A DNA stretch of 64,000 nt from Alphaproteobacteria bacterium MarineAlpha12_Bin1 (GTDB lineage Bacteria > Pseudomonadota > Alphaproteobacteria > UBA6615). Positions within the stretch are counted from its first letter, which is position 1; each line of letters opens with the position of its first letter. The position numbers and the translations under genes were made by a program. The notes below the pieces were generated by a model, which was not told the origin of the DNA, did not search any database, and saw nothing but the letters and a program-made list of their open reading frames with translations. Shown one piece after another: positions 1 through 64,000 of the stretch. The DNA lies in the NCBI GenBank assembly GCA_002937505.1, contig PTJY01000001.1, positions 1 to 64,000 on the forward strand. Reading direction: 5' to 3'.

Positions 1-77
1 GTCTTGCCATGATCAACATGGCCAATCGTGCCAATATTGCAATGCGGCTTGGTGCGCTCAAATTTTTCCTTCGACAT
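1..77 (-). CDS. tuf: Elongation factor Tu, N-terminal fragment cut by the window edge
   Basis: Only the first 25 codons are inside the window. The translation begins MSKEKFERTKPHCNIGTIGH and runs into VDHGKT, which is the G1 (P-loop) region of EF-Tu, the GTPase that delivers aminoacyl-tRNA to the ribosome. The ATG is read on the minus strand. The gene follows tRNA-Tyr and tRNA-Gly on the same strand, the usual alphaproteobacterial tRNA-Tyr/tRNA-Gly/tuf order, so it may be co-transcribed with them. Identity is very secure despite the short length. Confidence 0.95.
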   Translation of the reverse strand, partial: MSKEKFERTKPHCNIGTIGHVDHGK

Positions 78-171
78 AGTCTAATCCATCAGTTGTATTT
101 ATTTTGGTTAGTAATTTAACCCTTATATATCATATAAACCTTAAACGTTATCGTTACACAATTTCGATATC

Positions 172-245
172 TGGAGCGGGTGAGGGGAATCGAACCCCCG
201 TCGTAAGCTTGGAAGGCTTCTGCTCTACCATTGAGCTACACCCGC
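172..245 (-). tRNA. tRNA-Gly(TCC)
   Basis: On the minus strand this is a full cloverleaf: the 5' acceptor half GCGGGTG pairs with CACCCGC, the D arm is AGCTCAATGGTAGAGC, and the anticodon loop TTCCAAG gives TCC. The T arm carries GTTCGATTC. The CCA end is encoded. It lies between tRNA-Tyr and tuf on the same strand. Confidence 0.97.
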
Positions 246-381
246 GATGATGTATTAATCAATAGCATAGTCAGCTTTTGAAGCTCTGCTTTTTGACATC
301 AGAATATCGTATCTAGTTTTACTCAAATAATTATTCTTTCCTAACTACTAAAAAAACTTATAAACAAGCAAGGCAACAGAA

Positions 382-466
382 TGGTGGAGGGGGTTGGATT
401 CGAACCAACGTAGACATAGTCAACGGATTTACAGTCCGCCCCTTTTAACCACTCAGGCACCCCTCC
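382..466 (-). tRNA. tRNA-Tyr(GTA)
   Basis: Read on the minus strand, an 85-base class II tRNA with acceptor GGAGGGG/CCCCTCC, a long variable arm, the anticodon loop CTGTAAA (anticodon GTA) and the T-loop GTTCGAATC. The CCA end is encoded. It is the first tRNA of the tRNA-Tyr/tRNA-Gly/tuf series. Confidence 0.97.
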
Positions 467-670
467 GTTTGCTAAAATTAAACTCCAGCAGCAAACGCGC
501 CAAACGCCAATGACGTTAGCCTAAGGAGGAAATATCTGTATTTTTTAGCAACTGTCAACAAGAAATCAAGCAAACAAGCTTAAATATGTTATATTTTATA
601 TATTTAAAACTATGAACTTTTGATCCAATTCAATAATTCGGTAGTATTATTACCTAGAATGGGGAAAAAT

Positions 671-1462
671 ATGTCTAGCCGCAAAAGTTCGCAAAAACAG
701 AAAAAAAACCAACAATTACCTGTAAAGAATTCTGCAAACCCCAATATATGGGTGTATGGCACTCATACAGTTCTTGCTCTATTAGCTAATCCAAAACGAC
801 ACTACTACCGAGTCGTTACTTGCGATCAAAGTTTAGCGGAATACATAAACAATTCTATGTCCTTGATTCCAGAAGTTGCCATTGAAAAAGTCACTCGTGA
901 TTTTATTAATAAAATTTTACCCGAAGGTGCAGCCCACCAGGGAATAGCTGTGTTAGCAGCTCCTCTATCCGATGTGAGCCTCGAGGAGATTTGCGAACAA
1001 GCAAAGAGCGAAAGTATTAATTTATTGATACTTGATCAAGTAACCGACCCACATAACATAGGAGCAATAGTTCGTTCCGCAGCTGCCTTTAATGCAAAAG
1101 CGATAATAGTTCAAGATCGACATACTCCCCCTATCACTGGCGTAATTGCTAAGTCTGCTTCCGGTGGTTTGGAACACTGTCCAATTATTCGCGTAAAAAA
1201 CCTTGTAAGGGCCATGGAAACTCTCAAAAAAAATGGCATATGGTGTATAGGCCTTGATTCGGAAGCTGCCAAAAACATAAAAGATCTATCTATGGATAAT
1301 CCCAAGGCTCTTGTCTTTGGGTCAGAAGGCAGGGGTTTAAGAAGGTTAACAAGGTTAGCATGTGATGAGATAACAAAAATTTCTAGCTCTGGTTTTCTGA
1401 AAAGCTTAAATGTTTCTAATGCTGCAGCAATCGCGTTATATGAGATAACAAGAAAAGATTAA
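671..1462 (+). CDS. rlmB: 23S rRNA (guanosine-2'-O-)-methyltransferase RlmB family (SPOUT)
   Basis: TrmH/SpoU-family 2'-O-methyltransferase, expected to methylate a guanosine of 23S rRNA using SAM. The 263-residue product has a basic, lysine-rich start, an N-terminal substrate-binding domain (about residues 28-105), then the SPOUT domain. The three SPOUT motifs are clear: DQVTDPHNIGAIVRSA (about 121-136), VFGSEGRGL (about 215-223) and SLNVSNAAAIALYE (about 246-259). The start was set at the ATG preceded by GGGGAA; an in-frame ATG 12 bases upstream and a TTG further out are alternatives. It is divergent from the tRNA-Tyr/tuf block, a common alphaproteobacterial neighbourhood. The family call is firm; the exact target nucleotide is inferred. 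Confidence 0.9.
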   Translation: MSSRKSSQKQKKNQQLPVKNSANPNIWVYGTHTVLALLANPKRHYYRVVTCDQSLAEYINNSMSLIPEVAIEKVTRDFINKILPEGAAHQGIAVLAAPLSDVSLEEICEQAKSESINLLILDQVTDPHNIGAIVRSAAAFNAKAIIVQDRHTPPITGVIAKSASGGLEHCPIIRVKNLVRAMETLKKNGIWCIGLDSEAAKNIKDLSMDNPKALVFGSEGRGLRRLTRLACDEITKISSSGFLKSLNVSNAAAIALYEITRKD

Positions 1463-1654
1463 AATTTTTGTATTGGGTATTATTATAGTAAGATAATTAG
1501 ACTAAAATAATGAAAGGAAAAATAAGTAAAAACTATATTTGTTTAAAGCACTATTATCATTCCTTTAAAATAAATTGGTTGAACACTACAAGCATCAGTA
1601 ATTAATACATTGTGAATCAAAGGATACTCATAATACATCTCCTATATAGCCTTT

Positions 1655-1730
1655 GCCGGCTTAGCTCAGTTGGTAGAGCGACTGATTTGTAATCAGTAGG
1701 TCGGGGGTTCGATTCCCTCAGCCGGCACCA
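1655..1730 (+). tRNA. tRNA-Thr(TGT)
   Basis: Canonical 76-base tRNA: acceptor GCCGGCT pairs with AGCCGGC, D arm AGCTCAGTTGGTAGAGC, anticodon stem CTGAT/ATCAG around TTTGTAA (anticodon TGT), T-loop GTTCGATTC, and an encoded CCA end. It stands alone on the plus strand between rlmB and iorAB. Confidence 0.97.
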
Positions 1731-1937
1731 TACTCTAATGAAAGACAGGCTAATAGATATAAGCTGCAGACATTCTTACTGAACAATTATAGTTGTATTC
1801 AACAGACCACAAATAAAAAGACTATTACAACAGCTTCATATTTCCTGTTTGTTGCTTTAGTCTCATACGGTCGAATATTAAAACATTCTAGAAACAAACA
1901 TTTCTATTTCTCTTGGTTACTCTGAACCTACGTTGTC

Positions 1938-1973
1938 GGGGTTAACAAATTTCTTTTTTAGGGAGTTAACCCC
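1938..1973. promoter_or_regulatory. 9-base perfect inverted repeat upstream of the indolepyruvate oxidoreductase gene
   Basis: GGGGTTAAC at 1938-1946 and its exact complement GTTAACCCC at 1965-1973 are separated by 18 bases, ending 34 bases before the iorAB start codon. Each arm also contains the self-complementary GTTAAC, so a dimeric protein could read either each arm or the pair. It could be an operator or an mRNA leader hairpin. No T-run follows, so it is not a typical terminator. Confidence 0.45.
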
Positions 1974-2007
1974 TAAGCTTTGTTCAAATAAAAAAAAGGC
2001 ACAAAAC

Positions 2008-5000
2008 ATGTCTACGAATTCTGCAGAGATAAAGCTTGATGACAAGTATACACTGCAAAATGGACGTATATATTTAACAGGGTCACAAGCGCTAGTTAGG
2101 CTTACACTATTACAAGCTGAACGCGACATATCCTCCGGTCTAAATACTGGCTGTCTTGTTTCAGGGTATAGAGGATCACCAATGCATAATGTGGATCGAG
2201 AGTTTTGGTCTGCTGGCAAACTAATCAGAGAAAAAAATATACACTTTCAACCAGCAGTTAATGAGGACTTGGCTGCAACCGCTGTATGGGGGAGTCAACA
2301 AGCACAACTCCATGGAGGAAGTGCTTATGACGGTGTATATGCTATGTGGTATGGGAAAGGCCCCGGCCTAGACAGAAGTGTCGATGCAATCCGTCATGCA
2401 AATCTGGCGGGAACATCTCGTTACGGAGGTGTGTTGGCCGCAGTGGGCGATGATCCTGCCATGATGTCAACAGATACTCCTGCTGTCTCTGAACCAACTT
2501 TCGCTGATCTGATGATGCCAGTACTTTATCCTGGGAATGTTCAAGAAATTCTTGACTACGGACAACTTGGCTGGGCTATGTCTCGTTATTGTGGTTCTTG
2601 GGTTGGCTTTAAAATTGTGTCTGATTCAGTTGATACAGCCGCATCCGTCAACGCAGATTATAAAAGACTAAAAATAATTGAACCTGTTGATTTCAAAATG
2701 CCTGCTGGAGGTCTAAATATTCGGATACCTGACCCTTGGCGCGAACAAGAGTCTCGTCAAACAACATACAAACTAGATGCCGCGTGCGCATTTGCTCGAG
2801 CAAACAAGATCAACCAAATTATAATTAGTTCAGAACGACCACAGCTAGCCATAGTAGCTAGTGGAAAAGCAGCTCTAGACTGTCAACAGTCTCTTCTTGA
2901 ACTAGGTATTAATTCTCAATTAGCCGCTAAAATTGGAATTTCTTTAATCAAGATTGGAATGCCCCATCCACTTGATCCTAACGAAATTCGAAATTTCGTT
3001 CGTAATTCTGAAAAAGTGTTAGTGGTTGAGGACAAAAGAAGAATTGTTGAATCTCAGATTAAAGATACATTATACAATCTGCCGGAGAAAGAACGCCCAA
3101 CAGTAATAGGCCGGAATAACATAGATGGTTCTATCCTTATTTCTGGAGTAGGTGAATTAAATCCCAATGAAATCACGCAAGCCATAGCAAGCCAAATCTC
3201 TCTTTTTTATAAAAGTGAAGAAATGTCGGCACGTCTATCATTTATTGAATCTAAGCAAAAGTCCCAAAAAAGGCGGAACGAGCTTTCAGTAGTCCGAACT
3301 ACAACTTTTTGCTCTGGGTGCCCTCATAATTCTTCAACAAAACTGCCTGAAGGCAGTAGAGCTCACGGAGGAGTAGGCTGTCATTTCATGGCTGTAAACA
3401 TGGACCGCAGAACCACAAACCACACACATATGGGGGGAGAAGGCGCAACATGGATAGGACAAGAGCCTTTTGTTCAAACAGATCATATATTCCAAAATTT
3501 GGGAGATGGAACATACTATCATTCAGGCCTTTTAGGCATTCGTGCCTGTGTCGCTGCGAAATCAAACATAACTTTCAAAATTCTATTTAATGACGCTGTA
3601 GCCATGACAGGAGGCCAACCCCATGATGGCCCTTTAACACCTGCCCTAATCTCTCGACAGGTTTATGCTGAAGGAGTCAAAGTTATAACCGTCGTCTCAG
3701 ATGAACCCGACAAGTACAATAAAAGCGAAATATTTGCACCAGTGGTTACGTTTGAACATAGAAAATCCCTTGATAGAGTGCAGCGCTCACATAGAAAAAC
3801 TGAAGGTGTCAGCGTTATTATATACGATCAAACCTGCGCAGCAGAAAAACGACGAAGGCGTAAAAGAGGAACTATGCCTGATCCCTCTCAGAGACTGTTT
3901 ATTAATGAGACTGTCTGCGAGGGATGTGGCGACTGCACTGAAAAATCAAGCTGTATCTCCATACTACCTATTAAAACCGAGTTCGGACTAAAAAGGTCAA
4001 TCGACCAATCTTCATGTAATAAAGATTTTTCATGCTCAGATGGGTTTTGTCCAAGTTTTGTTAGTGTGATTGGAAGCACACTACGTAAGACAACAGATGA
4101 AAAACTAAAACCCAAAGCTTTAATAGAGGTACAAGATCCTTTGCTACCAAAACTTAAAACTGATTCACCATACAAAATATTAGTAACAGGCATTGGTGGG
4201 ACAGGTGTAGCAACAATAGGCGCTTTACTGACAATGGCAGCCCACATAGAGGGTCTTGGTTGCGCAGGAGTAGACCAGTTTGGCATGGCACAGAAAGGAG
4301 GGCCGGTTACAAGTCATATTCAAATAGCTAAATCCTCTAATGATATAAAAGCCGTTCGTTTAACAACGGGCTCGGCAAATCTGTTGCTCGCCTGTGATAA
4401 GCTTGTAGGAAGCAGTGAACTAGCTTTAGCAACAATTAAAAAAGGAATAACAAGAGTAATAGTAAACTCTCATGAAGCTATTACCGGGCAGTTTACAAGA
4501 GACCCCGAGCTAGATTTTCCCAGTGAAAAAATCGCTGAACGATTGATCGAAGAATCAGGAAAAGATAATACTGAATTTGTTGACGCCACGCGTATTGCAA
4601 CATCCTTGATGGGTGATTCAATTGCGACGAATCTTTTTATGCTAGGCTATGCTTATCAGAAAGGATTAATACCCGTGTCAGCCAACTCTCTGGAGCGCGC
4701 CATCGAAATCAATGGCATAGCTATTGAGTTCAATAAGGAAGTGTTCACGTGGGGACGACTTGCGGCAACTGACAAATCGATAGTAGAAAAATATTCTCGT
4801 CCAAGAAATAATATATCAGAAAATATAGACCAATTGATTAACAAACGAACATTGGAGCTAAGCGCTTACCAAAATAGTCAATACGCTAATTCATATATTA
4901 AATTGATAGATAAAGTTCGCGAAATAGAATCTGAAAGGGTGCCAGGGGAACACGCGCTTACGGAAGCGGTAGCCCGCTGTGCATTTAAACTTATGGCTTA

Positions 5001-5460
5001 TAAGGATGAGTACGAGGTAGCTAGATTATACACTCATACAGACTTTAAATCACGCCTAAACGAGGTTTTTGATGGGAATTACAAATTACAGTTCCACCTG
5101 GCTCCCCCTTTTCTAAATAAACGTGACAAGGATACAGGTCTGCTAATCAAAAGATCTTTCGGTCCATGGATTCTCAAAGCAATGATTATTTTAAGATGGC
5201 TTAAATTCTTAAGAGGTACTAAATTTGATATTTTTGGGTATACCAAAGAACGTCAACAAGAAAGGCAGCTAATAAAGAATTATAGAGGTTACATTAACGC
5301 CATCCTTCCCAAACTGACTCCTTACAACCATAAATTGGCTGTTGAAATTGCAACTATACCTGACTCTATTCGGGGATTTGGTCATGTAAAAAGTCATAAC
5401 ATCAAAAACGCGCAACAACAGGAAACTAAGCTAATGAAGACATGGAATGAACTTTGTTAA
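2008..5460 (+). CDS. iorAB: Indolepyruvate ferredoxin oxidoreductase, fused alpha/beta subunits
   Basis: Oxidatively decarboxylates aryl-pyruvates (such as indolepyruvate from tryptophan transamination) to aryl-acetyl-CoA, passing electrons to ferredoxin. The 1150-residue product is a one-chain fusion of what archaea make as IorA and IorB. The N-terminal pyrimidine-binding part comes first, then a TPP-binding part beginning at CSGCPHNSST (about residue 435). A ferredoxin-like cysteine cluster follows (CEGCGDC from about residue 637, with further Cys in SSCNKDFSCSDGFC), then the gamma/IorB domain starting at ILVTGIGGTGVATIG (about 723), and a C-terminal extension typical of the proteobacterial fusions. 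The start is the ATG after AAAAAAAGGC rather than a TTG 75 bases earlier. A long-spacer inverted repeat lies just upstream. Confident in the family; the physiological substrate is inferred. Confidence 0.93.
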   Translation: MSTNSAEIKLDDKYTLQNGRIYLTGSQALVRLTLLQAERDISSGLNTGCLVSGYRGSPMHNVDREFWSAGKLIREKNIHFQPAVNEDLAATAVWGSQQAQLHGGSAYDGVYAMWYGKGPGLDRSVDAIRHANLAGTSRYGGVLAAVGDDPAMMSTDTPAVSEPTFADLMMPVLYPGNVQEILDYGQLGWAMSRYCGSWVGFKIVSDSVDTAASVNADYKRLKIIEPVDFKMPAGGLNIRIPDPWREQESRQTTYKLDAACAFARANKINQIIISSERPQLAIVASGKAALDCQQSLLELGINSQLAAKIGISLIKIGMPHPLDPNEIRNFVRNSEKVLVVEDKRRIVESQIKDTLYNLPEKERPTVIGRNNIDGSILISGVGELNPNEITQAIASQISLFYKSEEMSARLSFIESKQKSQKRRNELSVVRTTTFCSGCPHNSSTKLPEGSRAHGGVGCHFMAVNMDRRTTNHTHMGGEGATWIGQEPFVQTDHIFQNLGDGTYYHSGLLGIRACVAAKSNITFKILFNDAVAMTGGQPHDGPLTPALISRQVYAEGVKVITVVSDEPDKYNKSEIFAPVVTFEHRKSLDRVQRSHRKTEGVSVIIYDQTCAAEKRRRRKRGTMPDPSQRLFINETVCEGCGDCTEKSSCISILPIKTEFGLKRSIDQSSCNKDFSCSDGFCPSFVSVIGSTLRKTTDEKLKPKALIEVQDPLLPKLKTDSPYKILVTGIGGTGVATIGALLTMAAHIEGLGCAGVDQFGMAQKGGPVTSHIQIAKSSNDIKAVRLTTGSANLLLACDKLVGSSELALATIKKGITRVIVNSHEAITGQFTRDPELDFPSEKIAERLIEESGKDNTEFVDATRIATSLMGDSIATNLFMLGYAYQKGLIPVSANSLERAIEINGIAIEFNKEVFTWGRLAATDKSIVEKYSRPRNNISENIDQLINKRTLELSAYQNSQYANSYIKLIDKVREIESERVPGEHALTEAVARCAFKLMAYKDEYEVARLYTHTDFKSRLNEVFDGNYKLQFHLAPPFLNKRDKDTGLLIKRSFGPWILKAMIILRWLKFLRGTKFDIFGYTKERQQERQLIKNYRGYINAILPKLTPYNHKLAVEIATIPDSIRGFGHVKSHNIKNAQQQETKLMKTWNELC

Positions 5461-5535
5461 TTGTAACAGAGCCAGTTATGAATTAGCTAAGAACCATAAA
5501 CCAAAAACTAGACTTTTACACATTAGAGATAAGAA

Positions 5536-6462
5536 ATGACTCAAGAAAGTAACCTTAATTTAATAAACATATATGGAAGTGACTATAATTATTTCAGCGA
5601 GGTGTCTGGAATCAATAAGGACTTTAAGCTTACCTATAATCCAATTGGTGCACTGGAATCATTCAAGCCAGTATTACAAAATAAAATATTCCAGGTAAAT
5701 GAGTTTTCTTTGGCAAACTATACTCTCATGTGCGATCGAAAAGTTGATAGTATGATGGCTATACCTGTGTTTTTAAATCGTGCTTTTAGACATGGTTCGT
5801 TATATGTAAACAAAGAAAGCGACCTGGTTCACCCAAGGGATCTAAAAAACAAAACTGTTGGCGCTAAAGAATACACTCAAACAGCTGGCGTCTGGTGGAG
5901 AGGTACTATGATAGATGAGTACGACCTCCACTGGACTGAGATTAAATGGGTTGTATCGAGCGAACAACGCTTTGATCCTCCGGCAGAGGCAGCTGTGGAA
6001 ATGGTGGAAGGGGATTTGGAACAATTAGTAATAGAGGGAAAAATAGATGCTTTTCTTGCTCCAACCACAGAAGACAGTAAAAAGAAAAGCTCAGACCAGA
6101 AACTAAGACCGCTATTTCCCAATACTGAAGAAATAGAGCGTGACTACTTTTCACGAACTGGAATATATCCGCTCAACCATGCAATGGTCATTCACAAGCA
6201 ATGCCTTTCTGATTACCCCACCCTGCCTAAAGTACTGTTTGATGCATTCTCATCGAGTAAAAAAGAATTTTACAATCAAAATGGTATCTACTCTCCATGG
6301 GGAGAAAAGATCGAATATGACCCGATACAATTCGGTCTTACAAACAAAAACACTAAAGTTATTGAAACTCTTTTGCGTTACTTGTTTGAGCAAAAGTTCA
6401 TAAGTAAAATACCTAATTTGGAGTCATTGTTCGTGGAAGGGTCAAAAGATTTCATTGATTAA
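5536..6462 (+). CDS. 4,5-dihydroxyphthalate decarboxylase-like protein (periplasmic-binding-protein fold, no signal peptide)
   Basis: 308 residues resembling the family that includes Pht5, 4,5-dihydroxyphthalate decarboxylase: the stretch IPVFLNRAFRHGSLYVN, then DLKNKTVGAKEYTQTAGVWW, and RFDPPAEAA match the expected layout of that family as I know it. The fold is related to NMT1/type 2 binding proteins, but there is no signal peptide, so it should act in the cytoplasm. It follows iorAB by 75 bases on the same strand and may be co-transcribed. No phthalate dioxygenase or other phthalate gene is visible nearby, so the substrate is open. Catalytic activity is inferred from the family only. Confidence 0.7.
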   Translation: MTQESNLNLINIYGSDYNYFSEVSGINKDFKLTYNPIGALESFKPVLQNKIFQVNEFSLANYTLMCDRKVDSMMAIPVFLNRAFRHGSLYVNKESDLVHPRDLKNKTVGAKEYTQTAGVWWRGTMIDEYDLHWTEIKWVVSSEQRFDPPAEAAVEMVEGDLEQLVIEGKIDAFLAPTTEDSKKKSSDQKLRPLFPNTEEIERDYFSRTGIYPLNHAMVIHKQCLSDYPTLPKVLFDAFSSSKKEFYNQNGIYSPWGEKIEYDPIQFGLTNKNTKVIETLLRYLFEQKFISKIPNLESLFVEGSKDFID

Positions 6463-6513
6463 AAAACATCTGAAAAAATAAATGATATTCTATTTACCAG
6501 GGTTAAAAATAAA

Positions 6514-6999
6514 TTAGTCTCTAAAATTAACAAATTGCAGAGGTTGCCTAATATTCAGACTCTTGGTTAGAGATATAACATCCTGGAGCTGGTCTCGTTT
6601 TTTTCCTGTCACTCTTAATTCATCGCCCTGAATGGACATCTGAACCTTGAGTTTTTGTGATTTAATTTCTTTAATAATTTTACTTGTTAAGTCTCGATCC
6701 AAGCCCTGCTTTATGTCAACTGTTTGTTTTAATGTATTGCCAGTAGCGGCCTCAGGTTTATTGAACATTAATGAGCCAACATCTACCTTACGCTTGGCTA
6801 GATAACCTTGGATCAACTCTTTTAGCTGGCGTAATTTTAGATCATCATCTGCAATCAACACTAATTGACCTTCAATACGGCTAATTGAACATTGGCTGCC
6901 TTTGAAATCAAAACGTGTTCCTATTTCACGCATTGCCCCCTGAATCGCATTATCAACTTCGGGTATGTCTGTTTTCGATACAATGTCAAAACTTGGCAT
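6514..6999 (-). CDS. yajQ: YajQ family nucleotide-binding protein
   Basis: 161 residues, the normal length of the UPF0234/YajQ family. The start MPSFDIVSKTDIPEVDNAIQ and the segment RFDFKG are the family hallmarks, as is the C-terminal LRVTGKKRDQLQDVI. Members have two RNP-like folds and bind nucleotides; some Xanthomonas members bind cyclic di-GMP. No partner gene is adjacent: it converges on the plus-strand gene to its left. AAGGAAAAG precedes the ATG. The family is certain; the cellular role is not. Confidence 0.93.
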   Translation of the reverse strand: MPSFDIVSKTDIPEVDNAIQGAMREIGTRFDFKGSQCSISRIEGQLVLIADDDLKLRQLKELIQGYLAKRKVDVGSLMFNKPEAATGNTLKQTVDIKQGLDRDLTSKIIKEIKSQKLKVQMSIQGDELRVTGKKRDQLQDVISLTKSLNIRQPLQFVNFRD

Positions 7000-7212
7000 A
7001 ATTCAGTCTTTTCCTTTTATGTAACAAAATTAGATAATGTTTACATAACTAGTTCTGGAAAACCAAGTAACTAGTCGAACCAATAAAACTCTCTGAATAT
7101 TGATCAGCTGCTATAGCCATAATGATCGATTTATAGCATTATGACGTTTTGTTGTAAAAAATTAGATTTACTCATAATACTATTAAAGCTCTCAACTCTA
7201 GGAGAACCCAAA

Positions 7213-7635
7213 ATGAGCAGTCAAGCTGCAGAAATAGCTGAAGAGAATGAAGGTCGTACTTACAAAGTGGCTCGTAAATCAAAACCTAACGTTGTACAAG
7301 GTCGACGTAATTTCTTTAAATATATAGATTTAGGCGTTACAGAGGGTAGTCAAGGGCAAATGAGGGTTCAAAAAACCTCAGCTACTAATGGACTATCTGA
7401 ACCAACTGGATGGCATTATCACAAATGTGAGGGGCAGTTCGTTTATATGCTTGAGGGTTGGCTTGAGTTAGAGTTTGCGGACGGAGAAACAATTCATCTG
7501 GAAGAAGGTGACTCAGTGTATATACCGGGCTATTTGCCTCACAACGAAATTCGAACCTCTGATGAATTTGACTTATTAGAGTTTTCTGTTCCTGCGAAAA
7601 TGGGAACGGAAGTATGTGACCCACCCGCAAAGTAA
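7213..7635 (+). CDS. Single-domain cupin protein
   Basis: 140 residues forming one cupin barrel. The first cupin motif is GWHYHKCEGQFVYMLEG, with metal ligands His, His and Glu, and the second is in EEGDSVYIPGYLPHN, giving the fourth ligand His. The start was set at the ATG after GGAGAACCCAAA; the longer frame beginning 72 bases upstream lacks a ribosome-binding site. There is no signal peptide. Small cupins of this type can be sensors, isomerases or dioxygenases, and the neighbours (YajQ, an unknown acidic protein) do not narrow this down. Confidence 0.8.
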   Translation: MSSQAAEIAEENEGRTYKVARKSKPNVVQGRRNFFKYIDLGVTEGSQGQMRVQKTSATNGLSEPTGWHYHKCEGQFVYMLEGWLELEFADGETIHLEEGDSVYIPGYLPHNEIRTSDEFDLLEFSVPAKMGTEVCDPPAK

Positions 7636-7707
7636 GCACAAAGAAACTTTAGAGTAGTATAATAATTAAATAATTAGGAGAATCTCCTTAAAAACCAGGG
7701 GCTGAAG

Positions 7708-8106
7708 TTATTTACTCAGCCTCTGGTGAAGCGCTCTGACGTACTGGTGATCTTTTTCTGTAAAGTCACCCTCTTTGATATCAGTTTTATACTCTTCAAG
7801 CTCCTCACGCATCTCCTCAGATCTGTTAGAATCAGAGAGCAAATCATCAATTAAGGCCATTGTCTTGCTTTCAAGATCTACATCCCCAGACTTTGGTTTA
7901 TTAGAGCCGTCTTCTGTCAAGCTTGTGGAATTTAATTCTAAGTTTTCATTCTCTTCATAAGGGAGCAATAAATCATCCCAAGTTACCCCTGCCGTCTTGA
8001 GGTTATTTTTAAGCTTTTTTGCTGACTGCAAGACCTCAGTGTCATCATCACTGTTTAGCTTATCTAATAAATATAGCACCTCATCTCTATCTAGATTCTC
8101 CGACAT
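7708..8106 (-). CDS. Small acidic protein of unknown function
   Basis: I do not recognise this 132-residue protein. It is very rich in Asp, Glu, Leu, Lys and Ser, predicted to be soluble and mostly helical (MSENLDRDEVLYLLDKLNSD at the start), with no cysteine, signal peptide or membrane segment. It looks like an alphaproteobacterial conserved hypothetical. AAGAGGAA sits at a good distance before the ATG, which supports it as a real gene. It ends convergently with the upstream cupin gene. Confidence 0.7.
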   Translation of the reverse strand: MSENLDRDEVLYLLDKLNSDDDTEVLQSAKKLKNNLKTAGVTWDDLLLPYEENENLELNSTSLTEDGSNKPKSGDVDLESKTMALIDDLLSDSNRSEEMREELEEYKTDIKEGDFTEKDHQYVRALHQRLSK

Positions 8107-8161
8107 ATATTCCTCTTACCGTTCTTTATTCTTGATCTAGGCATCCACTTCTATTTATTTC

Positions 8162-9181
8162 TTATTGTAAATCCCCAACCTTAATAATCTGTTTTCCAAA
8201 GTTTTGTCCTTTAAAGAGTTTCAAAAAAGCTTCCGGCGCTTTATCAATGCCCTCTAAAATATCCTCTTTATAATGCAGTTTACCCTCTTTAATCCATCGG
8301 GCCATCTGTTCTATTCCTTCTTGTCGTCTTTCCACCCAGTCCCACACTAATAGGCCTTGCATTCTTGCACGGTTTACTAGTAGTGCTCTAGTGGGACGAG
8401 GCACGAGTTGGGGCTCAGATAAATTGTATTCTGAAATCATTCCGCAAATTGGTATTCTTGCTCCCAAATTAATATGATTCAAAACTTCATCTAATATAGC
8501 CCCCCCGACATTATCAAAATAAATATCAATTCCTTTAGGACAAGTAGAATCCAAAGCATTCGAAATATTGAGTTGAGACTTGTAATCAATAGTATAATCA
8601 AAACCTAATTCCTCTTCGAGGTATCTGCATTTTTCAGATCCCCCAGCTATCCCAACTACATTGCATCCCTTTATTTTTGCTATTTGACCAACTACAGATC
8701 CGACGGCCCCGGCAGCAGCTGAAATAACAATAGTTTCTCCGAGCACTGGGCGTCCAACCTCTAAAAGGCCAAAATAAGCCGTTAGCCCAGGCATTCCCAA
8801 AACACCCAAAGAAGTCGATATCGGCGCCAAAGAAGTGTCAACGACGTTTACTCCAACACCATCTGATACAGCATATTCTTGCCAACCAAAATTTCCCTGT
8901 ACAATTTTTCCTTCAGAATAGGAATCATTATTCGACTTGATAATCTGACCAACGGCGCCCCCCACCATAACCTCATCAAGAGCTGCTGGGGGAGCGTAAG
9001 AAGCCCCATCTCGCATGCGACCTCGCATATATGGGTCAACAGATAAATAGATTATTTTTACTAGAAATTGATTTTTTCCAAGGTCAGGTATGGGGTTTTC
9101 CCTTATTTCAAAATCATCTTCACTAGGTTCGGAAATTGGTCGATTAATCAGAAGCCAGCAGCGATTGGATTTTTCATTCAT
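8162..9181 (-). CDS. CurA-like NADP-dependent oxidoreductase (zinc-independent MDR)
   Basis: 339 residues of the medium-chain dehydrogenase/reductase superfamily, in the subgroup of curcumin reductase CurA and leukotriene B4 12-hydroxydehydrogenase. Visible marks are VDPYMRGRM near residue 52, the nucleotide-binding AAAGAVGSVVGQIAKIKG (about 155-172), FDYTIDYK, IDIYFDNVGG and a C-terminal NFGKQIIKVG. No structural zinc cysteines are present. The expected reaction is NADPH-dependent reduction of the C=C bond of enones or enals. It is 55 bases downstream of nothing on its own strand, so it probably has its own promoter or starts a short unit with the acidic protein gene after it. Confidence 0.88.
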   Translation of the reverse strand: MNEKSNRCWLLINRPISEPSEDDFEIRENPIPDLGKNQFLVKIIYLSVDPYMRGRMRDGASYAPPAALDEVMVGGAVGQIIKSNNDSYSEGKIVQGNFGWQEYAVSDGVGVNVVDTSLAPISTSLGVLGMPGLTAYFGLLEVGRPVLGETIVISAAAGAVGSVVGQIAKIKGCNVVGIAGGSEKCRYLEEELGFDYTIDYKSQLNISNALDSTCPKGIDIYFDNVGGAILDEVLNHINLGARIPICGMISEYNLSEPQLVPRPTRALLVNRARMQGLLVWDWVERRQEGIEQMARWIKEGKLHYKEDILEGIDKAPEAFLKLFKGQNFGKQIIKVGDLQ

Positions 9182-9392
9182 AACACCTGAGCCCTAAAAA
9201 ACTTTTGAGTGACATCCCCAGCATTATAGCCAGAAGTAATAGGGCAAGAGAAAGACTTTTTGAAAAAATTAGATCAATCATAATCGGCATTTGGTTGTTT
9301 AAAACTTATTACCTTTTTTGAGTCTTACATTGAAAATATAGTTTAAGTTGTTAATCATAGTGTATTTTAAACCATAGTTGAAAGTAAGTAGA

Positions 9393-10328
9393 ATGAAAGT
9401 TCTGGTATTAGGGGCGGGAGCCATCGGTGGATATTTAGGTGGCAGACTTGCAGAAGCTGGGCAGGATATCACCTTTTTAGTACGTAGTACGAAGAAGAAA
9501 CAATTAGACGAGAGAGGTTTAAGAATTAATTCCGTTTTTGGAGATCTAAATAGCAGAGTTAATACTGTTACTGCAAAAAATGTATCAGCGAATAACGACT
9601 TGGTGATTTTAGCCTGTAAATCTTACCATTTAAAAGGAGCTCTAGAAACCGCGACTTTATCATTAAAATCAGATGGCGCAGTCCTTCCAATTCTAAATGG
9701 AATAGTGCATTTAGATGAGCTGAATTCGGCTTTTGGCCCTGAAAGGGTACTTGGCGGCACAATTAAGTTATCTGCAACTTGTTTACCCGATGGGACAATC
9801 GAACACCTCAACGATTGGCACTGGTTAAAATTTGGCGAGCAAAACGGAGAACTTAGCCCAAGAGCAAAAGCTATAGAAAAAGTTTTCAAAAGCACCATTG
9901 GTCTTAAGGCTTATGCCTCAGAAAATATTATTCACGAAATGTGGGAAAAGTTTGTTCATCTTGCTACTGCAGCAAGTATTACCTGCCTTATGCGTGCAAA
10001 TTCAGGACAAATAGCCTCATCAGTTGAAGGAGCATCTTTATTTCAGGAAATGCTCGAAACCTCCGCTTCAGTTGCAAGAGCGAAAGGTTATCCCCCTAGC
10101 CAAACTTTTTTGGATAATTATAGAAAACTTTTTGCCGATAAGACAGCTTCATATGCAACCTCCATGCTGCGAGATATTGAGGCCGGGAAATATATAGAGG
10201 GAGAAGAAATAATTGGAACGATGCTTAGGTATGCAAAAGACACAAATATTCAATCTACTCTTCTTACAGCCGCGTACGCACATATTAAGGCCTATGAAGC
10301 CCGCCATAAAAACGGAGGTAAGCTCTGA
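9393..10328 (+). CDS. Ketopantoate reductase family protein (PanE/ApbA), copy 1
   Basis: 311 residues with the PanE/ApbA Rossmann start MKVLVLGAGAIGGYLGGRLA, the segment VILACKSYHL, and a C-terminal domain with EMWEKFVHLATAASITCLMR and SMLRDIEAGKYIEGEEIIG, which carry the conserved lysine and Glu of the family. PanE reduces 2-dehydropantoate with NADPH, but many paralogues use other substrates. A close paralogue sits at 11229-12167. The start was placed at the ATG directly before the Rossmann motif rather than an upstream TTG. The methyltransferase gene begins 6 bases after its stop, so the two are very likely one operon. Confidence 0.87.
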   Translation: MKVLVLGAGAIGGYLGGRLAEAGQDITFLVRSTKKKQLDERGLRINSVFGDLNSRVNTVTAKNVSANNDLVILACKSYHLKGALETATLSLKSDGAVLPILNGIVHLDELNSAFGPERVLGGTIKLSATCLPDGTIEHLNDWHWLKFGEQNGELSPRAKAIEKVFKSTIGLKAYASENIIHEMWEKFVHLATAASITCLMRANSGQIASSVEGASLFQEMLETSASVARAKGYPPSQTFLDNYRKLFADKTASYATSMLRDIEAGKYIEGEEIIGTMLRYAKDTNIQSTLLTAAYAHIKAYEARHKNGGKL

Positions 10329-10334
10329 TCTGAA

Positions 10335-11150
10335 ATGACTAATAAGATAGTTGATCATTACGAAAAGCCAGGTATGGGGAAAGCTATATTAAATGCCCTC
10401 ATAATGCAGGGAATTGATATCAAAAAACTAAAGCCAGAAAACTTATATTCATTAGATCAATTTCACACCAGAGGTATTGTAGGAACAAAAGATCAAGCAA
10501 GCCTTACAGAACCTAATGAGACAATGCATATATTAGATATTGGTTGCGGAATTGGAGGATCTGCACGATACCTGGCGTGGACCTATGGATGCCGCGTAAC
10601 AGGAATTGATATAACGAAATCATTTATCGAAACGGCAAAGTTACTTACGAAAAAATGTTCCCTTGATCATGTAATTGACTTTAAAAAAGGTGACGCAACT
10701 GATTTGCCCTTCGATAATGACAAATTTGACATGGTTTGGTGTCAAAATGTCAGCATGAACATTGAGAGAAAAGACCTTTTTTATAAAGAGGTTGCAAGGG
10801 CCCTTAAACCTAATGGTCGTTTTTCATCAAGTGAATATGCCCTAGGCCGCGGTGGATCACCATATTATCCTCTACCCTGGGCAAGAGGAACACAAGAAAG
10901 TTTTTTAATTTCACAAGAAGAAATGCGCTTATACACTGAAGGCAGCGGATTAGAGATTATTGACTGGATCGATAAAAGCAAACAAATTCTAGCTGTAGCG
11001 CCTAGAGCATTGAAAATTTTGGAAGATGACGACGCTGGGTTACAACTGGTAGCGGGTGAAGATATTGCAACTCGCGTGTCCAACTCAACAAAAAGTATGC
11101 TTCATGGCCATATTGAAAATATAATGATGGTTGCTAAAAAACCACTATAA
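10335..11150 (+). CDS. Class I SAM-dependent methyltransferase
   Basis: 271 residues with motif I LDIGCGIGGSARYLA (about residues 69-83), an acidic end of strand 2 at VTGIDIT, motif DATDLPFDNDKFDMVWCQ and a post-motif region ALKPNGRF. The profile is that of small-molecule methyltransferases (UbiE/sarcosine-dimethylglycine type). The acceptor is unknown. Its tight spacing behind the ketopantoate-reductase-like gene suggests a shared pathway. It ends convergently with the second PanE-like gene. Confidence 0.85.
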   Translation: MTNKIVDHYEKPGMGKAILNALIMQGIDIKKLKPENLYSLDQFHTRGIVGTKDQASLTEPNETMHILDIGCGIGGSARYLAWTYGCRVTGIDITKSFIETAKLLTKKCSLDHVIDFKKGDATDLPFDNDKFDMVWCQNVSMNIERKDLFYKEVARALKPNGRFSSSEYALGRGGSPYYPLPWARGTQESFLISQEEMRLYTEGSGLEIIDWIDKSKQILAVAPRALKILEDDDAGLQLVAGEDIATRVSNSTKSMLHGHIENIMMVAKKPL

Positions 11151-11228
11151 CGTCTGACCTGGCCGAAGTGTGTAATTTTAATTATTTAAAGAGATAGCCT
11201 AACCTCGACTGAAATATTATATAAACTT

Positions 11229-12167
11229 TTAGCAATCACTATTAAGGTCTATAATTTTTGCTTCATAGGCTTCTATTGCCACTAAAGCGGATTTAATAAT
11301 TGGTATATTTATGCCCTCTGACTCAGCTCGCTTGACTAAATCTCCAATAACATGCTGACCTTCGGTTTTTTTACCAGCCTCAAGGTCTCTCAGCATAGAA
11401 GTCGCGAATTGTGAATCAGGGGTATCAAATATTTTATGGTAAAAATCAAATGTTTCTTTACTCATATGAAAACCGTTTGCTTCACATACTGCTGCTCCTT
11501 CATTCAGAACGGCTTCTAAAAAAAACCGACCATGAGAGCTACGCATGATGTCACCCACAACCGACCTAGTTAGGACATTAGCGCTCGACAAAGCACCCTG
11601 TCCGGCACATTTGTTCCACATTATTTGCATAATGTTAACTGTGTGTTCGAAATCAAATTTTACTGATCTATCTAGTTGGGATATTCTTTCAACCCGCTCA
11701 GTTTTTATGCCGTCAATTTCCCCAAAAGGTATACGGTGAAAATCTCCAAAATGTTTTATCACGCCGGTATCTTGATCAAATTTGGCACCGACATAACAAA
11801 CACCCCCCAATACTTTTTCTTTCCCGAAACGTTTTTCTAATACTTCTATCTGAGCTAAGCCATTCATTAATGGAATAATCAAAGTATTTGACCCAACGGC
11901 TTTCTTAATAGAATCCATAGAACTTTCAAGGTCATAAGCTTTACAGGACAAAAATATAAGATCATAGGACTCAGAAATATCTTGGGGTTCTAGGGCTTTA
12001 ACGTGTCTGTTAATGTCTCCGAAAACACTTTCAATAATAAGCCCCTTATCGTTTAACTGAAACTTTCGCTTGGGCCTTACCAAAAAGGTAACATCCAATT
12101 CTGCCTCGGCCATACGTCCACCAAAATACCCACCGACACTTCCAGCGCCTAAAATTAATATTTTCAT
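11229..12167 (-). CDS. Ketopantoate reductase family protein (PanE/ApbA), copy 2
   Basis: 312 residues, clearly homologous to the 9393-10328 product: same start pattern (MKILILGAGSVGGYFGGRMA), same VFGDINRHVKALEPQDISE region, same C-terminal SMLRDLEAGKKTEGQHVIG. NADPH-binding Rossmann domain first, then the helical dimerisation/catalytic domain with MWNKCAGQGALSSANVLTR. The substrate is not evident. It runs opposite to copy 1, so this is not a simple tandem duplication. Shares a divergent upstream region, with an inverted repeat, with the SDR gene at 12447. Confidence 0.87.
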   Translation of the reverse strand: MKILILGAGSVGGYFGGRMAEAELDVTFLVRPKRKFQLNDKGLIIESVFGDINRHVKALEPQDISESYDLIFLSCKAYDLESSMDSIKKAVGSNTLIIPLMNGLAQIEVLEKRFGKEKVLGGVCYVGAKFDQDTGVIKHFGDFHRIPFGEIDGIKTERVERISQLDRSVKFDFEHTVNIMQIMWNKCAGQGALSSANVLTRSVVGDIMRSSHGRFFLEAVLNEGAAVCEANGFHMSKETFDFYHKIFDTPDSQFATSMLRDLEAGKKTEGQHVIGDLVKRAESEGINIPIIKSALVAIEAYEAKIIDLNSDC

Positions 12168-12250
12168 ATATTACACAGCCTTATTCGGACCTCAAATCAA
12201 CGACATATTACATAATCGTCAACATAATCAGTAAATAACACGTAGACATA

Positions 12251-12287
12251 GTGACACATCAATAGGTGAGACAAAAAAATGTGTCAC
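12251..12287. promoter_or_regulatory. 9-base perfect inverted repeat in a divergent promoter region
   Basis: GTGACACAT (12251-12259) and ATGTGTCAC (12279-12287) are exact complements separated by 19 bases, lying between the divergent panE-like and SDR genes. The position and symmetry suit an operator for a dimeric regulator controlling both genes. A further ACACCTGTGT lies near 12391. No T-run follows, so it is less likely to be a terminator. Confidence 0.45.
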
Positions 12288-12446
12288 CAAAAAAGTGTAA
12301 AAATCATAATAAAATTAAGACCGTTTTATGAAAATTTAATTAAAATATTGAGAAAGCTGATTTACAAAAAAATGTTTGCTAATGTTAAGAACACCTGTGT
12401 CGAATCAAAATATGGAATGAATTAGAAATATTTGGGAGATATAAAC

Positions 12447-13214
12447 ATGATTGGTAGCAGTTCGAAAGAACTTACCCGTCGCGCGCTCATAACAGGAGCA
12501 GCGACCGGATTGGGAAGAGAAATTGCTCTAACACTGGCTCGAGATGGGTACGATGTCGGGCTCGCCGATCGGGATAAGCCCTCACTTGATAAGCTCATGA
12601 ACCACCCTGATCTAGAGAACGTAAATACAATCCCTGTATCAATAGAGCTTTTGTCCGAAGAAAGCATAAATGAAGGATTTAGTGATGTTATAAATGGACT
12701 TGGAGGCCTGGATGTCCTGGTTAACAATGCAGCTAAACCTTTGATTAAACAGGCAATAGATGTCACCTGGGACGAATGGGATGACGTTTTGAACATTAAC
12801 CTAAAGGGTTCATTTTTCTTAGCCTGCCTTCTTGCTGACCACTGCATTCAAAATAATAAACCCGGCTCAATAGTAAACATTTCTTCAACCCATGGTCTTA
12901 CCGGGATTTCAGGAAGAACAATCTATGGAATATCAAAAGGTGGCATGAATCAAATGACACGCATGCTAGCAATTGAGTGGGCTCAAACTGGAGTTCGTGT
13001 AAACACCGTGGCTCCATCAACAATTCTAACTGAATCTCGAAAAGAGATGCTAAAGGACCCTGAGGTCCGTCAAAGGATGTTAAACAGAATACCGACTGGA
13101 GAATTTCCAGAACCAAGCGAAGTTGCAGCTGCTGTAAAATATCTCGCCAGCAAAGAAGCAAAGTCTGTTACGGGCCATATTCTAGTTGTTGATGGAGGTC
13201 TCACGGCCGCATAA
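12447..13214 (+). CDS. Short-chain dehydrogenase/reductase (SDR)
   Basis: 255 residues with the classical SDR layout: cofactor motif TGAATGLGRE (about residues 15-24), NNAAKP, catalytic NISSTHG Ser, then the YGISKGG Tyr/Lys pair, and a C-terminal SVTGHILVVDGGLTAA. This is the FabG-like subgroup that oxidises or reduces secondary alcohols/ketones with NAD(P). The start is the ATG after TTGGGAGAT; a TTG 15 bases earlier overlaps the ribosome-binding site. Lies just before the ABC importer operon, but with 183 bases between, so co-transcription is uncertain. Confidence 0.88.
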   Translation: MIGSSSKELTRRALITGAATGLGREIALTLARDGYDVGLADRDKPSLDKLMNHPDLENVNTIPVSIELLSEESINEGFSDVINGLGGLDVLVNNAAKPLIKQAIDVTWDEWDDVLNINLKGSFFLACLLADHCIQNNKPGSIVNISSTHGLTGISGRTIYGISKGGMNQMTRMLAIEWAQTGVRVNTVAPSTILTESRKEMLKDPEVRQRMLNRIPTGEFPEPSEVAAAVKYLASKEAKSVTGHILVVDGGLTAA

Positions 13215-13397
13215 CCTACTAAAAAAACTACATTTTTTTTCTACATAGATAAATTTAGGTTTGACAATAGGTCCCTTATGCTTGAAATTCTCAATATAAA
13301 CGAAACGCACCAAATAATACGGGCAATAATATGCTCGGAACACAATGACGGGGCTAGCTCTTAAGTGCGGGGGCAGCGCCAAAAACGGGAGGAACAT

Positions 13398-14507
13398 ATG
13401 AAACTCACGAAAAGTGCCGCCATATTTGCAGCATCAGCTGTTGCCTTACTGGGAGCAACTACAATGGCAAACGCTGGCGGTCTAAATGACGTAGAAAAAA
13501 GACTGGCGCCACTAGCCGCAAAGGAAGGGTCAGTTAGAATTATTCATCCTTTATTCAGTGACCGTACCGCTAGACGTGTTACTAAAGCATTTAAAAAACG
13601 TTATAATCTGCCTGATAGCTTTGAGTTCAATAGCTTACGTAAAGGAACTGGTTCTACAGTTGCTCAAACCAGACAAGAAATCAAAGCGGGTAAATTCACC
13701 ATTGACGTAATCGCAGTGAGTGCGCCAGGTTTCTTTAAAGCTGCTGAAGATATCGGAGCTTTTCATAAGCTCGATAGTGGATATTGGAAAGACAGCGTAG
13801 AAATGGTTAATGGAGCGGGCCAGTATTCTTCTTATCCGTATGTTGTAACTGCATTTGCATACACTTTTGCTCCAGTATGGAACACTGGATGTCCGGGAAT
13901 GTCGAATGTCAATATTACGTCCTACAAGGATGTTCTAGATCCTGCTATGAAGGGCAAAACCATCTCCTCTGACATCACAAAGAGTTTTACTTATACAAAC
14001 ACAGTTATAGCTCTTGGTGAGGCTGGCGCAGTAGACTTCAACAAGTTTTGGCCTGCTTTGAAGAAAACCGAGCCTATTGTTGAGTTTAGAACCGAGCCTA
14101 AAATGCAAATGGTTATTTCATGTCAGCGACCTCTGGACCCATGGAATGTGTCAGGCCGCGTCTACCAGAATGTCTTGAAAGACCCAAGTCTTAAATCAAA
14201 AATTAAGATTGGTTCGTATAAAGAAGGACAGGTTCTGCTAGGGAACCAAGTAGCCGTTCTCAAAGGCGCACCCAATCCAAATGCTGGTAAACTTTTAGTT
14301 GAGTTTTTACTAAGCAAAGAGGGTGCAGACCTGATTGTGGAAGGTGAAGCAGTTTATTCCTTTATTAAAGGCTACACACCTCCTGAGGCAGCCCGTCCAT
14401 ATTTGGCAGACCTCAGCAAACTGAAGCTGATCGGAATGAAAGATTGGGTAGGAGCTCAAAAGAAGTTTAAGAGCACCCGAAATCTTTGGATCAAAAACTT
14501 TAAGTAA
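13398..14507 (+). CDS. ABC transporter substrate-binding protein (iron/polyamine-type importer)
   Basis: 369 residues, exported: Sec signal peptide MKLTKSAAIFAASAVALLGA with probable cleavage after TTMANA. The rest is a type 2 periplasmic-binding fold of the class used by Fe(3+)/putrescine-type importers (VRIIHPLFSDRTARRVTKAF, DVIAVSAPGFFKAAEDIGAF, LLVEFLLSKEGADLIVEGEA). It binds solute outside the inner membrane and hands it to the permease encoded next. GGGAGGAAC is an excellent ribosome-binding site. Base composition is visibly less AT-rich than the neighbours, as expected for a highly expressed gene. The ligand cannot be told from sequence; ferric iron is only one option. Confidence 0.9.
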   Translation: MKLTKSAAIFAASAVALLGATTMANAGGLNDVEKRLAPLAAKEGSVRIIHPLFSDRTARRVTKAFKKRYNLPDSFEFNSLRKGTGSTVAQTRQEIKAGKFTIDVIAVSAPGFFKAAEDIGAFHKLDSGYWKDSVEMVNGAGQYSSYPYVVTAFAYTFAPVWNTGCPGMSNVNITSYKDVLDPAMKGKTISSDITKSFTYTNTVIALGEAGAVDFNKFWPALKKTEPIVEFRTEPKMQMVISCQRPLDPWNVSGRVYQNVLKDPSLKSKIKIGSYKEGQVLLGNQVAVLKGAPNPNAGKLLVEFLLSKEGADLIVEGEAVYSFIKGYTPPEAARPYLADLSKLKLIGMKDWVGAQKKFKSTRNLWIKNFK

Positions 14508-14521
14508 TTTCACTTACTTTT

Positions 14522-14558
14522 CTGGCCGGACTCTCATTAATTTGAGAGTTCCGGCTAG
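14522..14558 (+). terminator. Strong intercistronic hairpin after the binding-protein gene
   Basis: A 15-base-pair stem with one bulged base: CTGGCCGGACTCTCA pairs with TGAGAGTTCCGGCTAG around a 6-base loop. It begins 15 bases after the stop codon and lies before the permease gene. No long T-run follows, so it is more likely a partial terminator or an mRNA-stabilising structure that keeps the binding protein in excess over the permease and ATPases. Confidence 0.75.
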
Positions 14559-14606
14559 AATATTTGTACTAACAGTGCCTGTACGGGCCATATAATAATG
14601 TGACAA

Positions 14607-16358
14607 ATGACCTCAGAAACTCACAATATAGACCCTCAACGTTCTCGTATGTCCAATCGATTTAGGGCACTGTGGACACAAGAAAATGTGATCACAATTA
14701 TAGTTAGCCTAATCGTGGCTATAGCAGTTGTTTTACCTTTGATAACTCTAGTTGTAAGCAGCTTTCTAGTACTAGATGATCTGGGCTTTTCGACTGAATG
14801 GTCTTTTGGTAATTACGTTACCATTGTCACTGACCCTGTGATACCCAAGGCTTTTTTAAACACCTTAATGATTTGTTCAGGTTGTACAGTACTGGCTACT
14901 TTTCTGGGAGTTTCCTTGGCATGGACTAACGCCCGCACGAACTGCCCCGGCCGAACATGGCTAGAACCATTTAATCTAATACCTTTTTTTCTTAGCCCGT
15001 TTATAGGAGCCATTGCCTGGCACAATATGGGGGAACCAAAAACTGGCCTAATTAATAATCTTGTTAGAAACCTATTTGGCGTTGAAGGCCATTTAATAAA
15101 TATTGATAATATCTGGGGAGTAATATGGGTTACAGGTATCTTTTTTGCTCCACTGGTTTACCTTTTTGTTGTGGGGTCCCTAAGAAGAATGGACCCTTCA
15201 CTAGAAGACAGCGCTAGGACGACTGGGGCTGGATTGTTGCGAACAACCATGACAGTTACATTACCATTAGTCATGCCGGGCATTCTGTCTGGTGCGATAA
15301 TTGTTTTTGTTACCAGCGCCGGCGAGTTTGGAGTCCCATTTAAGCTAAGTGCTCCATATGGATGGGAAACACTAACTACTCAAATATTTACAAAAGCAGT
15401 GGGCGATGATGCCAATCATTACCTTGGAGCAACAATGGCTATGGCTCTGGGTGCAATAACCGTATTCCTAATTTGGATTCAGCGTCGCTATATAGCCCCA
15501 CGCTCGTTTGAAACAGTTACTGGAAAAGGCTTTAGGCCTAACGTATTGGATCTGGGTAATTGGAAATGGGTTGCCTTTGGTTATAACATCTTATTCATTT
15601 TGGTAGCTGTTATCTTGCCTATCATTAGCTTGCTTATTGTTAGCTTACATCCAGTATGGCAAGGCACTATCATGCTTGATAAAATTACAGGCATAAACTA
15701 TGTGAAAACCTTATTTTTCTGGAGAGAAGAAGCGATAGACGCAGCAACGAACGGAATATTTAATAGCCTTTTCCTAGCTTTTGTTGGAGCCTCAATTGCT
15801 ATGGTTCTGGCATTAGTTGTTAGCTATATGATACACAGAACTAAAGGTTTTGGCTCATGGTTACTAGATTTTCTATGTGTCGTACCAATAGGCTTTCCAG
15901 GAATCGTCCTAGCCATGGGGGTACTCGTTACATACATTCAAACGCCTATATACGCTACTCTTTGGATATTATTATTGGGATATATAACCCGGTTTTTTCC
16001 CTACGGACAGCGGAATATAGCCTCTATTCTCCTATCAATATCAGAAGAATTAGACCAAAGTTCTCGAATGGCGGGAGCCACCTGGGTTACAACCATGAGA
16101 AGGATAACTATACCACTATTGAAGCCGGGTATTTTTGCTGGATGGATATTATTATTTGTAATTTTCATAAGGGAACTTTCAATATCTATCATGCTTTACA
16201 CGGACGGTACTGAAACTCTGGCGGTCGGTGTGTATTATTTGACAAACTACGAAAATGAACCGCTAACCGCTGCCTTGTCCTTAGCGCAAACTCTACTATG
16301 TTTGATTTGTATGATTGCATTCCGACGCCTCGCAGGAAAAGAAGCGCTGTCGGCTTAA
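14607..16358 (+). CDS. ABC transporter permease, two fused permease domains (FbpB/AfuB type)
   Basis: 583 residues with about twelve membrane segments, i.e. two binding-protein-dependent permease domains in one chain, as in FbpB-type iron importers. Each half has an EAA loop: EDSARTTGAGLLRTTMTVTL (about residue 200) and DQSSRMAGATWVTTMRRITI (about 485), which contact the ATPases. It forms the inner-membrane channel. The start ATG lies 49 bases beyond the intercistronic hairpin. The first ATPase gene starts 18 bases after its stop. Two different loops facing two different ATPases fits a hetero-ATPase importer. Confidence 0.92.
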   Translation: MTSETHNIDPQRSRMSNRFRALWTQENVITIIVSLIVAIAVVLPLITLVVSSFLVLDDLGFSTEWSFGNYVTIVTDPVIPKAFLNTLMICSGCTVLATFLGVSLAWTNARTNCPGRTWLEPFNLIPFFLSPFIGAIAWHNMGEPKTGLINNLVRNLFGVEGHLINIDNIWGVIWVTGIFFAPLVYLFVVGSLRRMDPSLEDSARTTGAGLLRTTMTVTLPLVMPGILSGAIIVFVTSAGEFGVPFKLSAPYGWETLTTQIFTKAVGDDANHYLGATMAMALGAITVFLIWIQRRYIAPRSFETVTGKGFRPNVLDLGNWKWVAFGYNILFILVAVILPIISLLIVSLHPVWQGTIMLDKITGINYVKTLFFWREEAIDAATNGIFNSLFLAFVGASIAMVLALVVSYMIHRTKGFGSWLLDFLCVVPIGFPGIVLAMGVLVTYIQTPIYATLWILLLGYITRFFPYGQRNIASILLSISEELDQSSRMAGATWVTTMRRITIPLLKPGIFAGWILLFVIFIRELSISIMLYTDGTETLAVGVYYLTNYENEPLTAALSLAQTLLCLICMIAFRRLAGKEALSA

Positions 16359-16375
16359 CTAGGAAGAATAAAATA

Positions 16376-17485
16376 ATGACTAGTGAAGATATTTCTTCAA
16401 AGTACCTCCAGGTTAGAAACCTAGTAAAATATTTTGGCGACGATAAAGCCGTGGACAATATATCATTTGGAATTGATGAAGGTGCATTTTTAACCCTTCT
16501 CGGTCCATCTGGATGCGGAAAGACCACAACCCTAATGAGTATTGCTGGATTGCATACAATCAATTCGGGGGCTATCGAAGTTGGGGGTTTAACATATACA
16601 GAACCGTCATCAAGTATTTTTCTGCCTCCAGAAAAGAGAGATATCGGCATGGTGTTTCAAAGCTATGCTATTTGGCCCCATATGACTGTCACACAAAATG
16701 TCGCGTACCCTTTAGAAATTCGTAAAATTAATAAATCAGAAATAGATGATAGAGTTGCAGAAACATTGTCTCTTGTAGACCTCACAGATATGGCCGAAAA
16801 GAACGCAACTCAGTTGTCGGGCGGCCAGCAACAGCGCGCTTCACTGGCAAGGGCTATTGTTTCAAACCCGAGACTATTACTTTTTGATGAACCGTTATCA
16901 AACCTTGATCTCAAATTAAGAGAAGCGATGCGTGTAGAACTTAAGCGCATTCAAAATGAAGTTGGTATAACCTCCATCTATGTGACGCATGATCAATCGG
17001 AAGCGCTAGTTATGAGCGACGAAATAATAGTTATGTCAAAAGGTAATATTGAACAAAGTGGTGAGCCAGTTGAAATATATAGCAAACCCCACAATAAATA
17101 CGTAAGTAATTTTATTGGGGTGGCCAACCTACTGGATGCTAACGTTGAAAAAGTATCAGAAGACGGATCGGGAGAGGTCTTCGTACAATATGGAGAAATG
17201 ACAGCCAGGCTGCCTTGTATAGTTGGTAGAGGAGTTCAGCAAGGCGACAAAGCAACCTTATCGGTCCGCCCTGAAAATGTTCACGTGTCTCGGGAAAAAA
17301 CATCCGATTCTAGCATTGAAGGAAAAGTAGAAAATGTAATTTTCCTGGGGAACCATGTGGATTGCCGGGTTAATTGGGGGGAATATGAATGGAAAGTTAT
17401 TGCCCACCCTCGAGATCGTTTAAAAGAGGGTGAAAAGATTTTTCTCCGTTTTGATTCTGATCATACATTGGCGGTACAACAATGA
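16376..17485 (+). CDS. ABC transporter ATP-binding protein, first of two
   Basis: 369 residues of the PotA/FbpC class. Walker A is GPSGCGKTTT (about residues 43-52), Q-loop region GMVFQSYAIWPHMTV, signature LSGGQQQRASLARAI, Walker B LLLFDEPLSNLD, and the H-loop YVTHDQSEAL. A C-terminal TOBE/OB regulatory domain (about 250-369) follows. It energises the permease of the same operon. The ATG after AGGAAGAATAAAATA was chosen over a longer frame that overlaps the permease gene. Its stop overlaps the next ATPase start (ATGA), showing translational coupling. Confidence 0.93.
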   Translation: MTSEDISSKYLQVRNLVKYFGDDKAVDNISFGIDEGAFLTLLGPSGCGKTTTLMSIAGLHTINSGAIEVGGLTYTEPSSSIFLPPEKRDIGMVFQSYAIWPHMTVTQNVAYPLEIRKINKSEIDDRVAETLSLVDLTDMAEKNATQLSGGQQQRASLARAIVSNPRLLLFDEPLSNLDLKLREAMRVELKRIQNEVGITSIYVTHDQSEALVMSDEIIVMSKGNIEQSGEPVEIYSKPHNKYVSNFIGVANLLDANVEKVSEDGSGEVFVQYGEMTARLPCIVGRGVQQGDKATLSVRPENVHVSREKTSDSSIEGKVENVIFLGNHVDCRVNWGEYEWKVIAHPRDRLKEGEKIFLRFDSDHTLAVQQ

Positions 17486-18606
17486 CTTCAAACAATAATA
17501 GTGACGCAACTGTTCGCATAAAAGGCCTAGACAAACATTTTGGACCCGAGACAGCGGTTCTCGATTTTAATATTTTAATTGAGCAAGGAGAGTTTGTAAC
17601 TCTGCTTGGTCCGTCGGGCTGTGGAAAAACCACCACATTGCGGTGTGTTGCAGGATTGGAGAGGCCAGATGGAGGAGATATATTTATAGGAGACCAATTG
17701 GTTGCCTCCTATGAGCAAGATGTTTATCTCAATCCAGAAGATAGAAATATCGGAATGGTATTTCAAAGCTACGCTGTTTGGCCACATATGACTGTGTTTG
17801 ATAATGTTGCATATGGCCTCAGAGTACGAAGAGCCAGTAAGTCTGAAATTAAAAAGAAAACCATGAGAGCTCTTGAATTGGTAGGGTTAGACCATTTGGC
17901 AGACCGTTATGCAACAAAACTCTCTGGTGGACAACGCCAAAGGGTAGCCCTAGCAAGAGCAATAGTTTACGAGCCAAGGGTAATTTTATTTGATGAACCT
18001 CTTTCTAATTTAGATGCTAAATTGCGCGAACAAATGCGGGACGAGATTGTAAGGTTGCAAAAGGAAGTTGGAATCACATCAATTTTTGTAACACATGATC
18101 AGTCGGAAGCTTTGGTTATGAGTGACCGAGTAGTTGTAATGGACAAAGCTGTCATCCAACAAGTAGGTGACCCACAAGATATTTACGCCAATCCTGCTAA
18201 TGCATTTGTAGCGAATTTTATAGGAGTTACTAGCCTCCTTAAGGGCAATGTAAAGGGACATAGTAATAGTATTTATGATATTGAGTTACCGTCTATTATT
18301 GGTGGAGAACCTCTTAGACTTCGGGCAACAGGAGAAGCCAATATAAAGGAAGATTCTGAAGTGCACATCAGCCTACGACCTGAGGATGTAATCCTACATA
18401 TAGAGAAGCCAAGCAATACAGAAAATTTAAATCTGTTGGAAGGTAAAGTTATTGACACAGTGTATTTAGGAAGTTTCTTGGAATGCAGAGTTAATGTTAA
18501 AGGTCATGAAATAAACATTCAAATTGACCACTTTGAGAATCTCTCTCCAGATCAAACTGTTTTTCTAACCTTTAACCCCGAACATGCACTTTGCTTAGCC
18601 AATTAA
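17482..18606 (+). CDS. ABC transporter ATP-binding protein, second of two
   Basis: 374 residues, paralogous to the previous gene but clearly diverged. Walker A GPSGCGKTTT, FQSYAVWPHMTVFDNVAYGL, signature LSGGQRQRVALARAI, Walker B ILFDEPLSNLDAKLR, H-loop VTHDQSEAL, then a C-terminal TOBE region. The ATG lies inside the stop of the preceding gene (ATGA overlap), so the two are made together, probably as a heterodimer on the fused permease. Both have complete catalytic motifs, so neither looks like a dead subunit. Confidence 0.93.
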   Translation: MTSNNNSDATVRIKGLDKHFGPETAVLDFNILIEQGEFVTLLGPSGCGKTTTLRCVAGLERPDGGDIFIGDQLVASYEQDVYLNPEDRNIGMVFQSYAVWPHMTVFDNVAYGLRVRRASKSEIKKKTMRALELVGLDHLADRYATKLSGGQRQRVALARAIVYEPRVILFDEPLSNLDAKLREQMRDEIVRLQKEVGITSIFVTHDQSEALVMSDRVVVMDKAVIQQVGDPQDIYANPANAFVANFIGVTSLLKGNVKGHSNSIYDIELPSIIGGEPLRLRATGEANIKEDSEVHISLRPEDVILHIEKPSNTENLNLLEGKVIDTVYLGSFLECRVNVKGHEINIQIDHFENLSPDQTVFLTFNPEHALCLAN

Positions 18607-18715
18607 TCTTTTAAATTAGTATTTAAACTGTAGAAAACAAAAATAACCTGCCCATAAGCCGTAAATTTCTTACTAGAGGAAGAGATAATAATCTAATTAC
18701 ATAGGAATCCGTTTT

Positions 18716-19516
18716 ATGAAGCTTAGACTTGAAGACAAAATAGCTTTGATAACAGGAGCCAGTCGGGGTCAAGGTGAAGCCGAAGCACGTCTTTTTGCCT
18801 CTGAAGGGGCTAAAGTTTTAATATGTGATATTTTGGATGATATAGGTCAAGACCTGGCCAAAGATATAAGAAATAACGGTCATATAGCTGAGTATTTTCA
18901 CCTTGACGTTTCAAATGAAGAAGATTGGCAAAATGCCATCAATTACATCAGTGAAAAGTTTGGCGGATTGAACGTGTTAGTTAACAACGCAGGGGTAGGA
19001 CTTCGCAAACCCTCTATATTAGACATTAGTGCCGAGGAATGGCAGAAAGTGCTAAATATTAATCTCACAGGCACTTTTTTTGGTATAAAAACTGCTGCCC
19101 CAATTATGAAAAATAGTGGCTCCGGATCCATAATTAATATTGGCTCAATAGCCGGAACAACAGGACATTTTGCTACGGCATATACAGCAACTAAATGGGG
19201 CATAAGAGGGATAACAAAAAGCGCAGCATTAGAGTTCGCACCGTGGAATATTAGAGTAAACGCTGTACATCCCGGTATAGTCGAAACAGCACTTGTGGAA
19301 GGATCAGACGACTTTAAGGAAGCAATGTCTTGGATGACGCCCTTGGGCCGGGTAGCAGGACCAGAAGAAATTAGCCCAGTAGTTATGTTCTTAGCCAGCG
19401 ACGAATCTAGTTTTGTAACTGGAATCGATATGACAGTTGATGGTGGCTTCACAGGAGCCGGAGCCTTTAGGCAAGTGTTTCAGAGAGCAATGGCCCAGCC
19501 AGGATCAAAATTATAA
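18716..19516 (+). CDS. Short-chain dehydrogenase/reductase (SDR)
   Basis: 266 residues: TGASRGQGEAEA cofactor motif (about 14-25), LDVSNEEDW, NNAGVGL, catalytic INIGSIAGT Ser, YTATKWG Tyr/Lys, and VTGIDMTVDGGFTGAG near the end. It resembles the 3-alpha/20-beta-hydroxysteroid-dehydrogenase-like subgroup, which oxidises secondary alcohols with NAD. GGAATCC is the ribosome-binding site. It starts 109 bases after the ABC operon, so it may be read through from it. The substrate is unknown. Confidence 0.88.
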   Translation: MKLRLEDKIALITGASRGQGEAEARLFASEGAKVLICDILDDIGQDLAKDIRNNGHIAEYFHLDVSNEEDWQNAINYISEKFGGLNVLVNNAGVGLRKPSILDISAEEWQKVLNINLTGTFFGIKTAAPIMKNSGSGSIINIGSIAGTTGHFATAYTATKWGIRGITKSAALEFAPWNIRVNAVHPGIVETALVEGSDDFKEAMSWMTPLGRVAGPEEISPVVMFLASDESSFVTGIDMTVDGGFTGAGAFRQVFQRAMAQPGSKL

Positions 19517-19567
19517 GAAAAGAATAACCTCTAGAAACTTTATCGCTTGAAAAAGTGATCCAGGAGA

Positions 19568-19918
19568 TCAGTCAAGCGGAATAAATATGCAATGTCTAAC
19601 CTGACCATTTACAGACTTAGATCTGTGCCCTTTACCAACCACGTCTTCTACTAATAGCACTTCACCAGCGCCAATAATCCTAGATTCTCCGTCGCTGACA
19701 GTAACCTCCACTCCCGCGTCAAGGTTTACTACAAACTGACGTTTAGGGGCAGGATGCCAGTCATAATCATAGTCACCATCAGTCCTACGAAATTCTATCC
19801 CCTTGGTGCTAAATAATTCCGAGAATTTACTGCTCAGTCGCTCGGAAACCCACTCGATTTCTATGTCACGAAAATGAGTTTCTCCCATTTCATCAGAATA
19901 AACATTATGAACACGCAT
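19568..19918 (-). CDS. Small cupin-like protein
   Basis: 116 residues with a cupin-type core: FVVNLDAGVEVTVSDGESR, IIGAGEVLLVEDVVGKGHRS and GQVRHCIFIPLD. The expected double-His first motif is not clear (the region reads DYDWHPAPKRQ), so it may not bind metal in the usual way. The N-terminal MRVHNVYSDEMGETHFRDIE is typical of a group of small alphaproteobacterial cupins of unknown role. AAAAAGGAAAAG precedes the ATG. It converges with the SDR gene on its left. Confidence 0.68.
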   Translation of the reverse strand: MRVHNVYSDEMGETHFRDIEIEWVSERLSSKFSELFSTKGIEFRRTDGDYDYDWHPAPKRQFVVNLDAGVEVTVSDGESRIIGAGEVLLVEDVVGKGHRSKSVNGQVRHCIFIPLD

Positions 19919-19968
19919 TACTTTTCCTTTTTCTAAATTTTAAATAAACGGATCCTAATAACTAATGC

Positions 19969-20004
19969 CAAAAAGCGACTATGCTCAAAAAAAGCATAAT
20001 CGCT
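19969..20004 (-). terminator. Rho-independent terminator of the MBL hydrolase gene
   Basis: On the minus strand, AGCGATTATGCT and AGCATAGTCGCT form a 12-base stem with one mismatch around TTTTTTG, followed by TTTTTGGC. It lies about 30 bases after the stop of the MBL-fold gene, as expected for its terminator. Confidence 0.75.
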
Positions 20005-20033
20005 GATTGAAGTTATTTGAAATTCACCTAGTT

Positions 20034-20930
20034 CTATAGATTAAACTGATAGGCCGCGGGCACCCAAGTAAAGCCGTCTCCGTGACGGTCTACATAACCC
20101 ACTGAAGGAAATGGCATATGAAACCCAATCGCCGCCATTTTTGAATCCGCAACCTGACTCAATACCCTACGTCTTGAAATAGCTGCCTTTTCGGGATCAT
20201 CATCCATTGAGAAATTATACTCTGGGTGCCTGAAAGATATAGCATAATGGGCAGCTGTATCTGACATTATCATTAACTCTTGGCCATTGCTCTCAATATG
20301 GTAAGCCATATGCCCTGCTGAGTGACCGAAGGCATCAACTGCCGTTACTCCCGTTACTATATCTTCTCCAACCTCTACATAGCGAGCTCGATCCTCTAAT
20401 GGTTGGCAGATTTCTTGAAACATAGACAATGTAGGGGCACGAAAATCTGGAATATTCTCACCTTTACGCCAGTAGTCGAATTCAACGCGACCAAAAACGA
20501 TTTCAGCATTAGGAAAGGTAGGCTGACCACTAGCTATCAAATTTCCTATATGGTCTGGATGACAATGAGTAACAACCACAAAGTCTACATCCTCCAAAGT
20601 ATAACCTGCATCTGGAAGATAATTATTGAACCACCCTGAGGTGGGGAATTGTGCTTTTTCACCGAATCCGGGATCAAGTGCAATTAAGTGATTACCAGTG
20701 TCCACTAATGAAGGAACAAAGTTATGCTCCAAATTGGGGAAAGGCAAATGACATTCTTTAGCGATCGCTTCAACCTCAGCAGCGTCAGCATTTGTACCTG
20801 CAAAAGGATAAAGGTTATCTAAGTGTCTATACCCCTCCAAAATATTGGTAATTGTGAAATCCCCAAGTTTAAATTGATACACACTGGGACGAGTCATTTT
20901 AGGTTTATTAGATACCACAGATCTCTCCAT
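20034..20930 (-). CDS. MBL-fold metallo-hydrolase
   Basis: Metallo-beta-lactamase-fold hydrolase of about 298 residues. The metal motif HCHPDHIG (about residue 120) gives H-x-H-x-D-H; other ligands are in DAFGHSAGHMAYHI and MSDTAAH. The subgroup includes lactonases and arylsulfatase-like enzymes, often annotated simply as MBL fold. Without an adjacent pathway gene the substrate is open. The longest frame starts with a TTG 48 bases further out; I chose the first ATG, but an ATG 33 bases downstream (MTRPSVYQF) is equally possible. No signal peptide. Confidence 0.85.
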   Translation of the reverse strand: MERSVVSNKPKMTRPSVYQFKLGDFTITNILEGYRHLDNLYPFAGTNADAAEVEAIAKECHLPFPNLEHNFVPSLVDTGNHLIALDPGFGEKAQFPTSGWFNNYLPDAGYTLEDVDFVVVTHCHPDHIGNLIASGQPTFPNAEIVFGRVEFDYWRKGENIPDFRAPTLSMFQEICQPLEDRARYVEVGEDIVTGVTAVDAFGHSAGHMAYHIESNGQELMIMSDTAAHYAISFRHPEYNFSMDDDPEKAAISRRRVLSQVADSKMAAIGFHMPFPSVGYVDRHGDGFTWVPAAYQFNL

Positions 20931-21118
20931 CTTTTTTATTGATGCACTAGCATACCTTATCGGAAGCTTTGAATCCAAAATAGGAACACAATATAAATAC
21001 TTTTATGCATATGTTTTTGTTATATAAATCCATAATCATTAGAGTTCTAGAAAAAATAAGCTAATTCGAGCTTAATATATATTTTCGCTTCAGAATTAAT
21101 ATAATTAAGCTTCTAACT

Positions 21119-21829
21119 TCACAATGTAAAAATCTTTACATCAGGTTTTTTATATTGTTTTAAATCAGCCACTACATATGTTGGACCCCTTCCTACATCA
21201 TCCGTCGGGGATCCACTATAAACCGCCGTAGTTGCAACGTTTTGTAGGTGTAATGCCGCATGGTGATGCCCTAAAGCAAGGTAATCACAATCACAGTTAT
21301 CGAGATCTTCCATTAAAATAGGCGAAGCTCTGTGAGCTTGCGTTTCGTCGTCTATAAATAACCCATGCCCCAAACCTATGTACCACTTAGAGTATTTTGG
21401 TCTAGGAGGACAATTCTTCAAAGGTCTAAACTTTCTATCATGTTTTTTTATTCCTTTACCCCATACAGAGACTCCTATGGAAGTTATGTAAATTAAGCCC
21501 CCATCTTCCTGTGAAAGAAAGTCAACATTAGGTATCAAATTAAAATCGTAGCGATAATAAACGGAACCCTGTTCCAAAGAATCATGATTACCGGGAATCA
21601 TGGCCACGGGAATAGTCAAATTACTTAATTTTTCCATAACCCACTCTATCGTATAATCAGACGCATCATTACTATCAAATAGATCACCTGCTATTAACAA
21701 AAGACTGGGATTATGAAATAAAACCTCTTTCAAAAGATTATCAAAGGCATTTCTCGTAAAATCGGCAGATTCCGTGTCTTTGTCCAGATGCACGTCTGAA
21801 AAGTGGGCTAACCGTAGATTCTGTTCCAT
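21119..21829 (-). CDS. Metallophosphoesterase (calcineurin-like)
   Basis: 236 residues with the complete dinuclear-metal phosphoesterase motif set: FSDVHLD near the start, AGDLFDSND (about 46-54), PGNHDSLEQG (about 79-88), then GHGLF and ALGHHHAALH in the C-terminal half. The last part resembles Mre11/SbcD-type exonuclease and repair phosphoesterases in layout, but the capping domain of SbcD is absent and no SbcC lies nearby. It precedes no obvious partner. The substrate, whether DNA, a nucleotide or a small phosphoester, is undetermined. Confidence 0.85.
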   Translation of the reverse strand: MEQNLRLAHFSDVHLDKDTESADFTRNAFDNLLKEVLFHNPSLLLIAGDLFDSNDASDYTIEWVMEKLSNLTIPVAMIPGNHDSLEQGSVYYRYDFNLIPNVDFLSQEDGGLIYITSIGVSVWGKGIKKHDRKFRPLKNCPPRPKYSKWYIGLGHGLFIDDETQAHRASPILMEDLDNCDCDYLALGHHHAALHLQNVATTAVYSGSPTDDVGRGPTYVVADLKQYKKPDVKIFTL

Positions 21830-21899
21830 TTGATTTATAGATAAACTAAAAATTTAATTTAAAACAATACGAAAAAACACAAAATTAATAGAAACTTAA

Positions 21900-23105
21900 T
21901 CACATATCATAGAGTAATGTTTTTCTTAAATAATCGAGCAAACTAATAACAGAATAACTCCTAAGTCGACTTCGTGAACCAGGAAGTGTTATAGCTTTTG
22001 ACTTTCTAACTCCTTGCATCGATATAGCTAGAAAAACAGTGCCAGGAGGATAATCTTCGTTCTCCTCTGGTGCTAGAGCAGCAATACCAACACTAGTGTT
22101 AAAGTTTGCTCTGGCTGATTGAGCTGCCGCAGCTGCTCTTTTTTCACCAGGTATTTTAAGATTCTCTTTATTATGCGCTCCCACAAGTGATCCGCAAAAT
22201 GTTTCCATTTTAGGATCTAAAGCACTCATACGTGTTGCTAAAATACCCCCTGTTAAATACTCTGCTACAGATACTGTCATTTTATTTTTTTGAAGAATAT
22301 CTAGCACTACACTCTCCATTGTTTCATCATCCGTGCCAAAAATAATATCTCCGAGAATGTCTCTAATTATATTCTCTTCTTCGATTAGTACCTTATCAGC
22401 CTCTTGTTCGTTATTAGCTTTAGCGGTTACTCGAACTTTTATACCCTCAACACCGCTGGCCTGAAACGCAAGAGTAGCCGTCCCCGTATTGTCTAGTTCA
22501 GACATGTGCTCAGCCAGATCTTCTGCAAGCCCTGATTCACTATGCCCCCAAGTGCGTATTACTCTGCTACGAATTACTGCAGAATGACCTGCGCGCTTTT
22601 GTAAATCATTTAAAATTGTACCTCGCATCATTTCTTGCATTTCATAAGGAACTCCAGGAACAGCATAAATAACTTTCTGGTCAACCGGACATATCAGACC
22701 GGGGGCAGTTCCTGGCATTTCTCCTATAATGGAAGCACCCTCTGGTATATCAGCTTGTCGCAGATTGTTTTTGGGCATTTCTCTCCCTCTGGCCTCAAAC
22801 ATATAGCGAATCCTAGCTACAATTTCTTCATCACGAACCACATTAACGCCCATAATTTTAGCGATCACTTCCCGAGTGATATCATCTTGGGTTGGCCCTA
22901 ATCCACCGCAACATATGACAGCATCACTTCGACTTAAACTATGGCGTATTGTATCTTCCATACGCTCAGCATTGTCTCCAACCTTAACCTGAAAAAGTGA
23001 ATCTATCCCAATTAAGGCTAATTGTTCTCCTATCCAAGATGAGTTTGTATCAACTATTTGACCCAAAAGTAATTCAGTTCCTATAGCAACAACTTCACAG
23101 CGCAT
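21900..23105 (-). CDS. cinA: CinA family protein with a degenerate C-terminal amidase domain
   Basis: 401 residues: N-terminal MoCF_BD/COG1058 domain (MRCEVVAIGTELLLGQIVDT, CCGGLGPTQDDITREVIA, AVPGVPYEMQEMM), then the C-terminal PncC-type domain from about residue 265. In family members that domain deamidates NMN and carries ESCTGG with the proposed nucleophilic Ser. Here the sequence is AEYLTGG (about 278-284), so that Ser and the neighbouring Cys are gone. The following YSNxxK-like segment reads AHNKEN, which also removes the lysine. The fold may be kept but the amidase is probably dead. AGGAGAGG precedes the ATG. The N-terminal half, an ADP-ribose pyrophosphatase in characterised relatives, looks intact. 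Confidence 0.88.
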   Translation of the reverse strand: MRCEVVAIGTELLLGQIVDTNSSWIGEQLALIGIDSLFQVKVGDNAERMEDTIRHSLSRSDAVICCGGLGPTQDDITREVIAKIMGVNVVRDEEIVARIRYMFEARGREMPKNNLRQADIPEGASIIGEMPGTAPGLICPVDQKVIYAVPGVPYEMQEMMRGTILNDLQKRAGHSAVIRSRVIRTWGHSESGLAEDLAEHMSELDNTGTATLAFQASGVEGIKVRVTAKANNEQEADKVLIEEENIIRDILGDIIFGTDDETMESVVLDILQKNKMTVSVAEYLTGGILATRMSALDPKMETFCGSLVGAHNKENLKIPGEKRAAAAAQSARANFNTSVGIAALAPEENEDYPPGTVFLAISMQGVRKSKAITLPGSRSRLRSYSVISLLDYLRKTLLYDM

Positions 23106-23181
23106 ATAACCCTCTCCTGAACAATTAAATTACTTTAGAAAAGTAAAAAGTAAAAAACATTACATATGATCCACAGGACAT

Positions 23182-23943
23182 TTAGTTGTTTTCTGTTAAA
23201 TGAGGGTACTGCTCAGTTAAAAGAGAACCATGATAAAAAGTTGACTGAAACGCATGATGATTTTTGATCAACTCCAGCCACCGTGATATTTCAGGTTTGT
23301 CCTCCCACATATATTTAAGATTCAAGTCCTCGAGACGAATTAAAACAGGCATCATAGCAATGTCTGCTATTGATAAAGCATCGCCTAAAAACCAAGGGCC
23401 CTTACTAAAATTTATTTCCTCCTGCATTCTTTTTAGCGACCGTGCAAGTCGATCAAGAGCTTCATTAAACTCATTTTCCGAAAAGCCTACACGACCAAAC
23501 TTCAGTAAAAATTCCCTGCGCAAAGGTTTAGCATTTGCCATGTCCTGAAACTCGTCTTCTGGCATATTTTTAAAATGAACTAAAAAAGCCATATTATATG
23601 AAGGAATACGAACAGCAGGGGTTGGCACTTCATCAATATATGCCATCAAAGACCTCATGCGAGCTCTCATTATTGGTTCCTTAGGAGTGAAAGCTTCTAC
23701 ATCACCAAACAACTCGTCTAGGTATTGGACTATGACTAGAGAATCAATAATATTAAAACCATTATGTACCAAAGTAGGCACTAATCCATTAGGATTAATA
23801 GATAAATACTCAGGCTTTAATTGGTCGCCAGAAAACAGATCAAGCTTATATTCTTTAAATCTTATTCCCTTAGCATTTAGCGCAAATCTTACTTTGTGAC
23901 TACATATCGATTGAGGAGCATTGTACAGCTCAAATTCTTCCAT
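23182..23943 (-). CDS. Glutathione S-transferase family protein
   Basis: 253 residues with an N-terminal thioredoxin-like domain (YNAPQSICSHKVRFALNAKG, VPTLVHNGFNIIDSLVIVQY with the cis-Pro and the Asp-Ser glutathione contacts) and a C-terminal helical domain (GPWFLGDALSIADIAMMPV). The active-site Ser/Cys region is SICSHKVR, as in theta/beta-like GSTs. The role could be detoxification or dehalogenase/isomerase chemistry in a catabolic route; neighbours do not tell. The start ATG is preceded by GGGAAA. Family certain, function open. Confidence 0.86.
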   Translation of the reverse strand: MEEFELYNAPQSICSHKVRFALNAKGIRFKEYKLDLFSGDQLKPEYLSINPNGLVPTLVHNGFNIIDSLVIVQYLDELFGDVEAFTPKEPIMRARMRSLMAYIDEVPTPAVRIPSYNMAFLVHFKNMPEDEFQDMANAKPLRREFLLKFGRVGFSENEFNEALDRLARSLKRMQEEINFSKGPWFLGDALSIADIAMMPVLIRLEDLNLKYMWEDKPEISRWLELIKNHHAFQSTFYHGSLLTEQYPHLTENN

Positions 23944-24020
23944 TTTCCCAACTTTATTTTTAAAAGCGCAGAACTTTAATTATTACTTTAATTATTATAT
24001 GAGGAATTTACTAAGTAATA

Positions 24021-25166
24021 CTATGCAGACTTTGGCTTATATAGCACCATCCGATAACAGTCTAGATTTCGTGATAGAAACTCATAGGTGGCTCCCCATA
24101 AATAGAGGCGAAATCTGCGATATTCAAAATCACCAAATTTACTTATAATTTCATCTTTATTTTTCTCTAAGTTCTGCGCCCATTGCTTGAACGTCAGATA
24201 ATAGCTATGGCGATCATTCATCACTTCAAGAATTTCAAACGGGGTTTTGGAAACCTTATTCAAAAAATCATCTAAAACCAAAAAAGAATGATTTCCAGGA
24301 TAAATATATCGAACCATAAAAGTAGATAATTCGTACTTTTTACGAGCTGCGCTGCCATCCAAGAAAATTAGTCCGCCCGGTTTAAGTAAATGATCAAACT
24401 TTTTTAACACTCGTTCATAATTTGGTAAATGCTCGATAACTCCCATTATAACTATAGAATCAAATTTTTCTTTAGGGTCATAATCCAGAAAGTCTTGTAA
24501 AAGTATGTTAAAACTATCTCTGTATTCTTTAAGCTTTTCGTTAATAAAAGTCTTTGAAACCTCAGAAATAGTTAAGCCAGTAAAGTCCACACCCTGAGGA
24601 AGTGCATGGCTAGCAAAGGCTCCCCATCCTGGACCTATCTCCAATACACGCGTTGAGGAACTGAACTCGCACATCTGAGTTGCGTAATTGAATTTTCGCC
24701 TAAGTGCCGTTTCCAGATTCTCTTGATCATTGTCGTAAACTCCCTGGCTGTATGCTGGAAGAACCGGATCAAGAAAGCTTAAAAATAAATTAGCATCAAG
24801 GTCATAATGCGACTTTATTGCAGCTTTATTTGTATGAACTTGTCCGAATATCATCGGTTGGATAAAACGCCAGGCTGTTACAATAGGATGACGATCATCT
24901 AGAGACGACCGAAGTGCAAATGGGCTAATCATGTCACCTTCAATATCTATCTCCCCTTGCAAAAATGATTCGGCTATATTTGCTTCATCCAGAGAACTAA
25001 CTGACTTAACAGCTTTTTCAGTATGCAAAAATACTTCAAACTCCGGTTTTCCCTCTCCAAACTCTCTTTTATCTCCGTTTGGCAATTCTAAGGAAAACGG
25101 TGTAGTTACAGAACCAATGCGATCTATAAATCCACTAATTCTATCGAACTTTGCACTAACTGCCAT
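24021..25166 (-). CDS. Cyclopropane-fatty-acyl-phospholipid synthase-like methyltransferase
   Basis: 381 residues, related to CFA synthases that methylenate or methylate acyl chains of membrane phospholipids with SAM. The N-terminal SCP2-like part includes ESFLQGEIDIEGD. The SAM motif is VLEIGPGWGAFA (about residues 172-183), followed by VIMGVIEHLPNYERVLKKF with the catalytic-type Glu. Unlike E. coli Cfa, whose YSCAYW holds an important cysteine, the matching region here reads AYSQGVYDND (about 135-145). It may therefore make another modification. A terminator-like hairpin lies in the upstream region, so the gene may be attenuated. Confidence 0.8.
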   Translation of the reverse strand: MAVSAKFDRISGFIDRIGSVTTPFSLELPNGDKREFGEGKPEFEVFLHTEKAVKSVSSLDEANIAESFLQGEIDIEGDMISPFALRSSLDDRHPIVTAWRFIQPMIFGQVHTNKAAIKSHYDLDANLFLSFLDPVLPAYSQGVYDNDQENLETALRRKFNYATQMCEFSSSTRVLEIGPGWGAFASHALPQGVDFTGLTISEVSKTFINEKLKEYRDSFNILLQDFLDYDPKEKFDSIVIMGVIEHLPNYERVLKKFDHLLKPGGLIFLDGSAARKKYELSTFMVRYIYPGNHSFLVLDDFLNKVSKTPFEILEVMNDRHSYYLTFKQWAQNLEKNKDEIISKFGDFEYRRFRLYLWGATYEFLSRNLDCYRMVLYKPKSA

Positions 25167-25235
25167 GTCATTATATCCCTTTATCTTAATCCAGGAGAGA
25201 TTGAAAACACCCTACTCAAAAACCTTTAATTATTT

Positions 25236-25267
25236 TGCATAAAAACAAGCCATTGGGAAAGGCTTGT
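25236..25267 (-). terminator. Terminator-like hairpin in the leader of the CFA-synthase-like gene
   Basis: On the minus strand ACAAGCC and GGCTTGT form a perfect 7-base stem around TTTCCCAAT, followed by TTTTT. No minus-strand gene lies upstream between here and 25423, and the hairpin is about 80 bases before the start codon of the CFA-like gene. It could be a leader attenuator, the end of a small RNA, or a barrier to antisense reading. Confidence 0.5.
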
Positions 25268-25422
25268 GATCAATTTGTTATTCTAGATTAAACATAATGC
25301 TGATTAATTTCTACTAGCCTAAACGCATTAGTTCTACAAATAGGTTTTCCTAGAAACAATGATTAATAAATGTTTAGATTGTTATCAAATAAGAATTATC
25401 TAGCAAAGGTGGGATTTCGATC

Positions 25423-26667
25423 ATGAAAAAATCTCGTAACCTACGTATTGATGGTGATCGGCTATGGAATTCGATCATGGAGGTTGCTAAAATTGGTGCT
25501 ACAGATAAGGGAGGTAGTAAACGTCTAGCTCTAACCGACCTAGATCGGGATTGCCGTGATCTGTTCATAAAATGGTGCAAGGAAGCAGGATGTAATGTTT
25601 CAGTTGATAATATTGGTAATATATTTGCACGCAGACAAGGTAAAAATCCAGAATCTGCAGCAGTAATGACTGGCAGCCATTTGGACACTCAACCTACAGG
25701 AGGTCGCTTTGACGGCGTTTTTGGAGTACTAGCTGGTCTTGAGATAATACGCACCTTAAACGATGTTAGAGCAGAGACTGAACGTCCGATAGATCTAGTA
25801 GTATGGACTAATGAGGAAGGGAGCAGATTTGCTCCTGCCATGGTCGCTTCAGCAGTATTTTCAGGTAAATATGATCTCGCCGAAACCTTGTTAATCAAAG
25901 ATCAAGATGGAGCAACCATAGGTGAGGAGTTAGAACGAATAGGATATTCTGGAGATGAAAAAGTTGGTGAAAGAGAGTTATACGCTTATTTAGAAGCACA
26001 CATAGAACAAGGACCAATACTTGAGTCAGAAAAAAAAGATATAGGGGTTGTGACAGGAGCTCAAGGACAACGATGGTACGAGATTACATTAACGGGGGTA
26101 GAATCCCATGCAGGACCCACCCCAATGGACATTAGAAAGGATGCCCTTCTCGGCTCAGCTCAGGTTATAAACCTAGTAAATCAAATTGGACATAAATATC
26201 TCCCAAACTCTTGTGCTACCGTAGGAATGTTAGAGGTATACCCAAACTCGCGTAACGTGATACCTGGACAAGTATTCTTTACCATCGACTTTCGGCATCA
26301 AAACGATGATCAACTAGATTGTATGGACAAAGATGTCCGTAAAGGTATTTCTTCAATAGCTGAATCTATTGGATTAACTTTTGAAATAAATGAAGTACTT
26401 TATTTGCCCCCGATTATATTTGACGACACATGTATAAATAGCGTTCGAAAATCAGCCATTGATAATGGCTATAGTTGGCAAGAAATAAACTCCGGAGCAG
26501 GGCATGATGCGTGTAATATCGCTGCTATAGCTCCTACATCAATGATTTTTATCCCGTGCATTGACGGAATCAGCCATAACGAGAAAGAGGACGCTAAACC
26601 AGAATGGGTAACATCTGGCGGTCAGGTTCTACTAACCTCAGTAACCGACCTTGCAAAAATTATCTAG
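25423..26667 (+). CDS. M20-family amidohydrolase (allantoate amidohydrolase / N-carbamoyl-amino-acid hydrolase type)
   Basis: 414 residues of the HyuC/AllC class, which cleaves carbamoyl groups from allantoate, ureidopropionate or N-carbamoyl amino acids. Metal and active-site motifs are GSHLDTQPTGGRFDGVFG (about 84-101), TNEEGSRFAPAMVAS (about 129-143), the dimerisation-domain ESHAGPTPMDIRKDAL, GAGHDACNIA, and the terminal GISHNEKED. GGTGGGA precedes the ATG. The gene stands alone on the plus strand and converges with the CmcJ-like gene 10 bases away. The exact substrate cannot be read from sequence; no hydantoinase or allantoinase is adjacent. Confidence 0.9.
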   Translation: MKKSRNLRIDGDRLWNSIMEVAKIGATDKGGSKRLALTDLDRDCRDLFIKWCKEAGCNVSVDNIGNIFARRQGKNPESAAVMTGSHLDTQPTGGRFDGVFGVLAGLEIIRTLNDVRAETERPIDLVVWTNEEGSRFAPAMVASAVFSGKYDLAETLLIKDQDGATIGEELERIGYSGDEKVGERELYAYLEAHIEQGPILESEKKDIGVVTGAQGQRWYEITLTGVESHAGPTPMDIRKDALLGSAQVINLVNQIGHKYLPNSCATVGMLEVYPNSRNVIPGQVFFTIDFRHQNDDQLDCMDKDVRKGISSIAESIGLTFEINEVLYLPPIIFDDTCINSVRKSAIDNGYSWQEINSGAGHDACNIAAIAPTSMIFIPCIDGISHNEKEDAKPEWVTSGGQVLLTSVTDLAKII

Positions 26668-26677
26668 TTTCAAGTGT

Positions 26678-27514
26678 TTAATCAAAAAAAACTAAGGCTC
26701 TAGTTTCAATGCTTTCACGTGGAACTGCATCCACGGGACTGGTTGGATCTTCAAAAGCTGTATGCAACGAGTACCTAGCTGTTCCATCAATTAAAGTATC
26801 ATAGTTTTTAATCAAAACTACCTCAGTTCTCTGCATCTGAGGAAAATAGTGCCAAATATGACCAGAGTCATATGAAGCATGACGGGTTTGTCCAACACGA
26901 TTATATGCTCGACGCTCAACTGTGTGTAGAAGATCATCATTAATTGCTCGAGCATCACACAATGCCAAAGGCCATTCTTGAATGGTGTTAGTCATAGACC
27001 TCCAAACATTAACTATAGCAAAACGCCTCGATAGCCTGTAAGTGGCTTCATCCGGCAACACATCTTTTATTCTCTGTTGTGCAGACCAGTCAGTGTAATC
27101 TGTATGTGCTGCACCAGCTGGGTCTCTCGCATTATACTTCTCACGCACCTTCTGAGAACTTGATCTCCGTGTGTGATCAAAAACTACTACTTTTGACGCA
27201 CCAGTAAATTGAGAAATCAGTGTTTCTACTTCTGGTTCATAAACCGTAGCCACTTCAGCGTCATCATAAAAGTCAATGACTTCAGTTAGATGTTCTGTAA
27301 AAGCAAAACCCTCAACATCAAGAGAAAAATTATTAGGCAATAGTCTGGCATTATGAATTGTCACCGATCGCTTTTCACGTTCACCCTCAAACTTAGTGCG
27401 TTCACCAGGAATGTTTGATTGATAAAATACTGGAGTTTCACCCGTATACACCAGATAGCCTATAGGTGCCTGTATTTGAGATAACTTACCGACATCTAAT
27501 AAATGTTCATTCAT
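26678..27514 (-). CDS. CmcJ/NvfI family oxidoreductase-like protein
   Basis: 278 residues of the CmcJ/AsaB/NvfI-like family, named after a subunit of the bacterial cephamycin 7-alpha-methoxylation system and fungal relatives. Family marks visible are VVFDHTRRSS, GAAHTDYTDWSAQQRIKDVL, FAIVNVWRSM, PLALCDA and WHYFPQMQRTEVVLIKNYD. The His and Asp in HTDYT fit the Fe/2-oxoglutarate-like active site proposed for fungal members. The substrate here is unknown. It is followed at 45 bases by the upstream Gfo/Idh/MocA gene on the same strand, suggesting one operon. Confidence 0.82.
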   Translation of the reverse strand: MNEHLLDVGKLSQIQAPIGYLVYTGETPVFYQSNIPGERTKFEGEREKRSVTIHNARLLPNNFSLDVEGFAFTEHLTEVIDFYDDAEVATVYEPEVETLISQFTGASKVVVFDHTRRSSSQKVREKYNARDPAGAAHTDYTDWSAQQRIKDVLPDEATYRLSRRFAIVNVWRSMTNTIQEWPLALCDARAINDDLLHTVERRAYNRVGQTRHASYDSGHIWHYFPQMQRTEVVLIKNYDTLIDGTARYSLHTAFEDPTSPVDAVPRESIETRALVFFD

Positions 27515-27559
27515 GGCTAAAGCTCCGTTTAAAATTCTTTAATAAATCCAAAAAGAAAA

Positions 27560-28603
27560 CTATAAGTTACGAGGTAAAAGAACAGGCTCACCTCTTTCTA
27601 CTGAAAGATCCGCAGCATTATAAACAGACATTACATTAATTGCTTCTTCCCTAGAAACCATGGGGGTCCGATCAAAAGCGACTGCTTCAAGAAAATGACT
27701 TGTTTCATCATACATCGAACCGGCAAAAACGTGATCTACAGGCTCACCAGGCATTGATGACAGAGGATATCTTATTCCATTTTCGATCGTATTAAGTTGT
27801 ACTTCCTTATGAGTATCATCAATCGTAAGAGCGCCATCTGTCCCTATTACCTCTATCCAGGCTTGCACATAATTGGGATAACCAATTGGTAGAATCCATC
27901 CGACTCCTACAGTTATTGTTGTACCGTCATCCATTGTGACCATTACCCACTGATGATCAGGAGTTTCACTTTTGCGACTAAAAAGTTTTCCTGCAGTCTG
28001 ACTATAAACCCGAATTGGCTTGCGTGGCTGAAGACACCATAAAACAAAATCTAGGTCATGTACGCCACCTATGGCTGCAGGAGACATTTTTGATCGCCCA
28101 GTAATTTTATTCCCTAATTCACGTGTTGAGTTTCTTGAAACCAAACATGTCACTGGTTCGCCAATAAGACCATCTCTTAGAGCTTTTTTTACGTAAACGT
28201 ATCTCGGGTCAAATCTTCTAGAATAACCAATCGTTATTTTTAGATTATTTTGTTCGGCTAGATCGTATGCTTGTTCTGCCTGTTGTATGGTTGGTGCTAG
28301 TGGCTTCTCCACAAACACATGCTTACCTGCCTCAAGAGCTGCTATTACAATAGGAAATCGTTCGGTTTCAGGTGTCATTGAAATAACCAAAAGATCGATA
28401 GACTCGTCAGCTATTAAGTTTTTCCAATCATCAGTCATAGAAGTCGGATTGATCTCATCCTTTATTTCCTTTTGACGCACAGAATTAATTTCAGCAACAT
28501 GTATTTGGTTCACAATACCATTTTGAGCGCAAGCATTGGCTCGAATACCTCCTACCCATCCTGTTCCAATAACCCCAACATTTATTTGTTTGAATTCCGT
28601 CAT
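27560..28603 (-). CDS. Gfo/Idh/MocA family oxidoreductase, copy 1
   Basis: 347 residues. N-terminal NAD(P)-binding start VGVIGTGWVGGIRANACA, then the hallmark EKPLAPT lysine motif near residue 95, SRRFDPRYVYVK and a C-terminal alpha/beta domain with GGVHDLDFVLWCLQP (the family's H/D pair). These enzymes oxidise or reduce sugars, inositols and related polyols. GGAGG lies somewhat far (about 15 bases) upstream of the ATG. Probably first gene of a two-gene unit with the CmcJ-like gene; a second member of the family is at 34034. Confidence 0.9.
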   Translation of the reverse strand: MTEFKQINVGVIGTGWVGGIRANACAQNGIVNQIHVAEINSVRQKEIKDEINPTSMTDDWKNLIADESIDLLVISMTPETERFPIVIAALEAGKHVFVEKPLAPTIQQAEQAYDLAEQNNLKITIGYSRRFDPRYVYVKKALRDGLIGEPVTCLVSRNSTRELGNKITGRSKMSPAAIGGVHDLDFVLWCLQPRKPIRVYSQTAGKLFSRKSETPDHQWVMVTMDDGTTITVGVGWILPIGYPNYVQAWIEVIGTDGALTIDDTHKEVQLNTIENGIRYPLSSMPGEPVDHVFAGSMYDETSHFLEAVAFDRTPMVSREEAINVMSVYNAADLSVERGEPVLLPRNL

Positions 28604-28781
28604 ATAAATTTTGGTATACCTCCAATGAAAAATGAATAGTTTCTGAACAATAATAAAAAAAATCTACTAAAATAATTCTGTTATAACTGCGTAGAAAAAT
28701 AATGTTCAGATTATTGCTTTTAAGCTACTTAATAAATAGTGACAAACAATCAACTACTTATAATAGCGGGACAAAATTAAA

Positions 28782-29324
28782 TTATAAAAGTGGAATTATA
28801 TTTTCTTCAGGTGGCAAAATTTTAAATGCGTTAGCAGTGCAACATGTCATTCCAAATTGCCCTATCAATGCCACAGCTGCTATCAGATCATTTAACCCTA
28901 AGCATTCTTCCGCAATATTGAAGGATTTATCGCTTATAGATTGATTTTCCAGCATTTCTTTTGCCAATTCGTAAACGGTTTTCTCTCGTAAGCTTTCAAA
29001 CTCTGGTTGAAGATTTTGATTTATACTTTGAATTATTTTTTCTTCCAAACCAACAATTAACGCTCCGCGAACTTGAGCAAACCATGGATATTTAGCGTTC
29101 CAATGACGCGCGACGACAAGATTAATTATCTGCCGCTCTCGTCCACTTAATGGCCCTTCTTGAAGGCATTCACGCAACTTTAATGACTGCCGCATTAGTT
29201 CTGGAATACGTATGTAGGCCCAAAAAGGACCCCCTACCGGCCATCCGTTTTCTTGGGCTTCATCAAAAATCTTGCCCTGTTCATCTGTCATATTTTTACG
29301 ATTTATTATTTTCAAACGCATCAT
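28782..29324 (-). CDS. Carboxymuconolactone decarboxylase (CMD) family-like protein
   Basis: 180 residues with the alpha-helical CMD/AhpD-like pattern: GPLSGRERQIINLVVARHWN, YPWFAQVRGALIVGL, VYELAKEML, and a C-terminal LGLNDLIAAVALIGQFGM. The usual E-W-x-x-H segment of this group reads YPWFAQV, so the Glu and His are lost, and the CxxC of AhpD is absent. A catalytic role is therefore doubtful. The start could be either of two adjacent ATGs. It is on the same strand as the Gfo/Idh/MocA gene but 178 bases before it. Confidence 0.75.
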   Translation of the reverse strand: MMRLKIINRKNMTDEQGKIFDEAQENGWPVGGPFWAYIRIPELMRQSLKLRECLQEGPLSGRERQIINLVVARHWNAKYPWFAQVRGALIVGLEEKIIQSINQNLQPEFESLREKTVYELAKEMLENQSISDKSFNIAEECLGLNDLIAAVALIGQFGMTCCTANAFKILPPEENIIPLL

Positions 29325-29498
29325 TTTTATTCCATGGTTTTAATTAACAAGCATTTACTAACTAAACATAATTTTTTTAATTCCAAAACTAAGAACAAGG
29401 AATGTTTCACATTTTAACTAAATTTGCGCTAGTATTTAATATCATTAAAAAGCTCAAAAGATAAAATGTTGAAATATGATTCTTGATTGAAGCTATCA

Positions 29499-30407
29499 AT
29501 GACTAGGTTAATGAATATGTTTTTATCCTTCTGGCACACATTGAAACCTTGGGTTAACCCTTTAAAGTTCACCCAAGCATTTCTTGCATCTATAGTCTTG
29601 GGGTTAATCTCATTTTTACCTCCAAGATCAGCAAGTAATATAGGTAGCGCCCTAGCGTGTACTTTAGGACCGCTCTTGCATTGGCACAAACGCGGAATGT
29701 CAAACCTTTTATATATATACCCTGATATGCCGGAAAAAGAACGGCAAAAGCTTATGCATGGGGTTTGGGATAACCTAGGACGCACTATGGGGGAATTTGC
29801 CTGTATAAAAAAACTAGGACCAAAAATAACTGTTATCGGGCTTGAACACTTACCTCCAGCGGGAACCCCTATAATTTTTGTTACTGCACATATAGCTAAT
29901 TGGGAAGCTTTGTCTTGGTTTAGCAACCTATGTGGACGCCAGGTAATGGATGTATATCGTAAACCTAATAATGTTTATTTCGACAAATTGTTAAAGCTCC
30001 GTAGTTATGGCCTTCCTGTTAAATTTATAGAAAAAAACGAAAGATCGGGTATAAATATTCTTAGAGAATTACGTTCAGGAGGAGCTGTAAATCTTTTCGT
30101 AGATCAAAAAGGGTCGAACGGAGATTATTTGCTACCATTTCTGGGGAAAAACGCTCTAACAATTAGAGCCCCCGCATTATTATCTGCAAAAACTGGTGCG
30201 ATTGTGATTCCAGGCAGGATGATCAGAAAGAACAACCATGAGCTACAGATTAAACTTTATAGTCCTCTGTCAAAAATTGAGACGTCCGATCCCGGAAGTG
30301 AACAAAAGTTCATGGAAGAAATAAATACCATCGTAAGTGGATGGATCGAAGAAACCCCTGAACAGTGGTTATGGATCCATCGTCGATGGAAAAATGCTAC
30401 AAATTAA
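29499..30407 (+). CDS. LpxL/HtrB-type lipid A acyltransferase (lysophospholipid acyltransferase family)
   Basis: 302 residues with one N-terminal membrane anchor, the Hx4E catalytic motif in VTAHIANWEALSWFS (about residues 129-143), NPxxL-free YRKPNNVYFDKLL, and FVDQKGSNGDYLLPFLG near the middle. The C-terminus holds TPEQWLWIHRRWKN, the classic LpxL/HtrB ending. Expected to add a secondary acyl chain to a lipid A precursor at the inner membrane. The start was set at the first ATG; another ATG 12 bases on is possible. A lone gene, as is common for this enzyme. Confidence 0.87.
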   Translation: MTRLMNMFLSFWHTLKPWVNPLKFTQAFLASIVLGLISFLPPRSASNIGSALACTLGPLLHWHKRGMSNLLYIYPDMPEKERQKLMHGVWDNLGRTMGEFACIKKLGPKITVIGLEHLPPAGTPIIFVTAHIANWEALSWFSNLCGRQVMDVYRKPNNVYFDKLLKLRSYGLPVKFIEKNERSGINILRELRSGGAVNLFVDQKGSNGDYLLPFLGKNALTIRAPALLSAKTGAIVIPGRMIRKNNHELQIKLYSPLSKIETSDPGSEQKFMEEINTIVSGWIEETPEQWLWIHRRWKNATN

Positions 30408-30434
30408 ATCTATCTATTATACTTAAACCAATAA

Positions 30435-31424
30435 TCAAGACTTACCCCATTCGCCCACTGTGTTTACTAATGTTCCAACCCCTTCGACTTGAGCTTCCAT
30501 CCTGTCCCCAGGTTTTAACCACTTGTCTCCGTCGACCCCACTTTCGACTGCAGTTCCTTCCCCCGTTCCTGAACAAATAATGTCTCCGGGATTTATTTGG
30601 ATATAACGCGACAAATAGGAAACAGATTCAGAAAATCCGAAAATCATATCCGATGTGTTCCAATCCTGGCGGACTTCCCCGTTCACTCTCATGACGCACT
30701 GTAAATTATTAACATCATAACTTTCATCTACAACAACACAGGGGCCACAAGAATTTCCAGTCTCAAAGTTTTTTTCCAAGGCCCAATTAAACGCCCCTCG
30801 GTGTATTGGCGCACCAATTCCAAGTCGTGGATCGCGAATAGAAAGATCATTCCATACAGTAAAGCCCCAAACACTGAAGTCATTATTTGTTAAATTTCTA
30901 CCTCCAGAACCTAATATAATTCCAACTTCAACTTCATAGTCAAATTTTTTAACTCCAGATTCAGGTTTCACCTCAGTATCTGTGCCTACCACCGTCTCCG
31001 GCATAATTGTAAAGCCCCAAGGAGGCAAACCATCTCTTTGTTCTTTATGAAAATGATCTTCGGTAAATTCTTGTCCTGTTATCGCCTTAAATGCGTTAAC
31101 AGCATGAGCAGCCACGTTTGCGCCTAAAGCTATTATTCTGTTTCTCGGATCTGGCAGTGGAGCATCAAGACGTACTGATGTAAGCGGTAAGGTCTGCTGA
31201 AGATCACCTGATTGAGCTAAAGAGTTCAGTTCATTAAGTGGCTCTTTTGCTTCATCCCAGTGAATAATCATTTCGTTCCATGAGCCCTTTCCTCTCTCAA
31301 GCAAAAGTCTATCTAAAATATCTGACTTAGACTTATCAAGTGACTCCGAAGAAGAGATCACATCTATTATTTGATCGCCAACTAATAGGCCTGTGGTTCC
31401 TTGGTTAAACCTTACAAACTTCAT
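30435..31424 (-). CDS. Fumarylacetoacetate hydrolase (FAH) family protein
   Basis: 329 residues. FAH-type core: RIIALGANVAAHA, the metal-binding segment FDYEVEVGIILG (Glu/Glu), WNDLSIRDPR, and the closing GDIICSGTGEGTA. Members are Mg-dependent C-C hydrolases or hydratases/isomerases acting on 2,4-dioxo acids or their cyclic precursors in aromatic and sugar catabolism. AAGGAGAG is a strong ribosome-binding site. The upstream gene on the same strand (70 bases away) is the molybdenum hydroxylase large subunit, so the two probably share a pathway. The substrate is unassigned. Confidence 0.88.
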   Translation of the reverse strand: MKFVRFNQGTTGLLVGDQIIDVISSSESLDKSKSDILDRLLLERGKGSWNEMIIHWDEAKEPLNELNSLAQSGDLQQTLPLTSVRLDAPLPDPRNRIIALGANVAAHAVNAFKAITGQEFTEDHFHKEQRDGLPPWGFTIMPETVVGTDTEVKPESGVKKFDYEVEVGIILGSGGRNLTNNDFSVWGFTVWNDLSIRDPRLGIGAPIHRGAFNWALEKNFETGNSCGPCVVVDESYDVNNLQCVMRVNGEVRQDWNTSDMIFGFSESVSYLSRYIQINPGDIICSGTGEGTAVESGVDGDKWLKPGDRMEAQVEGVGTLVNTVGEWGKS

Positions 31425-31494
31425 TTCAAACTCTCCTTAAGACTAATCTGTTATTCATAGACAACAGAAAAAAATCAACAGATTTTTTAGTAAG

Positions 31495-33831
31495 TTATTG
31501 ATAATTCAACCTTGCTTTATTTATAGCACTCCAAACACGCTCAGAGGTAACCGGCATTTCAATATTGGTAACCCCAATTGGAGCGAGTGCATCCAATATA
31601 GCATTCATAAGTGAGGGCATAGCTCCAACAGTGCCAGCCTCGCCTGCACCCTTTACCCCAAGAGGGTTACGAAAGGTAGGAACCTCATTACTTGATACAT
31701 CGATTGAAACAAAATTATCAGCACGAGGCATTGCGTAATCCATAAAAGACCCACTTAAGAGTTGACCACTGTCTTTGTCATAACAGACTTGTTCCATAAG
31801 AATCTGTCCTACCCCTTGGGCTATACCACCATGAATTTGACCCTTAACTATTGTTGGGTTGATCATTATACCAACATCATCAACAACCCAGTATCCGACT
31901 AAATCCACCACTCCAGTATCAGGATCAATCTCTACCTCAGATACATGGCTTCCATTAGGGTATGTAGAATCAGAAGGTAAAAAAGTTGAAGACTCATAGA
32001 GTCCTGGGTCAGTCCCCTCAGGCAACTTAGCAGGAATAAAAGAGGCCTTTGCTACTTCCTTTAGTGCAATTTCTTGATCAGTCCCAATTACAAAAAATTT
32101 CCCATTTGCAAACTCTATATCTGAAATACTGGCCTCTAAAAGGTTTGCTGCAATAATCTTAGCTTTATCTATTATTTTATCCGCCGCATAAAAAAGAGCA
32201 GAACCACCGACCACTGTGGAGCGTGATCCCATTGTGCCCATGCCAAAGGCCACTCTATCGGTATCACCATCTATAACTCTGACCTCTTCAGGAGCTAGGC
32301 CAAGCCTTTCTGAAATGATCTGTTTATAAATAGTCTCATGTCCCTGGCCCTGACTTTTAGTTCCCATGAGAACAGTTGCCGATCCATCTGTTGCAAATCT
32401 TATCTCAGAGAAATCAGGAATTGGAGAGGCTGCTTCTTCGATGGGATTTGCAATGCCTATACCCCTAAGTTTACCTCGAGTAGAAGCTTCTTCTTGTCTA
32501 TTGATAAACTCTTTATAATTGGCCATCTCTAGCACCTTTTCTTGATTCTCAAGAAACTGACCACAATCATAGTTTTGACCCAAAGCGGTATTTACAGGCA
32601 TATTTTCAGACGGAATAATATTTCGTCTTCTCAACTCAATCGGATCTATATTCAATTCTCTAGCAGCTTCATCTAACATGCGCTCGATTACATAAGTCGC
32701 CTCAGGGCGTCCTGCCCCTCTATACGGAGCAGTTGGATTGCTGTTCGAGTGAACTGTCCTGACCCTCACATATGCTGAAGGAACCTCATAAACCCCAATT
32801 AAACCACCCAGGCTCAGAGAAACTGCCAAAAGGTTCCTAATAGCTGAGAGATAAGCCCCTATATTTGCTATAGTATCAACTTTTAGCCCGGTAATTTTTC
32901 CGTCTGAATCAAAGGCCAATTCAGCTTCGGTTATATTATCTCTTCCATGTTCATCCGCTTGCACAGCCTCGCTACGTTCACAGGACCACTTAATGGGACG
33001 TCCTATTCTTTTCGATGCCCAGAGAACTAAACGGTGCTCTGCATATTGCCAGCCCTTAGTTCCAAAACCACCTCCGACATCTCTCGAAACAACACGAATA
33101 TCTTGCTCCGGAATAGAAAAGATTTTTTCTGCTAAAAGCTGACGCACTCTGTGTGGATATTGAACATCAGCGTATAGAGTGAATCTTTGTTCACTGGCAT
33201 CATAGACCCCAATTGCTCCACGAGGTTCCATATATTGAGCAAAGACACGAGATATTTTGAATTTTCGTTTAACAATATGCGAAGCTTTTTTGAAGGCTAA
33301 GCTTACAGAATCAAGATCACCCTTTTCAAATTGTCCTGAGACGTTATCAGGATAGTCGTCCCAAACTAAAGGAACACCGTCTAATATCGTTTGTTCAGTA
33401 TCAGTTATAGATGCCAGAGGATCATAGTCCACATCAATCAGCTCTGCTCCATCTTTAGCTTGATCAATGGTATCTGCAATGATTAATGCTACTGGATCTC
33501 CAACATATCTTACTCTTCCTAATGCTAATGGTGGCTGAGGTCGATATTTCATAGGTTGTCCATCGGGCCTAAGCCATTTAGCCGGCATGCCCGGCACACC
33601 TAATTTATCTTCTGCGATATCCTTTCCAGTGTATATTCCTATTACTCCCTTAGCTTTTAAAGCTTGAGATATGTCAATGGATTTAATTTCAGCATGCGCA
33701 TGAGGAGACCGCAAAATTATTGCATAGGCCTGGTTAGGAATATTTACATCATTAACAAACAAGCCCTTACCCTTTAAAAGCCTAGGATCTTCTTCTCTTC
33801 TTACACCTTGACCAACTCCAAATTTTTCCAT
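31495..33831 (-). CDS. Xanthine dehydrogenase-family molybdopterin-binding subunit (CoxL form II-like)
   Basis: 778 residues, the size of a molybdenum-hydroxylase large subunit. The N-terminal part has RREEDPRLLKGKGLFVNDV and SPHAHAEIKSIDIS. The active-site loop reads APYRGAGRPEA (about residues 365-375), which matches form II CoxL rather than the AYxCSFR of true CO dehydrogenase. The catalytic Glu is in GVKGAGEAGTVG (about 724-735). Such subunits hydroxylate heterocycles or aldehydes with Mo-cofactor. No FAD-binding or 2Fe-2S subunit gene is present in the window, so partners must be elsewhere. GGAGG precedes the ATG. Confidence 0.92.
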   Translation of the reverse strand: MEKFGVGQGVRREEDPRLLKGKGLFVNDVNIPNQAYAIILRSPHAHAEIKSIDISQALKAKGVIGIYTGKDIAEDKLGVPGMPAKWLRPDGQPMKYRPQPPLALGRVRYVGDPVALIIADTIDQAKDGAELIDVDYDPLASITDTEQTILDGVPLVWDDYPDNVSGQFEKGDLDSVSLAFKKASHIVKRKFKISRVFAQYMEPRGAIGVYDASEQRFTLYADVQYPHRVRQLLAEKIFSIPEQDIRVVSRDVGGGFGTKGWQYAEHRLVLWASKRIGRPIKWSCERSEAVQADEHGRDNITEAELAFDSDGKITGLKVDTIANIGAYLSAIRNLLAVSLSLGGLIGVYEVPSAYVRVRTVHSNSNPTAPYRGAGRPEATYVIERMLDEAARELNIDPIELRRRNIIPSENMPVNTALGQNYDCGQFLENQEKVLEMANYKEFINRQEEASTRGKLRGIGIANPIEEAASPIPDFSEIRFATDGSATVLMGTKSQGQGHETIYKQIISERLGLAPEEVRVIDGDTDRVAFGMGTMGSRSTVVGGSALFYAADKIIDKAKIIAANLLEASISDIEFANGKFFVIGTDQEIALKEVAKASFIPAKLPEGTDPGLYESSTFLPSDSTYPNGSHVSEVEIDPDTGVVDLVGYWVVDDVGIMINPTIVKGQIHGGIAQGVGQILMEQVCYDKDSGQLLSGSFMDYAMPRADNFVSIDVSSNEVPTFRNPLGVKGAGEAGTVGAMPSLMNAILDALAPIGVTNIEMPVTSERVWSAINKARLNYQ

Positions 33832-34033
33832 CTCTAGACCTCCAATTTTCTATGGATAAGATAACCTAAAAATATCTCAAACTAAATTTAATTAAGCGCA
33901 AACATGATTCTATGGTGAATTTTTTATGAATAAGTTGCAGACTAAGCTTGCATATATCATCATCACCATCAAAAATAGAGTTTATGAATTATATTTTAAT
34001 AAGCATATAAATAAAGCTTTCTAGGAGAACAAG

Positions 34034-35044
34034 ATGCTAAATGCCGCTATCGTTGGCTTAGGTTGGTGGGGCAAGGTGCTGGTTCAATCGGTTCAACAAA
34101 AATCAAAAAAAATTCGTTTCTCTGCAGGATATGTGCGCACACCCTCCAAGGTAAGTGAGTTTGCAGAGGAACAGGGACTAGCTATTTTTAATTCTTTTGA
34201 AGACATTTTATCTAATAAAAAAATTGATGCGGTTGTTTTTGCAACCCCTCACTCTCAGCATGTCAGGCAAATAACTGAAACAGCAAAAGCAGGCAAGCAC
34301 GTTTTTATGGAAAAACCACTAACACTAACAAAGGAAGGAGCACTTCAAGCTACTGCAGCCGTAGACAAATCTAATGTGATATTAGCAGTTGGGTTTAATC
34401 GAAGGTTTAGTCCGGCTGTAAAAGCTCTAAAAGAAAAAATTGATGAAAACTCTCTTGGAACGTTACTACACTGGGAAGGTACGATGTGTGCTCCCATAGG
34501 AATGGCTCTTACCTCTGATGCCTGGCGTGCCGACAAGAGAGAGACTCCAGCTGGTGGTCTTACTCCTATGGCAATACATATTATCGACTTAATGATGGAT
34601 CTATTCGGAGAAATTGACGAAGTCTTTTGTCAAAGTTTCCGTCGCATAGTGCCAAATGACACAGATGATACGACCTCAGTTTTGTTCAAGATGACCAATG
34701 GAATGTCAGGATATGTCGGCACTTTACTTGCAACACATCCTTCATTTCGTCTTCACGTTTGGGGGTCAGAGGGCTCAGTTGAAATTCGTAATCCAGACAT
34801 GAGCAGCTTTCTTTATACGCCTAACAATACGGGACAAATCACTGGGGCTGCGGGCGTTATTAATACAGAAGAGCATGAATTTAAAGGATTTGATACTGTC
34901 AGAGCAGAACTTGAGAGCTTTGCTGATGCAATAACTGGCCGTGCTGCTTACCCCGTTACCACAAAGCAAGCTGTTCACGGTTGCGCAGTGATCGAAGCAA
35001 TCGTTTCATCAGCTGAAAACGGAGTTCCTGTAAAAGTCACATAA
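34034..35044 (+). CDS. Gfo/Idh/MocA family oxidoreductase, copy 2
   Basis: 336 residues: NAD(P)-binding start MLNAAIVGLGWWGKVLVQSV, DAVVFATPHSQH, the EKPLTLT motif (about 95-101), GFNRRFSPAVKAL, and a C-terminal domain including GGLTPMAIHIIDLMMDLFG. AGGAGAAC sits just before the ATG. Divergent from the Mo-hydroxylase gene, with 202 AT-rich bases between. It ends 14 bases before the convergent MDR gene. Likely acts on a polyol or sugar-like compound; no sugar kinase or transporter is adjacent. Confidence 0.9.
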   Translation: MLNAAIVGLGWWGKVLVQSVQQKSKKIRFSAGYVRTPSKVSEFAEEQGLAIFNSFEDILSNKKIDAVVFATPHSQHVRQITETAKAGKHVFMEKPLTLTKEGALQATAAVDKSNVILAVGFNRRFSPAVKALKEKIDENSLGTLLHWEGTMCAPIGMALTSDAWRADKRETPAGGLTPMAIHIIDLMMDLFGEIDEVFCQSFRRIVPNDTDDTTSVLFKMTNGMSGYVGTLLATHPSFRLHVWGSEGSVEIRNPDMSSFLYTPNNTGQITGAAGVINTEEHEFKGFDTVRAELESFADAITGRAAYPVTTKQAVHGCAVIEAIVSSAENGVPVKVT

Positions 35045-35058
35045 AAAATCTCTTAAGC

Positions 35059-35982
35059 TTATCTTGTGAGAAGTATTAGTTTACCTCGGAAATGCCTACC
35101 TTCACTAATTCGATGAGCGGCCTCAGACTCTGATAGATCGAAAGTCTTTATTTCTGGCAATCTTATCGCTCCTCTTTCATAAAGGGTTAACACCCTTTCC
35201 AAGAAATGCCGGTCCCGACCAACATTTGGCCGAAGCAGAACTATGTCTTTTCTATCCAGTCTTGGTGCTTCAGGCCCTGACGCAATAAAAGCTGCTCTGC
35301 CTCCTTTTCTTAGTTTATTAGAAGCTGTGGTTGCCACATCGCCACCAACGGTCTCAAATAATGCGTCACAATCTTTAGCTATCTTATCAAATTCATCATT
35401 CCTATAATCAATGGTTACATCAGCACCCAAACTTCTCACATAATCTTTATTAGGAGCACTTGTGGTGGTTAAGACATATGCACCAATATTTTTAGAAATT
35501 TGTATCGCAAGGCTGGCAACTCCTCCAGCACCCCCAGTAATTAACACCTTCTCACCCGATCCAAGCTTTAATGTTTCTTCTATAGAAATAATGGCTGTAA
35601 GCCCAGTCAGAGCTAATGCTACAGCTTCATGATGTGTTATCGTGTCAGGCTTTTTAGCAATAATGCTTGCTTTCACTGAAATCTTTTCAGCATATGCACC
35701 TTCTTGACCAACATCACATACACCAAAAGCTTTATCCCCAACTCGAAAGCCATCAACATTGGGGCCAACTTCACTTATAACTCCAGAAAAATCTCTTCCT
35801 AGAATGTATGGAAAATCACTAATAATATTATAACTGCCTGAACGAACTTTCCAATCGGCACCGTTTACGCTGGCAGCGAAAACGTCAATTACCACCTCAC
35901 CTTCTCCGGCAACAGGGTCGGGTAGATCACCATATCTAAAAACTTCGGGTCCACCTTGCTCAAGAATGTACGAGGCTTTCAT
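35059..35982 (-). CDS. NADP-dependent quinone oxidoreductase-like MDR
   Basis: 307 residues of the zinc-free quinone-oxidoreductase branch of the MDR superfamily: MKASYILEQGGPEVFRYGDL, PYILGRDFSGVISEVG, the nucleotide motif ITGGAGGVASLAIQIS, and ALFETVGGDVA. Start ATG chosen because AGAAGGAG lies 7 bases before it; a longer frame adds seven residues without support. Expected to reduce quinones or enones with NADPH. It is followed by nothing on its own strand, and the cupin gene lies upstream at 36603, possibly in the same transcript (81 bases between). Confidence 0.87.
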   Translation of the reverse strand: MKASYILEQGGPEVFRYGDLPDPVAGEGEVVIDVFAASVNGADWKVRSGSYNIISDFPYILGRDFSGVISEVGPNVDGFRVGDKAFGVCDVGQEGAYAEKISVKASIIAKKPDTITHHEAVALALTGLTAIISIEETLKLGSGEKVLITGGAGGVASLAIQISKNIGAYVLTTTSAPNKDYVRSLGADVTIDYRNDEFDKIAKDCDALFETVGGDVATTASNKLRKGGRAAFIASGPEAPRLDRKDIVLLRPNVGRDRHFLERVLTLYERGAIRLPEIKTFDLSESEAAHRISEGRHFRGKLILLTR

Positions 35983-36063
35983 ATTCACTCCTTCTAAAAA
36001 CAAAAAAAAGGTTTAATAAAAAAATAATTAGAAAACAAAAAGTAAAAACCTTTGTGGATTAAT

Positions 36064-36603
36064 TTAAAGCTCCTCAGCATCAATTAACACAAATGCGATA
36101 CGGCAAGCCTTATCAGTCCTATTTGACCACGCATGATTTGTTCCCCTTTGTATGAGAACATCGCCAGCTCGCATCACAGTTTCACCAACATCCATCATTG
36201 CAACAATTTCTCCATCAAGAATGATGGCATAATCAACTGAGCGGGTCTTATGGAAGCCAGGGTGACGAGACCCTGCTCCAGCGGCATAGGCATCATCGCC
36301 CGCAACAGCGCTAGTATCAGGTGACTGATCAACATTATCCCCGAACCTGAGGGTGTCGGGCGGAATATCTACTATTCTAAAAACATTCCCTCTCTCAGGA
36401 GGCTGCAGTTTAATGGGTCTATCAGCCGCATCAAAATTACCTGAGTTATCTGCTGGCACAGAATCCACAGCCCATAGTTCTGTCCATGGATATCCATCGA
36501 TGCCTCCAGTATTTGTTACGTTCGGAGCATCTCTATCTTCTTGAATATAAGATTGACCTTCCGCATTATGCGCAGCTATCAACCTTCTAACCGGCTTAAG
36601 CAT
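36064..36603 (-). CDS. Cupin protein with GTNHAWSNR motif, copy 1
   Basis: 179 residues. The C-terminal half is a cupin: HPGFHKTRSVDYAIILDGEI, the second motif MRAGDVLIQRGTNHAWSNRT and RIAFVLIDAEEL. The N-terminal half, with VRRLIAAHNAEGQSYIQEDR, RIVDIPPD and similar, matches the product at 41688 residue for residue in places, so the two are paralogues. The role is unknown; such proteins are often found beside aromatic or sugar-acid catabolic genes. AAAGGAA lies upstream of the ATG. The sequence looks less AT-rich than its surroundings. Confidence 0.78.
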   Translation of the reverse strand: MLKPVRRLIAAHNAEGQSYIQEDRDAPNVTNTGGIDGYPWTELWAVDSVPADNSGNFDAADRPIKLQPPERGNVFRIVDIPPDTLRFGDNVDQSPDTSAVAGDDAYAAGAGSRHPGFHKTRSVDYAIILDGEIVAMMDVGETVMRAGDVLIQRGTNHAWSNRTDKACRIAFVLIDAEEL

Positions 36604-36893
36604 AAAAAGTAATTCCTTTCATTATAAAGCTATAATTTAAACCAAGCAGGAAATTTAGTTAAAAAAATATTTAGGATGTTAATAAGAAAACGGATAATAT
36701 CCTCAATATCTAACTTAAATATCCATAAAAATAAAACAGTGTTAAATTTCTATTAATCATAGCAGACATATAATTTCTTAGTCAGCACACTCTTTCAATT
36801 TATAGGCTTTCTTTTTCTCGATGAAATAGTTTCTATCACCTAATTTACTGAAATCTTCAACATGAAATAAATAATTCTAGGAAAAACATAACT

Positions 36894-37949
36894 ATGACAA
36901 ATTACTCAATATGTGTCTTCCCTGGAGACGGAATTGGTTCTGAGGTAACAGAATGTTCACTTAAAGTCCTCACCTCATTACAAAAAATTGGAGGACCCTC
37001 TTTTACTTTTGAAACACACCCAGCTGGGCACGGTACATATCTCAAACAAGGACATGCAATGCCCGAAACAAGTATGACAAAGGCTAAAGAGGCAGATTCA
37101 GTTCTTGTGGGGGCTATGGACGTTGCACAAATACCACCAGGCGGTGGAGACCCTTTACGAGATTTACGTGTTGGACTAGAGGTTGGGGCAAGCGTACGAC
37201 CTTCTCGTACGATTCCAGGGATAGAAGCTCCTGTTAAAAAAATTGATTGCGTAATTGTTCGTGAAGTTACTGAAGGCCTCTATTCTCGTATTGAGTATAT
37301 GGTTAATGAAGATACAGCCTGCGCAGTTCGACTTATAACCCGCGGCGCTTCATCCAAAACAGCTAATATGGCATTCCAGCAGGCAATTGAAAGACAAAAT
37401 AGAGTAAATTCAGAACACAAAACCCCCAAAGTAACTGCCGTTCATAAAGTAGGAGCGCTAAAGCTTACTGATGGTCTCTTTCTTGAATCAGTCAAGGAAG
37501 TGTCCCTTAACTATCCTAATGTAGAATACGAAACTCGCAATATTGATGCGTGTGCACTAGAGATGATTAGAGAGCCAGAAACCTTTGATGTGATTTTATC
37601 CACTAATACGTTTGGAGACATTTTGTCGGATATTGCTGCCGGTCTTTCTGCAGGATTAGGCCTGGCTGCCTCTGGGTGTATTGGAGAAAAATGGGCATAC
37701 TTTGAGCCAGTTCACGGCACAGCACCGGACATAGCTGGAAAAGGAATCGCCAATCCATGTGCTTCAATTTTAAGCGCAGCAATGATGGTTAGACATTTAG
37801 GCGAAGCAAATTGTGCAGATGTTATTGAAAATGCCGTATATTCTGTAATAAACAAAGGCAACATCAGAACAGGTGATCTAGGTGGGAAAGCAACAAGCAA
37901 GCAGATGACAACTGAAATAATTGAAGAAATTACTAGAAAAACAAAATAA
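36894..37949 (+). CDS. Isocitrate/isopropylmalate dehydrogenase family protein
   Basis: 351 residues of the beta-decarboxylating dehydrogenase family: FPGDGIGSEVTE at the start, the substrate-loop LEVGASVRPSRTIPG, VREVTEGLYSRIEY, KVGALKLTDGLFLE, NTFGDILSDIAAGL and EPVHGTAPDIAGKGIANP. It oxidises a 2-hydroxy-3-carboxylate (or tartrate-like) substrate with NAD(P) and Mg. The set does not settle isocitrate, 3-isopropylmalate, homoisocitrate or tartrate. The absence of leuC/leuD nearby argues against the leucine pathway. AGGAAAAA lies before the ATG. It shares a bidirectional terminator with the acyl-CoA dehydrogenase gene. Confidence 0.88.
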   Translation: MTNYSICVFPGDGIGSEVTECSLKVLTSLQKIGGPSFTFETHPAGHGTYLKQGHAMPETSMTKAKEADSVLVGAMDVAQIPPGGGDPLRDLRVGLEVGASVRPSRTIPGIEAPVKKIDCVIVREVTEGLYSRIEYMVNEDTACAVRLITRGASSKTANMAFQQAIERQNRVNSEHKTPKVTAVHKVGALKLTDGLFLESVKEVSLNYPNVEYETRNIDACALEMIREPETFDVILSTNTFGDILSDIAAGLSAGLGLAASGCIGEKWAYFEPVHGTAPDIAGKGIANPCASILSAAMMVRHLGEANCADVIENAVYSVINKGNIRTGDLGGKATSKQMTTEIIEEITRKTK

Positions 37950-37976
37950 ATTTCAAAGAGTTTTGAAACTTTATTT
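37944..37976. terminator. Bidirectional hairpin terminator between convergent genes
   Basis: AAATAAATTTCAAA pairs with TTTGAAACTTTATTT (one bulged base) around GAG, lying across the stop of the plus-strand dehydrogenase gene and 12 bases before the stop of the minus-strand acyl-CoA dehydrogenase. The symmetric A/T-rich arms provide a T-run in each direction. Confidence 0.65.
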
Positions 37977-37987
37977 CAGTTAGATAA

Positions 37988-39172
37988 TTATCTGAGTATA
38001 CGACCAGCAACTTTTAATCGCTGAACTGAATCGCCGGCCAAGTGACTCCATATGAATGAATCCCTTACTAATTTATCAACTCCCCGATCCATAGGAGCTC
38101 CCGTGTTATCATAAATGTCCATGCAAAGCTCTGTAACTTCTTGAACAGTATCGGTTGACAGGTTCATAGCTAATCCAGCATTTGTAGAATGAATCCTCTC
38201 GTCATGCTCCCAAGCTACACGCATTACATACGATCGAAGAGCTTCAGTAAGCATCGACATTCTTCCGATTTTAAGTTGGACACTTTGTTGGTCTTTTAGT
38301 AATTCACCCCTGGAATCAAAGCTCCGCACTAAATGGATGGCCTTTTCACATGCAGAATCACAAATCCCTAATGCATTTGCAGCTAATTCTAAGTCACCAA
38401 ACATATCACCTGATGAATCTCCATCTCCTTTGTGAAGAGCACGATTAGTCTCTCCGATCTGATTACTAACAGGAACACGCGCATCTTCAAATATCATTTC
38501 ACCATTCTGATAGAACCGCCAACCACTCTTATTATAAACCTTACCTCTACTAAATCCCGGCGTATCATGCGGGACTAATAATAAAGTCGTACCATCAGTA
38601 AATGGAACTGAAAAATCAGTACGGACTAACAAAAAAAAGAGTTTTGCAACATTCCCATGCGCGATAAATTGTTTTTCTCCATTCAGAACCCAATGATCTC
38701 CATCCTTTTCAGCTCGTAATCTTACTCCCGAATTCAAATTATCTGGCGGAGGCATGCGATTGTCTGAACCGCTGTTAGCTTCTGTTTGGCCCGATCCTAA
38801 AACAAAAGTATGATCCTCAAGAAAAGGCTTGAGAAAGCGCTCTTTTTGCTCTTCTGTACAAGCTGCTGCTATTAAATGGCTCCATTTCCAACATTGACTA
38901 AATGTTTTTGACATTGCGCTATCGGCTTTAGCCAGCTCCGACATGATTATTGCTTGGGTAACATAATCAACTCCATGGCCACCCTGTTCTTTAGCTACCA
39001 CTGCAGTCCGAAACCCCAGTTTAGACCCTTTAGTTATTAGATCCCAATCTATCGTCCCGCCCGGATCAACAATTTGATCTCTTTCTAACGAAATCGGCTT
39101 GATTTCTTCTTCAGCAAACTTTCTTGCTTTTTTTTGCCAGGATTTCTGTTCTTCCGTTAATGAAAAATCCAT
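37988..39172 (-). CDS. Acyl-CoA dehydrogenase family protein, first of a tandem pair
   Basis: 394 residues with the three-domain ACAD layout: N-terminal helices (MDFSLTEEQKSWQKKARKFA), the FAD/substrate strand region GSGQTEANSGSDN and WVLNGEKQFIAHGN, and C-terminal helices. Typical members oxidise acyl-CoAs to enoyl-CoAs, feeding electrons to ETF. At the usual YEGTxExQ position the sequence is HLAGDSVQRL (about residues 375-384), so the catalytic Glu is not there. Catalysis may come from elsewhere or from the neighbouring paralogue. Good ribosome-binding site (AAGAGGAAG). It starts 54 bases after the second ACAD gene ends, so both are one operon. Confidence 0.87.
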   Translation of the reverse strand: MDFSLTEEQKSWQKKARKFAEEEIKPISLERDQIVDPGGTIDWDLITKGSKLGFRTAVVAKEQGGHGVDYVTQAIIMSELAKADSAMSKTFSQCWKWSHLIAAACTEEQKERFLKPFLEDHTFVLGSGQTEANSGSDNRMPPPDNLNSGVRLRAEKDGDHWVLNGEKQFIAHGNVAKLFFLLVRTDFSVPFTDGTTLLLVPHDTPGFSRGKVYNKSGWRFYQNGEMIFEDARVPVSNQIGETNRALHKGDGDSSGDMFGDLELAANALGICDSACEKAIHLVRSFDSRGELLKDQQSVQLKIGRMSMLTEALRSYVMRVAWEHDERIHSTNAGLAMNLSTDTVQEVTELCMDIYDNTGAPMDRGVDKLVRDSFIWSHLAGDSVQRLKVAGRILR

Positions 39173-39226
39173 GTTTACTTCCTCTTATTTAGACTGGTCC
39201 CAAAGAATAATTAATCTAAAACCTCG

Positions 39227-40417
39227 TTAGCCATTTTGAAAGTCAGCTATCAGTTCAGCAATTTTGAGCCTTGAGTCTGCATTACCATTACCTGTGTGTA
39301 AAAACATTCTGGTTTGATGAATATATTTTTGCATAGGCATATCACGCATCACACCCATTGCGCCAAAGCATTCAGCAGAATCTTTTGCTGCTCGGTAGAG
39401 CATTTCAGAGGAAGATACATGGGCTATGGTATTGATCGGTAAACTAACACCACTGTAAGCCATTGCTTTATCAGGGTTATCTAAATACCAGGCTGCTCTC
39501 CAAATAGTTCCTCTTGCCACCTCAAGACTTATTGCAATTTCTGCTAACTTTTCTCCTATGGCTTGATGCTCTATTATTGGCCGACCGCCCTGTATCCTTA
39601 GCTTCGCATACTCAACTGCAGCATCAAACGCCGCCCTAGCAATTCCTAGGTTTAACGCGTTAGAAATCGGGCTATGCTCTGAAAACTCAAAAGAACCTGA
39701 ACTTAATCTATTTTCTTCGGAAACGAAACAATCCTCGAAAAGGACGTCCCCACAAGACCCCAAATACCAACCCCCATCACGATCAACCTCTACAATTTTT
39801 AATCCTGGTTGATCATTAGAAATTAAAAAGAATGATGAGCCAGAATCAGTTTGGGCTTCAATCGCAAAAAGCTTTGCAATTGGCGCATTAGAAACACGAG
39901 AGCAAATACCATTTAATAACCAACCACCCCCTTCTGTAGCTTTTGCTTCTAAAGCATTATTGGGGGTTTTTTCCTTTTGCCTATGATATCTAATACCAAT
40001 AGCAGAATGATTCTCCATCCTGCTAGGAGCTAAAGCTAGATGAAAATCATTATTCTCCAAAAATTTAGGTAATATTAGATTCTTTTGTTCCGAAGTCATG
40101 GCACGATCAAACAAGGGACCAGCAAGCTCTGAAGTTTCAGACAAAACTGCAGCAACGTCTGCGTCACCAGCTGCAAGCTCTTCAGCTACAATGCATTGAG
40201 TTAAACTATCTGAACTCGCTCCTCCAGACTCTTCCGATAAGGATAAACTTCTCAAACCGAGCTCAGCAGCTTTCTCTATCTGCTCTGTTGGCAGAGGAGG
40301 GTCAAAAGGCTCTAACCTCTTAGGCAGCAAGGCTACTGGCGTAATTTCATTAGCCACAAAGTCTCTTACTGTGTCACGGATTGCGAGTTGTTCCTCGCTA
40401 AGTTGCAAATCGTACAT
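39227..40417 (-). CDS. Acyl-CoA dehydrogenase family protein, second of a tandem pair
   Basis: 396 residues with ACAD-type start MYDLQLSEEQLAIRDTVRDF and a C-terminal helical domain (ALNLGIARAAFDAAVEYAKL, GAMGVMRDMPMQKYIHQTR). The expected catalytic-Glu segment is replaced by FLHTGNGNADSRL (about 372-384). The middle domain is poorly conserved, with RMENHSAIGIRYHRQKEKT where the FAD-binding strand is expected. It could be a structural partner of the other ACAD, as in heteromeric steroid-catabolic dehydrogenases, but that is inference. The start is the ATG, not a TTG 39 bases upstream. Confidence 0.82.
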   Translation of the reverse strand: MYDLQLSEEQLAIRDTVRDFVANEITPVALLPKRLEPFDPPLPTEQIEKAAELGLRSLSLSEESGGASSDSLTQCIVAEELAAGDADVAAVLSETSELAGPLFDRAMTSEQKNLILPKFLENNDFHLALAPSRMENHSAIGIRYHRQKEKTPNNALEAKATEGGGWLLNGICSRVSNAPIAKLFAIEAQTDSGSSFFLISNDQPGLKIVEVDRDGGWYLGSCGDVLFEDCFVSEENRLSSGSFEFSEHSPISNALNLGIARAAFDAAVEYAKLRIQGGRPIIEHQAIGEKLAEIAISLEVARGTIWRAAWYLDNPDKAMAYSGVSLPINTIAHVSSSEMLYRAAKDSAECFGAMGVMRDMPMQKYIHQTRMFLHTGNGNADSRLKIAELIADFQNG

Positions 40418-40565
40418 TATTTTAGCTATTCTCTTATTTAATTGTATTTTTACCAATTGCTTAATAATAACTTATCAAGCCTATATTTCAAAATATGAAG
40501 ACTTCTCAAGTTGTCCAAGTAAAAGTACTTTTCGCGTGGTGTCTAGACCTATAGTAAAATAATCT

Positions 40566-41501
40566 TCATGAAATTTCTGTGCGTCTAGTTGGTGTTTGTC
40601 CTCGGCTCATTAGAACCACTCCAATAATGACTAAACCAATCGAGAGCCAGTGATAGATTTCCATTTCTTCATTAAGCAAAACAATTGCCAATCCCGCAGT
40701 GAATATAGCGCGACAATAATGCCCAATACTGGATTTTGCAGGACCTAAAGCCAGTACTGACATATTAGTTAATCCGACTGCGATCACAGCGACAACTATA
40801 CCAACCCAGGCTATTACCAGTACTGAAAAAAAGTTAGTTGGAACTGGCATATAGGTGATCCATTCGTACAAATAAAACGGAGCCAATACAATTATTCCAA
40901 TTATCTGGATCACTACGAGAATTAACATAGGTCCAATACTTGACGGTATTTTGCGTAAAAGAATGGTGTAAAACGAAAATGAAGTTGTAGCCACAATAAG
41001 CATTAAGTCACCCTTATTAAAGGTTAGAGAACTTAATGCAAATAAATCACCTTCACTTAAAATAATTAATACACCAAAGGCTGCGATTATCACACCAAGA
41101 ATTTGTTTGCGGTTAATGTTATGGTTAAGAATTAACCAAGCAAGGAAAACGGTTGTTGCAGGCTGAGAAGTCGCAATAATTCCTCCATTTAATGCGGTGC
41201 TAAAGTTATAACCCAAATAAACCATAGCATTACCCATTGGCATGAAAAGAATTGCCATTAAAAAAAATAATTTCCATTCTTTTAATATTACAAACCGTTG
41301 CTCTAATATATCCCTCCAAGCGAATGGTAGTAATACTAGAGCTCCGACAGTAACTCTCCAAAATGCGAGGCCAATAGGTGGTATTTCCCCTCCAATATAA
41401 CGACCCAGGACATGATTTGTAGAAACAACAAAGGCCCCTGTAACTAGGAAAACCCAGGGCCATAGACCTCTATTAAATCTCTTTTCAATAGCGCTAACCA
41501 A
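40566..41501 (-). CDS. EamA/DMT-family transporter
   Basis: 311 residues with about ten membrane helices in two EamA repeats (SFYTILLRKIPSSIGPMLIL opens the second half region, and GPAKSSIGHYCRAIFTAGLA near the end matches the repeat). The drug/metabolite-transporter superfamily exports amino acids, nucleobases or other small molecules through the inner membrane. It starts with TTG, supported by AGGA 7 bases before it; no usable ATG exists until the helix region MAILFMPMG. It ends 148 bases before the tandem ACAD gene start, with divergent spacing on the cupin side. The cargo is unknown. Confidence 0.86.
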   Translation of the reverse strand: MVSAIEKRFNRGLWPWVFLVTGAFVVSTNHVLGRYIGGEIPPIGLAFWRVTVGALVLLPFAWRDILEQRFVILKEWKLFFLMAILFMPMGNAMVYLGYNFSTALNGGIIATSQPATTVFLAWLILNHNINRKQILGVIIAAFGVLIILSEGDLFALSSLTFNKGDLMLIVATTSFSFYTILLRKIPSSIGPMLILVVIQIIGIIVLAPFYLYEWITYMPVPTNFFSVLVIAWVGIVVAVIAVGLTNMSVLALGPAKSSIGHYCRAIFTAGLAIVLLNEEMEIYHWLSIGLVIIGVVLMSRGQTPTRRTEIS

Positions 41502-41687
41502 AAATATATCCTAGATATTTTTTATTTAAAAGCAGACAAAAGTTTAAAGCTAGGCCTGCGCTTATGGTATGATTGTCTAAACTAAACAGGTTATAACAAT
41601 ATATTGAAAGAAAAAGAAACATAAGCTTAACGTAATTTAAACATTAACTAATTTTATCATATAAATTTGAAAACATTGGAGGTCTTT

Positions 41688-42266
41688 ATGTCAGGTCAAA
41701 TTCGACGTGTAGTTACAGGCCATAATCACAAAGGGGAGGCCACAGTCTTAATGGATGGCCCTGCACCTTTTGTTCATGTTAATCCTCGTAATCCGGATGA
41801 TACCTCTACTGATATTTGGAGAACCTCCGCTACGCCAGCCCAAATTCTTTCGGAACTCGGAGAAACCACACTGGGCCCAAGAAGACAAATGCCAGATTCT
41901 AAGGGGACTGTTATTAGAATTAATAGATTCGCCCCTGAAACTGACCAGGTCCGCAATATGAGCATGAAAGAAGCCAGGCTGGCTTTTAAAGCCTTAGGAA
42001 ATGAGCCTGCTTCGACCTTTGGAAGAGGTGGACATCACCCACTCATGCACCGAACCGAAACGATCGACTATGCCATTATTTTATCAGGAGAAATTACAAT
42101 GGTATTAGATGATCAAGAAGTTCATTTAAAATCTGGTGATACTGTTGTTCAATGCGGAACCAACCATGCCTGGAGCAATAGATCAAATGAAGTCTGCGAG
42201 GTGCTTTTTGTACTAATAGATGGCAAGTTTGATTCGGATCTTGAAAACAGGTTTTCTAATTCTTAA
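41688..42266 (+). CDS. Cupin protein with GTNHAWSNR motif, copy 2
   Basis: 192 residues, paralogue of the protein at 36064-36603. Shared segments: IRRVVTGHNHKGEATVLMDG at the start, RTETIDYAIILSGEITMVLD, SGDTVVQCGTNHAWSNRSNE, and CEVLFVLIDGKF. The cupin second motif His is in GTNHAWSN. No signal peptide. TTGGAGGTC is a strong ribosome-binding site, which sets the start. Divergent from the EamA transporter. The function of this cupin group is not established here; an acid-isomerase or regulatory role is possible. Confidence 0.8.
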   Translation: MSGQIRRVVTGHNHKGEATVLMDGPAPFVHVNPRNPDDTSTDIWRTSATPAQILSELGETTLGPRRQMPDSKGTVIRINRFAPETDQVRNMSMKEARLAFKALGNEPASTFGRGGHHPLMHRTETIDYAIILSGEITMVLDDQEVHLKSGDTVVQCGTNHAWSNRSNEVCEVLFVLIDGKFDSDLENRFSNS

Positions 42267-42392
42267 TCATGGACAGCAATACTAAATTCACCTTAAGGCA
42301 AGCGCTTTAATATATAATTTTTTTGAAAATAAACTCACTGGTAAATTTATTGTTTTTTATAAAATATAATTAATTTTAAACCATGAAATCTA

Positions 42393-42716
42393 TTAACGAA
42401 CCACAACAGCTAATGAAATAATTATCATAAATATAACCCATGCCAACATTGTCAATCTCAAACGCCAGTCTCCTTCGTGCGCAACGCCAATGAACGCAGA
42501 AATATTAACAATAATTAGAAGTGGCCAAGTAGATGTGCGTAGAGCATCTATATCAGGTGCCGTCCAAGCTTGATATAAAGTTGGCAAAAATGTCACAGGC
42601 CCAATTAAGACAAGCGCCAGAAACAGCTTTCCAAATCGAGTTTTTACAAATGGATCAGTCTTTTTTGCTGTCCATTCACTAAAAAGATTAATTGAAATAG
42701 GTATAAATCGCAGCAT
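42393..42716 (-). CDS. Small membrane protein of unknown function
   Basis: 107 residues with three probable membrane helices: LFLALVLIGPVTFLPTLY, WPLLIIVNISAFIGVA, and LTMLAWVIFMIIISLAVVV. The start MLRFIPISINLFSEW is followed by a short basic stretch. I do not recognise a family. GGGAGATGCGTC lies upstream of the ATG, so translation is likely. It lies beside tRNA-Pro and is probably monocistronic. Confidence 0.62.
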   Translation of the reverse strand: MLRFIPISINLFSEWTAKKTDPFVKTRFGKLFLALVLIGPVTFLPTLYQAWTAPDIDALRTSTWPLLIIVNISAFIGVAHEGDWRLRLTMLAWVIFMIIISLAVVVR

Positions 42717-42805
42717 GACGCATCTCCCAAAATAGGGCTATTATATAAATAAAGGCCAAATAAATTAAATTTTAGACCAACCAGGACCATAACACAGTCT
42801 GTAAA

Positions 42806-42882
42806 TGGTCGGGGAGAGAGGATTCGAACCTCCGGCCCCTACGTCCCGAACGTAGTGCTCTACCAGGCTGAGCTACTCCCCG
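42806..42882 (-). tRNA. tRNA-Pro(CGG)
   Basis: Minus-strand cloverleaf: acceptor CGGGGAG pairs with CTCCCCG, D arm AGCTCAGCCTGGTAGAGC, anticodon stem CTACG/CGTAG around TTCGGGA (anticodon CGG), T-loop GTTCGAATC, and an encoded CCA end. It stands alone between the small membrane-protein gene and the TAXI gene. I saw no flanking att-like repeat. Confidence 0.96.
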
Positions 42883-42972
42883 ACTGGCGGCGCCTCTATA
42901 CACACCAGAAGTAATTATAGCAATGATATAGAAAATATCATTTCTTTATAAATTAAGTAAATTCAACTTTAA

Positions 42973-43986
42973 TTAACGTTTGGAAAGAGAAAAAAACAGA
43001 GATGCTGCTGAGTGCAAAGGACTGGACATGCCTTGAACTTTCATTTTTTCTTCTTTCAACCAGTTAAGCGCGGGGTGCAATTTACGAAAAGAATCTAAGT
43101 TACTAAACATTGCCTCAACAATTTTCTTAACTTTAACATCTGATACGTCTTTTCGAGTAACCAAAACCGGCCCTACCCCGAAACTCGGAACAGCACTATT
43201 TATTCCTTTATACACATCTGACGGTATTATTGCTTCTTGATAGAAAACTTTATTTTCCAGTAATGCTTTAATCTCAGGACCTTTTATAGGCAAAAACGAT
43301 ACCGAACATTTATTTGTCAGATTTATTAAAGTAGAGGAAGGACTTCCTGTTGCATAAACGGCAGCGTCAATTCGATTATTACAGAGCGCAGATGATTGCT
43401 CTTCTACACTCATCTCATGAATTTCATTAAAGCTGGTAAACGACCAGCCCATAATACTCATAAGTTCTTCCATCATTGCTCGAGCAGCACTATTAGGCTG
43501 GCCAATACTTATATTCAAACCTTTTAGGTCATCGAGGCTTTTAACGCCTTCTCCATTTCTGACTGCTATAATCAGTGGCTCTGTGTAAAAAGAAACGACT
43601 GTTCTTAAATCTTCAAAAGGGGTTGGATCTTTAAAAAAGCCAGCTCCTTTAAAAGCCCAATATTGCCAGTCCGATTGGACTATAGCAAAGTCCACCTTTT
43701 TTTCTCTCAGCAGTTCAATGCTTTCTAGTGAACCAGACCCAGGAACGACAGCACATATTTGCTGAGTTTTCTGACGTAAGCTATTTAATGAATGGCAAAT
43801 TGCTCCTGAAATCGGGAAGTAAACTCCCAAAATATTACCAGATGAAATAATAACTGGCGTAACTTCATTTGCTTGCCCTGTTTTTATAGGGCTCAGAATT
43901 CCTGCTATAATAGAAAGGACGAATACAATAGAAATTAGATTCAATCGTGTGTTAAGAAAAATGAATTTTGTTGTTCCCTCTTTCAT
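42973..43986 (-). CDS. TAXI-family TRAP transporter solute-binding protein (orphan)
   Basis: 337 residues. N-terminal signal/anchor LISIVFVLSIIAGIL, then TAXI-type binding-protein marks: GVYFPISGAICHSLNSLR, AVVPGSGSLESIELLREKKV, DFAIVQSDWQYWAF, VKSLDDLKGLNISIGQPNSA. TAXI proteins are soluble or tethered ligand catchers for TRAP transporters that import glutamate-like or dicarboxylate compounds. No dctQ/dctM-type membrane gene is adjacent, so it must work with distant subunits. It is bounded by tRNA-Pro and the divergent apt gene. Confidence 0.88.
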   Translation of the reverse strand: MKEGTTKFIFLNTRLNLISIVFVLSIIAGILSPIKTGQANEVTPVIISSGNILGVYFPISGAICHSLNSLRQKTQQICAVVPGSGSLESIELLREKKVDFAIVQSDWQYWAFKGAGFFKDPTPFEDLRTVVSFYTEPLIIAVRNGEGVKSLDDLKGLNISIGQPNSAARAMMEELMSIMGWSFTSFNEIHEMSVEEQSSALCNNRIDAAVYATGSPSSTLINLTNKCSVSFLPIKGPEIKALLENKVFYQEAIIPSDVYKGINSAVPSFGVGPVLVTRKDVSDVKVKKIVEAMFSNLDSFRKLHPALNWLKEEKMKVQGMSSPLHSAASLFFSLSKR

Positions 43987-44107
43987 TGTATAAATCTTTC
44001 AACTTTAAACGACACTAGCTATTAATTTTCTATCATTTAGCGCTTTAATCGATATATCTTTAACATGCAACAAGGTCAGAGCCATAAAATGGAATAATTT
44101 AGTAAAT

Positions 44108-44629
44108 ATGGATTTACTTCAACATATCAGAACTATAAAAGATCACCCTGAACCGGGGATCCTTTTCTATGACATTTCAACTTTACTAGGCCATCCTAAA
44201 GCTTGGAAACACACAATTAGTACCCTGGCTAAAAAAATAAAAAAATATGACATAAATAAAATCATAGGCATCGAAAGTAGGGGATTTTTAGTTGCGTCTC
44301 CACTGGCCATTGAGCTTGAACTCCCTCTTGTTATGGTTCGCAAAAAGGGAAAGTTACCTGGCTCAACAGTCTCTCAGAACTACGATCTTGAATATGGTTT
44401 TGATATTTTGGAGATGCAAACTGACGCAGTGTCAAAAGGCGACAGTGTAATAGTTGTCGATGATGTTTTGGCTACAGGCGGCACAGCTGTTGCTACTACA
44501 AAATTATTGCGTAGGATGGGTGCAAATGTCATTTGTGCAGCATTCATAATCGAATTGAGTGATCTTGGAGGTCGAGATAGATTAGGTTTACCATTTATTT
44601 CATTGCTAAATATAGAGACAGATCTCTAA
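44108..44629 (+). CDS. apt: Adenine phosphoribosyltransferase
   Basis: Salvages adenine to AMP with PRPP. 173 residues, the standard Apt size. The start MDLLQHIRTIKDHPEPGILF and DISTLLGHP are family hallmarks, as are GIESRGFLVASPLA and the PRPP loop VIVVDDVLATGGTAVATT (about 116-133). The stop overlaps the end of the convergent DenD-like gene by four bases. The ribosome-binding site is weak. The identification is strong. Confidence 0.95.
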   Translation: MDLLQHIRTIKDHPEPGILFYDISTLLGHPKAWKHTISTLAKKIKKYDINKIIGIESRGFLVASPLAIELELPLVMVRKKGKLPGSTVSQNYDLEYGFDILEMQTDAVSKGDSVIVVDDVLATGGTAVATTKLLRRMGANVICAAFIIELSDLGGRDRLGLPFISLLNIETDL

Positions 44630-45612
44630 GAAATAATATTTCCATCCAGCTCATCTTCTATGAAACTACGGACAACCTCTTCAATAGACTCATCTGCTTC
44701 AAAACCTAGTTCTCTGCCAATTATACCGTTAGCAAACCAAGGCCAACTATCTACCATACGCTGAATTTCGCTGTCGGGTTTCCATAAAATACGATCAGCT
44801 ATCTTTGCACCAGCAATATCCTTAAGAGCTAACACCATCTCACCAATAGAAGGCGAAATACCGTTCATCATCACCCCTCTTCTAAACCCTAAATGATCAG
44901 ATTCTGCGTTATGGACATCTATAAAAGCTTGAACTGCTCGTCTGGGAGATAAAATTAACATTCGTGTTTCAGGGCTAACAGGACAAATAGCCTCAGATCC
45001 TTGCAACGGTTCTCGGAGTATAGAACTGGCAAAACCTGACGCAGCCCTATTTGGTTTACCAGGTCTGACAACTATTGTCGGCAACCTCAGACTTCGCCCG
45101 TCAAAAAACCCCTTTCGAGTGTAGTCGTTTAACATGATCTCACCAATTGCTTTCTGAGCACCATAAGAGCTTTGAGGCAATAGTGGGGTATCGTCAACTA
45201 TTTCGCGAAAACCCCCATAAACAGCCAATGAACTTGTGAATATAACACGAGGGGTCGCATCAACTTTTTTGCATGCTTCAAAAAGGTTTCTTGTTCCATC
45301 CAAATTCACATTATAGCCCAAATCAAAATCTTCTTCAGCGCCACCACTTACCACTGCAGCAAAATGAAAAATTGAATCTATATTATCATCAATCAGTTTA
45401 TCTAAAACTTTGGTGTCACATATGTCTTCCCTAATAGTTTCAACTCTCGGGTCGGCAGGCATCGGTTCTACTGGTTCATAAGCATCGACAAGAATCAACC
45501 GATCTATCGGCTCTTTATCTCCAGAGCGCCCAACTAACTCGCTGTTAGCTAAAAGCCTTAACGCCAAGCGCCGGCCTAACATTCCAGTACCTCCAGTTAT
45601 AATAACTTTCAT
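44626..45612 (-). CDS. NAD-dependent epimerase/dehydratase family protein, D-erythronate dehydrogenase-like
   Basis: 328 residues of the extended-SDR class. Start MKVIITGGTGMLGRRLALRL with the TGGTGMLG cofactor loop, FTSSLAVYGG (catalytic Ser), SYGAQKAIGE (the YxxxK pair; about 145-154), then VVRPGKPNRAASGFASSILR, which closely resembles DenD, D-erythronate dehydrogenase. The start is the ATG after GAGGAAAATA, not a TTG 12 bases upstream. It is translated toward apt and follows the aminotransferase gene by 17 bases, so the two are probably one operon. DenD assignment is plausible but unproven. Confidence 0.82.
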   Translation of the reverse strand: MKVIITGGTGMLGRRLALRLLANSELVGRSGDKEPIDRLILVDAYEPVEPMPADPRVETIREDICDTKVLDKLIDDNIDSIFHFAAVVSGGAEEDFDLGYNVNLDGTRNLFEACKKVDATPRVIFTSSLAVYGGFREIVDDTPLLPQSSYGAQKAIGEIMLNDYTRKGFFDGRSLRLPTIVVRPGKPNRAASGFASSILREPLQGSEAICPVSPETRMLILSPRRAVQAFIDVHNAESDHLGFRRGVMMNGISPSIGEMVLALKDIAGAKIADRILWKPDSEIQRMVDSWPWFANGIIGRELGFEADESIEEVVRSFIEDELDGNIIS

Positions 45613-45629
45613 TATTTTCCTCAAAAAAA

Positions 45630-46808
45630 TTATGATAATGCTGGTTCAATTCGATCTAAGGCCAGCGATAAAAGATCCATTTCTGAGGCAAAACAAAGAC
45701 GAAGCCACCCCTCTCCTGCCTCACCAAATGCCCTACCAGGAGCTAGTCCAACACCTGTTGTTTCAATTAATTGTTTAGAATATTCAAGACTATCGACCAT
45801 ACCGTCGACAGCAAAGAAAGCATAAAAGGCCGCTTCGGGACATGACAATTGAACCCTTGGCATAGCTTGGAGTCTTTGAAACACTAAGTCACGTTTCTGT
45901 CTGTAGCCTTCAACCATTTGAGTTACAAACCTTTCACCTTCCTTTATTGCAGTCAGACCTGCATGCTGAACAAAAGTGGTAGGCGAAGCTATATTGAACT
46001 CGTTAAGAACTGAGAAAATATCTCCAAGAACAGAAGGATGAGTTAACCAACCTAGTCGCCAACCAGTCATAGACCAAGTCTTAGAAAAACTATTGATAAC
46101 AATTAATGGATCATCTGCAAGTGAAATATCAAGAAATGAAGGTGCTCTTGGCTGCTCATAGGCAAGCCTAATATAGACTTCATCGGCAACCACATATATC
46201 CCTCTTTTTTTACACTCGTCTAACAAAATGCGTTGTTCGGAAGACTTCATTACCCATCCTGTAGGATTTCCAGGAGAGTTTACAAAAACTGCCCTTGTTC
46301 GTTCATCGCAAAGATCAAATAAAGCATCAATATCGAGTTGCCAGAGACCATTTTCATCAGGTTTTAGAGCGACTTGACGCGCCTCTCCACCCATCACCTG
46401 AACGGTCTGGCAGCAGTTTGGCCAGACAGGACCAACTATTACCATATTGTCGCCGTCGTCTATTAATGCTTGGGAAACAAGCATTATTGCATTCATTCCT
46501 GAGGCTGTTACTGTCAGGCGATCAACACCAATTATCCGGGAATGTAAATCACTTACATAGGTAGATAAGGCTTCACGTAGTGAGGGAACACCTCTGTTCT
46601 GGGCATAAAAAACCTGGTCTCCCTCCAATGCATCAAAGGCGGCTTGTTTAATAAAATCGGGAGTAGCTTCATTAGGTTCGCCAAACCATAATGGGATTAC
46701 GTCGTCCCTTCCAATGTTTAGCTCAGCAACTTCTCTAATCAAAGAGCCCTCAAGAGTCTCAATTGCTCTCCTGATTTGTATATCTTCGAAAATATTATTA
46801 TTCTTCAT
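45630..46808 (-). CDS. Pyridoxal-phosphate aminotransferase, class I/II
   Basis: 392 residues, AspC/AlaT-like fold-type I. Recognisable marks: NIGRDDVIPLWFGEPNEATP, YAQNRGVPSLREALSTYVSD, NSPGNPTGWVM (substrate/PLP region), VADEVYIRLAYE, and the PLP-lysine motif NSFSKTWSMTGWRLGW (Lys about 240). It transfers amino groups between an amino acid and a 2-oxo acid; specificity cannot be read. It is followed on the same strand by the DenD-like gene 17 bases later. Confidence 0.9.
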   Translation of the reverse strand: MKNNNIFEDIQIRRAIETLEGSLIREVAELNIGRDDVIPLWFGEPNEATPDFIKQAAFDALEGDQVFYAQNRGVPSLREALSTYVSDLHSRIIGVDRLTVTASGMNAIMLVSQALIDDGDNMVIVGPVWPNCCQTVQVMGGEARQVALKPDENGLWQLDIDALFDLCDERTRAVFVNSPGNPTGWVMKSSEQRILLDECKKRGIYVVADEVYIRLAYEQPRAPSFLDISLADDPLIVINSFSKTWSMTGWRLGWLTHPSVLGDIFSVLNEFNIASPTTFVQHAGLTAIKEGERFVTQMVEGYRQKRDLVFQRLQAMPRVQLSCPEAAFYAFFAVDGMVDSLEYSKQLIETTGVGLAPGRAFGEAGEGWLRLCFASEMDLLSLALDRIEPALS

Positions 46809-46922
46809 TTATCTTCCCAAAGCCTAAAACTATTTTAACCATGGAATTGCCCACGGGAAAATGATCATATTATTATCAAAACTAATAAAAGAAAGAGTTT
46901 AATTAACCTCATTGGAAGCAAA

Positions 46923-47339
46923 ATGAAAAAATTATTACCTCGCGAATTAAAGGAAGGACTTAATGGACACCTAAACTTTCTTCTTACTGGATGGGAAGAA
47001 GGTTACGCCGAAATTAGGGTAAACTTAACAGACATGCATAGAAATAGGCAGGGCGGAGTCCATGGGGGCACCATGACTTCTCTTATCGATGCTGCTACGG
47101 GTTTTTGTGGGATTTATGAACCTGATCCTGATAAACGCAGAGGAAATGTAACTGTTTCCCTAACAACAAATTTTGTTGGTCGTCCCAAGGGAATGACATT
47201 AATCTGTAAAGCAAAAGTTGTTAAGGCAGGTAGAAAAATTTATTTTTCTTCTGCAGAAGTAAGAGACGAATACAATAATTTAATAGCCACAGCTGATGCT
47301 GTATACGCATATACGGACATAAATGCTCAACGTAGATAG
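46923..47339 (+). CDS. PaaI-family hotdog thioesterase
   Basis: 138 residues, one hotdog domain. The motif RNRQGGVHGGTMTSLIDAAT (about 40-59) gives the helix with the His/Gly and Asp of PaaI/YdiI-type thioesterases, followed by VSLTTNFVGRPKG and VKAGRKIYFSSAEVRD. It hydrolyses acyl-CoA thioesters, typically aromatic or medium-chain ones. GGAAGC precedes the ATG. It sits alone between divergent and same-strand neighbours, and the specificity is undetermined. Confidence 0.86.
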   Translation: MKKLLPRELKEGLNGHLNFLLTGWEEGYAEIRVNLTDMHRNRQGGVHGGTMTSLIDAATGFCGIYEPDPDKRRGNVTVSLTTNFVGRPKGMTLICKAKVVKAGRKIYFSSAEVRDEYNNLIATADAVYAYTDINAQRR

Positions 47340-47436
47340 ATAAAAATTAAATTTTATTAATAATGAACAAACTTGAATTTCTTGTGGTTTTTATATGATA
47401 GGCCAATAAGTATATATATTCTAAAAGAGGACTAAA

Positions 47437-48504
47437 ATGACAGACCAACATACCAAAGATCACTTAATTAGTCGCTTGCCGAGATTGATAGGATCTGGCG
47501 TTGATTATAATGACGCGATTAACGTAATCAATAATATGAAAGAGGTGTCCGATTGGTCTAAAGGTTGGGAAGAAACAGGTCGTCAACATGAAAATCGTGC
47601 AGAAATAGCCTTAAAATCTGGGAATGTAGAAACCGCTGGAGAGGCATATTTTCGGGCCGCTATATCATTTCATACTGGTCAAGCTGGAAATGTTGAAAAC
47701 CCTTCTGAAAAATTACGCGTCCAAACGCTCCAACGTGAAGCTTATCTGAAGGCTATGCCATATTTACAACCACCTAGTGAGCGTATCTCCATAACTTTTG
47801 AAGACATTGAGTTTCCAGGCAATCTTAGGCTCCCATTAAATTTTAATAGCAACCCACTACCCTGTGTGCTTTTAAATGCTGGTGCTGATTCCACTAAAGA
47901 AGAGTTTTTTACATTGGAGAATGAGTATCTGCGAAGGGGTTTAGCTACCTGTGCCTATGATGGACCAGGACAGGGTATGACATGGCAACAAATGAAACTA
48001 AGACCTGATTTTGAATCTCCTGTAGGCGCGGTTCTTGATTATCTAGAAACTAGACCCGAGCTTGACAAAAATAAATTCGGCATTTGGGGGCGCAGTATGG
48101 GTGGATATGCGGCTCCTAGAGTGGCAGCCCATGATAAACGCATAAAGGCTTGCATTGCTCTTGGAGGTTATTTTGACATGTTCACGTTTTGGGATAATTC
48201 CTCAGATGCACTTCTTGATATACTGGAATTTTCTTTTGGTGCTAAAAGTCGTTCGGAAGCGAGAGAAATATCACATGATTTTACTTTGATTGGATCTGCT
48301 GAAAAAATTAGTTGTCCAGTCTTGGTTGTTCATAGTGACAAAGATGACGTTTGTCCCTTGAGTGAGGCCGAGAGAACTGCAGCAACAATCGGTGAAAGCG
48401 CAGAGCTAATAGTTTATAAGGGAGGTAATCACTGTTGTGATAATATGCCTGCTTTGGTCAGGCCCATGATGGCTGATTGGATGGCGAATAAACTATTAAA
48501 TTAG
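47437..48504 (+). CDS. Alpha/beta hydrolase (2,6-dihydroxypseudooxynicotine hydrolase/FrsA-like)
   Basis: 355 residues: an N-terminal helical cap (about residues 1-110) followed by the alpha/beta-hydrolase core. The nucleophile elbow is GIWGRSMGGYAAP (Ser about 219), the acid is in VVHSDKDDVCP (about 299-309) and the His in YKGGNHCCDN (about 330). The layout with a long N-terminal cap and AYDGPGQG oxyanion region resembles C-C bond hydrolases such as 2,6-DHPON hydrolase and EstA/FrsA-like esterases. A C-C hydrolase would fit an aromatic catabolic setting, but the substrate is unknown. AGAGGA lies before the ATG. Confidence 0.85.
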   Translation: MTDQHTKDHLISRLPRLIGSGVDYNDAINVINNMKEVSDWSKGWEETGRQHENRAEIALKSGNVETAGEAYFRAAISFHTGQAGNVENPSEKLRVQTLQREAYLKAMPYLQPPSERISITFEDIEFPGNLRLPLNFNSNPLPCVLLNAGADSTKEEFFTLENEYLRRGLATCAYDGPGQGMTWQQMKLRPDFESPVGAVLDYLETRPELDKNKFGIWGRSMGGYAAPRVAAHDKRIKACIALGGYFDMFTFWDNSSDALLDILEFSFGAKSRSEAREISHDFTLIGSAEKISCPVLVVHSDKDDVCPLSEAERTAATIGESAELIVYKGGNHCCDNMPALVRPMMADWMANKLLN

Positions 48505-48518
48505 TTTACCTATCTGTT

Positions 48519-49118
48519 TTATGGGCAAGTGATCTGAGCAATCCAATATTCTCCTGTGCCCTTATCACCCCAAACAGTAACGGTTACTTTCTCCTCCAGC
48601 CTCAATTGATCCTTATAGGCGCACGCCACCTCGTAAGCTATTTTTGGAGCCTTTTCTTTATTTATTAGTTCCGCTAACGATATTGATAAATGATCTGTAC
48701 CCTTAATGGATATTTCATATAGATCACCCCGCGCGATTGCCCAGTCAATGAACTTATTTTCGGCTTTTCCAAAGGCAGGAAGGAGAAAGTTCTTGGGTAG
48801 CCATATATAAGCCCTATGGACCCAAACCTCCTGTGCTAAGTTCCCTTTATGTGTTTTTTTGACCGAAAGGCTATTATCAGGCCTATGTATTTTAACCCAC
48901 CTACCAATACGGTCTATAGCTGTTATTTTCTGCCCCTTCAGCAATTTTCCAACTATTTGATATCCTTCTCCAGGACCACTACGTACATTGAGTCTTTTAG
49001 CCAAGACATGACCCTCCCATACCCTGGCAAAGCTTTTTTGAGACGATAAATCAATACTTGAGATCAATATAAATAAAAGGAAAATATAAAAAATCATATT
49101 TTTTTGAAAAAATACCAT
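48519..49118 (-). CDS. Exported or membrane-anchored SH3-domain protein
   Basis: 199 residues. The N-terminus MIFYIFLLFILISS is a signal peptide or anchor. A bacterial SH3 domain follows (KRLNVRSGPGEGYQIVGKLL, then RIGRWVKIHRP; about residues 40-100), the type found in envelope and cell-wall-binding proteins. The second half, beginning near KNFLLPAFGKAENKF, is a conserved region without a name I know, ending in AQITCP with Cys. I chose the ATG with GGAA upstream; a TTG 54 bases further out lacks support. Likely periplasmic; its role is unknown. Confidence 0.72.
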   Translation of the reverse strand: MVFFQKNMIFYIFLLFILISSIDLSSQKSFARVWEGHVLAKRLNVRSGPGEGYQIVGKLLKGQKITAIDRIGRWVKIHRPDNSLSVKKTHKGNLAQEVWVHRAYIWLPKNFLLPAFGKAENKFIDWAIARGDLYEISIKGTDHLSISLAELINKEKAPKIAYEVACAYKDQLRLEEKVTVTVWGDKGTGEYWIAQITCP

Positions 49119-49236
49119 AGAATTTTCCAGATTTAGTTTTAATGAATTCAAACTAGTTCTAATATCACGCAAAAACGACTCTACTTATTTTCTTATAGTA
49201 TTATTTATATTCACCTCCTGAAAGAGGAATTGGGAC

Positions 49237-49941
49237 ATGTCCAGACCTAAAGAGCTTACTCATACTAACGAGGCTTCGCGTTTAGCAGCCACTCGCGCAG
49301 CTGAAATCTTAATTGATATCGAGGCTGTAAATTTCCGGCCCAATAATCCCTATACTTTCACATCTGGTCGAAAAAGCCCAAGCTATATTGACTGCAGACG
49401 AATAATCTCTTTCCCTGAAGAACGAAAAGAACTTACTAACTTAGCTGTAGAGTTGCTTAAACGTGAATCACAATTAGATAAGATCGACATAGTTGCTGGA
49501 GGAGAAACTGCAGGTATCCCTTTTTCAGCGTGGATTGCAGAAGAATTGAGAAAACCCATGATTTATGTTCGGAAGCAACCTAAAGGATTCGCCCGGATGG
49601 CACAGATTGAAGGAAATCTGCCAGAACGAGCCCGTGTTCTTCTTGTAGAGGATCTAACAACCGATGGGGGTAGCAAAGTAAAATTTATTAAGGCGCTACG
49701 AGACGCTGGAGCTATAGTTTCTGATACTTATGTAGTTTTTCATTACGGCATATTCTCCCAAAGCACAGAAACTATGAATAAACTTGGGGTAAGACTTCAT
49801 GCCCTAGCAACTTGGTGGGATGTTTTAGAAGTAGCACGAGATAGACAGTTATATGAGCCTGATGAGCTCGATATAGTAGAATCGTACCTAGAAGATCCTG
49901 AGAAATGGAATTCTGAACAAGAAAAAAATCATGAATTTTAA
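49237..49941 (+). CDS. pyrE: Orotate phosphoribosyltransferase
   Basis: Converts orotate and PRPP to orotidine 5'-phosphate in pyrimidine synthesis. 234 residues, the longer alphaproteobacterial form. Visible: RPNNPYTFTSGRKSPSYIDC, VAGGETAGIPFSAWIAEEL, RKQPKGFARMAQIEG, and the PRPP loop VLLVEDLTTDGGSK (about 135-148). Ribosome-binding site GAGGAATTGGG. It stands alone and divergent from the SH3 protein. Identification is strong. Confidence 0.94.
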   Translation: MSRPKELTHTNEASRLAATRAAEILIDIEAVNFRPNNPYTFTSGRKSPSYIDCRRIISFPEERKELTNLAVELLKRESQLDKIDIVAGGETAGIPFSAWIAEELRKPMIYVRKQPKGFARMAQIEGNLPERARVLLVEDLTTDGGSKVKFIKALRDAGAIVSDTYVVFHYGIFSQSTETMNKLGVRLHALATWWDVLEVARDRQLYEPDELDIVESYLEDPEKWNSEQEKNHEF

Positions 49942-50076
49942 AGATAAAACTGAATTGAGAGGTTTCTTAACATTAAATAAAAGAATTTATAACGACAAAT
50001 ACTCACTACTGGCTTAATATCACCATATGACTAATAATTAATATTCTATGAAAAGCTAACACTGTCGGAGAAAAAG

Positions 50077-51150
50077 ATGCTGTATAAATGTGCTCCTCAC
50101 GCCCCCGCTACTGATCACGGCCACACGCAAACCATAAAAAACGGAAACAAACATTTGACCGTAGATATACACTGTCATGTGCATGTTCCCGAGTGCGACA
50201 CTATGGTTGAAGGCAAGTGGAAAATAGAGCAAATGCCCGTTATACACTTTGCAAACGATTTAACCCGTGAATTGAATATTGAACAAAACGATATTCTGAT
50301 GCCTAAGCTCACAGACCCTGAACTACGTATCAAAGACATGGATTCATGTGGTGTAGACATACAGGCAATATCTCCCTCTCCATTCCATTACTCATATTGG
50401 GCAGATCCAGAACTTGGTAGAGACGTGTCCGTCGTTGCAAATGATACAGTTGGTGAGCTGGGGGCAAAGTATCCCGATCGATTTTCTCCAATGTGTACCG
50501 TCCCATTACAGCATCCAGAAATGGCAATTGCTGAACTCGAACGCTGTCATAAAGAACACAACATGCGGGGAGTGGAAATAGGCACTAATGTCGAGGGAGA
50601 AGAATTAACAAGAGCTGGTTTAGAAAAATTTTTTGCAAAGGTGGAAGAACTCGACATGATGATTTTTATGCACCCTATAGGAACCACTGAAGGGTCACGA
50701 ATGAAAGATCATTATTTCACAAACTTAATAGGCCATCCATTGGAATCGTCCTTAGCCATAGGGCACTTGATTTTCGACGGTTATTTAGAACGTTTTCCTG
50801 GTTTAAAAATCTGTATTGCACACGGTGGAGGATATCTACCAGGCTATTGGGGTAGATTTGATCATCCTTACCCCACGAGAGAAGATGTGCATGGACAATT
50901 ACCAAATCCACCATCCTTTTATTTAAAGAAACTTTATTTTGATACCGTTGTATTTACAGAACTACAGTTAAGACACCTCATAGAAGCTTGGGGTGCTGAT
51001 CACATTATGATGGGCACTGATTACCCATATGATATGGCTGAGCCAGATCCAGTTGGGCATATAAACTCTGTTGAAAACCTCTCTGAAGAAGACAAAGCCC
51101 TAGTTTGGGGAGAAAACGCTGCCCGCTTGCTTAAGCTGACTAAAAACTAG
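50077..51150 (+). CDS. ACMSD-type amidohydrolase/decarboxylase
   Basis: 357 residues of the amidohydrolase 2 family. Metal-binding DIHCHVHVPE (about residues 29-38), MHPIGTTEG (about 198), the conserved AHGGGYLPGYWGR (about 248-260) and GTDYPYDMAEP (about 313-323). Relatives include ACMSD, gamma-resorcylate decarboxylase and OMA hydrolases, all in aromatic catabolism. GGAGAAAA precedes the ATG. Possible substrates are aromatic carboxylic acids or their ring-opening products; nothing nearby pins it down. The nearest downstream gene on the other strand is a Hyi-like isomerase. Confidence 0.87.
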   Translation: MLYKCAPHAPATDHGHTQTIKNGNKHLTVDIHCHVHVPECDTMVEGKWKIEQMPVIHFANDLTRELNIEQNDILMPKLTDPELRIKDMDSCGVDIQAISPSPFHYSYWADPELGRDVSVVANDTVGELGAKYPDRFSPMCTVPLQHPEMAIAELERCHKEHNMRGVEIGTNVEGEELTRAGLEKFFAKVEELDMMIFMHPIGTTEGSRMKDHYFTNLIGHPLESSLAIGHLIFDGYLERFPGLKICIAHGGGYLPGYWGRFDHPYPTREDVHGQLPNPPSFYLKKLYFDTVVFTELQLRHLIEAWGADHIMMGTDYPYDMAEPDPVGHINSVENLSEEDKALVWGENAARLLKLTKN

Positions 51151-51190
51151 CTGGTTCTATATTTTGTAATTACTCTTTATAACAAATTGA

Positions 51191-51976
51191 CTATTTATTT
51201 ATGCCGTAAGGCCGAGCCCAATTCAGCCCTGAAAGAGTTGATCTTTCAGGGCTGTACTCTGCTCCTACCCATCCAGAATAACTAGAAGCATCTATCAGCT
51301 GAAGTAGATATGGATAATTTATTTCGCCTTTGTTAGGCTCAGTTCGCCCTGGCACTCCAGCTAATTGAATATGGCCGATGTTATCAATATGAGAATTAAA
51401 GTTTATGACCAGGTTACCTTCCATAATTTGACAATGGTAAAAGTCCATTTGAACTAACACATTATCCAATCCAACATCCTTTACTATAGAATGTGCCTGA
51501 TCCTGATGAGTTAAAAAATAGCCAGGAAAATCAATTGTATTAAGTGGCTCAATTAGTACCGTAGAGTCGGCTGAAGCTGCTAATTCAGCCATCACACACA
51601 AATTACTGATAAAAATTTCTCTGCATTTGACCATATTTGCATTCTTTTCAGGAACGCCCGCGAGTACATGAACTCTGGTGCACCCAATCTCCTGCGCATA
51701 ATCTAAAGTTTTATTTATATCATCATAAAAATCACCCTCTTTTCCCTCTATTGCCCCTAAGCCTGTGTGCCCACCTGCAATTTCACCGTAGGGTGTATTA
51801 ATAAGGACACATTCTACATCAAATTCATCCAGCTTAGACTTTATTTCTTTTGTAGAATATTCATAGGGCGTCAAAATTTCTACACCCTTAAAGCCCACTT
51901 CAGCTGCCGCACCTATTCTGTCAATCAGGGGTAGTTCAGTGAAAAGATATGATATGTTAGCCGCTAATCGAAGCAT
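51191..51976 (-). CDS. Hydroxypyruvate isomerase family protein (Hyi/OtnI-like)
   Basis: 261 residues, TIM-barrel isomerase of the Hyi family: FTELPLIDRIGAAAEVGFKG near the start, EILTPYE, the HVLAGVP segment, LIEPLNTIDFPGYFLT and VQMDFYHCQIMEG, ending with WVGAEYSP. Typical Hyi interconverts hydroxypyruvate and tartronate semialdehyde; OtnI isomerises 2-oxotetronates. The local context gives no kinase or transporter. The DenD-like gene at 44626 and the class II aldolase at 62694 are family matches for the same tetronate route, but are not adjacent. Confidence 0.84.
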   Translation of the reverse strand: MLRLAANISYLFTELPLIDRIGAAAEVGFKGVEILTPYEYSTKEIKSKLDEFDVECVLINTPYGEIAGGHTGLGAIEGKEGDFYDDINKTLDYAQEIGCTRVHVLAGVPEKNANMVKCREIFISNLCVMAELAASADSTVLIEPLNTIDFPGYFLTHQDQAHSIVKDVGLDNVLVQMDFYHCQIMEGNLVINFNSHIDNIGHIQLAGVPGRTEPNKGEINYPYLLQLIDASSYSGWVGAEYSPERSTLSGLNWARPYGINK

Positions 51977-52204
51977 ATTAATATTGCTCTCTAGTTTTCA
52001 CATTCTGAATTTACAACTTATATATTTTACTTTTCAATTATTTAAGTGATTATAAATATCTTTTATACGCTCTAAGCACTATTCTAGTTTAAACAAATAA
52101 GAATTAATTTAGCTTTTCTATGTATAATAATAACTTTATTTGTATGTGTCTCAGCCCTCTATACAACTAGATAGTCTAATTAACGGCGTTAAGGAGAGTT
52201 TAAA

Positions 52205-52948
52205 ATGTCAAAAGTTCTTTTAGTTACTGGTGGAAGCCGAGGCTTGGGTGCCGCCACATGTGTTAATGCAGCCAAACAGGGATATAATAAGATTTGTATA
52301 AACTATTTGAACAACCGTGCCCGTGCAGATCAAGTGGTTGCACAATGTCAAAATGCTGGAGCGACTGCAATTGCTGTGAAAGCAGATGTTAGCAAAGAAT
52401 CAGAGGTAGTCGAGCTCTATAAGACTATAGATAGAGAGCTAGGACATGTTACCCACTTGGTTAATAGTGCTGGTATTATAGGACCCTATGGCCGCGTCGA
52501 TGAGGTAAAAGCTGAGGACCTTATAAAGCTGTGGGAATTGAATATAACGGGTATGTTTATAAGCTGCAGAGAAGCAATAAAAAGAATGTCAACGCTCCAT
52601 GGAGGCAAGGGAGGAGCTATCGTTAACGTATCCTCTGCCTCCTCACGCTTGGGAGGGGCAGGTGTTAATGTCCCATACGCGGCCTCCAAAGGTGCAGTAG
52701 ATTCACTTAATTGGGGCCTAGCTCAAGAAGTTGCTGCAGAAAGCATAAGAGTTAACTCGGTTAGTCCTGGGCTTATAGACACAGAAATTCAGCCAAAAGG
52801 CAGAGTTGAGACGGTAGGGCCAACTACTCCTATGAAAAGAGCTGGTGAGCCTGATGAGGTTGGTGAGGCCATTTTATTTTTATTATCTGAGGGCGCTTCT
52901 TATGTCTCAGGCACCTGCGTTAGCGTCTCGGGCGCACGCGCGCAATGA
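52205..52948 (+). CDS. Short-chain dehydrogenase/reductase (glucose 1-dehydrogenase-like)
   Basis: 247 residues with classical SDR marks: TGGSRGLGAATCVNAAKQ at the start, ADVSKESEV, NSAGIIGPYG, catalytic NVSSASSRLGG, YAASKGAVD and VSGTCVSVSGARAQ at the end. GGAGAGTTTAAA precedes the ATG. It is divergent from the Hyi-like gene, with 228 AT-rich bases between. It probably reduces or oxidises a secondary alcohol; the substrate is not evident. Confidence 0.88.
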   Translation: MSKVLLVTGGSRGLGAATCVNAAKQGYNKICINYLNNRARADQVVAQCQNAGATAIAVKADVSKESEVVELYKTIDRELGHVTHLVNSAGIIGPYGRVDEVKAEDLIKLWELNITGMFISCREAIKRMSTLHGGKGGAIVNVSSASSRLGGAGVNVPYAASKGAVDSLNWGLAQEVAAESIRVNSVSPGLIDTEIQPKGRVETVGPTTPMKRAGEPDEVGEAILFLLSEGASYVSGTCVSVSGARAQ

Positions 52949-52983
52949 AAAATTCTCAGGACCAAAAACAAGTATCGGATTAA

Positions 52984-53997
52984 TTATATCTCTATAGCAA
53001 CTTTTCCAAAATGCTTACCTGCTCGCATATATTCAAATGCCGATACAATTTCTTCTAAAGAAAATGTTTTTTCATCTAGAGCAGGTTTCAAATTATGCTG
53101 CTTTATCGCTGATAGCATCGACTCAAACTGTTCTCGATTACCACATGTTACGCCTTCCATTCGAATTTTGCGAGTAACAACGAGAGGTAGTCGAAAATCA
53201 TGGTTAGAGCCAGATAGAACACCAATTAGGCATGCAACACCTCCAGGCCTAAGGGCTTTAATCGATTGATCGAGAGTACCAGCACCCCCAACCTCAACAA
53301 CCACATCAACTCCCCTATCATCACTTATTTCTCGAGCATTTCTGGCCCATTCAGGAGTTTCAGTGTAGTTAATAGTATGATCGACTCCCAAGTCTTTTAA
53401 ACGTTGAAGCTTTTCATTAGAAGAAGAAGTACCAATTACAACAGCTCCAGCTAATTTAGCAAATTGAGCAGCAAAGACGGAGACACCTCCAGTTCCCTGA
53501 GTTAGAACAATATCGCCTGGATTTGTTCTAGCTTGATCAATGACAGCACTCCATGCAGTAAGGCCAGCGCAGGGTAAAGAAGCGGCTTCTAAATCGGTCA
53601 GGTTGTCAGGAGTATGACATAAACCGTGTTCGGGGAACACTCTATACTCTGATGCAACGCCGTCTATAACCCCCCCAAGACCAGATTTCATATTTTCGTG
53701 ATTGGGCTCACCAGCCAACCATTCCTGAAAAAAATTACCTACAACGCGATCACCCGGCTTAAAACGTTCCACACCTTCACCAATTGATATGACCTCTCCA
53801 GCTCCGTCAGACAATGGAATAAAATCCGTTATCCTTTGTTTAGAACCATAACCTCCTTCTACAGTAAGCAAGTCACGATAATTTAAAGTGGCCGCACGCA
53901 TGCGTACCAAAACTTCCCCAGGTCCGGCTTCTGGATCAGGCTTGTCCAATATAGACAGATTTTTAATACCTGGTTCATTAACGATAGCTACACGCAT
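52984..53997 (-). CDS. Zinc-independent MDR alcohol/quinone dehydrogenase
   Basis: 337 residues of the MDR superfamily: LVRMRAATLNYRDLLTVEGG, IPLSDGAGEVISIG, DRVVGNFFQEW, and the cofactor motif VLTQGTGGVSVFAAQFAK (about 163-180), VDHTINYTETPEW, then VVEVGGAGTLDQS. The structural zinc cysteines of alcohol dehydrogenases are absent. Strong ribosome-binding site (AAAGGAAAA). It is followed by the convergent SDR gene; no obvious partner. Substrate unknown. Confidence 0.88.
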   Translation of the reverse strand: MRVAIVNEPGIKNLSILDKPDPEAGPGEVLVRMRAATLNYRDLLTVEGGYGSKQRITDFIPLSDGAGEVISIGEGVERFKPGDRVVGNFFQEWLAGEPNHENMKSGLGGVIDGVASEYRVFPEHGLCHTPDNLTDLEAASLPCAGLTAWSAVIDQARTNPGDIVLTQGTGGVSVFAAQFAKLAGAVVIGTSSSNEKLQRLKDLGVDHTINYTETPEWARNAREISDDRGVDVVVEVGGAGTLDQSIKALRPGGVACLIGVLSGSNHDFRLPLVVTRKIRMEGVTCGNREQFESMLSAIKQHNLKPALDEKTFSLEEIVSAFEYMRAGKHFGKVAIEI

Positions 53998-54094
53998 AAA
54001 TTTTCCTTTGAATGAGTTGCGACTTTTGTGTCAAATCTACTTGAGTTCATTTGAGTCTATTTTAAACGGAAGGATAAACTATATAACAGCGGAA

Positions 54095-55339
54095 TTACTC
54101 GATAGATCTCTGATCGTCAATCACCTTGCCATCATTTGGTAAAGCATCTGGACCTAATAGCTCTACTTTTGATTTTAGCTTAGTGACAGATGCTATAGTT
54201 GCAATTATCGATTTAGAAATAGCGTCATCTCTATGCTCAGTCTCACATTTGAAGACCATTTCATCTTTTTGATTTTTACGATTTACTAAAAGACGCGCAC
54301 GAATTATTTCAGGATGTCTTTTACAAATTGTACTTATTTGTTCTGGGCTAACAAACATTCCTTTTATTTTTGTTTTTTGATCGGCACGCCCTAGCCACCC
54401 CTTTAAACGTTTATTCGTTCTTCCGCATGGGCTCTTGCCAGGCAATATGGCAGAGAGGTCGCCAGTAGAAAACCTAATAAGGGGATAATCTCTATTGAAT
54501 GTTGATACTAAAAGCTCCCCAACTTCACCATCAGGGACGGGATCTCCAGTCCCGGGACGAACAATCTCAACGAAGATTCCTTCAGCAATAATCATTCCTT
54601 CACATAAAACACCTTCAGAGTGGGTTTCGTATGCAATCAGTCCTGCTTCAGCTGTGGCATAGCATTGAGAAACCTCTACACCTCTCTCACGTATCTCTTG
54701 TCTTAGGGAGGATGGAAGAGCCGAACCTGAAACTAAAGCTTTAGTGAGCGAAGAAGCATCAGATCCAATTTCATTTGCCTTATCTAACAGAATTTTAAGA
54801 TGGTCAGGTATTCCTGTATATCCATTTGGTCTGAGATCCTTTATTACCTGAACTTGCTGTTCGGTACTATCTGGGCCCGCGGGAATAACAGAACACCCTA
54901 GAAACTGAGCTCCCGATGATAACATCTGTCCTGCAGGGGTAAGGTGATATGAAAAACTATTGTGAACAATATCTCCCGGACGAAAACCAGCAGCAAAAAG
55001 TGCTCTGGCGACCCTCCAGTAATCATCGCCTTTTCCCTGAGGCTCATATATAGGACCAGGTGAGCTATATAAATTTGGATATTCAGATACCTTGTTGGTT
55101 AATAGCCCCCCGAATGGGGGACTCTTCATCTGTATATCTACTAAATCAGCTTTTCTCAAAACTGGTAATCGGGCAAAACCCTCTCTATCAATAATTTCTT
55201 TTGAATTGATGTTACCTAGGACATCAGAATAATATTCTGAGTATTTTATCGCATGGTCAATTTGTTCAGCTAAATCAACAAATAATTTAACCTCACGTAT
55301 TGCAGGGTCTATTATTTCGTTATCGTCAAAGTGGACCAT
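54095..55339 (-). CDS. Phenylacetate-CoA ligase (PaaK)-like protein with atypical P-loop
   Basis: 414 residues, last gene of the HAAT-transporter cluster. The PaaK fold is visible from VLRKADLVDIQMKSPPFGG, GYTGIPDHLKILLDKA, SGSALPSSLRQEIRERG, CYATAEAGLIAYETH, RFSTGDLSA and the C-terminal GWLGRADQKTKIKGMFVSPE. Where PaaK has a Ser/Thr/Gly-rich ATP loop (SSGTTGKPT-like), this protein reads YSSPGPIYEPQGKGDD (about 91-106). It may still activate an acid, or act without ATP as a binding partner. The C-terminal catalytic Lys may be in NDGKVIDDQR. Known PaaK enzymes make aryl-acetyl-CoA. Confidence 0.82.
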   Translation of the reverse strand: MVHFDDNEIIDPAIREVKLFVDLAEQIDHAIKYSEYYSDVLGNINSKEIIDREGFARLPVLRKADLVDIQMKSPPFGGLLTNKVSEYPNLYSSPGPIYEPQGKGDDYWRVARALFAAGFRPGDIVHNSFSYHLTPAGQMLSSGAQFLGCSVIPAGPDSTEQQVQVIKDLRPNGYTGIPDHLKILLDKANEIGSDASSLTKALVSGSALPSSLRQEIRERGVEVSQCYATAEAGLIAYETHSEGVLCEGMIIAEGIFVEIVRPGTGDPVPDGEVGELLVSTFNRDYPLIRFSTGDLSAILPGKSPCGRTNKRLKGWLGRADQKTKIKGMFVSPEQISTICKRHPEIIRARLLVNRKNQKDEMVFKCETEHRDDAISKSIIATIASVTKLKSKVELLGPDALPNDGKVIDDQRSIE

Positions 55340-55386
55340 ATTTGTATTTGTTTTCTCAGATTAAGGAATATCAATATGACAGACCA

Positions 55387-56238
55387 TTAAGCCAGCCATC
55401 TCTTCTTCCTACGGTAGTGTTTAACCTCACGGTAACTTCGACGACCAGAAGTTGATAAGCCCAGATAAAATTCTTTTACATCTTCATTATTTCTGAGGGA
55501 TTTTGCATCCCCATCAAGAACGACCCTACCGTTTTCAAGAATGTAACCGTAATCTGCGTATCTAAGTGCTATATTGGTATTCTGCTCAGCCAAAAGAAAT
55601 GTGACCTGTTCAAGCTTATTTAATTTATCAACTATTTCGAATATTTCTTCAACTAATTGTGGCGCCAAGCCCATGGAGGGTTCATCTAGTAAAATAACTC
55701 GTGGCCTCGCCATAAGGGCTCTTCCCAAAGCGCACATCTGTTGCTCTCCCCCTGACGTGTATCCTGCCTGTGCGCTAGAACGGTCTTTCAAGCGAGGAAA
55801 ATAATTATAAACCTTCTCAAGATCAGAGCGGATCTCAGACGCACCATCGGTTCGAACATACGATCCAACCAATAGGTTCTCTTCGATCGTTAAATGCTCA
55901 AAACAATGACGACCTTCCATAACCTGAACAACGCCACGTTTCACAAGTTCATTAGGCGATAGACTTTGAACACGTTCACCATCAAGCTCTATAGTTCCTT
56001 TTGTGACATCTCCTCTTTCTGCTTTAAGCAGATTGGAAACAGCCTTCAAAGTTGTAGTTTTTCCGGCGCCATTCGCACCCAATAATGTTACTATCCGCCC
56101 TTTGGGCACCTCTAGTGAAACACCCTTTAATACTAAAATTACATGATCGTAGATAACTTCTACATTATTAAGGCTTAAAACCGGAGGTCGATCTACTTCG
56201 ACCCCCGGAGATAAGTTTTCTTCAAAGACTTCACTCAC
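55387..56238 (-). CDS. livF: Branched-chain amino-acid-type ABC importer, ATP-binding protein LivF
   Basis: 283 residues of the LivF class, cytoplasmic ATPase of a HAAT importer. Walker A GANGAGKTTT (about 50-59), RGVVQVMEGRHCFEHLTIEE, the signature SGGEQQMCALGRALM (about 158-172), Walker B VILLDEPSMGLAPQL, ending in a basic tail with GRRSYREVKHYRRKKRWL, a tail seen in acid-transporting relatives. The start codon is GTG with a weak ribosome-binding site. Sits between the SBP gene and the PaaK-like gene. Confidence 0.92.
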   Translation of the reverse strand: MSEVFEENLSPGVEVDRPPVLSLNNVEVIYDHVILVLKGVSLEVPKGRIVTLLGANGAGKTTTLKAVSNLLKAERGDVTKGTIELDGERVQSLSPNELVKRGVVQVMEGRHCFEHLTIEENLLVGSYVRTDGASEIRSDLEKVYNYFPRLKDRSSAQAGYTSGGEQQMCALGRALMARPRVILLDEPSMGLAPQLVEEIFEIVDKLNKLEQVTFLLAEQNTNIALRYADYGYILENGRVVLDGDAKSLRNNEDVKEFYLGLSTSGRRSYREVKHYRRKKRWLA

Positions 56239-56256
56239 TACTAACCCGTTTTTTTA

Positions 56257-57573
56257 TTAACAGCTGCGTGGAGTTATTTTATTTTCTGCGGCATAAGCAG
56301 ATGCAGCTTTTTCAACCATAGGTCTAACCACTTCTCTAATAGGTGAAATCCAGTCACTTACGATGTTCCACTTATTACCATCCCATTGTTGAATAATAAT
56401 TGGCCCCATAGTTTCATGATCGCTACAACTAACTTTAACGGGCTTAGTGAAACCTTCCATACCAATCTCTTTCAAACGGGCCTCCGTAAGATTCAAATTC
56501 TCAAGTCCCCATCTTACTTCGGATCCTTTTAGTGCTCGTTTGCCAAACTTACCTTGAGCTGTACGAATAGCTTCAACGGCAAACATAGCATTCACAACGG
56601 CCCTATTATAAAGAACTTCACCAAAGCTATTAGATTTAGCCTTGGCTTGGTCGCCTCCATATACATGTTTGATTATATCTTTATGCACTGGATAGTCGCT
56701 TCGTGGAGAATGGAACGTAGCAGACTTGTAGCCTTTCGCACCAGCGGCGGCAGGCACAACATCAGCATCGGAACCTGACCACCAATTACCAACAAAATGG
56801 TCCATAGGATATTTAATGGAAGCAGCTTCCTTAACTGCAACTTGGTTCATCACACCCCATCCTGACATAAATACCCAGTCCGGTTTAGCGCGTCTAATCT
56901 GCAGCCAGGTAGCTTTTTGTTCCTGCCCAGGATGATCTACAGCCAAAAGAATTAGCTCATAACCATACTTATTCGCCAAGGCTTTTAAGGTTGGGTTAGC
57001 TTCCTTGCCATATGCGGAGTTATGATATACGTGAGCAATCTTTTTTCCTTTCAATTTCGACTCACCGCCCTCTTGTTGAGCAACATAACGGATAAAAGCA
57101 GAAGCTTGGCTCCAGTAGGTTGTCGGAAAGTTGAAAACCCACTTAAAAACGCGGCCATCCGCAGCCGCAGTTCGCCCATATCCCATAGACAAAATTGGTA
57201 CTTCATCAACAGAAGCTTTAGGAATTAACTGATAAGTAATACCAGTTGAAAATGGATTAACTAAAGAAGCTCCTGTAGACCCTTTGTTCTTGAGCTTCTC
57301 ATAACACTCAACTCCTAATTTAGTATTATACTCAGTTTCACACTCTTCAAATGTAACTTTGACTCCGTTTATACCGCCATCGCGGTTATTAATCATAGTA
57401 TAATAGTCACGGAATCCATTAGCTACAGGAATGCCACTCGGCGCATAAGGCCCAGTGCGGTAAACTAACATAGGAATAAACTGTTCATCTGCGGCCACTT
57501 GTATAGTGGTCGATGAAATTCCGGTCATCGCAACAACAGCTCCGACCAGAGCTAACAAAATATTGCGTAACAT
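56257..57573 (-). CDS. ABC importer substrate-binding protein (LivJ/LivK type)
   Basis: 438 residues. Signal peptide MLRNILLALVGAVVAMTGIS with cleavage near VAADEQF. The body is a type 1 periplasmic-binding fold: GDGTRINNRDGG-like region INNRDGGINGVKVTFEECET, GYGRTAAADGRVFKWVFNFP, KGKKIAHVYHNSAYGKEANP and EVLYNRAVVNAMFAVEAIRT. It catches solute in the periplasm for the permeases LivH/LivM. AAGGGAGGGAATAG is a very strong ribosome-binding site, as expected for a binding protein in excess. The presence of two acyl-CoA ligases in the cluster suggests an organic or aromatic acid ligand instead of an amino acid. Confidence 0.9.
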   Translation of the reverse strand: MLRNILLALVGAVVAMTGISSTTIQVAADEQFIPMLVYRTGPYAPSGIPVANGFRDYYTMINNRDGGINGVKVTFEECETEYNTKLGVECYEKLKNKGSTGASLVNPFSTGITYQLIPKASVDEVPILSMGYGRTAAADGRVFKWVFNFPTTYWSQASAFIRYVAQQEGGESKLKGKKIAHVYHNSAYGKEANPTLKALANKYGYELILLAVDHPGQEQKATWLQIRRAKPDWVFMSGWGVMNQVAVKEAASIKYPMDHFVGNWWSGSDADVVPAAAGAKGYKSATFHSPRSDYPVHKDIIKHVYGGDQAKAKSNSFGEVLYNRAVVNAMFAVEAIRTAQGKFGKRALKGSEVRWGLENLNLTEARLKEIGMEGFTKPVKVSCSDHETMGPIIIQQWDGNKWNIVSDWISPIREVVRPMVEKAASAYAAENKITPRSC

Positions 57574-57678
57574 ATTCTATTCCCTCCCTTTTCTATAGTT
57601 CATTTATTAAACACTATTTTTTTAAATAAGTAATCTATTAACATTACATAAATACTATGTGCGTCCACATTTTAAGGT

Positions 57679-58755
57679 CTAATAAGGAAAGGGCCACAAT
57701 CTAAGTTTCTCTTTTGCTATCTGCCAGAGCCTCGCCAGACCATGCGGTTCAACAATAAGAAAGAAGACAATTAAAAAACCAAAAAGCATAATTTCAATGT
57801 GTTTTTGTAAATCTATAGGCATTGACAGTCCAAACAGCTGCGGAGCATTAGTCAATAAGATTGGCACACAAACAATAAAAGCAGCCCCTAGGAATGAGCC
57901 TAGAATGCTCCCAAGACCACCTATGATAATCATAAACAATACATAAAATGATTCATTTATAGAAAAAGCCTCAGTCTCGGCGCTTCCGAGCCATAGGAAA
58001 ACCATTAGGGCGCCTGCCACACCGCAATAAAATGAGCTTATTGAAAAAGCTATTAGTTTCGTCTGAAACGGACGAATTCCTATTATTTCAGCAGCAATAT
58101 CCATGTCACGAACCGCCATCCAAGAACGGCCTAATCGACCACGGACTAAGTTTTTAGCAATTAGAGCAAAGACGCAGACTATGGCTAAGGCAACAATATA
58201 GCGTGTTTCAGCCGTTGCCGTTGGGCCAGTGACTGTAACTCCGAACAGTTCTCTAGGCGGTGCTGTGATTGTGCCTGATGAGTTATGATTATAAAACCAA
58301 GAAACTTTATTAAACATCCAAACAAGAAAAAATTGAGAGGCTAAAGTGGCAACAGCTAAGTAAAACCCTTTTATTCGAAGGCTTGGAATACCAAAGAGAA
58401 AACCAACACTTGCCGATATAAGACCAGCTAAAATAAATATAACAATAATATTGACTTCTGGAAACGCAGTAGTCAGCTTGTAGGTCATATATGCTCCTAC
58501 TGCCATAAAGCCGCCCGTTCCGAGTGATAACTGACCTGCGTACCCAACCAAAAGATTAAGCCCTATAGCTGCCAAAGAAAATATTAACAGTGGAATCATT
58601 ACCGCCTGAAGTAGATATTCGCTTGCGGTCAACGGAATGACTAAAAAGGCAATTATAAATATGAACAGAATGAACCAACGATCCTGCGTTATGGGAAATA
58701 TTGCCTGATCAGCTTTATAGCTCGATTTAAATTGACCTGTCTCTCGATAAAACAT
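57679..58755 (-). CDS. livM: Branched-chain amino-acid-type ABC importer permease LivM
   Basis: 358 residues with about nine or ten membrane helices and the LivM marks LNLLVGYAGQLSLGTGGFMA, GSILGSFLGAAFIV and MFGFLIVFFLIVEPHGL-type ending. Forms the inner-membrane channel with LivH. The ATG follows AGGACAT and the gene starts eight bases after LivH ends, so translation is coupled. 105 bases separate it from the SBP gene. Confidence 0.93.
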   Translation of the reverse strand: MFYRETGQFKSSYKADQAIFPITQDRWFILFIFIIAFLVIPLTASEYLLQAVMIPLLIFSLAAIGLNLLVGYAGQLSLGTGGFMAVGAYMTYKLTTAFPEVNIIVIFILAGLISASVGFLFGIPSLRIKGFYLAVATLASQFFLVWMFNKVSWFYNHNSSGTITAPPRELFGVTVTGPTATAETRYIVALAIVCVFALIAKNLVRGRLGRSWMAVRDMDIAAEIIGIRPFQTKLIAFSISSFYCGVAGALMVFLWLGSAETEAFSINESFYVLFMIIIGGLGSILGSFLGAAFIVCVPILLTNAPQLFGLSMPIDLQKHIEIMLFGFLIVFFLIVEPHGLARLWQIAKEKLRLWPFPY

Positions 58756-58763
58756 ATGTCCTA

Positions 58764-59708
58764 CTAAACTCGCTCTATTATTCGTTCGCCAAACAGGCCT
58801 TGCGGTCTAAACAACAAAAAAGCAAGGGCTAGTACATAGGCAAACCAGTTTTCAATTGCACCACCCACTAGTGGTCCCCAATATATTTCGGCTATTTTCT
58901 CTCCAACCCCAATGATTAAACCGCCAACTATCGCACCAGGCACAGAAGTAAAGCCACCGAGTATGAGAACTGGAAGTGCTTTTAAAGCAATAAGCGATAA
59001 AGAAAACTGAACACCACTTTTAGCTCCCCACATAATACCAGCCACTAATCCAACAAACCCGGCCACTGACCATACGATTATCCATATATTTTTTAGTGGA
59101 ATTCCTACAGCCATAGCTGCTTGATGATCATCTGCAACAGCTCTTAAAGCTCTTCCAATTCGAGTATAATGAAAGAATATTGCTAAAACAGCTACTAGAA
59201 CTGCTCCTGATCCTGCAGCAAATAAATCAAACTCATTGAGAAGAAGCCCTCCCAGCTCAAAAGATTCGCTTGGTATACCTAGATCAAGAGGCTTTACATT
59301 ACTTCCCCAAATCGTCTCCCCAAAACCTTGAATCAAGAATGTTAGGCCAATTGTAGCCATAAATAATATGATGTCCTCTTGATTAATGAGGTAACGCAAC
59401 ATGAATCGTTCAACTACAAAAGCTAAAACTATCAGGACTATTATAGTTGAAATTAAAGCCGCCCATATCGGAAAGCCGTGTTCCATTAAGCCTACTAGCG
59501 TAAGGGCAGCAAAAAGAACCATTGCTCCCTGAGCAAAATTAAATACACCCGATGCCTTAAAAATAAGTACAAACCCTAGGGCAACTAAAGAGTACATAAC
59601 CCCAGTTAAAAGCCCACTAATAATAACTTCACTAAAAAAAATTGGATAGGAAACCATTTCAACGAATGGAGCCAAGAAAACCAAATTTAAGAAGTTTATT
59701 ATTTCCAT
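58764..59708 (-). CDS. livH: Branched-chain amino-acid-type ABC importer permease LivH
   Basis: 314 residues, membrane protein with about eight helices. Characteristic LivH patterns: GLLTGVMYSLVALGFVLIFK, GVFNFAQGAMVLFAALTLVG, RALRAVADDHQAAMAVGIP (the EAA-like coupling helix) and VLILGGFTSVPGAIVGGLI. Lies 12 bases after LivG and eight bases before LivM in a tight operon. Confidence 0.93.
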   Translation of the reverse strand: MEIINFLNLVFLAPFVEMVSYPIFFSEVIISGLLTGVMYSLVALGFVLIFKASGVFNFAQGAMVLFAALTLVGLMEHGFPIWAALISTIIVLIVLAFVVERFMLRYLINQEDIILFMATIGLTFLIQGFGETIWGSNVKPLDLGIPSESFELGGLLLNEFDLFAAGSGAVLVAVLAIFFHYTRIGRALRAVADDHQAAMAVGIPLKNIWIIVWSVAGFVGLVAGIMWGAKSGVQFSLSLIALKALPVLILGGFTSVPGAIVGGLIIGVGEKIAEIYWGPLVGGAIENWFAYVLALAFLLFRPQGLFGERIIERV

Positions 59709-59720
59709 ATCTAAAACACT

Positions 59721-60596
59721 CTACTTCTCGCTAACGCCCAAATATGCATCAACAACACCCTGGTCAGCACGAACAAAGTCGGGAGTGCCATCTGCAATTT
59801 TCTTGCCATAATTCAAAACAACAACTCGGTCAGAAAGGTCCATCACCACGCCCATATCGTGCTCGATAAGAGCTATGGTAGTACCAAACTCCTCATTAAC
59901 ATCAATTATAAACCTGCACATGTCTTCTTTTTCTTCCACATTCATTCCTGCCATTGGCTCATCCAGTAGGAGTAAGTCGGGCTGTGCGGCAAGAGCCCTT
60001 CCCAACTCAACTCTCTTTTGGAGCCCATATGGTAATCGTCCAACGGGTGTCTTTCGGATAGGCTCTATCTCAAGAAAATCGATGACATGCTCTGCAATCT
60101 CTCTATGATGAATTTCTTCATTACGCGCTGGACCCCAGTGTATCATCTGCCAAAAAATGCCTCTCCTCATTTTTAGGTTACGCCCGGTCATAATATTATC
60201 TAGTGTACTCATACCTCGAAATAGAGCTATATTTTGAAAAGTTCTCGCAATACCTTGAGACGCAGCTATCTGCGGGCTCATTTTTTTTCTTTCATTGCCC
60301 TTGTATTTAATAAACCCTTGCTGAGGCTGATAAAAACCATTTATCACATTTAGCATCGATGATTTACCAGCCCCGTTCGGACCTATAATTGCTCTAATTT
60401 CACCTTTTCTGATGTCGAATGTCACTTCATCTAAAGCATGCACACCGCCAAATGAGAGAGATATTTTTTCGACCTCTAGTAAGGTCTCAAATGAAGCGTC
60501 CTTATGCAAACCTGAACTTTCATTTGCATTTGTTTCTTTGTTAGATGGGGCAACTATTTCATTCATAATATTATTCTGCTGCAAGTTTATTGGCAT
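59721..60596 (-). CDS. livG: Branched-chain amino-acid-type ABC importer, ATP-binding protein LivG
   Basis: 291 residues. Walker A GPNGAGKSSM (about 68-77), ARTFQNIALFRGMSTLDNI, signature-region LPYGLQKRVELGRALAAQ, Walker B LLLLDEPMAGMNVEE, then ALIEHDMGVVMDLSDRV. An N-terminal extension of about 35 residues precedes the LLEVEKISLSFGG core. The start overlaps the end of the acyl-CoA ligase gene by 26 bases; an internal ATG 30 bases further (MNEIVAPSN) would leave no overlap and may be the true start. Confidence 0.92.
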   Translation of the reverse strand: MPINLQQNNIMNEIVAPSNKETNANESSGLHKDASFETLLEVEKISLSFGGVHALDEVTFDIRKGEIRAIIGPNGAGKSSMLNVINGFYQPQQGFIKYKGNERKKMSPQIAASQGIARTFQNIALFRGMSTLDNIMTGRNLKMRRGIFWQMIHWGPARNEEIHHREIAEHVIDFLEIEPIRKTPVGRLPYGLQKRVELGRALAAQPDLLLLDEPMAGMNVEEKEDMCRFIIDVNEEFGTTIALIEHDMGVVMDLSDRVVVLNYGKKIADGTPDFVRADQGVVDAYLGVSEK

Positions 60597-62559
60597 AGGT
60601 AATCGTACGAATAATTAAATCAGCAGAAACCAGTCCTTTTCTACCGTCCTCAAAAGTTAGTTCCGTTGTAATTTTGCAATGATTATCATCCCCATATAAA
60701 GAATCTATTAACAGATTATATTTTTCAGCTATAAAACTACGTCTAACTTTTCGTGTCCTCGTTAATTCACCATCATCAGCGTGTAGTTCTTTATGCAAAA
60801 TAAGAAAGCGTTTGATTTGAGCTCCCGCAAGATTGGTTTCTTTTGAAAGCTCATCATTAACCTGTTCAATATTCTCTTGAACTAAATCATAGATTCTAGG
60901 CAGAGATGCCAACTCTTGGTAACTGGAATAGGTTATACCATTTTGCTCAGCCCAGTTTCCGACTGCTTCTAAATCAATGTTTACTATAACGGCACAGAAT
61001 TCTCTTTCGTCACCAAACGCCACAGCTTCTTTAATGTGTGAAAAGAATTTAAGCTTATTTTCAATGTATTTCGGAGCAAACAACGTTCCATTAGAGAGCC
61101 GACCAACATCTTTTGCCCTATCAATAATCCGTAGATGCCCATCATCACCTACTAGACCAGCATCGCCAGTGCGAACCCAGCCATCATGAGTTTTAGTTTC
61201 CGAGGTTGCCTCAGGATTTTTAAAGTATTCTTTAAACACACCTGGACTGCGAAACATAACCTCTCCGGCTTCAGAAACAGTAATCTCCACTCCGGGTGTA
61301 GGAACCCCAACTGTATCAGGTTTTACCTCACCGTTAGGTTGCGCCGTAATAAATACACTTGCTTCTGTAGAACCATACAACTGTTTTAAGTTTATCCCTA
61401 AGGAACGATAAAAGAGAAATATGTCTGGACCTATAGCTTCCCCGGCCGTGTAAGCATTACGTATTAGGCTTAGCCCTAAAGTATTTTTTAAGGGTCCGTA
61501 AACTAATATCTCTCCCAAAAAGTATAGAAACCGGTCCATTACACTGACCTGTTTCTTGTCTAAGATATCTGCACCACTTCGTCGCGCTACTTTCATAAAA
61601 AAATCGAACATCTTGCGCTTTATACTGCTGGAATCAGAAATACGTATCATCACAGACGTTAATACATTTTCATAAATTCGAGGAGGGGCAAAAAAATAGG
61701 TGGGACCTAATTCTCGAAGGTCATTAAGGAGAGTCTCAGATGATTCTGGGCATGAAACGCAAAAGCCTACTGCATAAGATTGAGCATAAGATAAAACATG
61801 ATCGCCCGCCCAGGCCATTGGCAAGTATGCAAGGCATTCGTCATTTTCATTTATGCCTTCCTGGTCAGCTGCGTTAACTGATGTCAGGTAGATCGCCTCA
61901 TGTGTTAGAACAACACCTTTTGGTTCTCCGGTTGTGCCAGATGTGTATAAAATAATAGCTGTATCGGCGCTATCTCCCTTAGAAACTTCATCGCTAAAAA
62001 ATGAGGGCTTACTTTTATCGAATTCATCGCCTTCATTAATTACGTCTTCTATGTAGTAAAGGTGTGACTCCTTATAATTCCGCATACCTCTCGGCTGGTC
62101 GTAAATAATAAACTCTAGATTTGGACAATCATTAAAAACACTCAGTAATTTATCAATCTGTTCTTGATCCTCAACAACAGCAAATCGAACTAAAGCATGA
62201 CCGAGAACAAATTTTATTTCATCTGCCACAGCATCCTGATACATAGGAACAGGTATTCCACCCAGTGCTTGCACAGCTGCGATAGTCCAGTATAGCCTTG
62301 GTCTATTGTCTCCGATAATTGCGACCGGATCTCCTCGCCTTAGCCCCAAAGAAGCCAAACCGCACGCAATTAGCTTTACTTGAATAGATACTTCTTCCCA
62401 GGTCCATGATTGCCAAATACCGAAATCTTTTTCGCGCATAGCAGTGCGCTTTGGTCTCTCGATAACATTTCGCTCTAACAGCTTAGGAAATGTATCAAAT
62501 TCATGATCTAAAGTCGCGGACAGCTTATCAGAAGTCACTATCTTATGTGTCTGTGCCAT
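60571..62559 (-). CDS. Long-chain acyl-CoA synthetase-like AMP-forming ligase
   Basis: 662 residues, first gene of the HAAT cluster. Adenylate-forming enzyme with A5-A8 motifs: IILYTSGTTGEPKGVVLTHE (about 198-217), LKQLYGSTEASVFITAQPNG, GWVRTGDAGLVGDDGHLRII, and a C-terminal domain with the catalytic-type Lys region RTRKVRRSFI. Activates a carboxylic acid to acyl-CoA with ATP. Long-chain fatty-acid ligases of this size are membrane-associated, but clusters like this in bacteria often serve branched or aromatic acids brought in by the adjacent importer. The ribosome-binding site before the ATG is weak. Confidence 0.9.
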   Translation of the reverse strand: MAQTHKIVTSDKLSATLDHEFDTFPKLLERNVIERPKRTAMREKDFGIWQSWTWEEVSIQVKLIACGLASLGLRRGDPVAIIGDNRPRLYWTIAAVQALGGIPVPMYQDAVADEIKFVLGHALVRFAVVEDQEQIDKLLSVFNDCPNLEFIIYDQPRGMRNYKESHLYYIEDVINEGDEFDKSKPSFFSDEVSKGDSADTAIILYTSGTTGEPKGVVLTHEAIYLTSVNAADQEGINENDECLAYLPMAWAGDHVLSYAQSYAVGFCVSCPESSETLLNDLRELGPTYFFAPPRIYENVLTSVMIRISDSSSIKRKMFDFFMKVARRSGADILDKKQVSVMDRFLYFLGEILVYGPLKNTLGLSLIRNAYTAGEAIGPDIFLFYRSLGINLKQLYGSTEASVFITAQPNGEVKPDTVGVPTPGVEITVSEAGEVMFRSPGVFKEYFKNPEATSETKTHDGWVRTGDAGLVGDDGHLRIIDRAKDVGRLSNGTLFAPKYIENKLKFFSHIKEAVAFGDEREFCAVIVNIDLEAVGNWAEQNGITYSSYQELASLPRIYDLVQENIEQVNDELSKETNLAGAQIKRFLILHKELHADDGELTRTRKVRRSFIAEKYNLLIDSLYGDDNHCKITTELTFEDGRKGLVSADLIIRTITYANKLAAE

Positions 62560-62693
62560 TTATTTATTAACCCCACTAACACTTAAGAAATTGTAATTAT
62601 TTTATAACGACTTTATTTACGCTCTTCAGAAATCCTTAGATACCTATGTAATATAACTTTAATAAACTCAGTTTTTGTTTAAATTAATAAAAC

Positions 62694-63482
62694 TCACCTA
62701 CGGAAACTACCATCCATCATGTCCAAACGACGCAAGTGGCCAGGCCAATCCCGAATGGAGACGTTAACATTATCATCGAATTGTTTAGCAGCATGTTCGC
62801 ATGTTTCATCAGAAGGAATTATTAATTTAGCACCTGTCGCCATTGCTTTCAGCTGACTTCGTGCACATTTTTCCATATAAAACATTAATGAGAACGCCTC
62901 ATCTATAGTTCTACCAGCCGTCAATAGTCCATGATTGCGTAAAACCATATTGCGATGATTTCCTAAATCTTTAGCCAGTCGTTCACGCTCATCTAAGTCG
63001 AAAGCCAGACCTTCATAATCATGATACGCTACCCTGTTGTGGAGCCTCATAGCATGTTGACTTATAGACAAAAAACCACACTCCAGTGCCGATATAGCCA
63101 TTCCGGCCTCAGAGTGAGTGTGTAAAACACAATTTACATCCTCTCGTGCAGAGTGTACTGCACTATGTATGGTATAACCAGCCGGATTTATTTTATATGC
63201 GCTCTCGCTTAGTATTTTACCATCTATATCAACCTTAATTAAACTTGAAGCAGTGATTTCGTTAAACATTAATCCAAATGGATTTAAAAGAAATGACTCT
63301 TCCCCCTGTATCTTTGCAGATATATGTGTTCGGGTCATATCTGACATTCCATATAAATCCACCAGGCGGTAACAAGCAGCTAGGTTAACGCGAGTATTCC
63401 ATTCCTCAGCACTCACTTGATTTTTTACTGACTTAATATCTTCAAGTGATGGAAAATCATCTACAGTTGCTAAATATACCAA
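62694..63482 (-). CDS. Class II aldolase/adducin family protein
   Basis: 262 residues. Class II aldolase marks: HTHSEAGMAISALECGFLSI with the metal-binding His pair (HTHSE), ARSQLKAMATGAKLI, VLRNHGLLTAGRTIDEAFSL with the third His, and YRLVDLYGMSDMTRTHISAK near the N-terminus. Zn-dependent members cleave or decarboxylate sugar phosphates and related acids. Start set at TTG because AAGGGGAGC lies 6 bases before it; the longest frame, also TTG, has no such site. The gene is followed by nothing on its strand for 134 bases before the ligase gene. Substrate unknown; OtnC-like decarboxylase is one option. Confidence 0.85.
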   Translation of the reverse strand: MVYLATVDDFPSLEDIKSVKNQVSAEEWNTRVNLAACYRLVDLYGMSDMTRTHISAKIQGEESFLLNPFGLMFNEITASSLIKVDIDGKILSESAYKINPAGYTIHSAVHSAREDVNCVLHTHSEAGMAISALECGFLSISQHAMRLHNRVAYHDYEGLAFDLDERERLAKDLGNHRNMVLRNHGLLTAGRTIDEAFSLMFYMEKCARSQLKAMATGAKLIIPSDETCEHAAKQFDDNVNVSIRDWPGHLRRLDMMDGSFRR

Positions 63483-63545
63483 ATTAATGCTCCCCTTTTG
63501 CAACCAAACTTCAAAAAACAATACTAAAAAATAAAACGATTTAAA

Positions 63546-64000
63546 TCAAATGACCTCTTCAACAACTAAACAACTTTGTGAACCTAATCCAGAAGCTTCT
63601 GCTTCCACAATATCTCCACTTTTTAAGTAAGTCCCACTTCCATGTCCTACGCCCTCTGGTGTTCCGGTCGAAATTATATCCCCCGGATGAAGAGCTAGCT
63701 GAGCAGAAGCATGCTCAATCTGTTCTTCAATTGAAAAAACCATATCCCCCGCAGGATCATTCTGTTTGATTTCACCATTCACCTTTAAAGTTAAATTTAT
63801 TAGCCTGTAGTCATCAATAAAAGCAGCCGGCACGAAAAATGGACCCATGGGGGCAAAGCTATCGTGGCTCTTGCCTGTAAACCAGTCAGTGCGAAGTGTT
63901 GGCCAATCTGGTCGGCTTTGTAAATCGCGAGCCGTAATATCATTTGAAGTCATATAACCAGCTACATAATCGAGCGCACTTTCTGCCTTGACCCTTTTAG
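63546..64000 (-). CDS. Fumarylacetoacetate hydrolase family protein, 3' part (cut by window edge)
   Basis: The frame remains open to the right edge: upstream of the first ATG (at 63953) it reads ESALDYVAGY, the usual FAH-family lead-in to MTSNDITARDLQ. So the true start lies outside the window. Visible are the FAH core SNDITARDLQSRPDWPTLRT, FTGKSHDSFAPMGPFFVPA, LKVNGEIKQNDPAGDMVFS and the closing GDIISTGTPEGVGHGSGTYL. Members hydrolyse or isomerise 2,4-dioxo acid intermediates with Mg. It lies 64 bases upstream of the class II aldolase gene on the same strand, suggesting a shared catabolic unit. Confidence 0.88.
   Translation of the reverse strand, partial: KRVKAESALDYVAGYMTSNDITARDLQSRPDWPTLRTDWFTGKSHDSFAPMGPFFVPAAFIDDYRLINLTLKVNGEIKQNDPAGDMVFSIEEQIEHASAQLALHPGDIISTGTPEGVGHGSGTYLKSGDIVEAEASGLGSQSCLVVEEVI

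Follow-up and report, generated by a model that had tools for sequence, protein, structure and literature searches.

A conserved tandem pair of acyl-CoA dehydrogenase-like proteins without a glutamate at either known catalytic-base position

Two adjacent genes of Alphaproteobacteria bacterium MarineAlpha12_Bin1, here designated ACAD-A and ACAD-B, encode a real, conserved, apparently uncharacterised and probably heteromeric enzyme of the acyl-CoA dehydrogenase (ACAD) type, for which we infer the complex, the division of labour, the base and the substrate class from the observed sequences, their conservation, the complementary motifs in the window, selection in relatives and synteny. What is unusual about the pair is that neither partner has the catalytic base at either of the known sites. 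The reading we prefer, to which we give roughly even chances, is an obligate A:B heteromeric flavoenzyme in which ACAD-A is catalytic, with Glu262 as the base, and ACAD-B is an FAD-holding partner.

In the heteromeric ACADs acting on steroids, the alpha subunit binds the isoalloxazine ring and holds the glutamate and the beta subunit contacts the ADP-ribose part of FAD, according to passages of PMC11153573, and parts of PMC8399759 describe a similar subunit split. The base positions of MCAD, isovaleryl-CoA dehydrogenase (IVD) and long-chain acyl-CoA dehydrogenase (LCAD) used below were likewise taken from portions of PMC11153573.

The gene pair and its products

The window, i.e., the whole stretch of 64,000 nucleotides that was analysed (contig PTJY01000001.1, positions 1 to 64,000), contains the two genes at the following places:

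37988..39172, minus strand: ACAD-A, 394 amino acids, proposed catalytic (alpha-like) subunit
39227..40417, minus strand: ACAD-B, 396 amino acids from a conserved ATG, proposed non-catalytic (beta-like) subunit

An earlier note on this DNA had described two tandem, co-directional ACAD genes 54 bases apart, and both open reading frames were indeed found at that place and on that strand, with 54 nt between the stop codon of ACAD-B and the ATG of ACAD-A. The ATG at 40417 is the likely start of ACAD-B because the methionine it encodes, which is residue 14 of a longer frame beginning with TTG (the source of the 409-residue numbering used for this protein), is shared by 97% or more of B-family members. 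The sequence 'agagga' lies 7 nt 5' of the ATG of ACAD-A. In ACAD-A, the N-terminal, middle and C-terminal ACAD domains all score above the Pfam cut-off; in ACAD-B, the N- and C-terminal domains do so and the middle domain stays below it (26.1 versus 33.3 bits). The AF2 models, folded as single chains, are complete ACAD folds that match other ACADs over their full length. That of ACAD-A (pLDDT 89), computed from an alignment of 56 A sequences (the window copy and 55 of the other 83) and nine ACADs of the same genome, is closest to human MCAD (Z 48.1, rmsd 1.7, 371 residues aligned), and that of ACAD-B (pLDDT 86.9), computed from 37 of 47 B sequences, gave a best Z of 40.4 (rmsd 3.0, 365 residues aligned).

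Relatives, distribution and phylogeny

A scan of a genome collection yielded 136 loci with relatives of ACAD-A, the best 80 of which (56-86% identical) were analysed; by record title they belong to Alphaproteobacteria, Betaproteobacteria, Nitrospinota and a few other groups. Together with the window, these 80 of 136 loci provided 84 A and 47 B sequences, after seven matches that were neither A-like (>280 bits) nor B-like (>200 bits) had been dropped before counting; these seven included a fragment of the A protein of locus L032. A gene for B is present in the fetched stretch of 46 of the best 80 of 136 loci, in Alpha- and Betaproteobacteria, and lies at most 150 nt from A in 38 of these 80. 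In the remaining 34 of the 80, among them the Nitrospinota loci, the fetched stretch contains A but no B; when only the 69 loci (among the best 80 of 136) with more than 1250 nt upstream of A are considered, B is absent in 29. Several members of the family (L054, L075, L079, L082, L085, L091, L092, L094) stand in records titled as Bordetella parapertussis metagenome bins, titles that look like wrong bin labels for other betaproteobacteria.

The A family is patchy. At E 1e-120, a match was found in eight of 60 related genomes, and in a class-wide sample searched at 1e-60, five of 385 genomes matched (the genome itself included in both counts), with 13 sequences, three of which are A proper and ten more distant ACADs at 31-36% identity. 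With a profile of B at 1e-100, the genome itself was the sole match among 299 in a phylum sample, and plasmid records gave no match at E 1e-60. In a tree of 48 sequences, which included no ChsE, Scd or other characterised heteromeric ACAD, A, B, the ACADs L003 and L005 of the same genome and other 'HSDGTN' ACADs form one clade with a support of 100/100; the tree does not show A and B as sisters, and long branches among other sequences of the same genome advise caution about its deep forks.

The 'HSDGTN' ACADs (L002-L004 and L112-L118) are the next nearest relatives found, sharing 31-36% identity with A and falling into the same clade as A and B. In this wider group, an aspartate in a conserved HSDGTN or HSDGVN loop replaces YEGT, and unlike ACAD-A, these proteins thus have an aspartate at the usual glutamate position. 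The genome itself carries three such copies (L002, L003 and L004, on contigs C5 and C6). It also encodes a B-like ACAD (L107:6782-7993, contig C11; 35% identical to B, profile E 2e-104) that has the loop KHISF, lacks the glutamate and adjoins a gene homologous to that of the TAXI receptor in the window.

The usual positions of the catalytic glutamate

Three features define the known base sites in the pair; the placement of Ala379 and Gly259 of A and Gly389 of B on the catalytic-glutamate columns comes from alignments to solved ACADs:

38018..38044, minus strand: loop J/K motif HLAG-DSVQR of ACAD-A, with Ala379 at the position of MCAD Glu376, one residue shorter than YEGTxxxQR
38396..38398, minus strand: codon of Gly259 of ACAD-A, the IVD/LCAD catalytic-glutamate position, opposite the E of 'YER' in the alignment with 4kto
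39281..39298, minus strand: loop J/K HTGNGN of ACAD-B, with Gly389 (409-residue numbering) at the position of MCAD Glu376 by alignment

The earlier note had claimed that both proteins lack a glutamate at the YEGTxExQ position and, by eye, at the helix-G position of IVD, and the family alignments bear out both statements. At the first position, occupied by Ala379 in ACAD-A and Gly389 in ACAD-B, glutamate occurs in none of the 84 A sequences (Ala in 81, Gly in two, a gap in one) and in none of the 47 B sequences, one of which (L079) has Asp. At the second, occupied by Gly259 and His261, respectively, it is equally missing from all 84 A (76 Gly, six Ser, two Asn) and all 47 B sequences, one of these having Asp (L032, a truncated frame); the same column holds E in the IVD-like ACAD L007 of the genome. 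As a control served the other ACADs of the genome, 15 sequences that include two duplicate fragments and are therefore counted as 13 distinct proteins: seven have a glutamate at one of the two sites, three have the loop aspartate and three have neither, namely L005 and both frames of L011, the latter so divergent that their alignment is unsure. Judged by these alignments, the absence of both base sites appears unusual, yet not unique to ACAD-A and ACAD-B. The two frames of L011 (170-1306 and 1342-2535, contig C1, about 408.5-410.8 kb) form a second, very divergent tandem ACAD pair, 35 nt apart, with no glutamate at either base site in this alignment and with the loops IYGGSSEIQK and ALFG-DAD.

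The further claim that both proteins are non-canonical holds insofar as neither subunit has a base at either documented site; it does not describe the two equally well, since ACAD-A looks like a conserved working enzyme and ACAD-B like a helper.

Glu262 and other candidate bases

The most promising acidic residue of ACAD-A lies on helix G (residues 256-284 of the AF2 model):

38387..38389, minus strand: codon of Glu262 of ACAD-A in helix G, candidate base, three residues beyond the IVD position

Glu262 is invariant in the 84 A sequences, and its column aligns to Val in 4kto, to Gly in 4n5f and to Val, Gly, Gln, Asn, Ala, Thr, Tyr or Arg in the ACADs of the genome. It is part of a stripe, F258, E262, N266 and G269, each member of which occurs in 84 of 84 A sequences. 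Invariance alone is a weak argument for Glu262, because about 26% of all positions of A (101 of 394 in the 84 sequences) are at least 97% conserved and because G269 is general to ACADs, being invariant in B and present in nearly all ACADs of the genome; nor is the glutamate exclusive to A, as four of 47 B sequences have it too. A simple swap, in which the loop acid was lost and the helix glutamate gained, was rejected because the outgroup proteins L112 and L114 carry both Glu262 and the aspartate at the loop position.

In methylsuccinyl-CoA dehydrogenase, the helix-G residues Thr418 and Arg421 are part of the pocket, as stated in a part of PMC5798300. Mapped via L013 and the family alignment, they correspond to Leu263 and Asn266 of ACAD-A. 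On an ideal helix, residues 259, 263 and 266 share one face, and residue 262 is turned about 65 to 70 degrees to the side, at the edge of that face. ACAD-A and methylsuccinyl-CoA dehydrogenase would have in common that functional residues line this face of helix G, and for ACAD-A, too, a short polar substrate is suspected; they differ in that methylsuccinyl-CoA dehydrogenase keeps the loop residue Glu535 and Arg421, for which ACAD-A has Asn266. With IVD and LCAD, ACAD-A shares a candidate base on helix G and a small residue at the loop position, but its glutamate is placed three residues further along the helix, and Gly, Ser or Asn occupies the IVD position.

Glu262 was ranked first because, with Gly259 and Ala379, no acid stands at either usual position, because it is invariant and because, on ideal-helix geometry, it would lie near the pocket face; on sequence grounds it is the best candidate for the base, ahead of Asp381. 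The latter is located two residues past the usual glutamate in the J/K loop, which is one residue shorter, and if it were the base, ACAD-A would be a normal ACAD whose loop acid has shifted. We regard this as improbable: Asp occupies the position in 80 of the 83 A sequences that have a letter there, and Asp fills the Glu376 column in the 'HSDGTN' ACADs of the genome, but Ser or Asn is found in the other three of the 83, and the alignment places Asp381 beyond the usual site. A relocated base, Glu262 of ACAD-A, is a possible explanation of the motif loss, and so is a different reaction of the two proteins.

Complementary motifs of the FAD site

The motifs associated with the FAD site are distributed between the two proteins as follows:

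38756..38770, minus strand: GSDNR of ACAD-A, retained middle-domain motif; S136, D137 and R139 in 84 of 84 A sequences, mostly other residues in B
38870..38911, minus strand: helix-E pocket motif S-K-T-F-S-Q-C-W-K-W-S-H-L-I of ACAD-A
38285..38329, minus strand: cross-interface FAD loop of ACAD-A, degenerate in the window copy (Phe285 replaces the usual Arg)
39563..39598, minus strand: cross-interface FAD loop RIQGGRPIIEHQ of ACAD-B, intact; R285, Q287, G288 and H295 (A-numbered columns) each in 47 of 47 B sequences
39353..39367, minus strand: second FAD loop FGAMG of ACAD-B; F, G and A each in 47 of 47
39980..40030, minus strand: stretch of ACAD-B where TEP..GSD is expected, motif lost (columns 130-137)

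From what is known of MCAD, we take these loop columns to bind FAD across the subunit interface. The second G of the ACAD-B cross-interface loop is kept in 44 of 47 sequences. ACAD-A retains in addition E131 (84 of 84) and, in helix E, K89, Q93, W95, K96 and W97, each found in 83 of 84 sequences with a gap in the remaining one; in the model of ACAD-B, residues 136-139 have a pLDDT below 50. Within a single FAD site, the window's A and B thus appear to be missing different parts, and a shared site, with A on the isoalloxazine side and B on the ADP side, fits the motif pattern of this pair and, loosely, that of the family. The arginine of the FAD loop is present in 12 of the 13 distinct other ACADs of the genome and in all 47 B sequences. 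Among A sequences, it occurs in 12 of the 49 whose locus includes B and in 18 of the 35 whose locus does not (Fisher p 0.02, with relatedness ignored), so that its loss in A and the pairing with B seem only loosely linked.

These counts bear on another explanation, that A and B are two independent homo-oligomers which share an operon. The fact that A stands without B in the 34 unpaired loci mentioned above, and that the unpaired Nitrospinota proteins L058, L067, L069 and L083 keep the FAD loop motif, speaks for it; each of the window proteins, however, lacks a part of the FAD site, and a different part, and we consider independent oligomers very unlikely.

Conservation and selection

ACAD-A is more conserved than ACAD-B in 986 of 990 pairs from 45 loci. 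In three close pairs of relatives, dN/dS was 0.12, 0.12 and 0.06 for A and 0.31, 0.20 and 0.10 for B, i.e., 1.7- to 2.6-fold lower in A; a comparison of the window with its nearest relative yielded no ratio, owing to saturation at synonymous sites. A slower A and a faster B are what would be expected of a catalytic subunit and its non-catalytic partner. The earlier note had drawn an analogy to heteromeric ACADs with one inactive subunit, and this analogy is strengthened both by the faster evolution of B and by the different FAD-binding parts missing from the two window proteins.

Frameshift or decay of the two genes was rejected, as the frames are intact and dN/dS in relatives is low. That neither protein is an enzyme and both are regulatory or structural remnants might be suggested by the lack of glutamate at the known base sites of either, but with active-site motifs rigidly conserved across phyla and such low dN/dS values, this idea is hardly tenable.

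Neighbouring genes and the type of reaction

Immediately beside ACAD-A lies a gene that recurs in the family:

36894..37949, plus strand: isopropylmalate/isocitrate-dehydrogenase-family gene (Iso_dh, PF00180), tail-to-tail with ACAD-A

The closest solved relative of its product is homoisocitrate dehydrogenase. In 33 of the best 80 of 136 loci (30 of the 56 with adequate flanks), from Alphaproteobacteria, Betaproteobacteria and Nitrospinota, an Iso_dh gene and A lie no more than 3 kb apart; in L058, L067, L070 and L071 it follows A at 17 nt. Scores against the window copy form two groups, 406-568 and 105-197 bits. A cluster of TctC-type receptors is present in 42 of the best 80 of 136 loci, and further recurring clusters, named by Pfam from one or two representatives each and resting on gene calls that are partly wrong, are MmgE/PrpD, enoyl-CoA hydratase, CoA-transferase III, succinyl-CoA-ligase-like proteins, SDR, AtuA and TauD (single representatives for these). 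This neighbourhood suggests the catabolism of small carboxylates, perhaps partly via CoA thioesters. No steroid-specific gene was recognised by Pfam or NCBIfam among the 18 distinct neighbouring proteins of the window; the NAD-epimerase at 44629-45624 has a secondary match to 3Beta_HSD (55.8 bits, versus 94.0 for Epimerase).

In L058, L067, L069 and L071, A is located between a luciferase-like monooxygenase and Iso_dh, and further downstream come a thiamine-diphosphate enzyme and an SDR (by clustering, with Pfam names from one representative each). In the window, two paralogous small cupins (36064-36603 and 41667-42266), both kept in a sister genome (L108), flank the block of ACAD and Iso_dh genes. 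A CoxL-like large subunit of a molybdenum hydroxylase, which scores below the NCBIfam cut-offs listed, is encoded at 31495-33831, and no small or medium subunit of this enzyme was present among the 18 neighbours scanned.

The neighbours also enter into a further possibility, in which A and B do form a heteromer but the reaction needs no Glu or Asp base: either a leaving group would be lost, as by sulfinopropionyl-CoA desulfinase, or flavin chemistry would act on a non-CoA substrate, and Glu262 would serve to bind a polar substrate group. The small residues at both base sites of the A sequences, the conserved charged residues K89, K96, R139 and R219 of A, which probably lie in the pocket, and the recurrence of neighbours of the small-carboxylate type (Iso_dh, TctC receptors and, in some loci, a luciferase-like monooxygenase) are in keeping with such a reaction. 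Against it, the NCBIfam model of 3-sulfinopropionyl-CoA desulfinase gave 91.7 bits for A and 87.6 for B at a cut-off of 600, and none of the neighbours scanned hints at sulfur chemistry; we think a base-free reaction somewhat unlikely.

Comparison with heteromeric ACADs and proposed mechanism

With the steroid alpha2beta2 ACADs ChsE4-ChsE5, ChsE1-ChsE2 and Scd1AB, the pair shares two adjacent, divergent ACAD genes and, judged by motifs and by those parts of the literature cited above, it may resemble them in having one subunit that holds the flavin ring and active site and another that holds the ADP part of FAD. The steroid enzymes keep the catalytic glutamate in one subunit, whereas neither ACAD-A nor ACAD-B has it at the known sites. 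An assignment to steroid ACADs was rejected, as no curated model passed its cut-off; for all 18 such models listed, the score of ACAD-A fell far short of the threshold. Chains of ChsE or other heteromers were absent from the 50 structure matches listed for either protein, which does not argue against a relationship, and 4x28, not named as a heteromer in the match table, matched ACAD-B in a sequence search. In the open-access literature searched, no description of a pair with both subunits lacking the base was found.

For the preferred heteromer with Glu262 as base, the following mechanism may be proposed. ACAD-A would contribute the pockets for the isoalloxazine ring and the substrate together with the catalytic residues, and ACAD-B, which would have no active site of its own, would reach over the interface with its loops and bind the ADP end of that FAD. 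ACAD-A would oxidise a short, polar, probably carboxylated acyl substrate, and Glu262, placed one helical turn past the IVD/LCAD base in helix G, would abstract the proton; the small residues Gly259 and Ala379 at the usual base positions may leave room for it. Electrons would then pass to ETF, which is encoded in the genome.

The chemistry of ACADs is understood around one carboxylate that is naturally placed in two ways, and the conserved subfamily described here has neither placement. It is possible, if on the whole doubtful, that in this pair the catalytic acid occupies a third place within the ACAD fold, on helix G one turn past the IVD/LCAD site, and that the pair combines this with a dedicated FAD-holding pseudoenzyme partner and a small, carboxylate-derived rather than fatty acyl or steroid substrate. 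The apparent division between a catalytic subunit and one that holds the cofactor narrows direct tests of the mechanism to a few residues, i.e., Glu262, Asp381 and Lys89 of A and the FAD loop of B, and for this family the annotation 'acyl-CoA dehydrogenase' tells little about the reaction.
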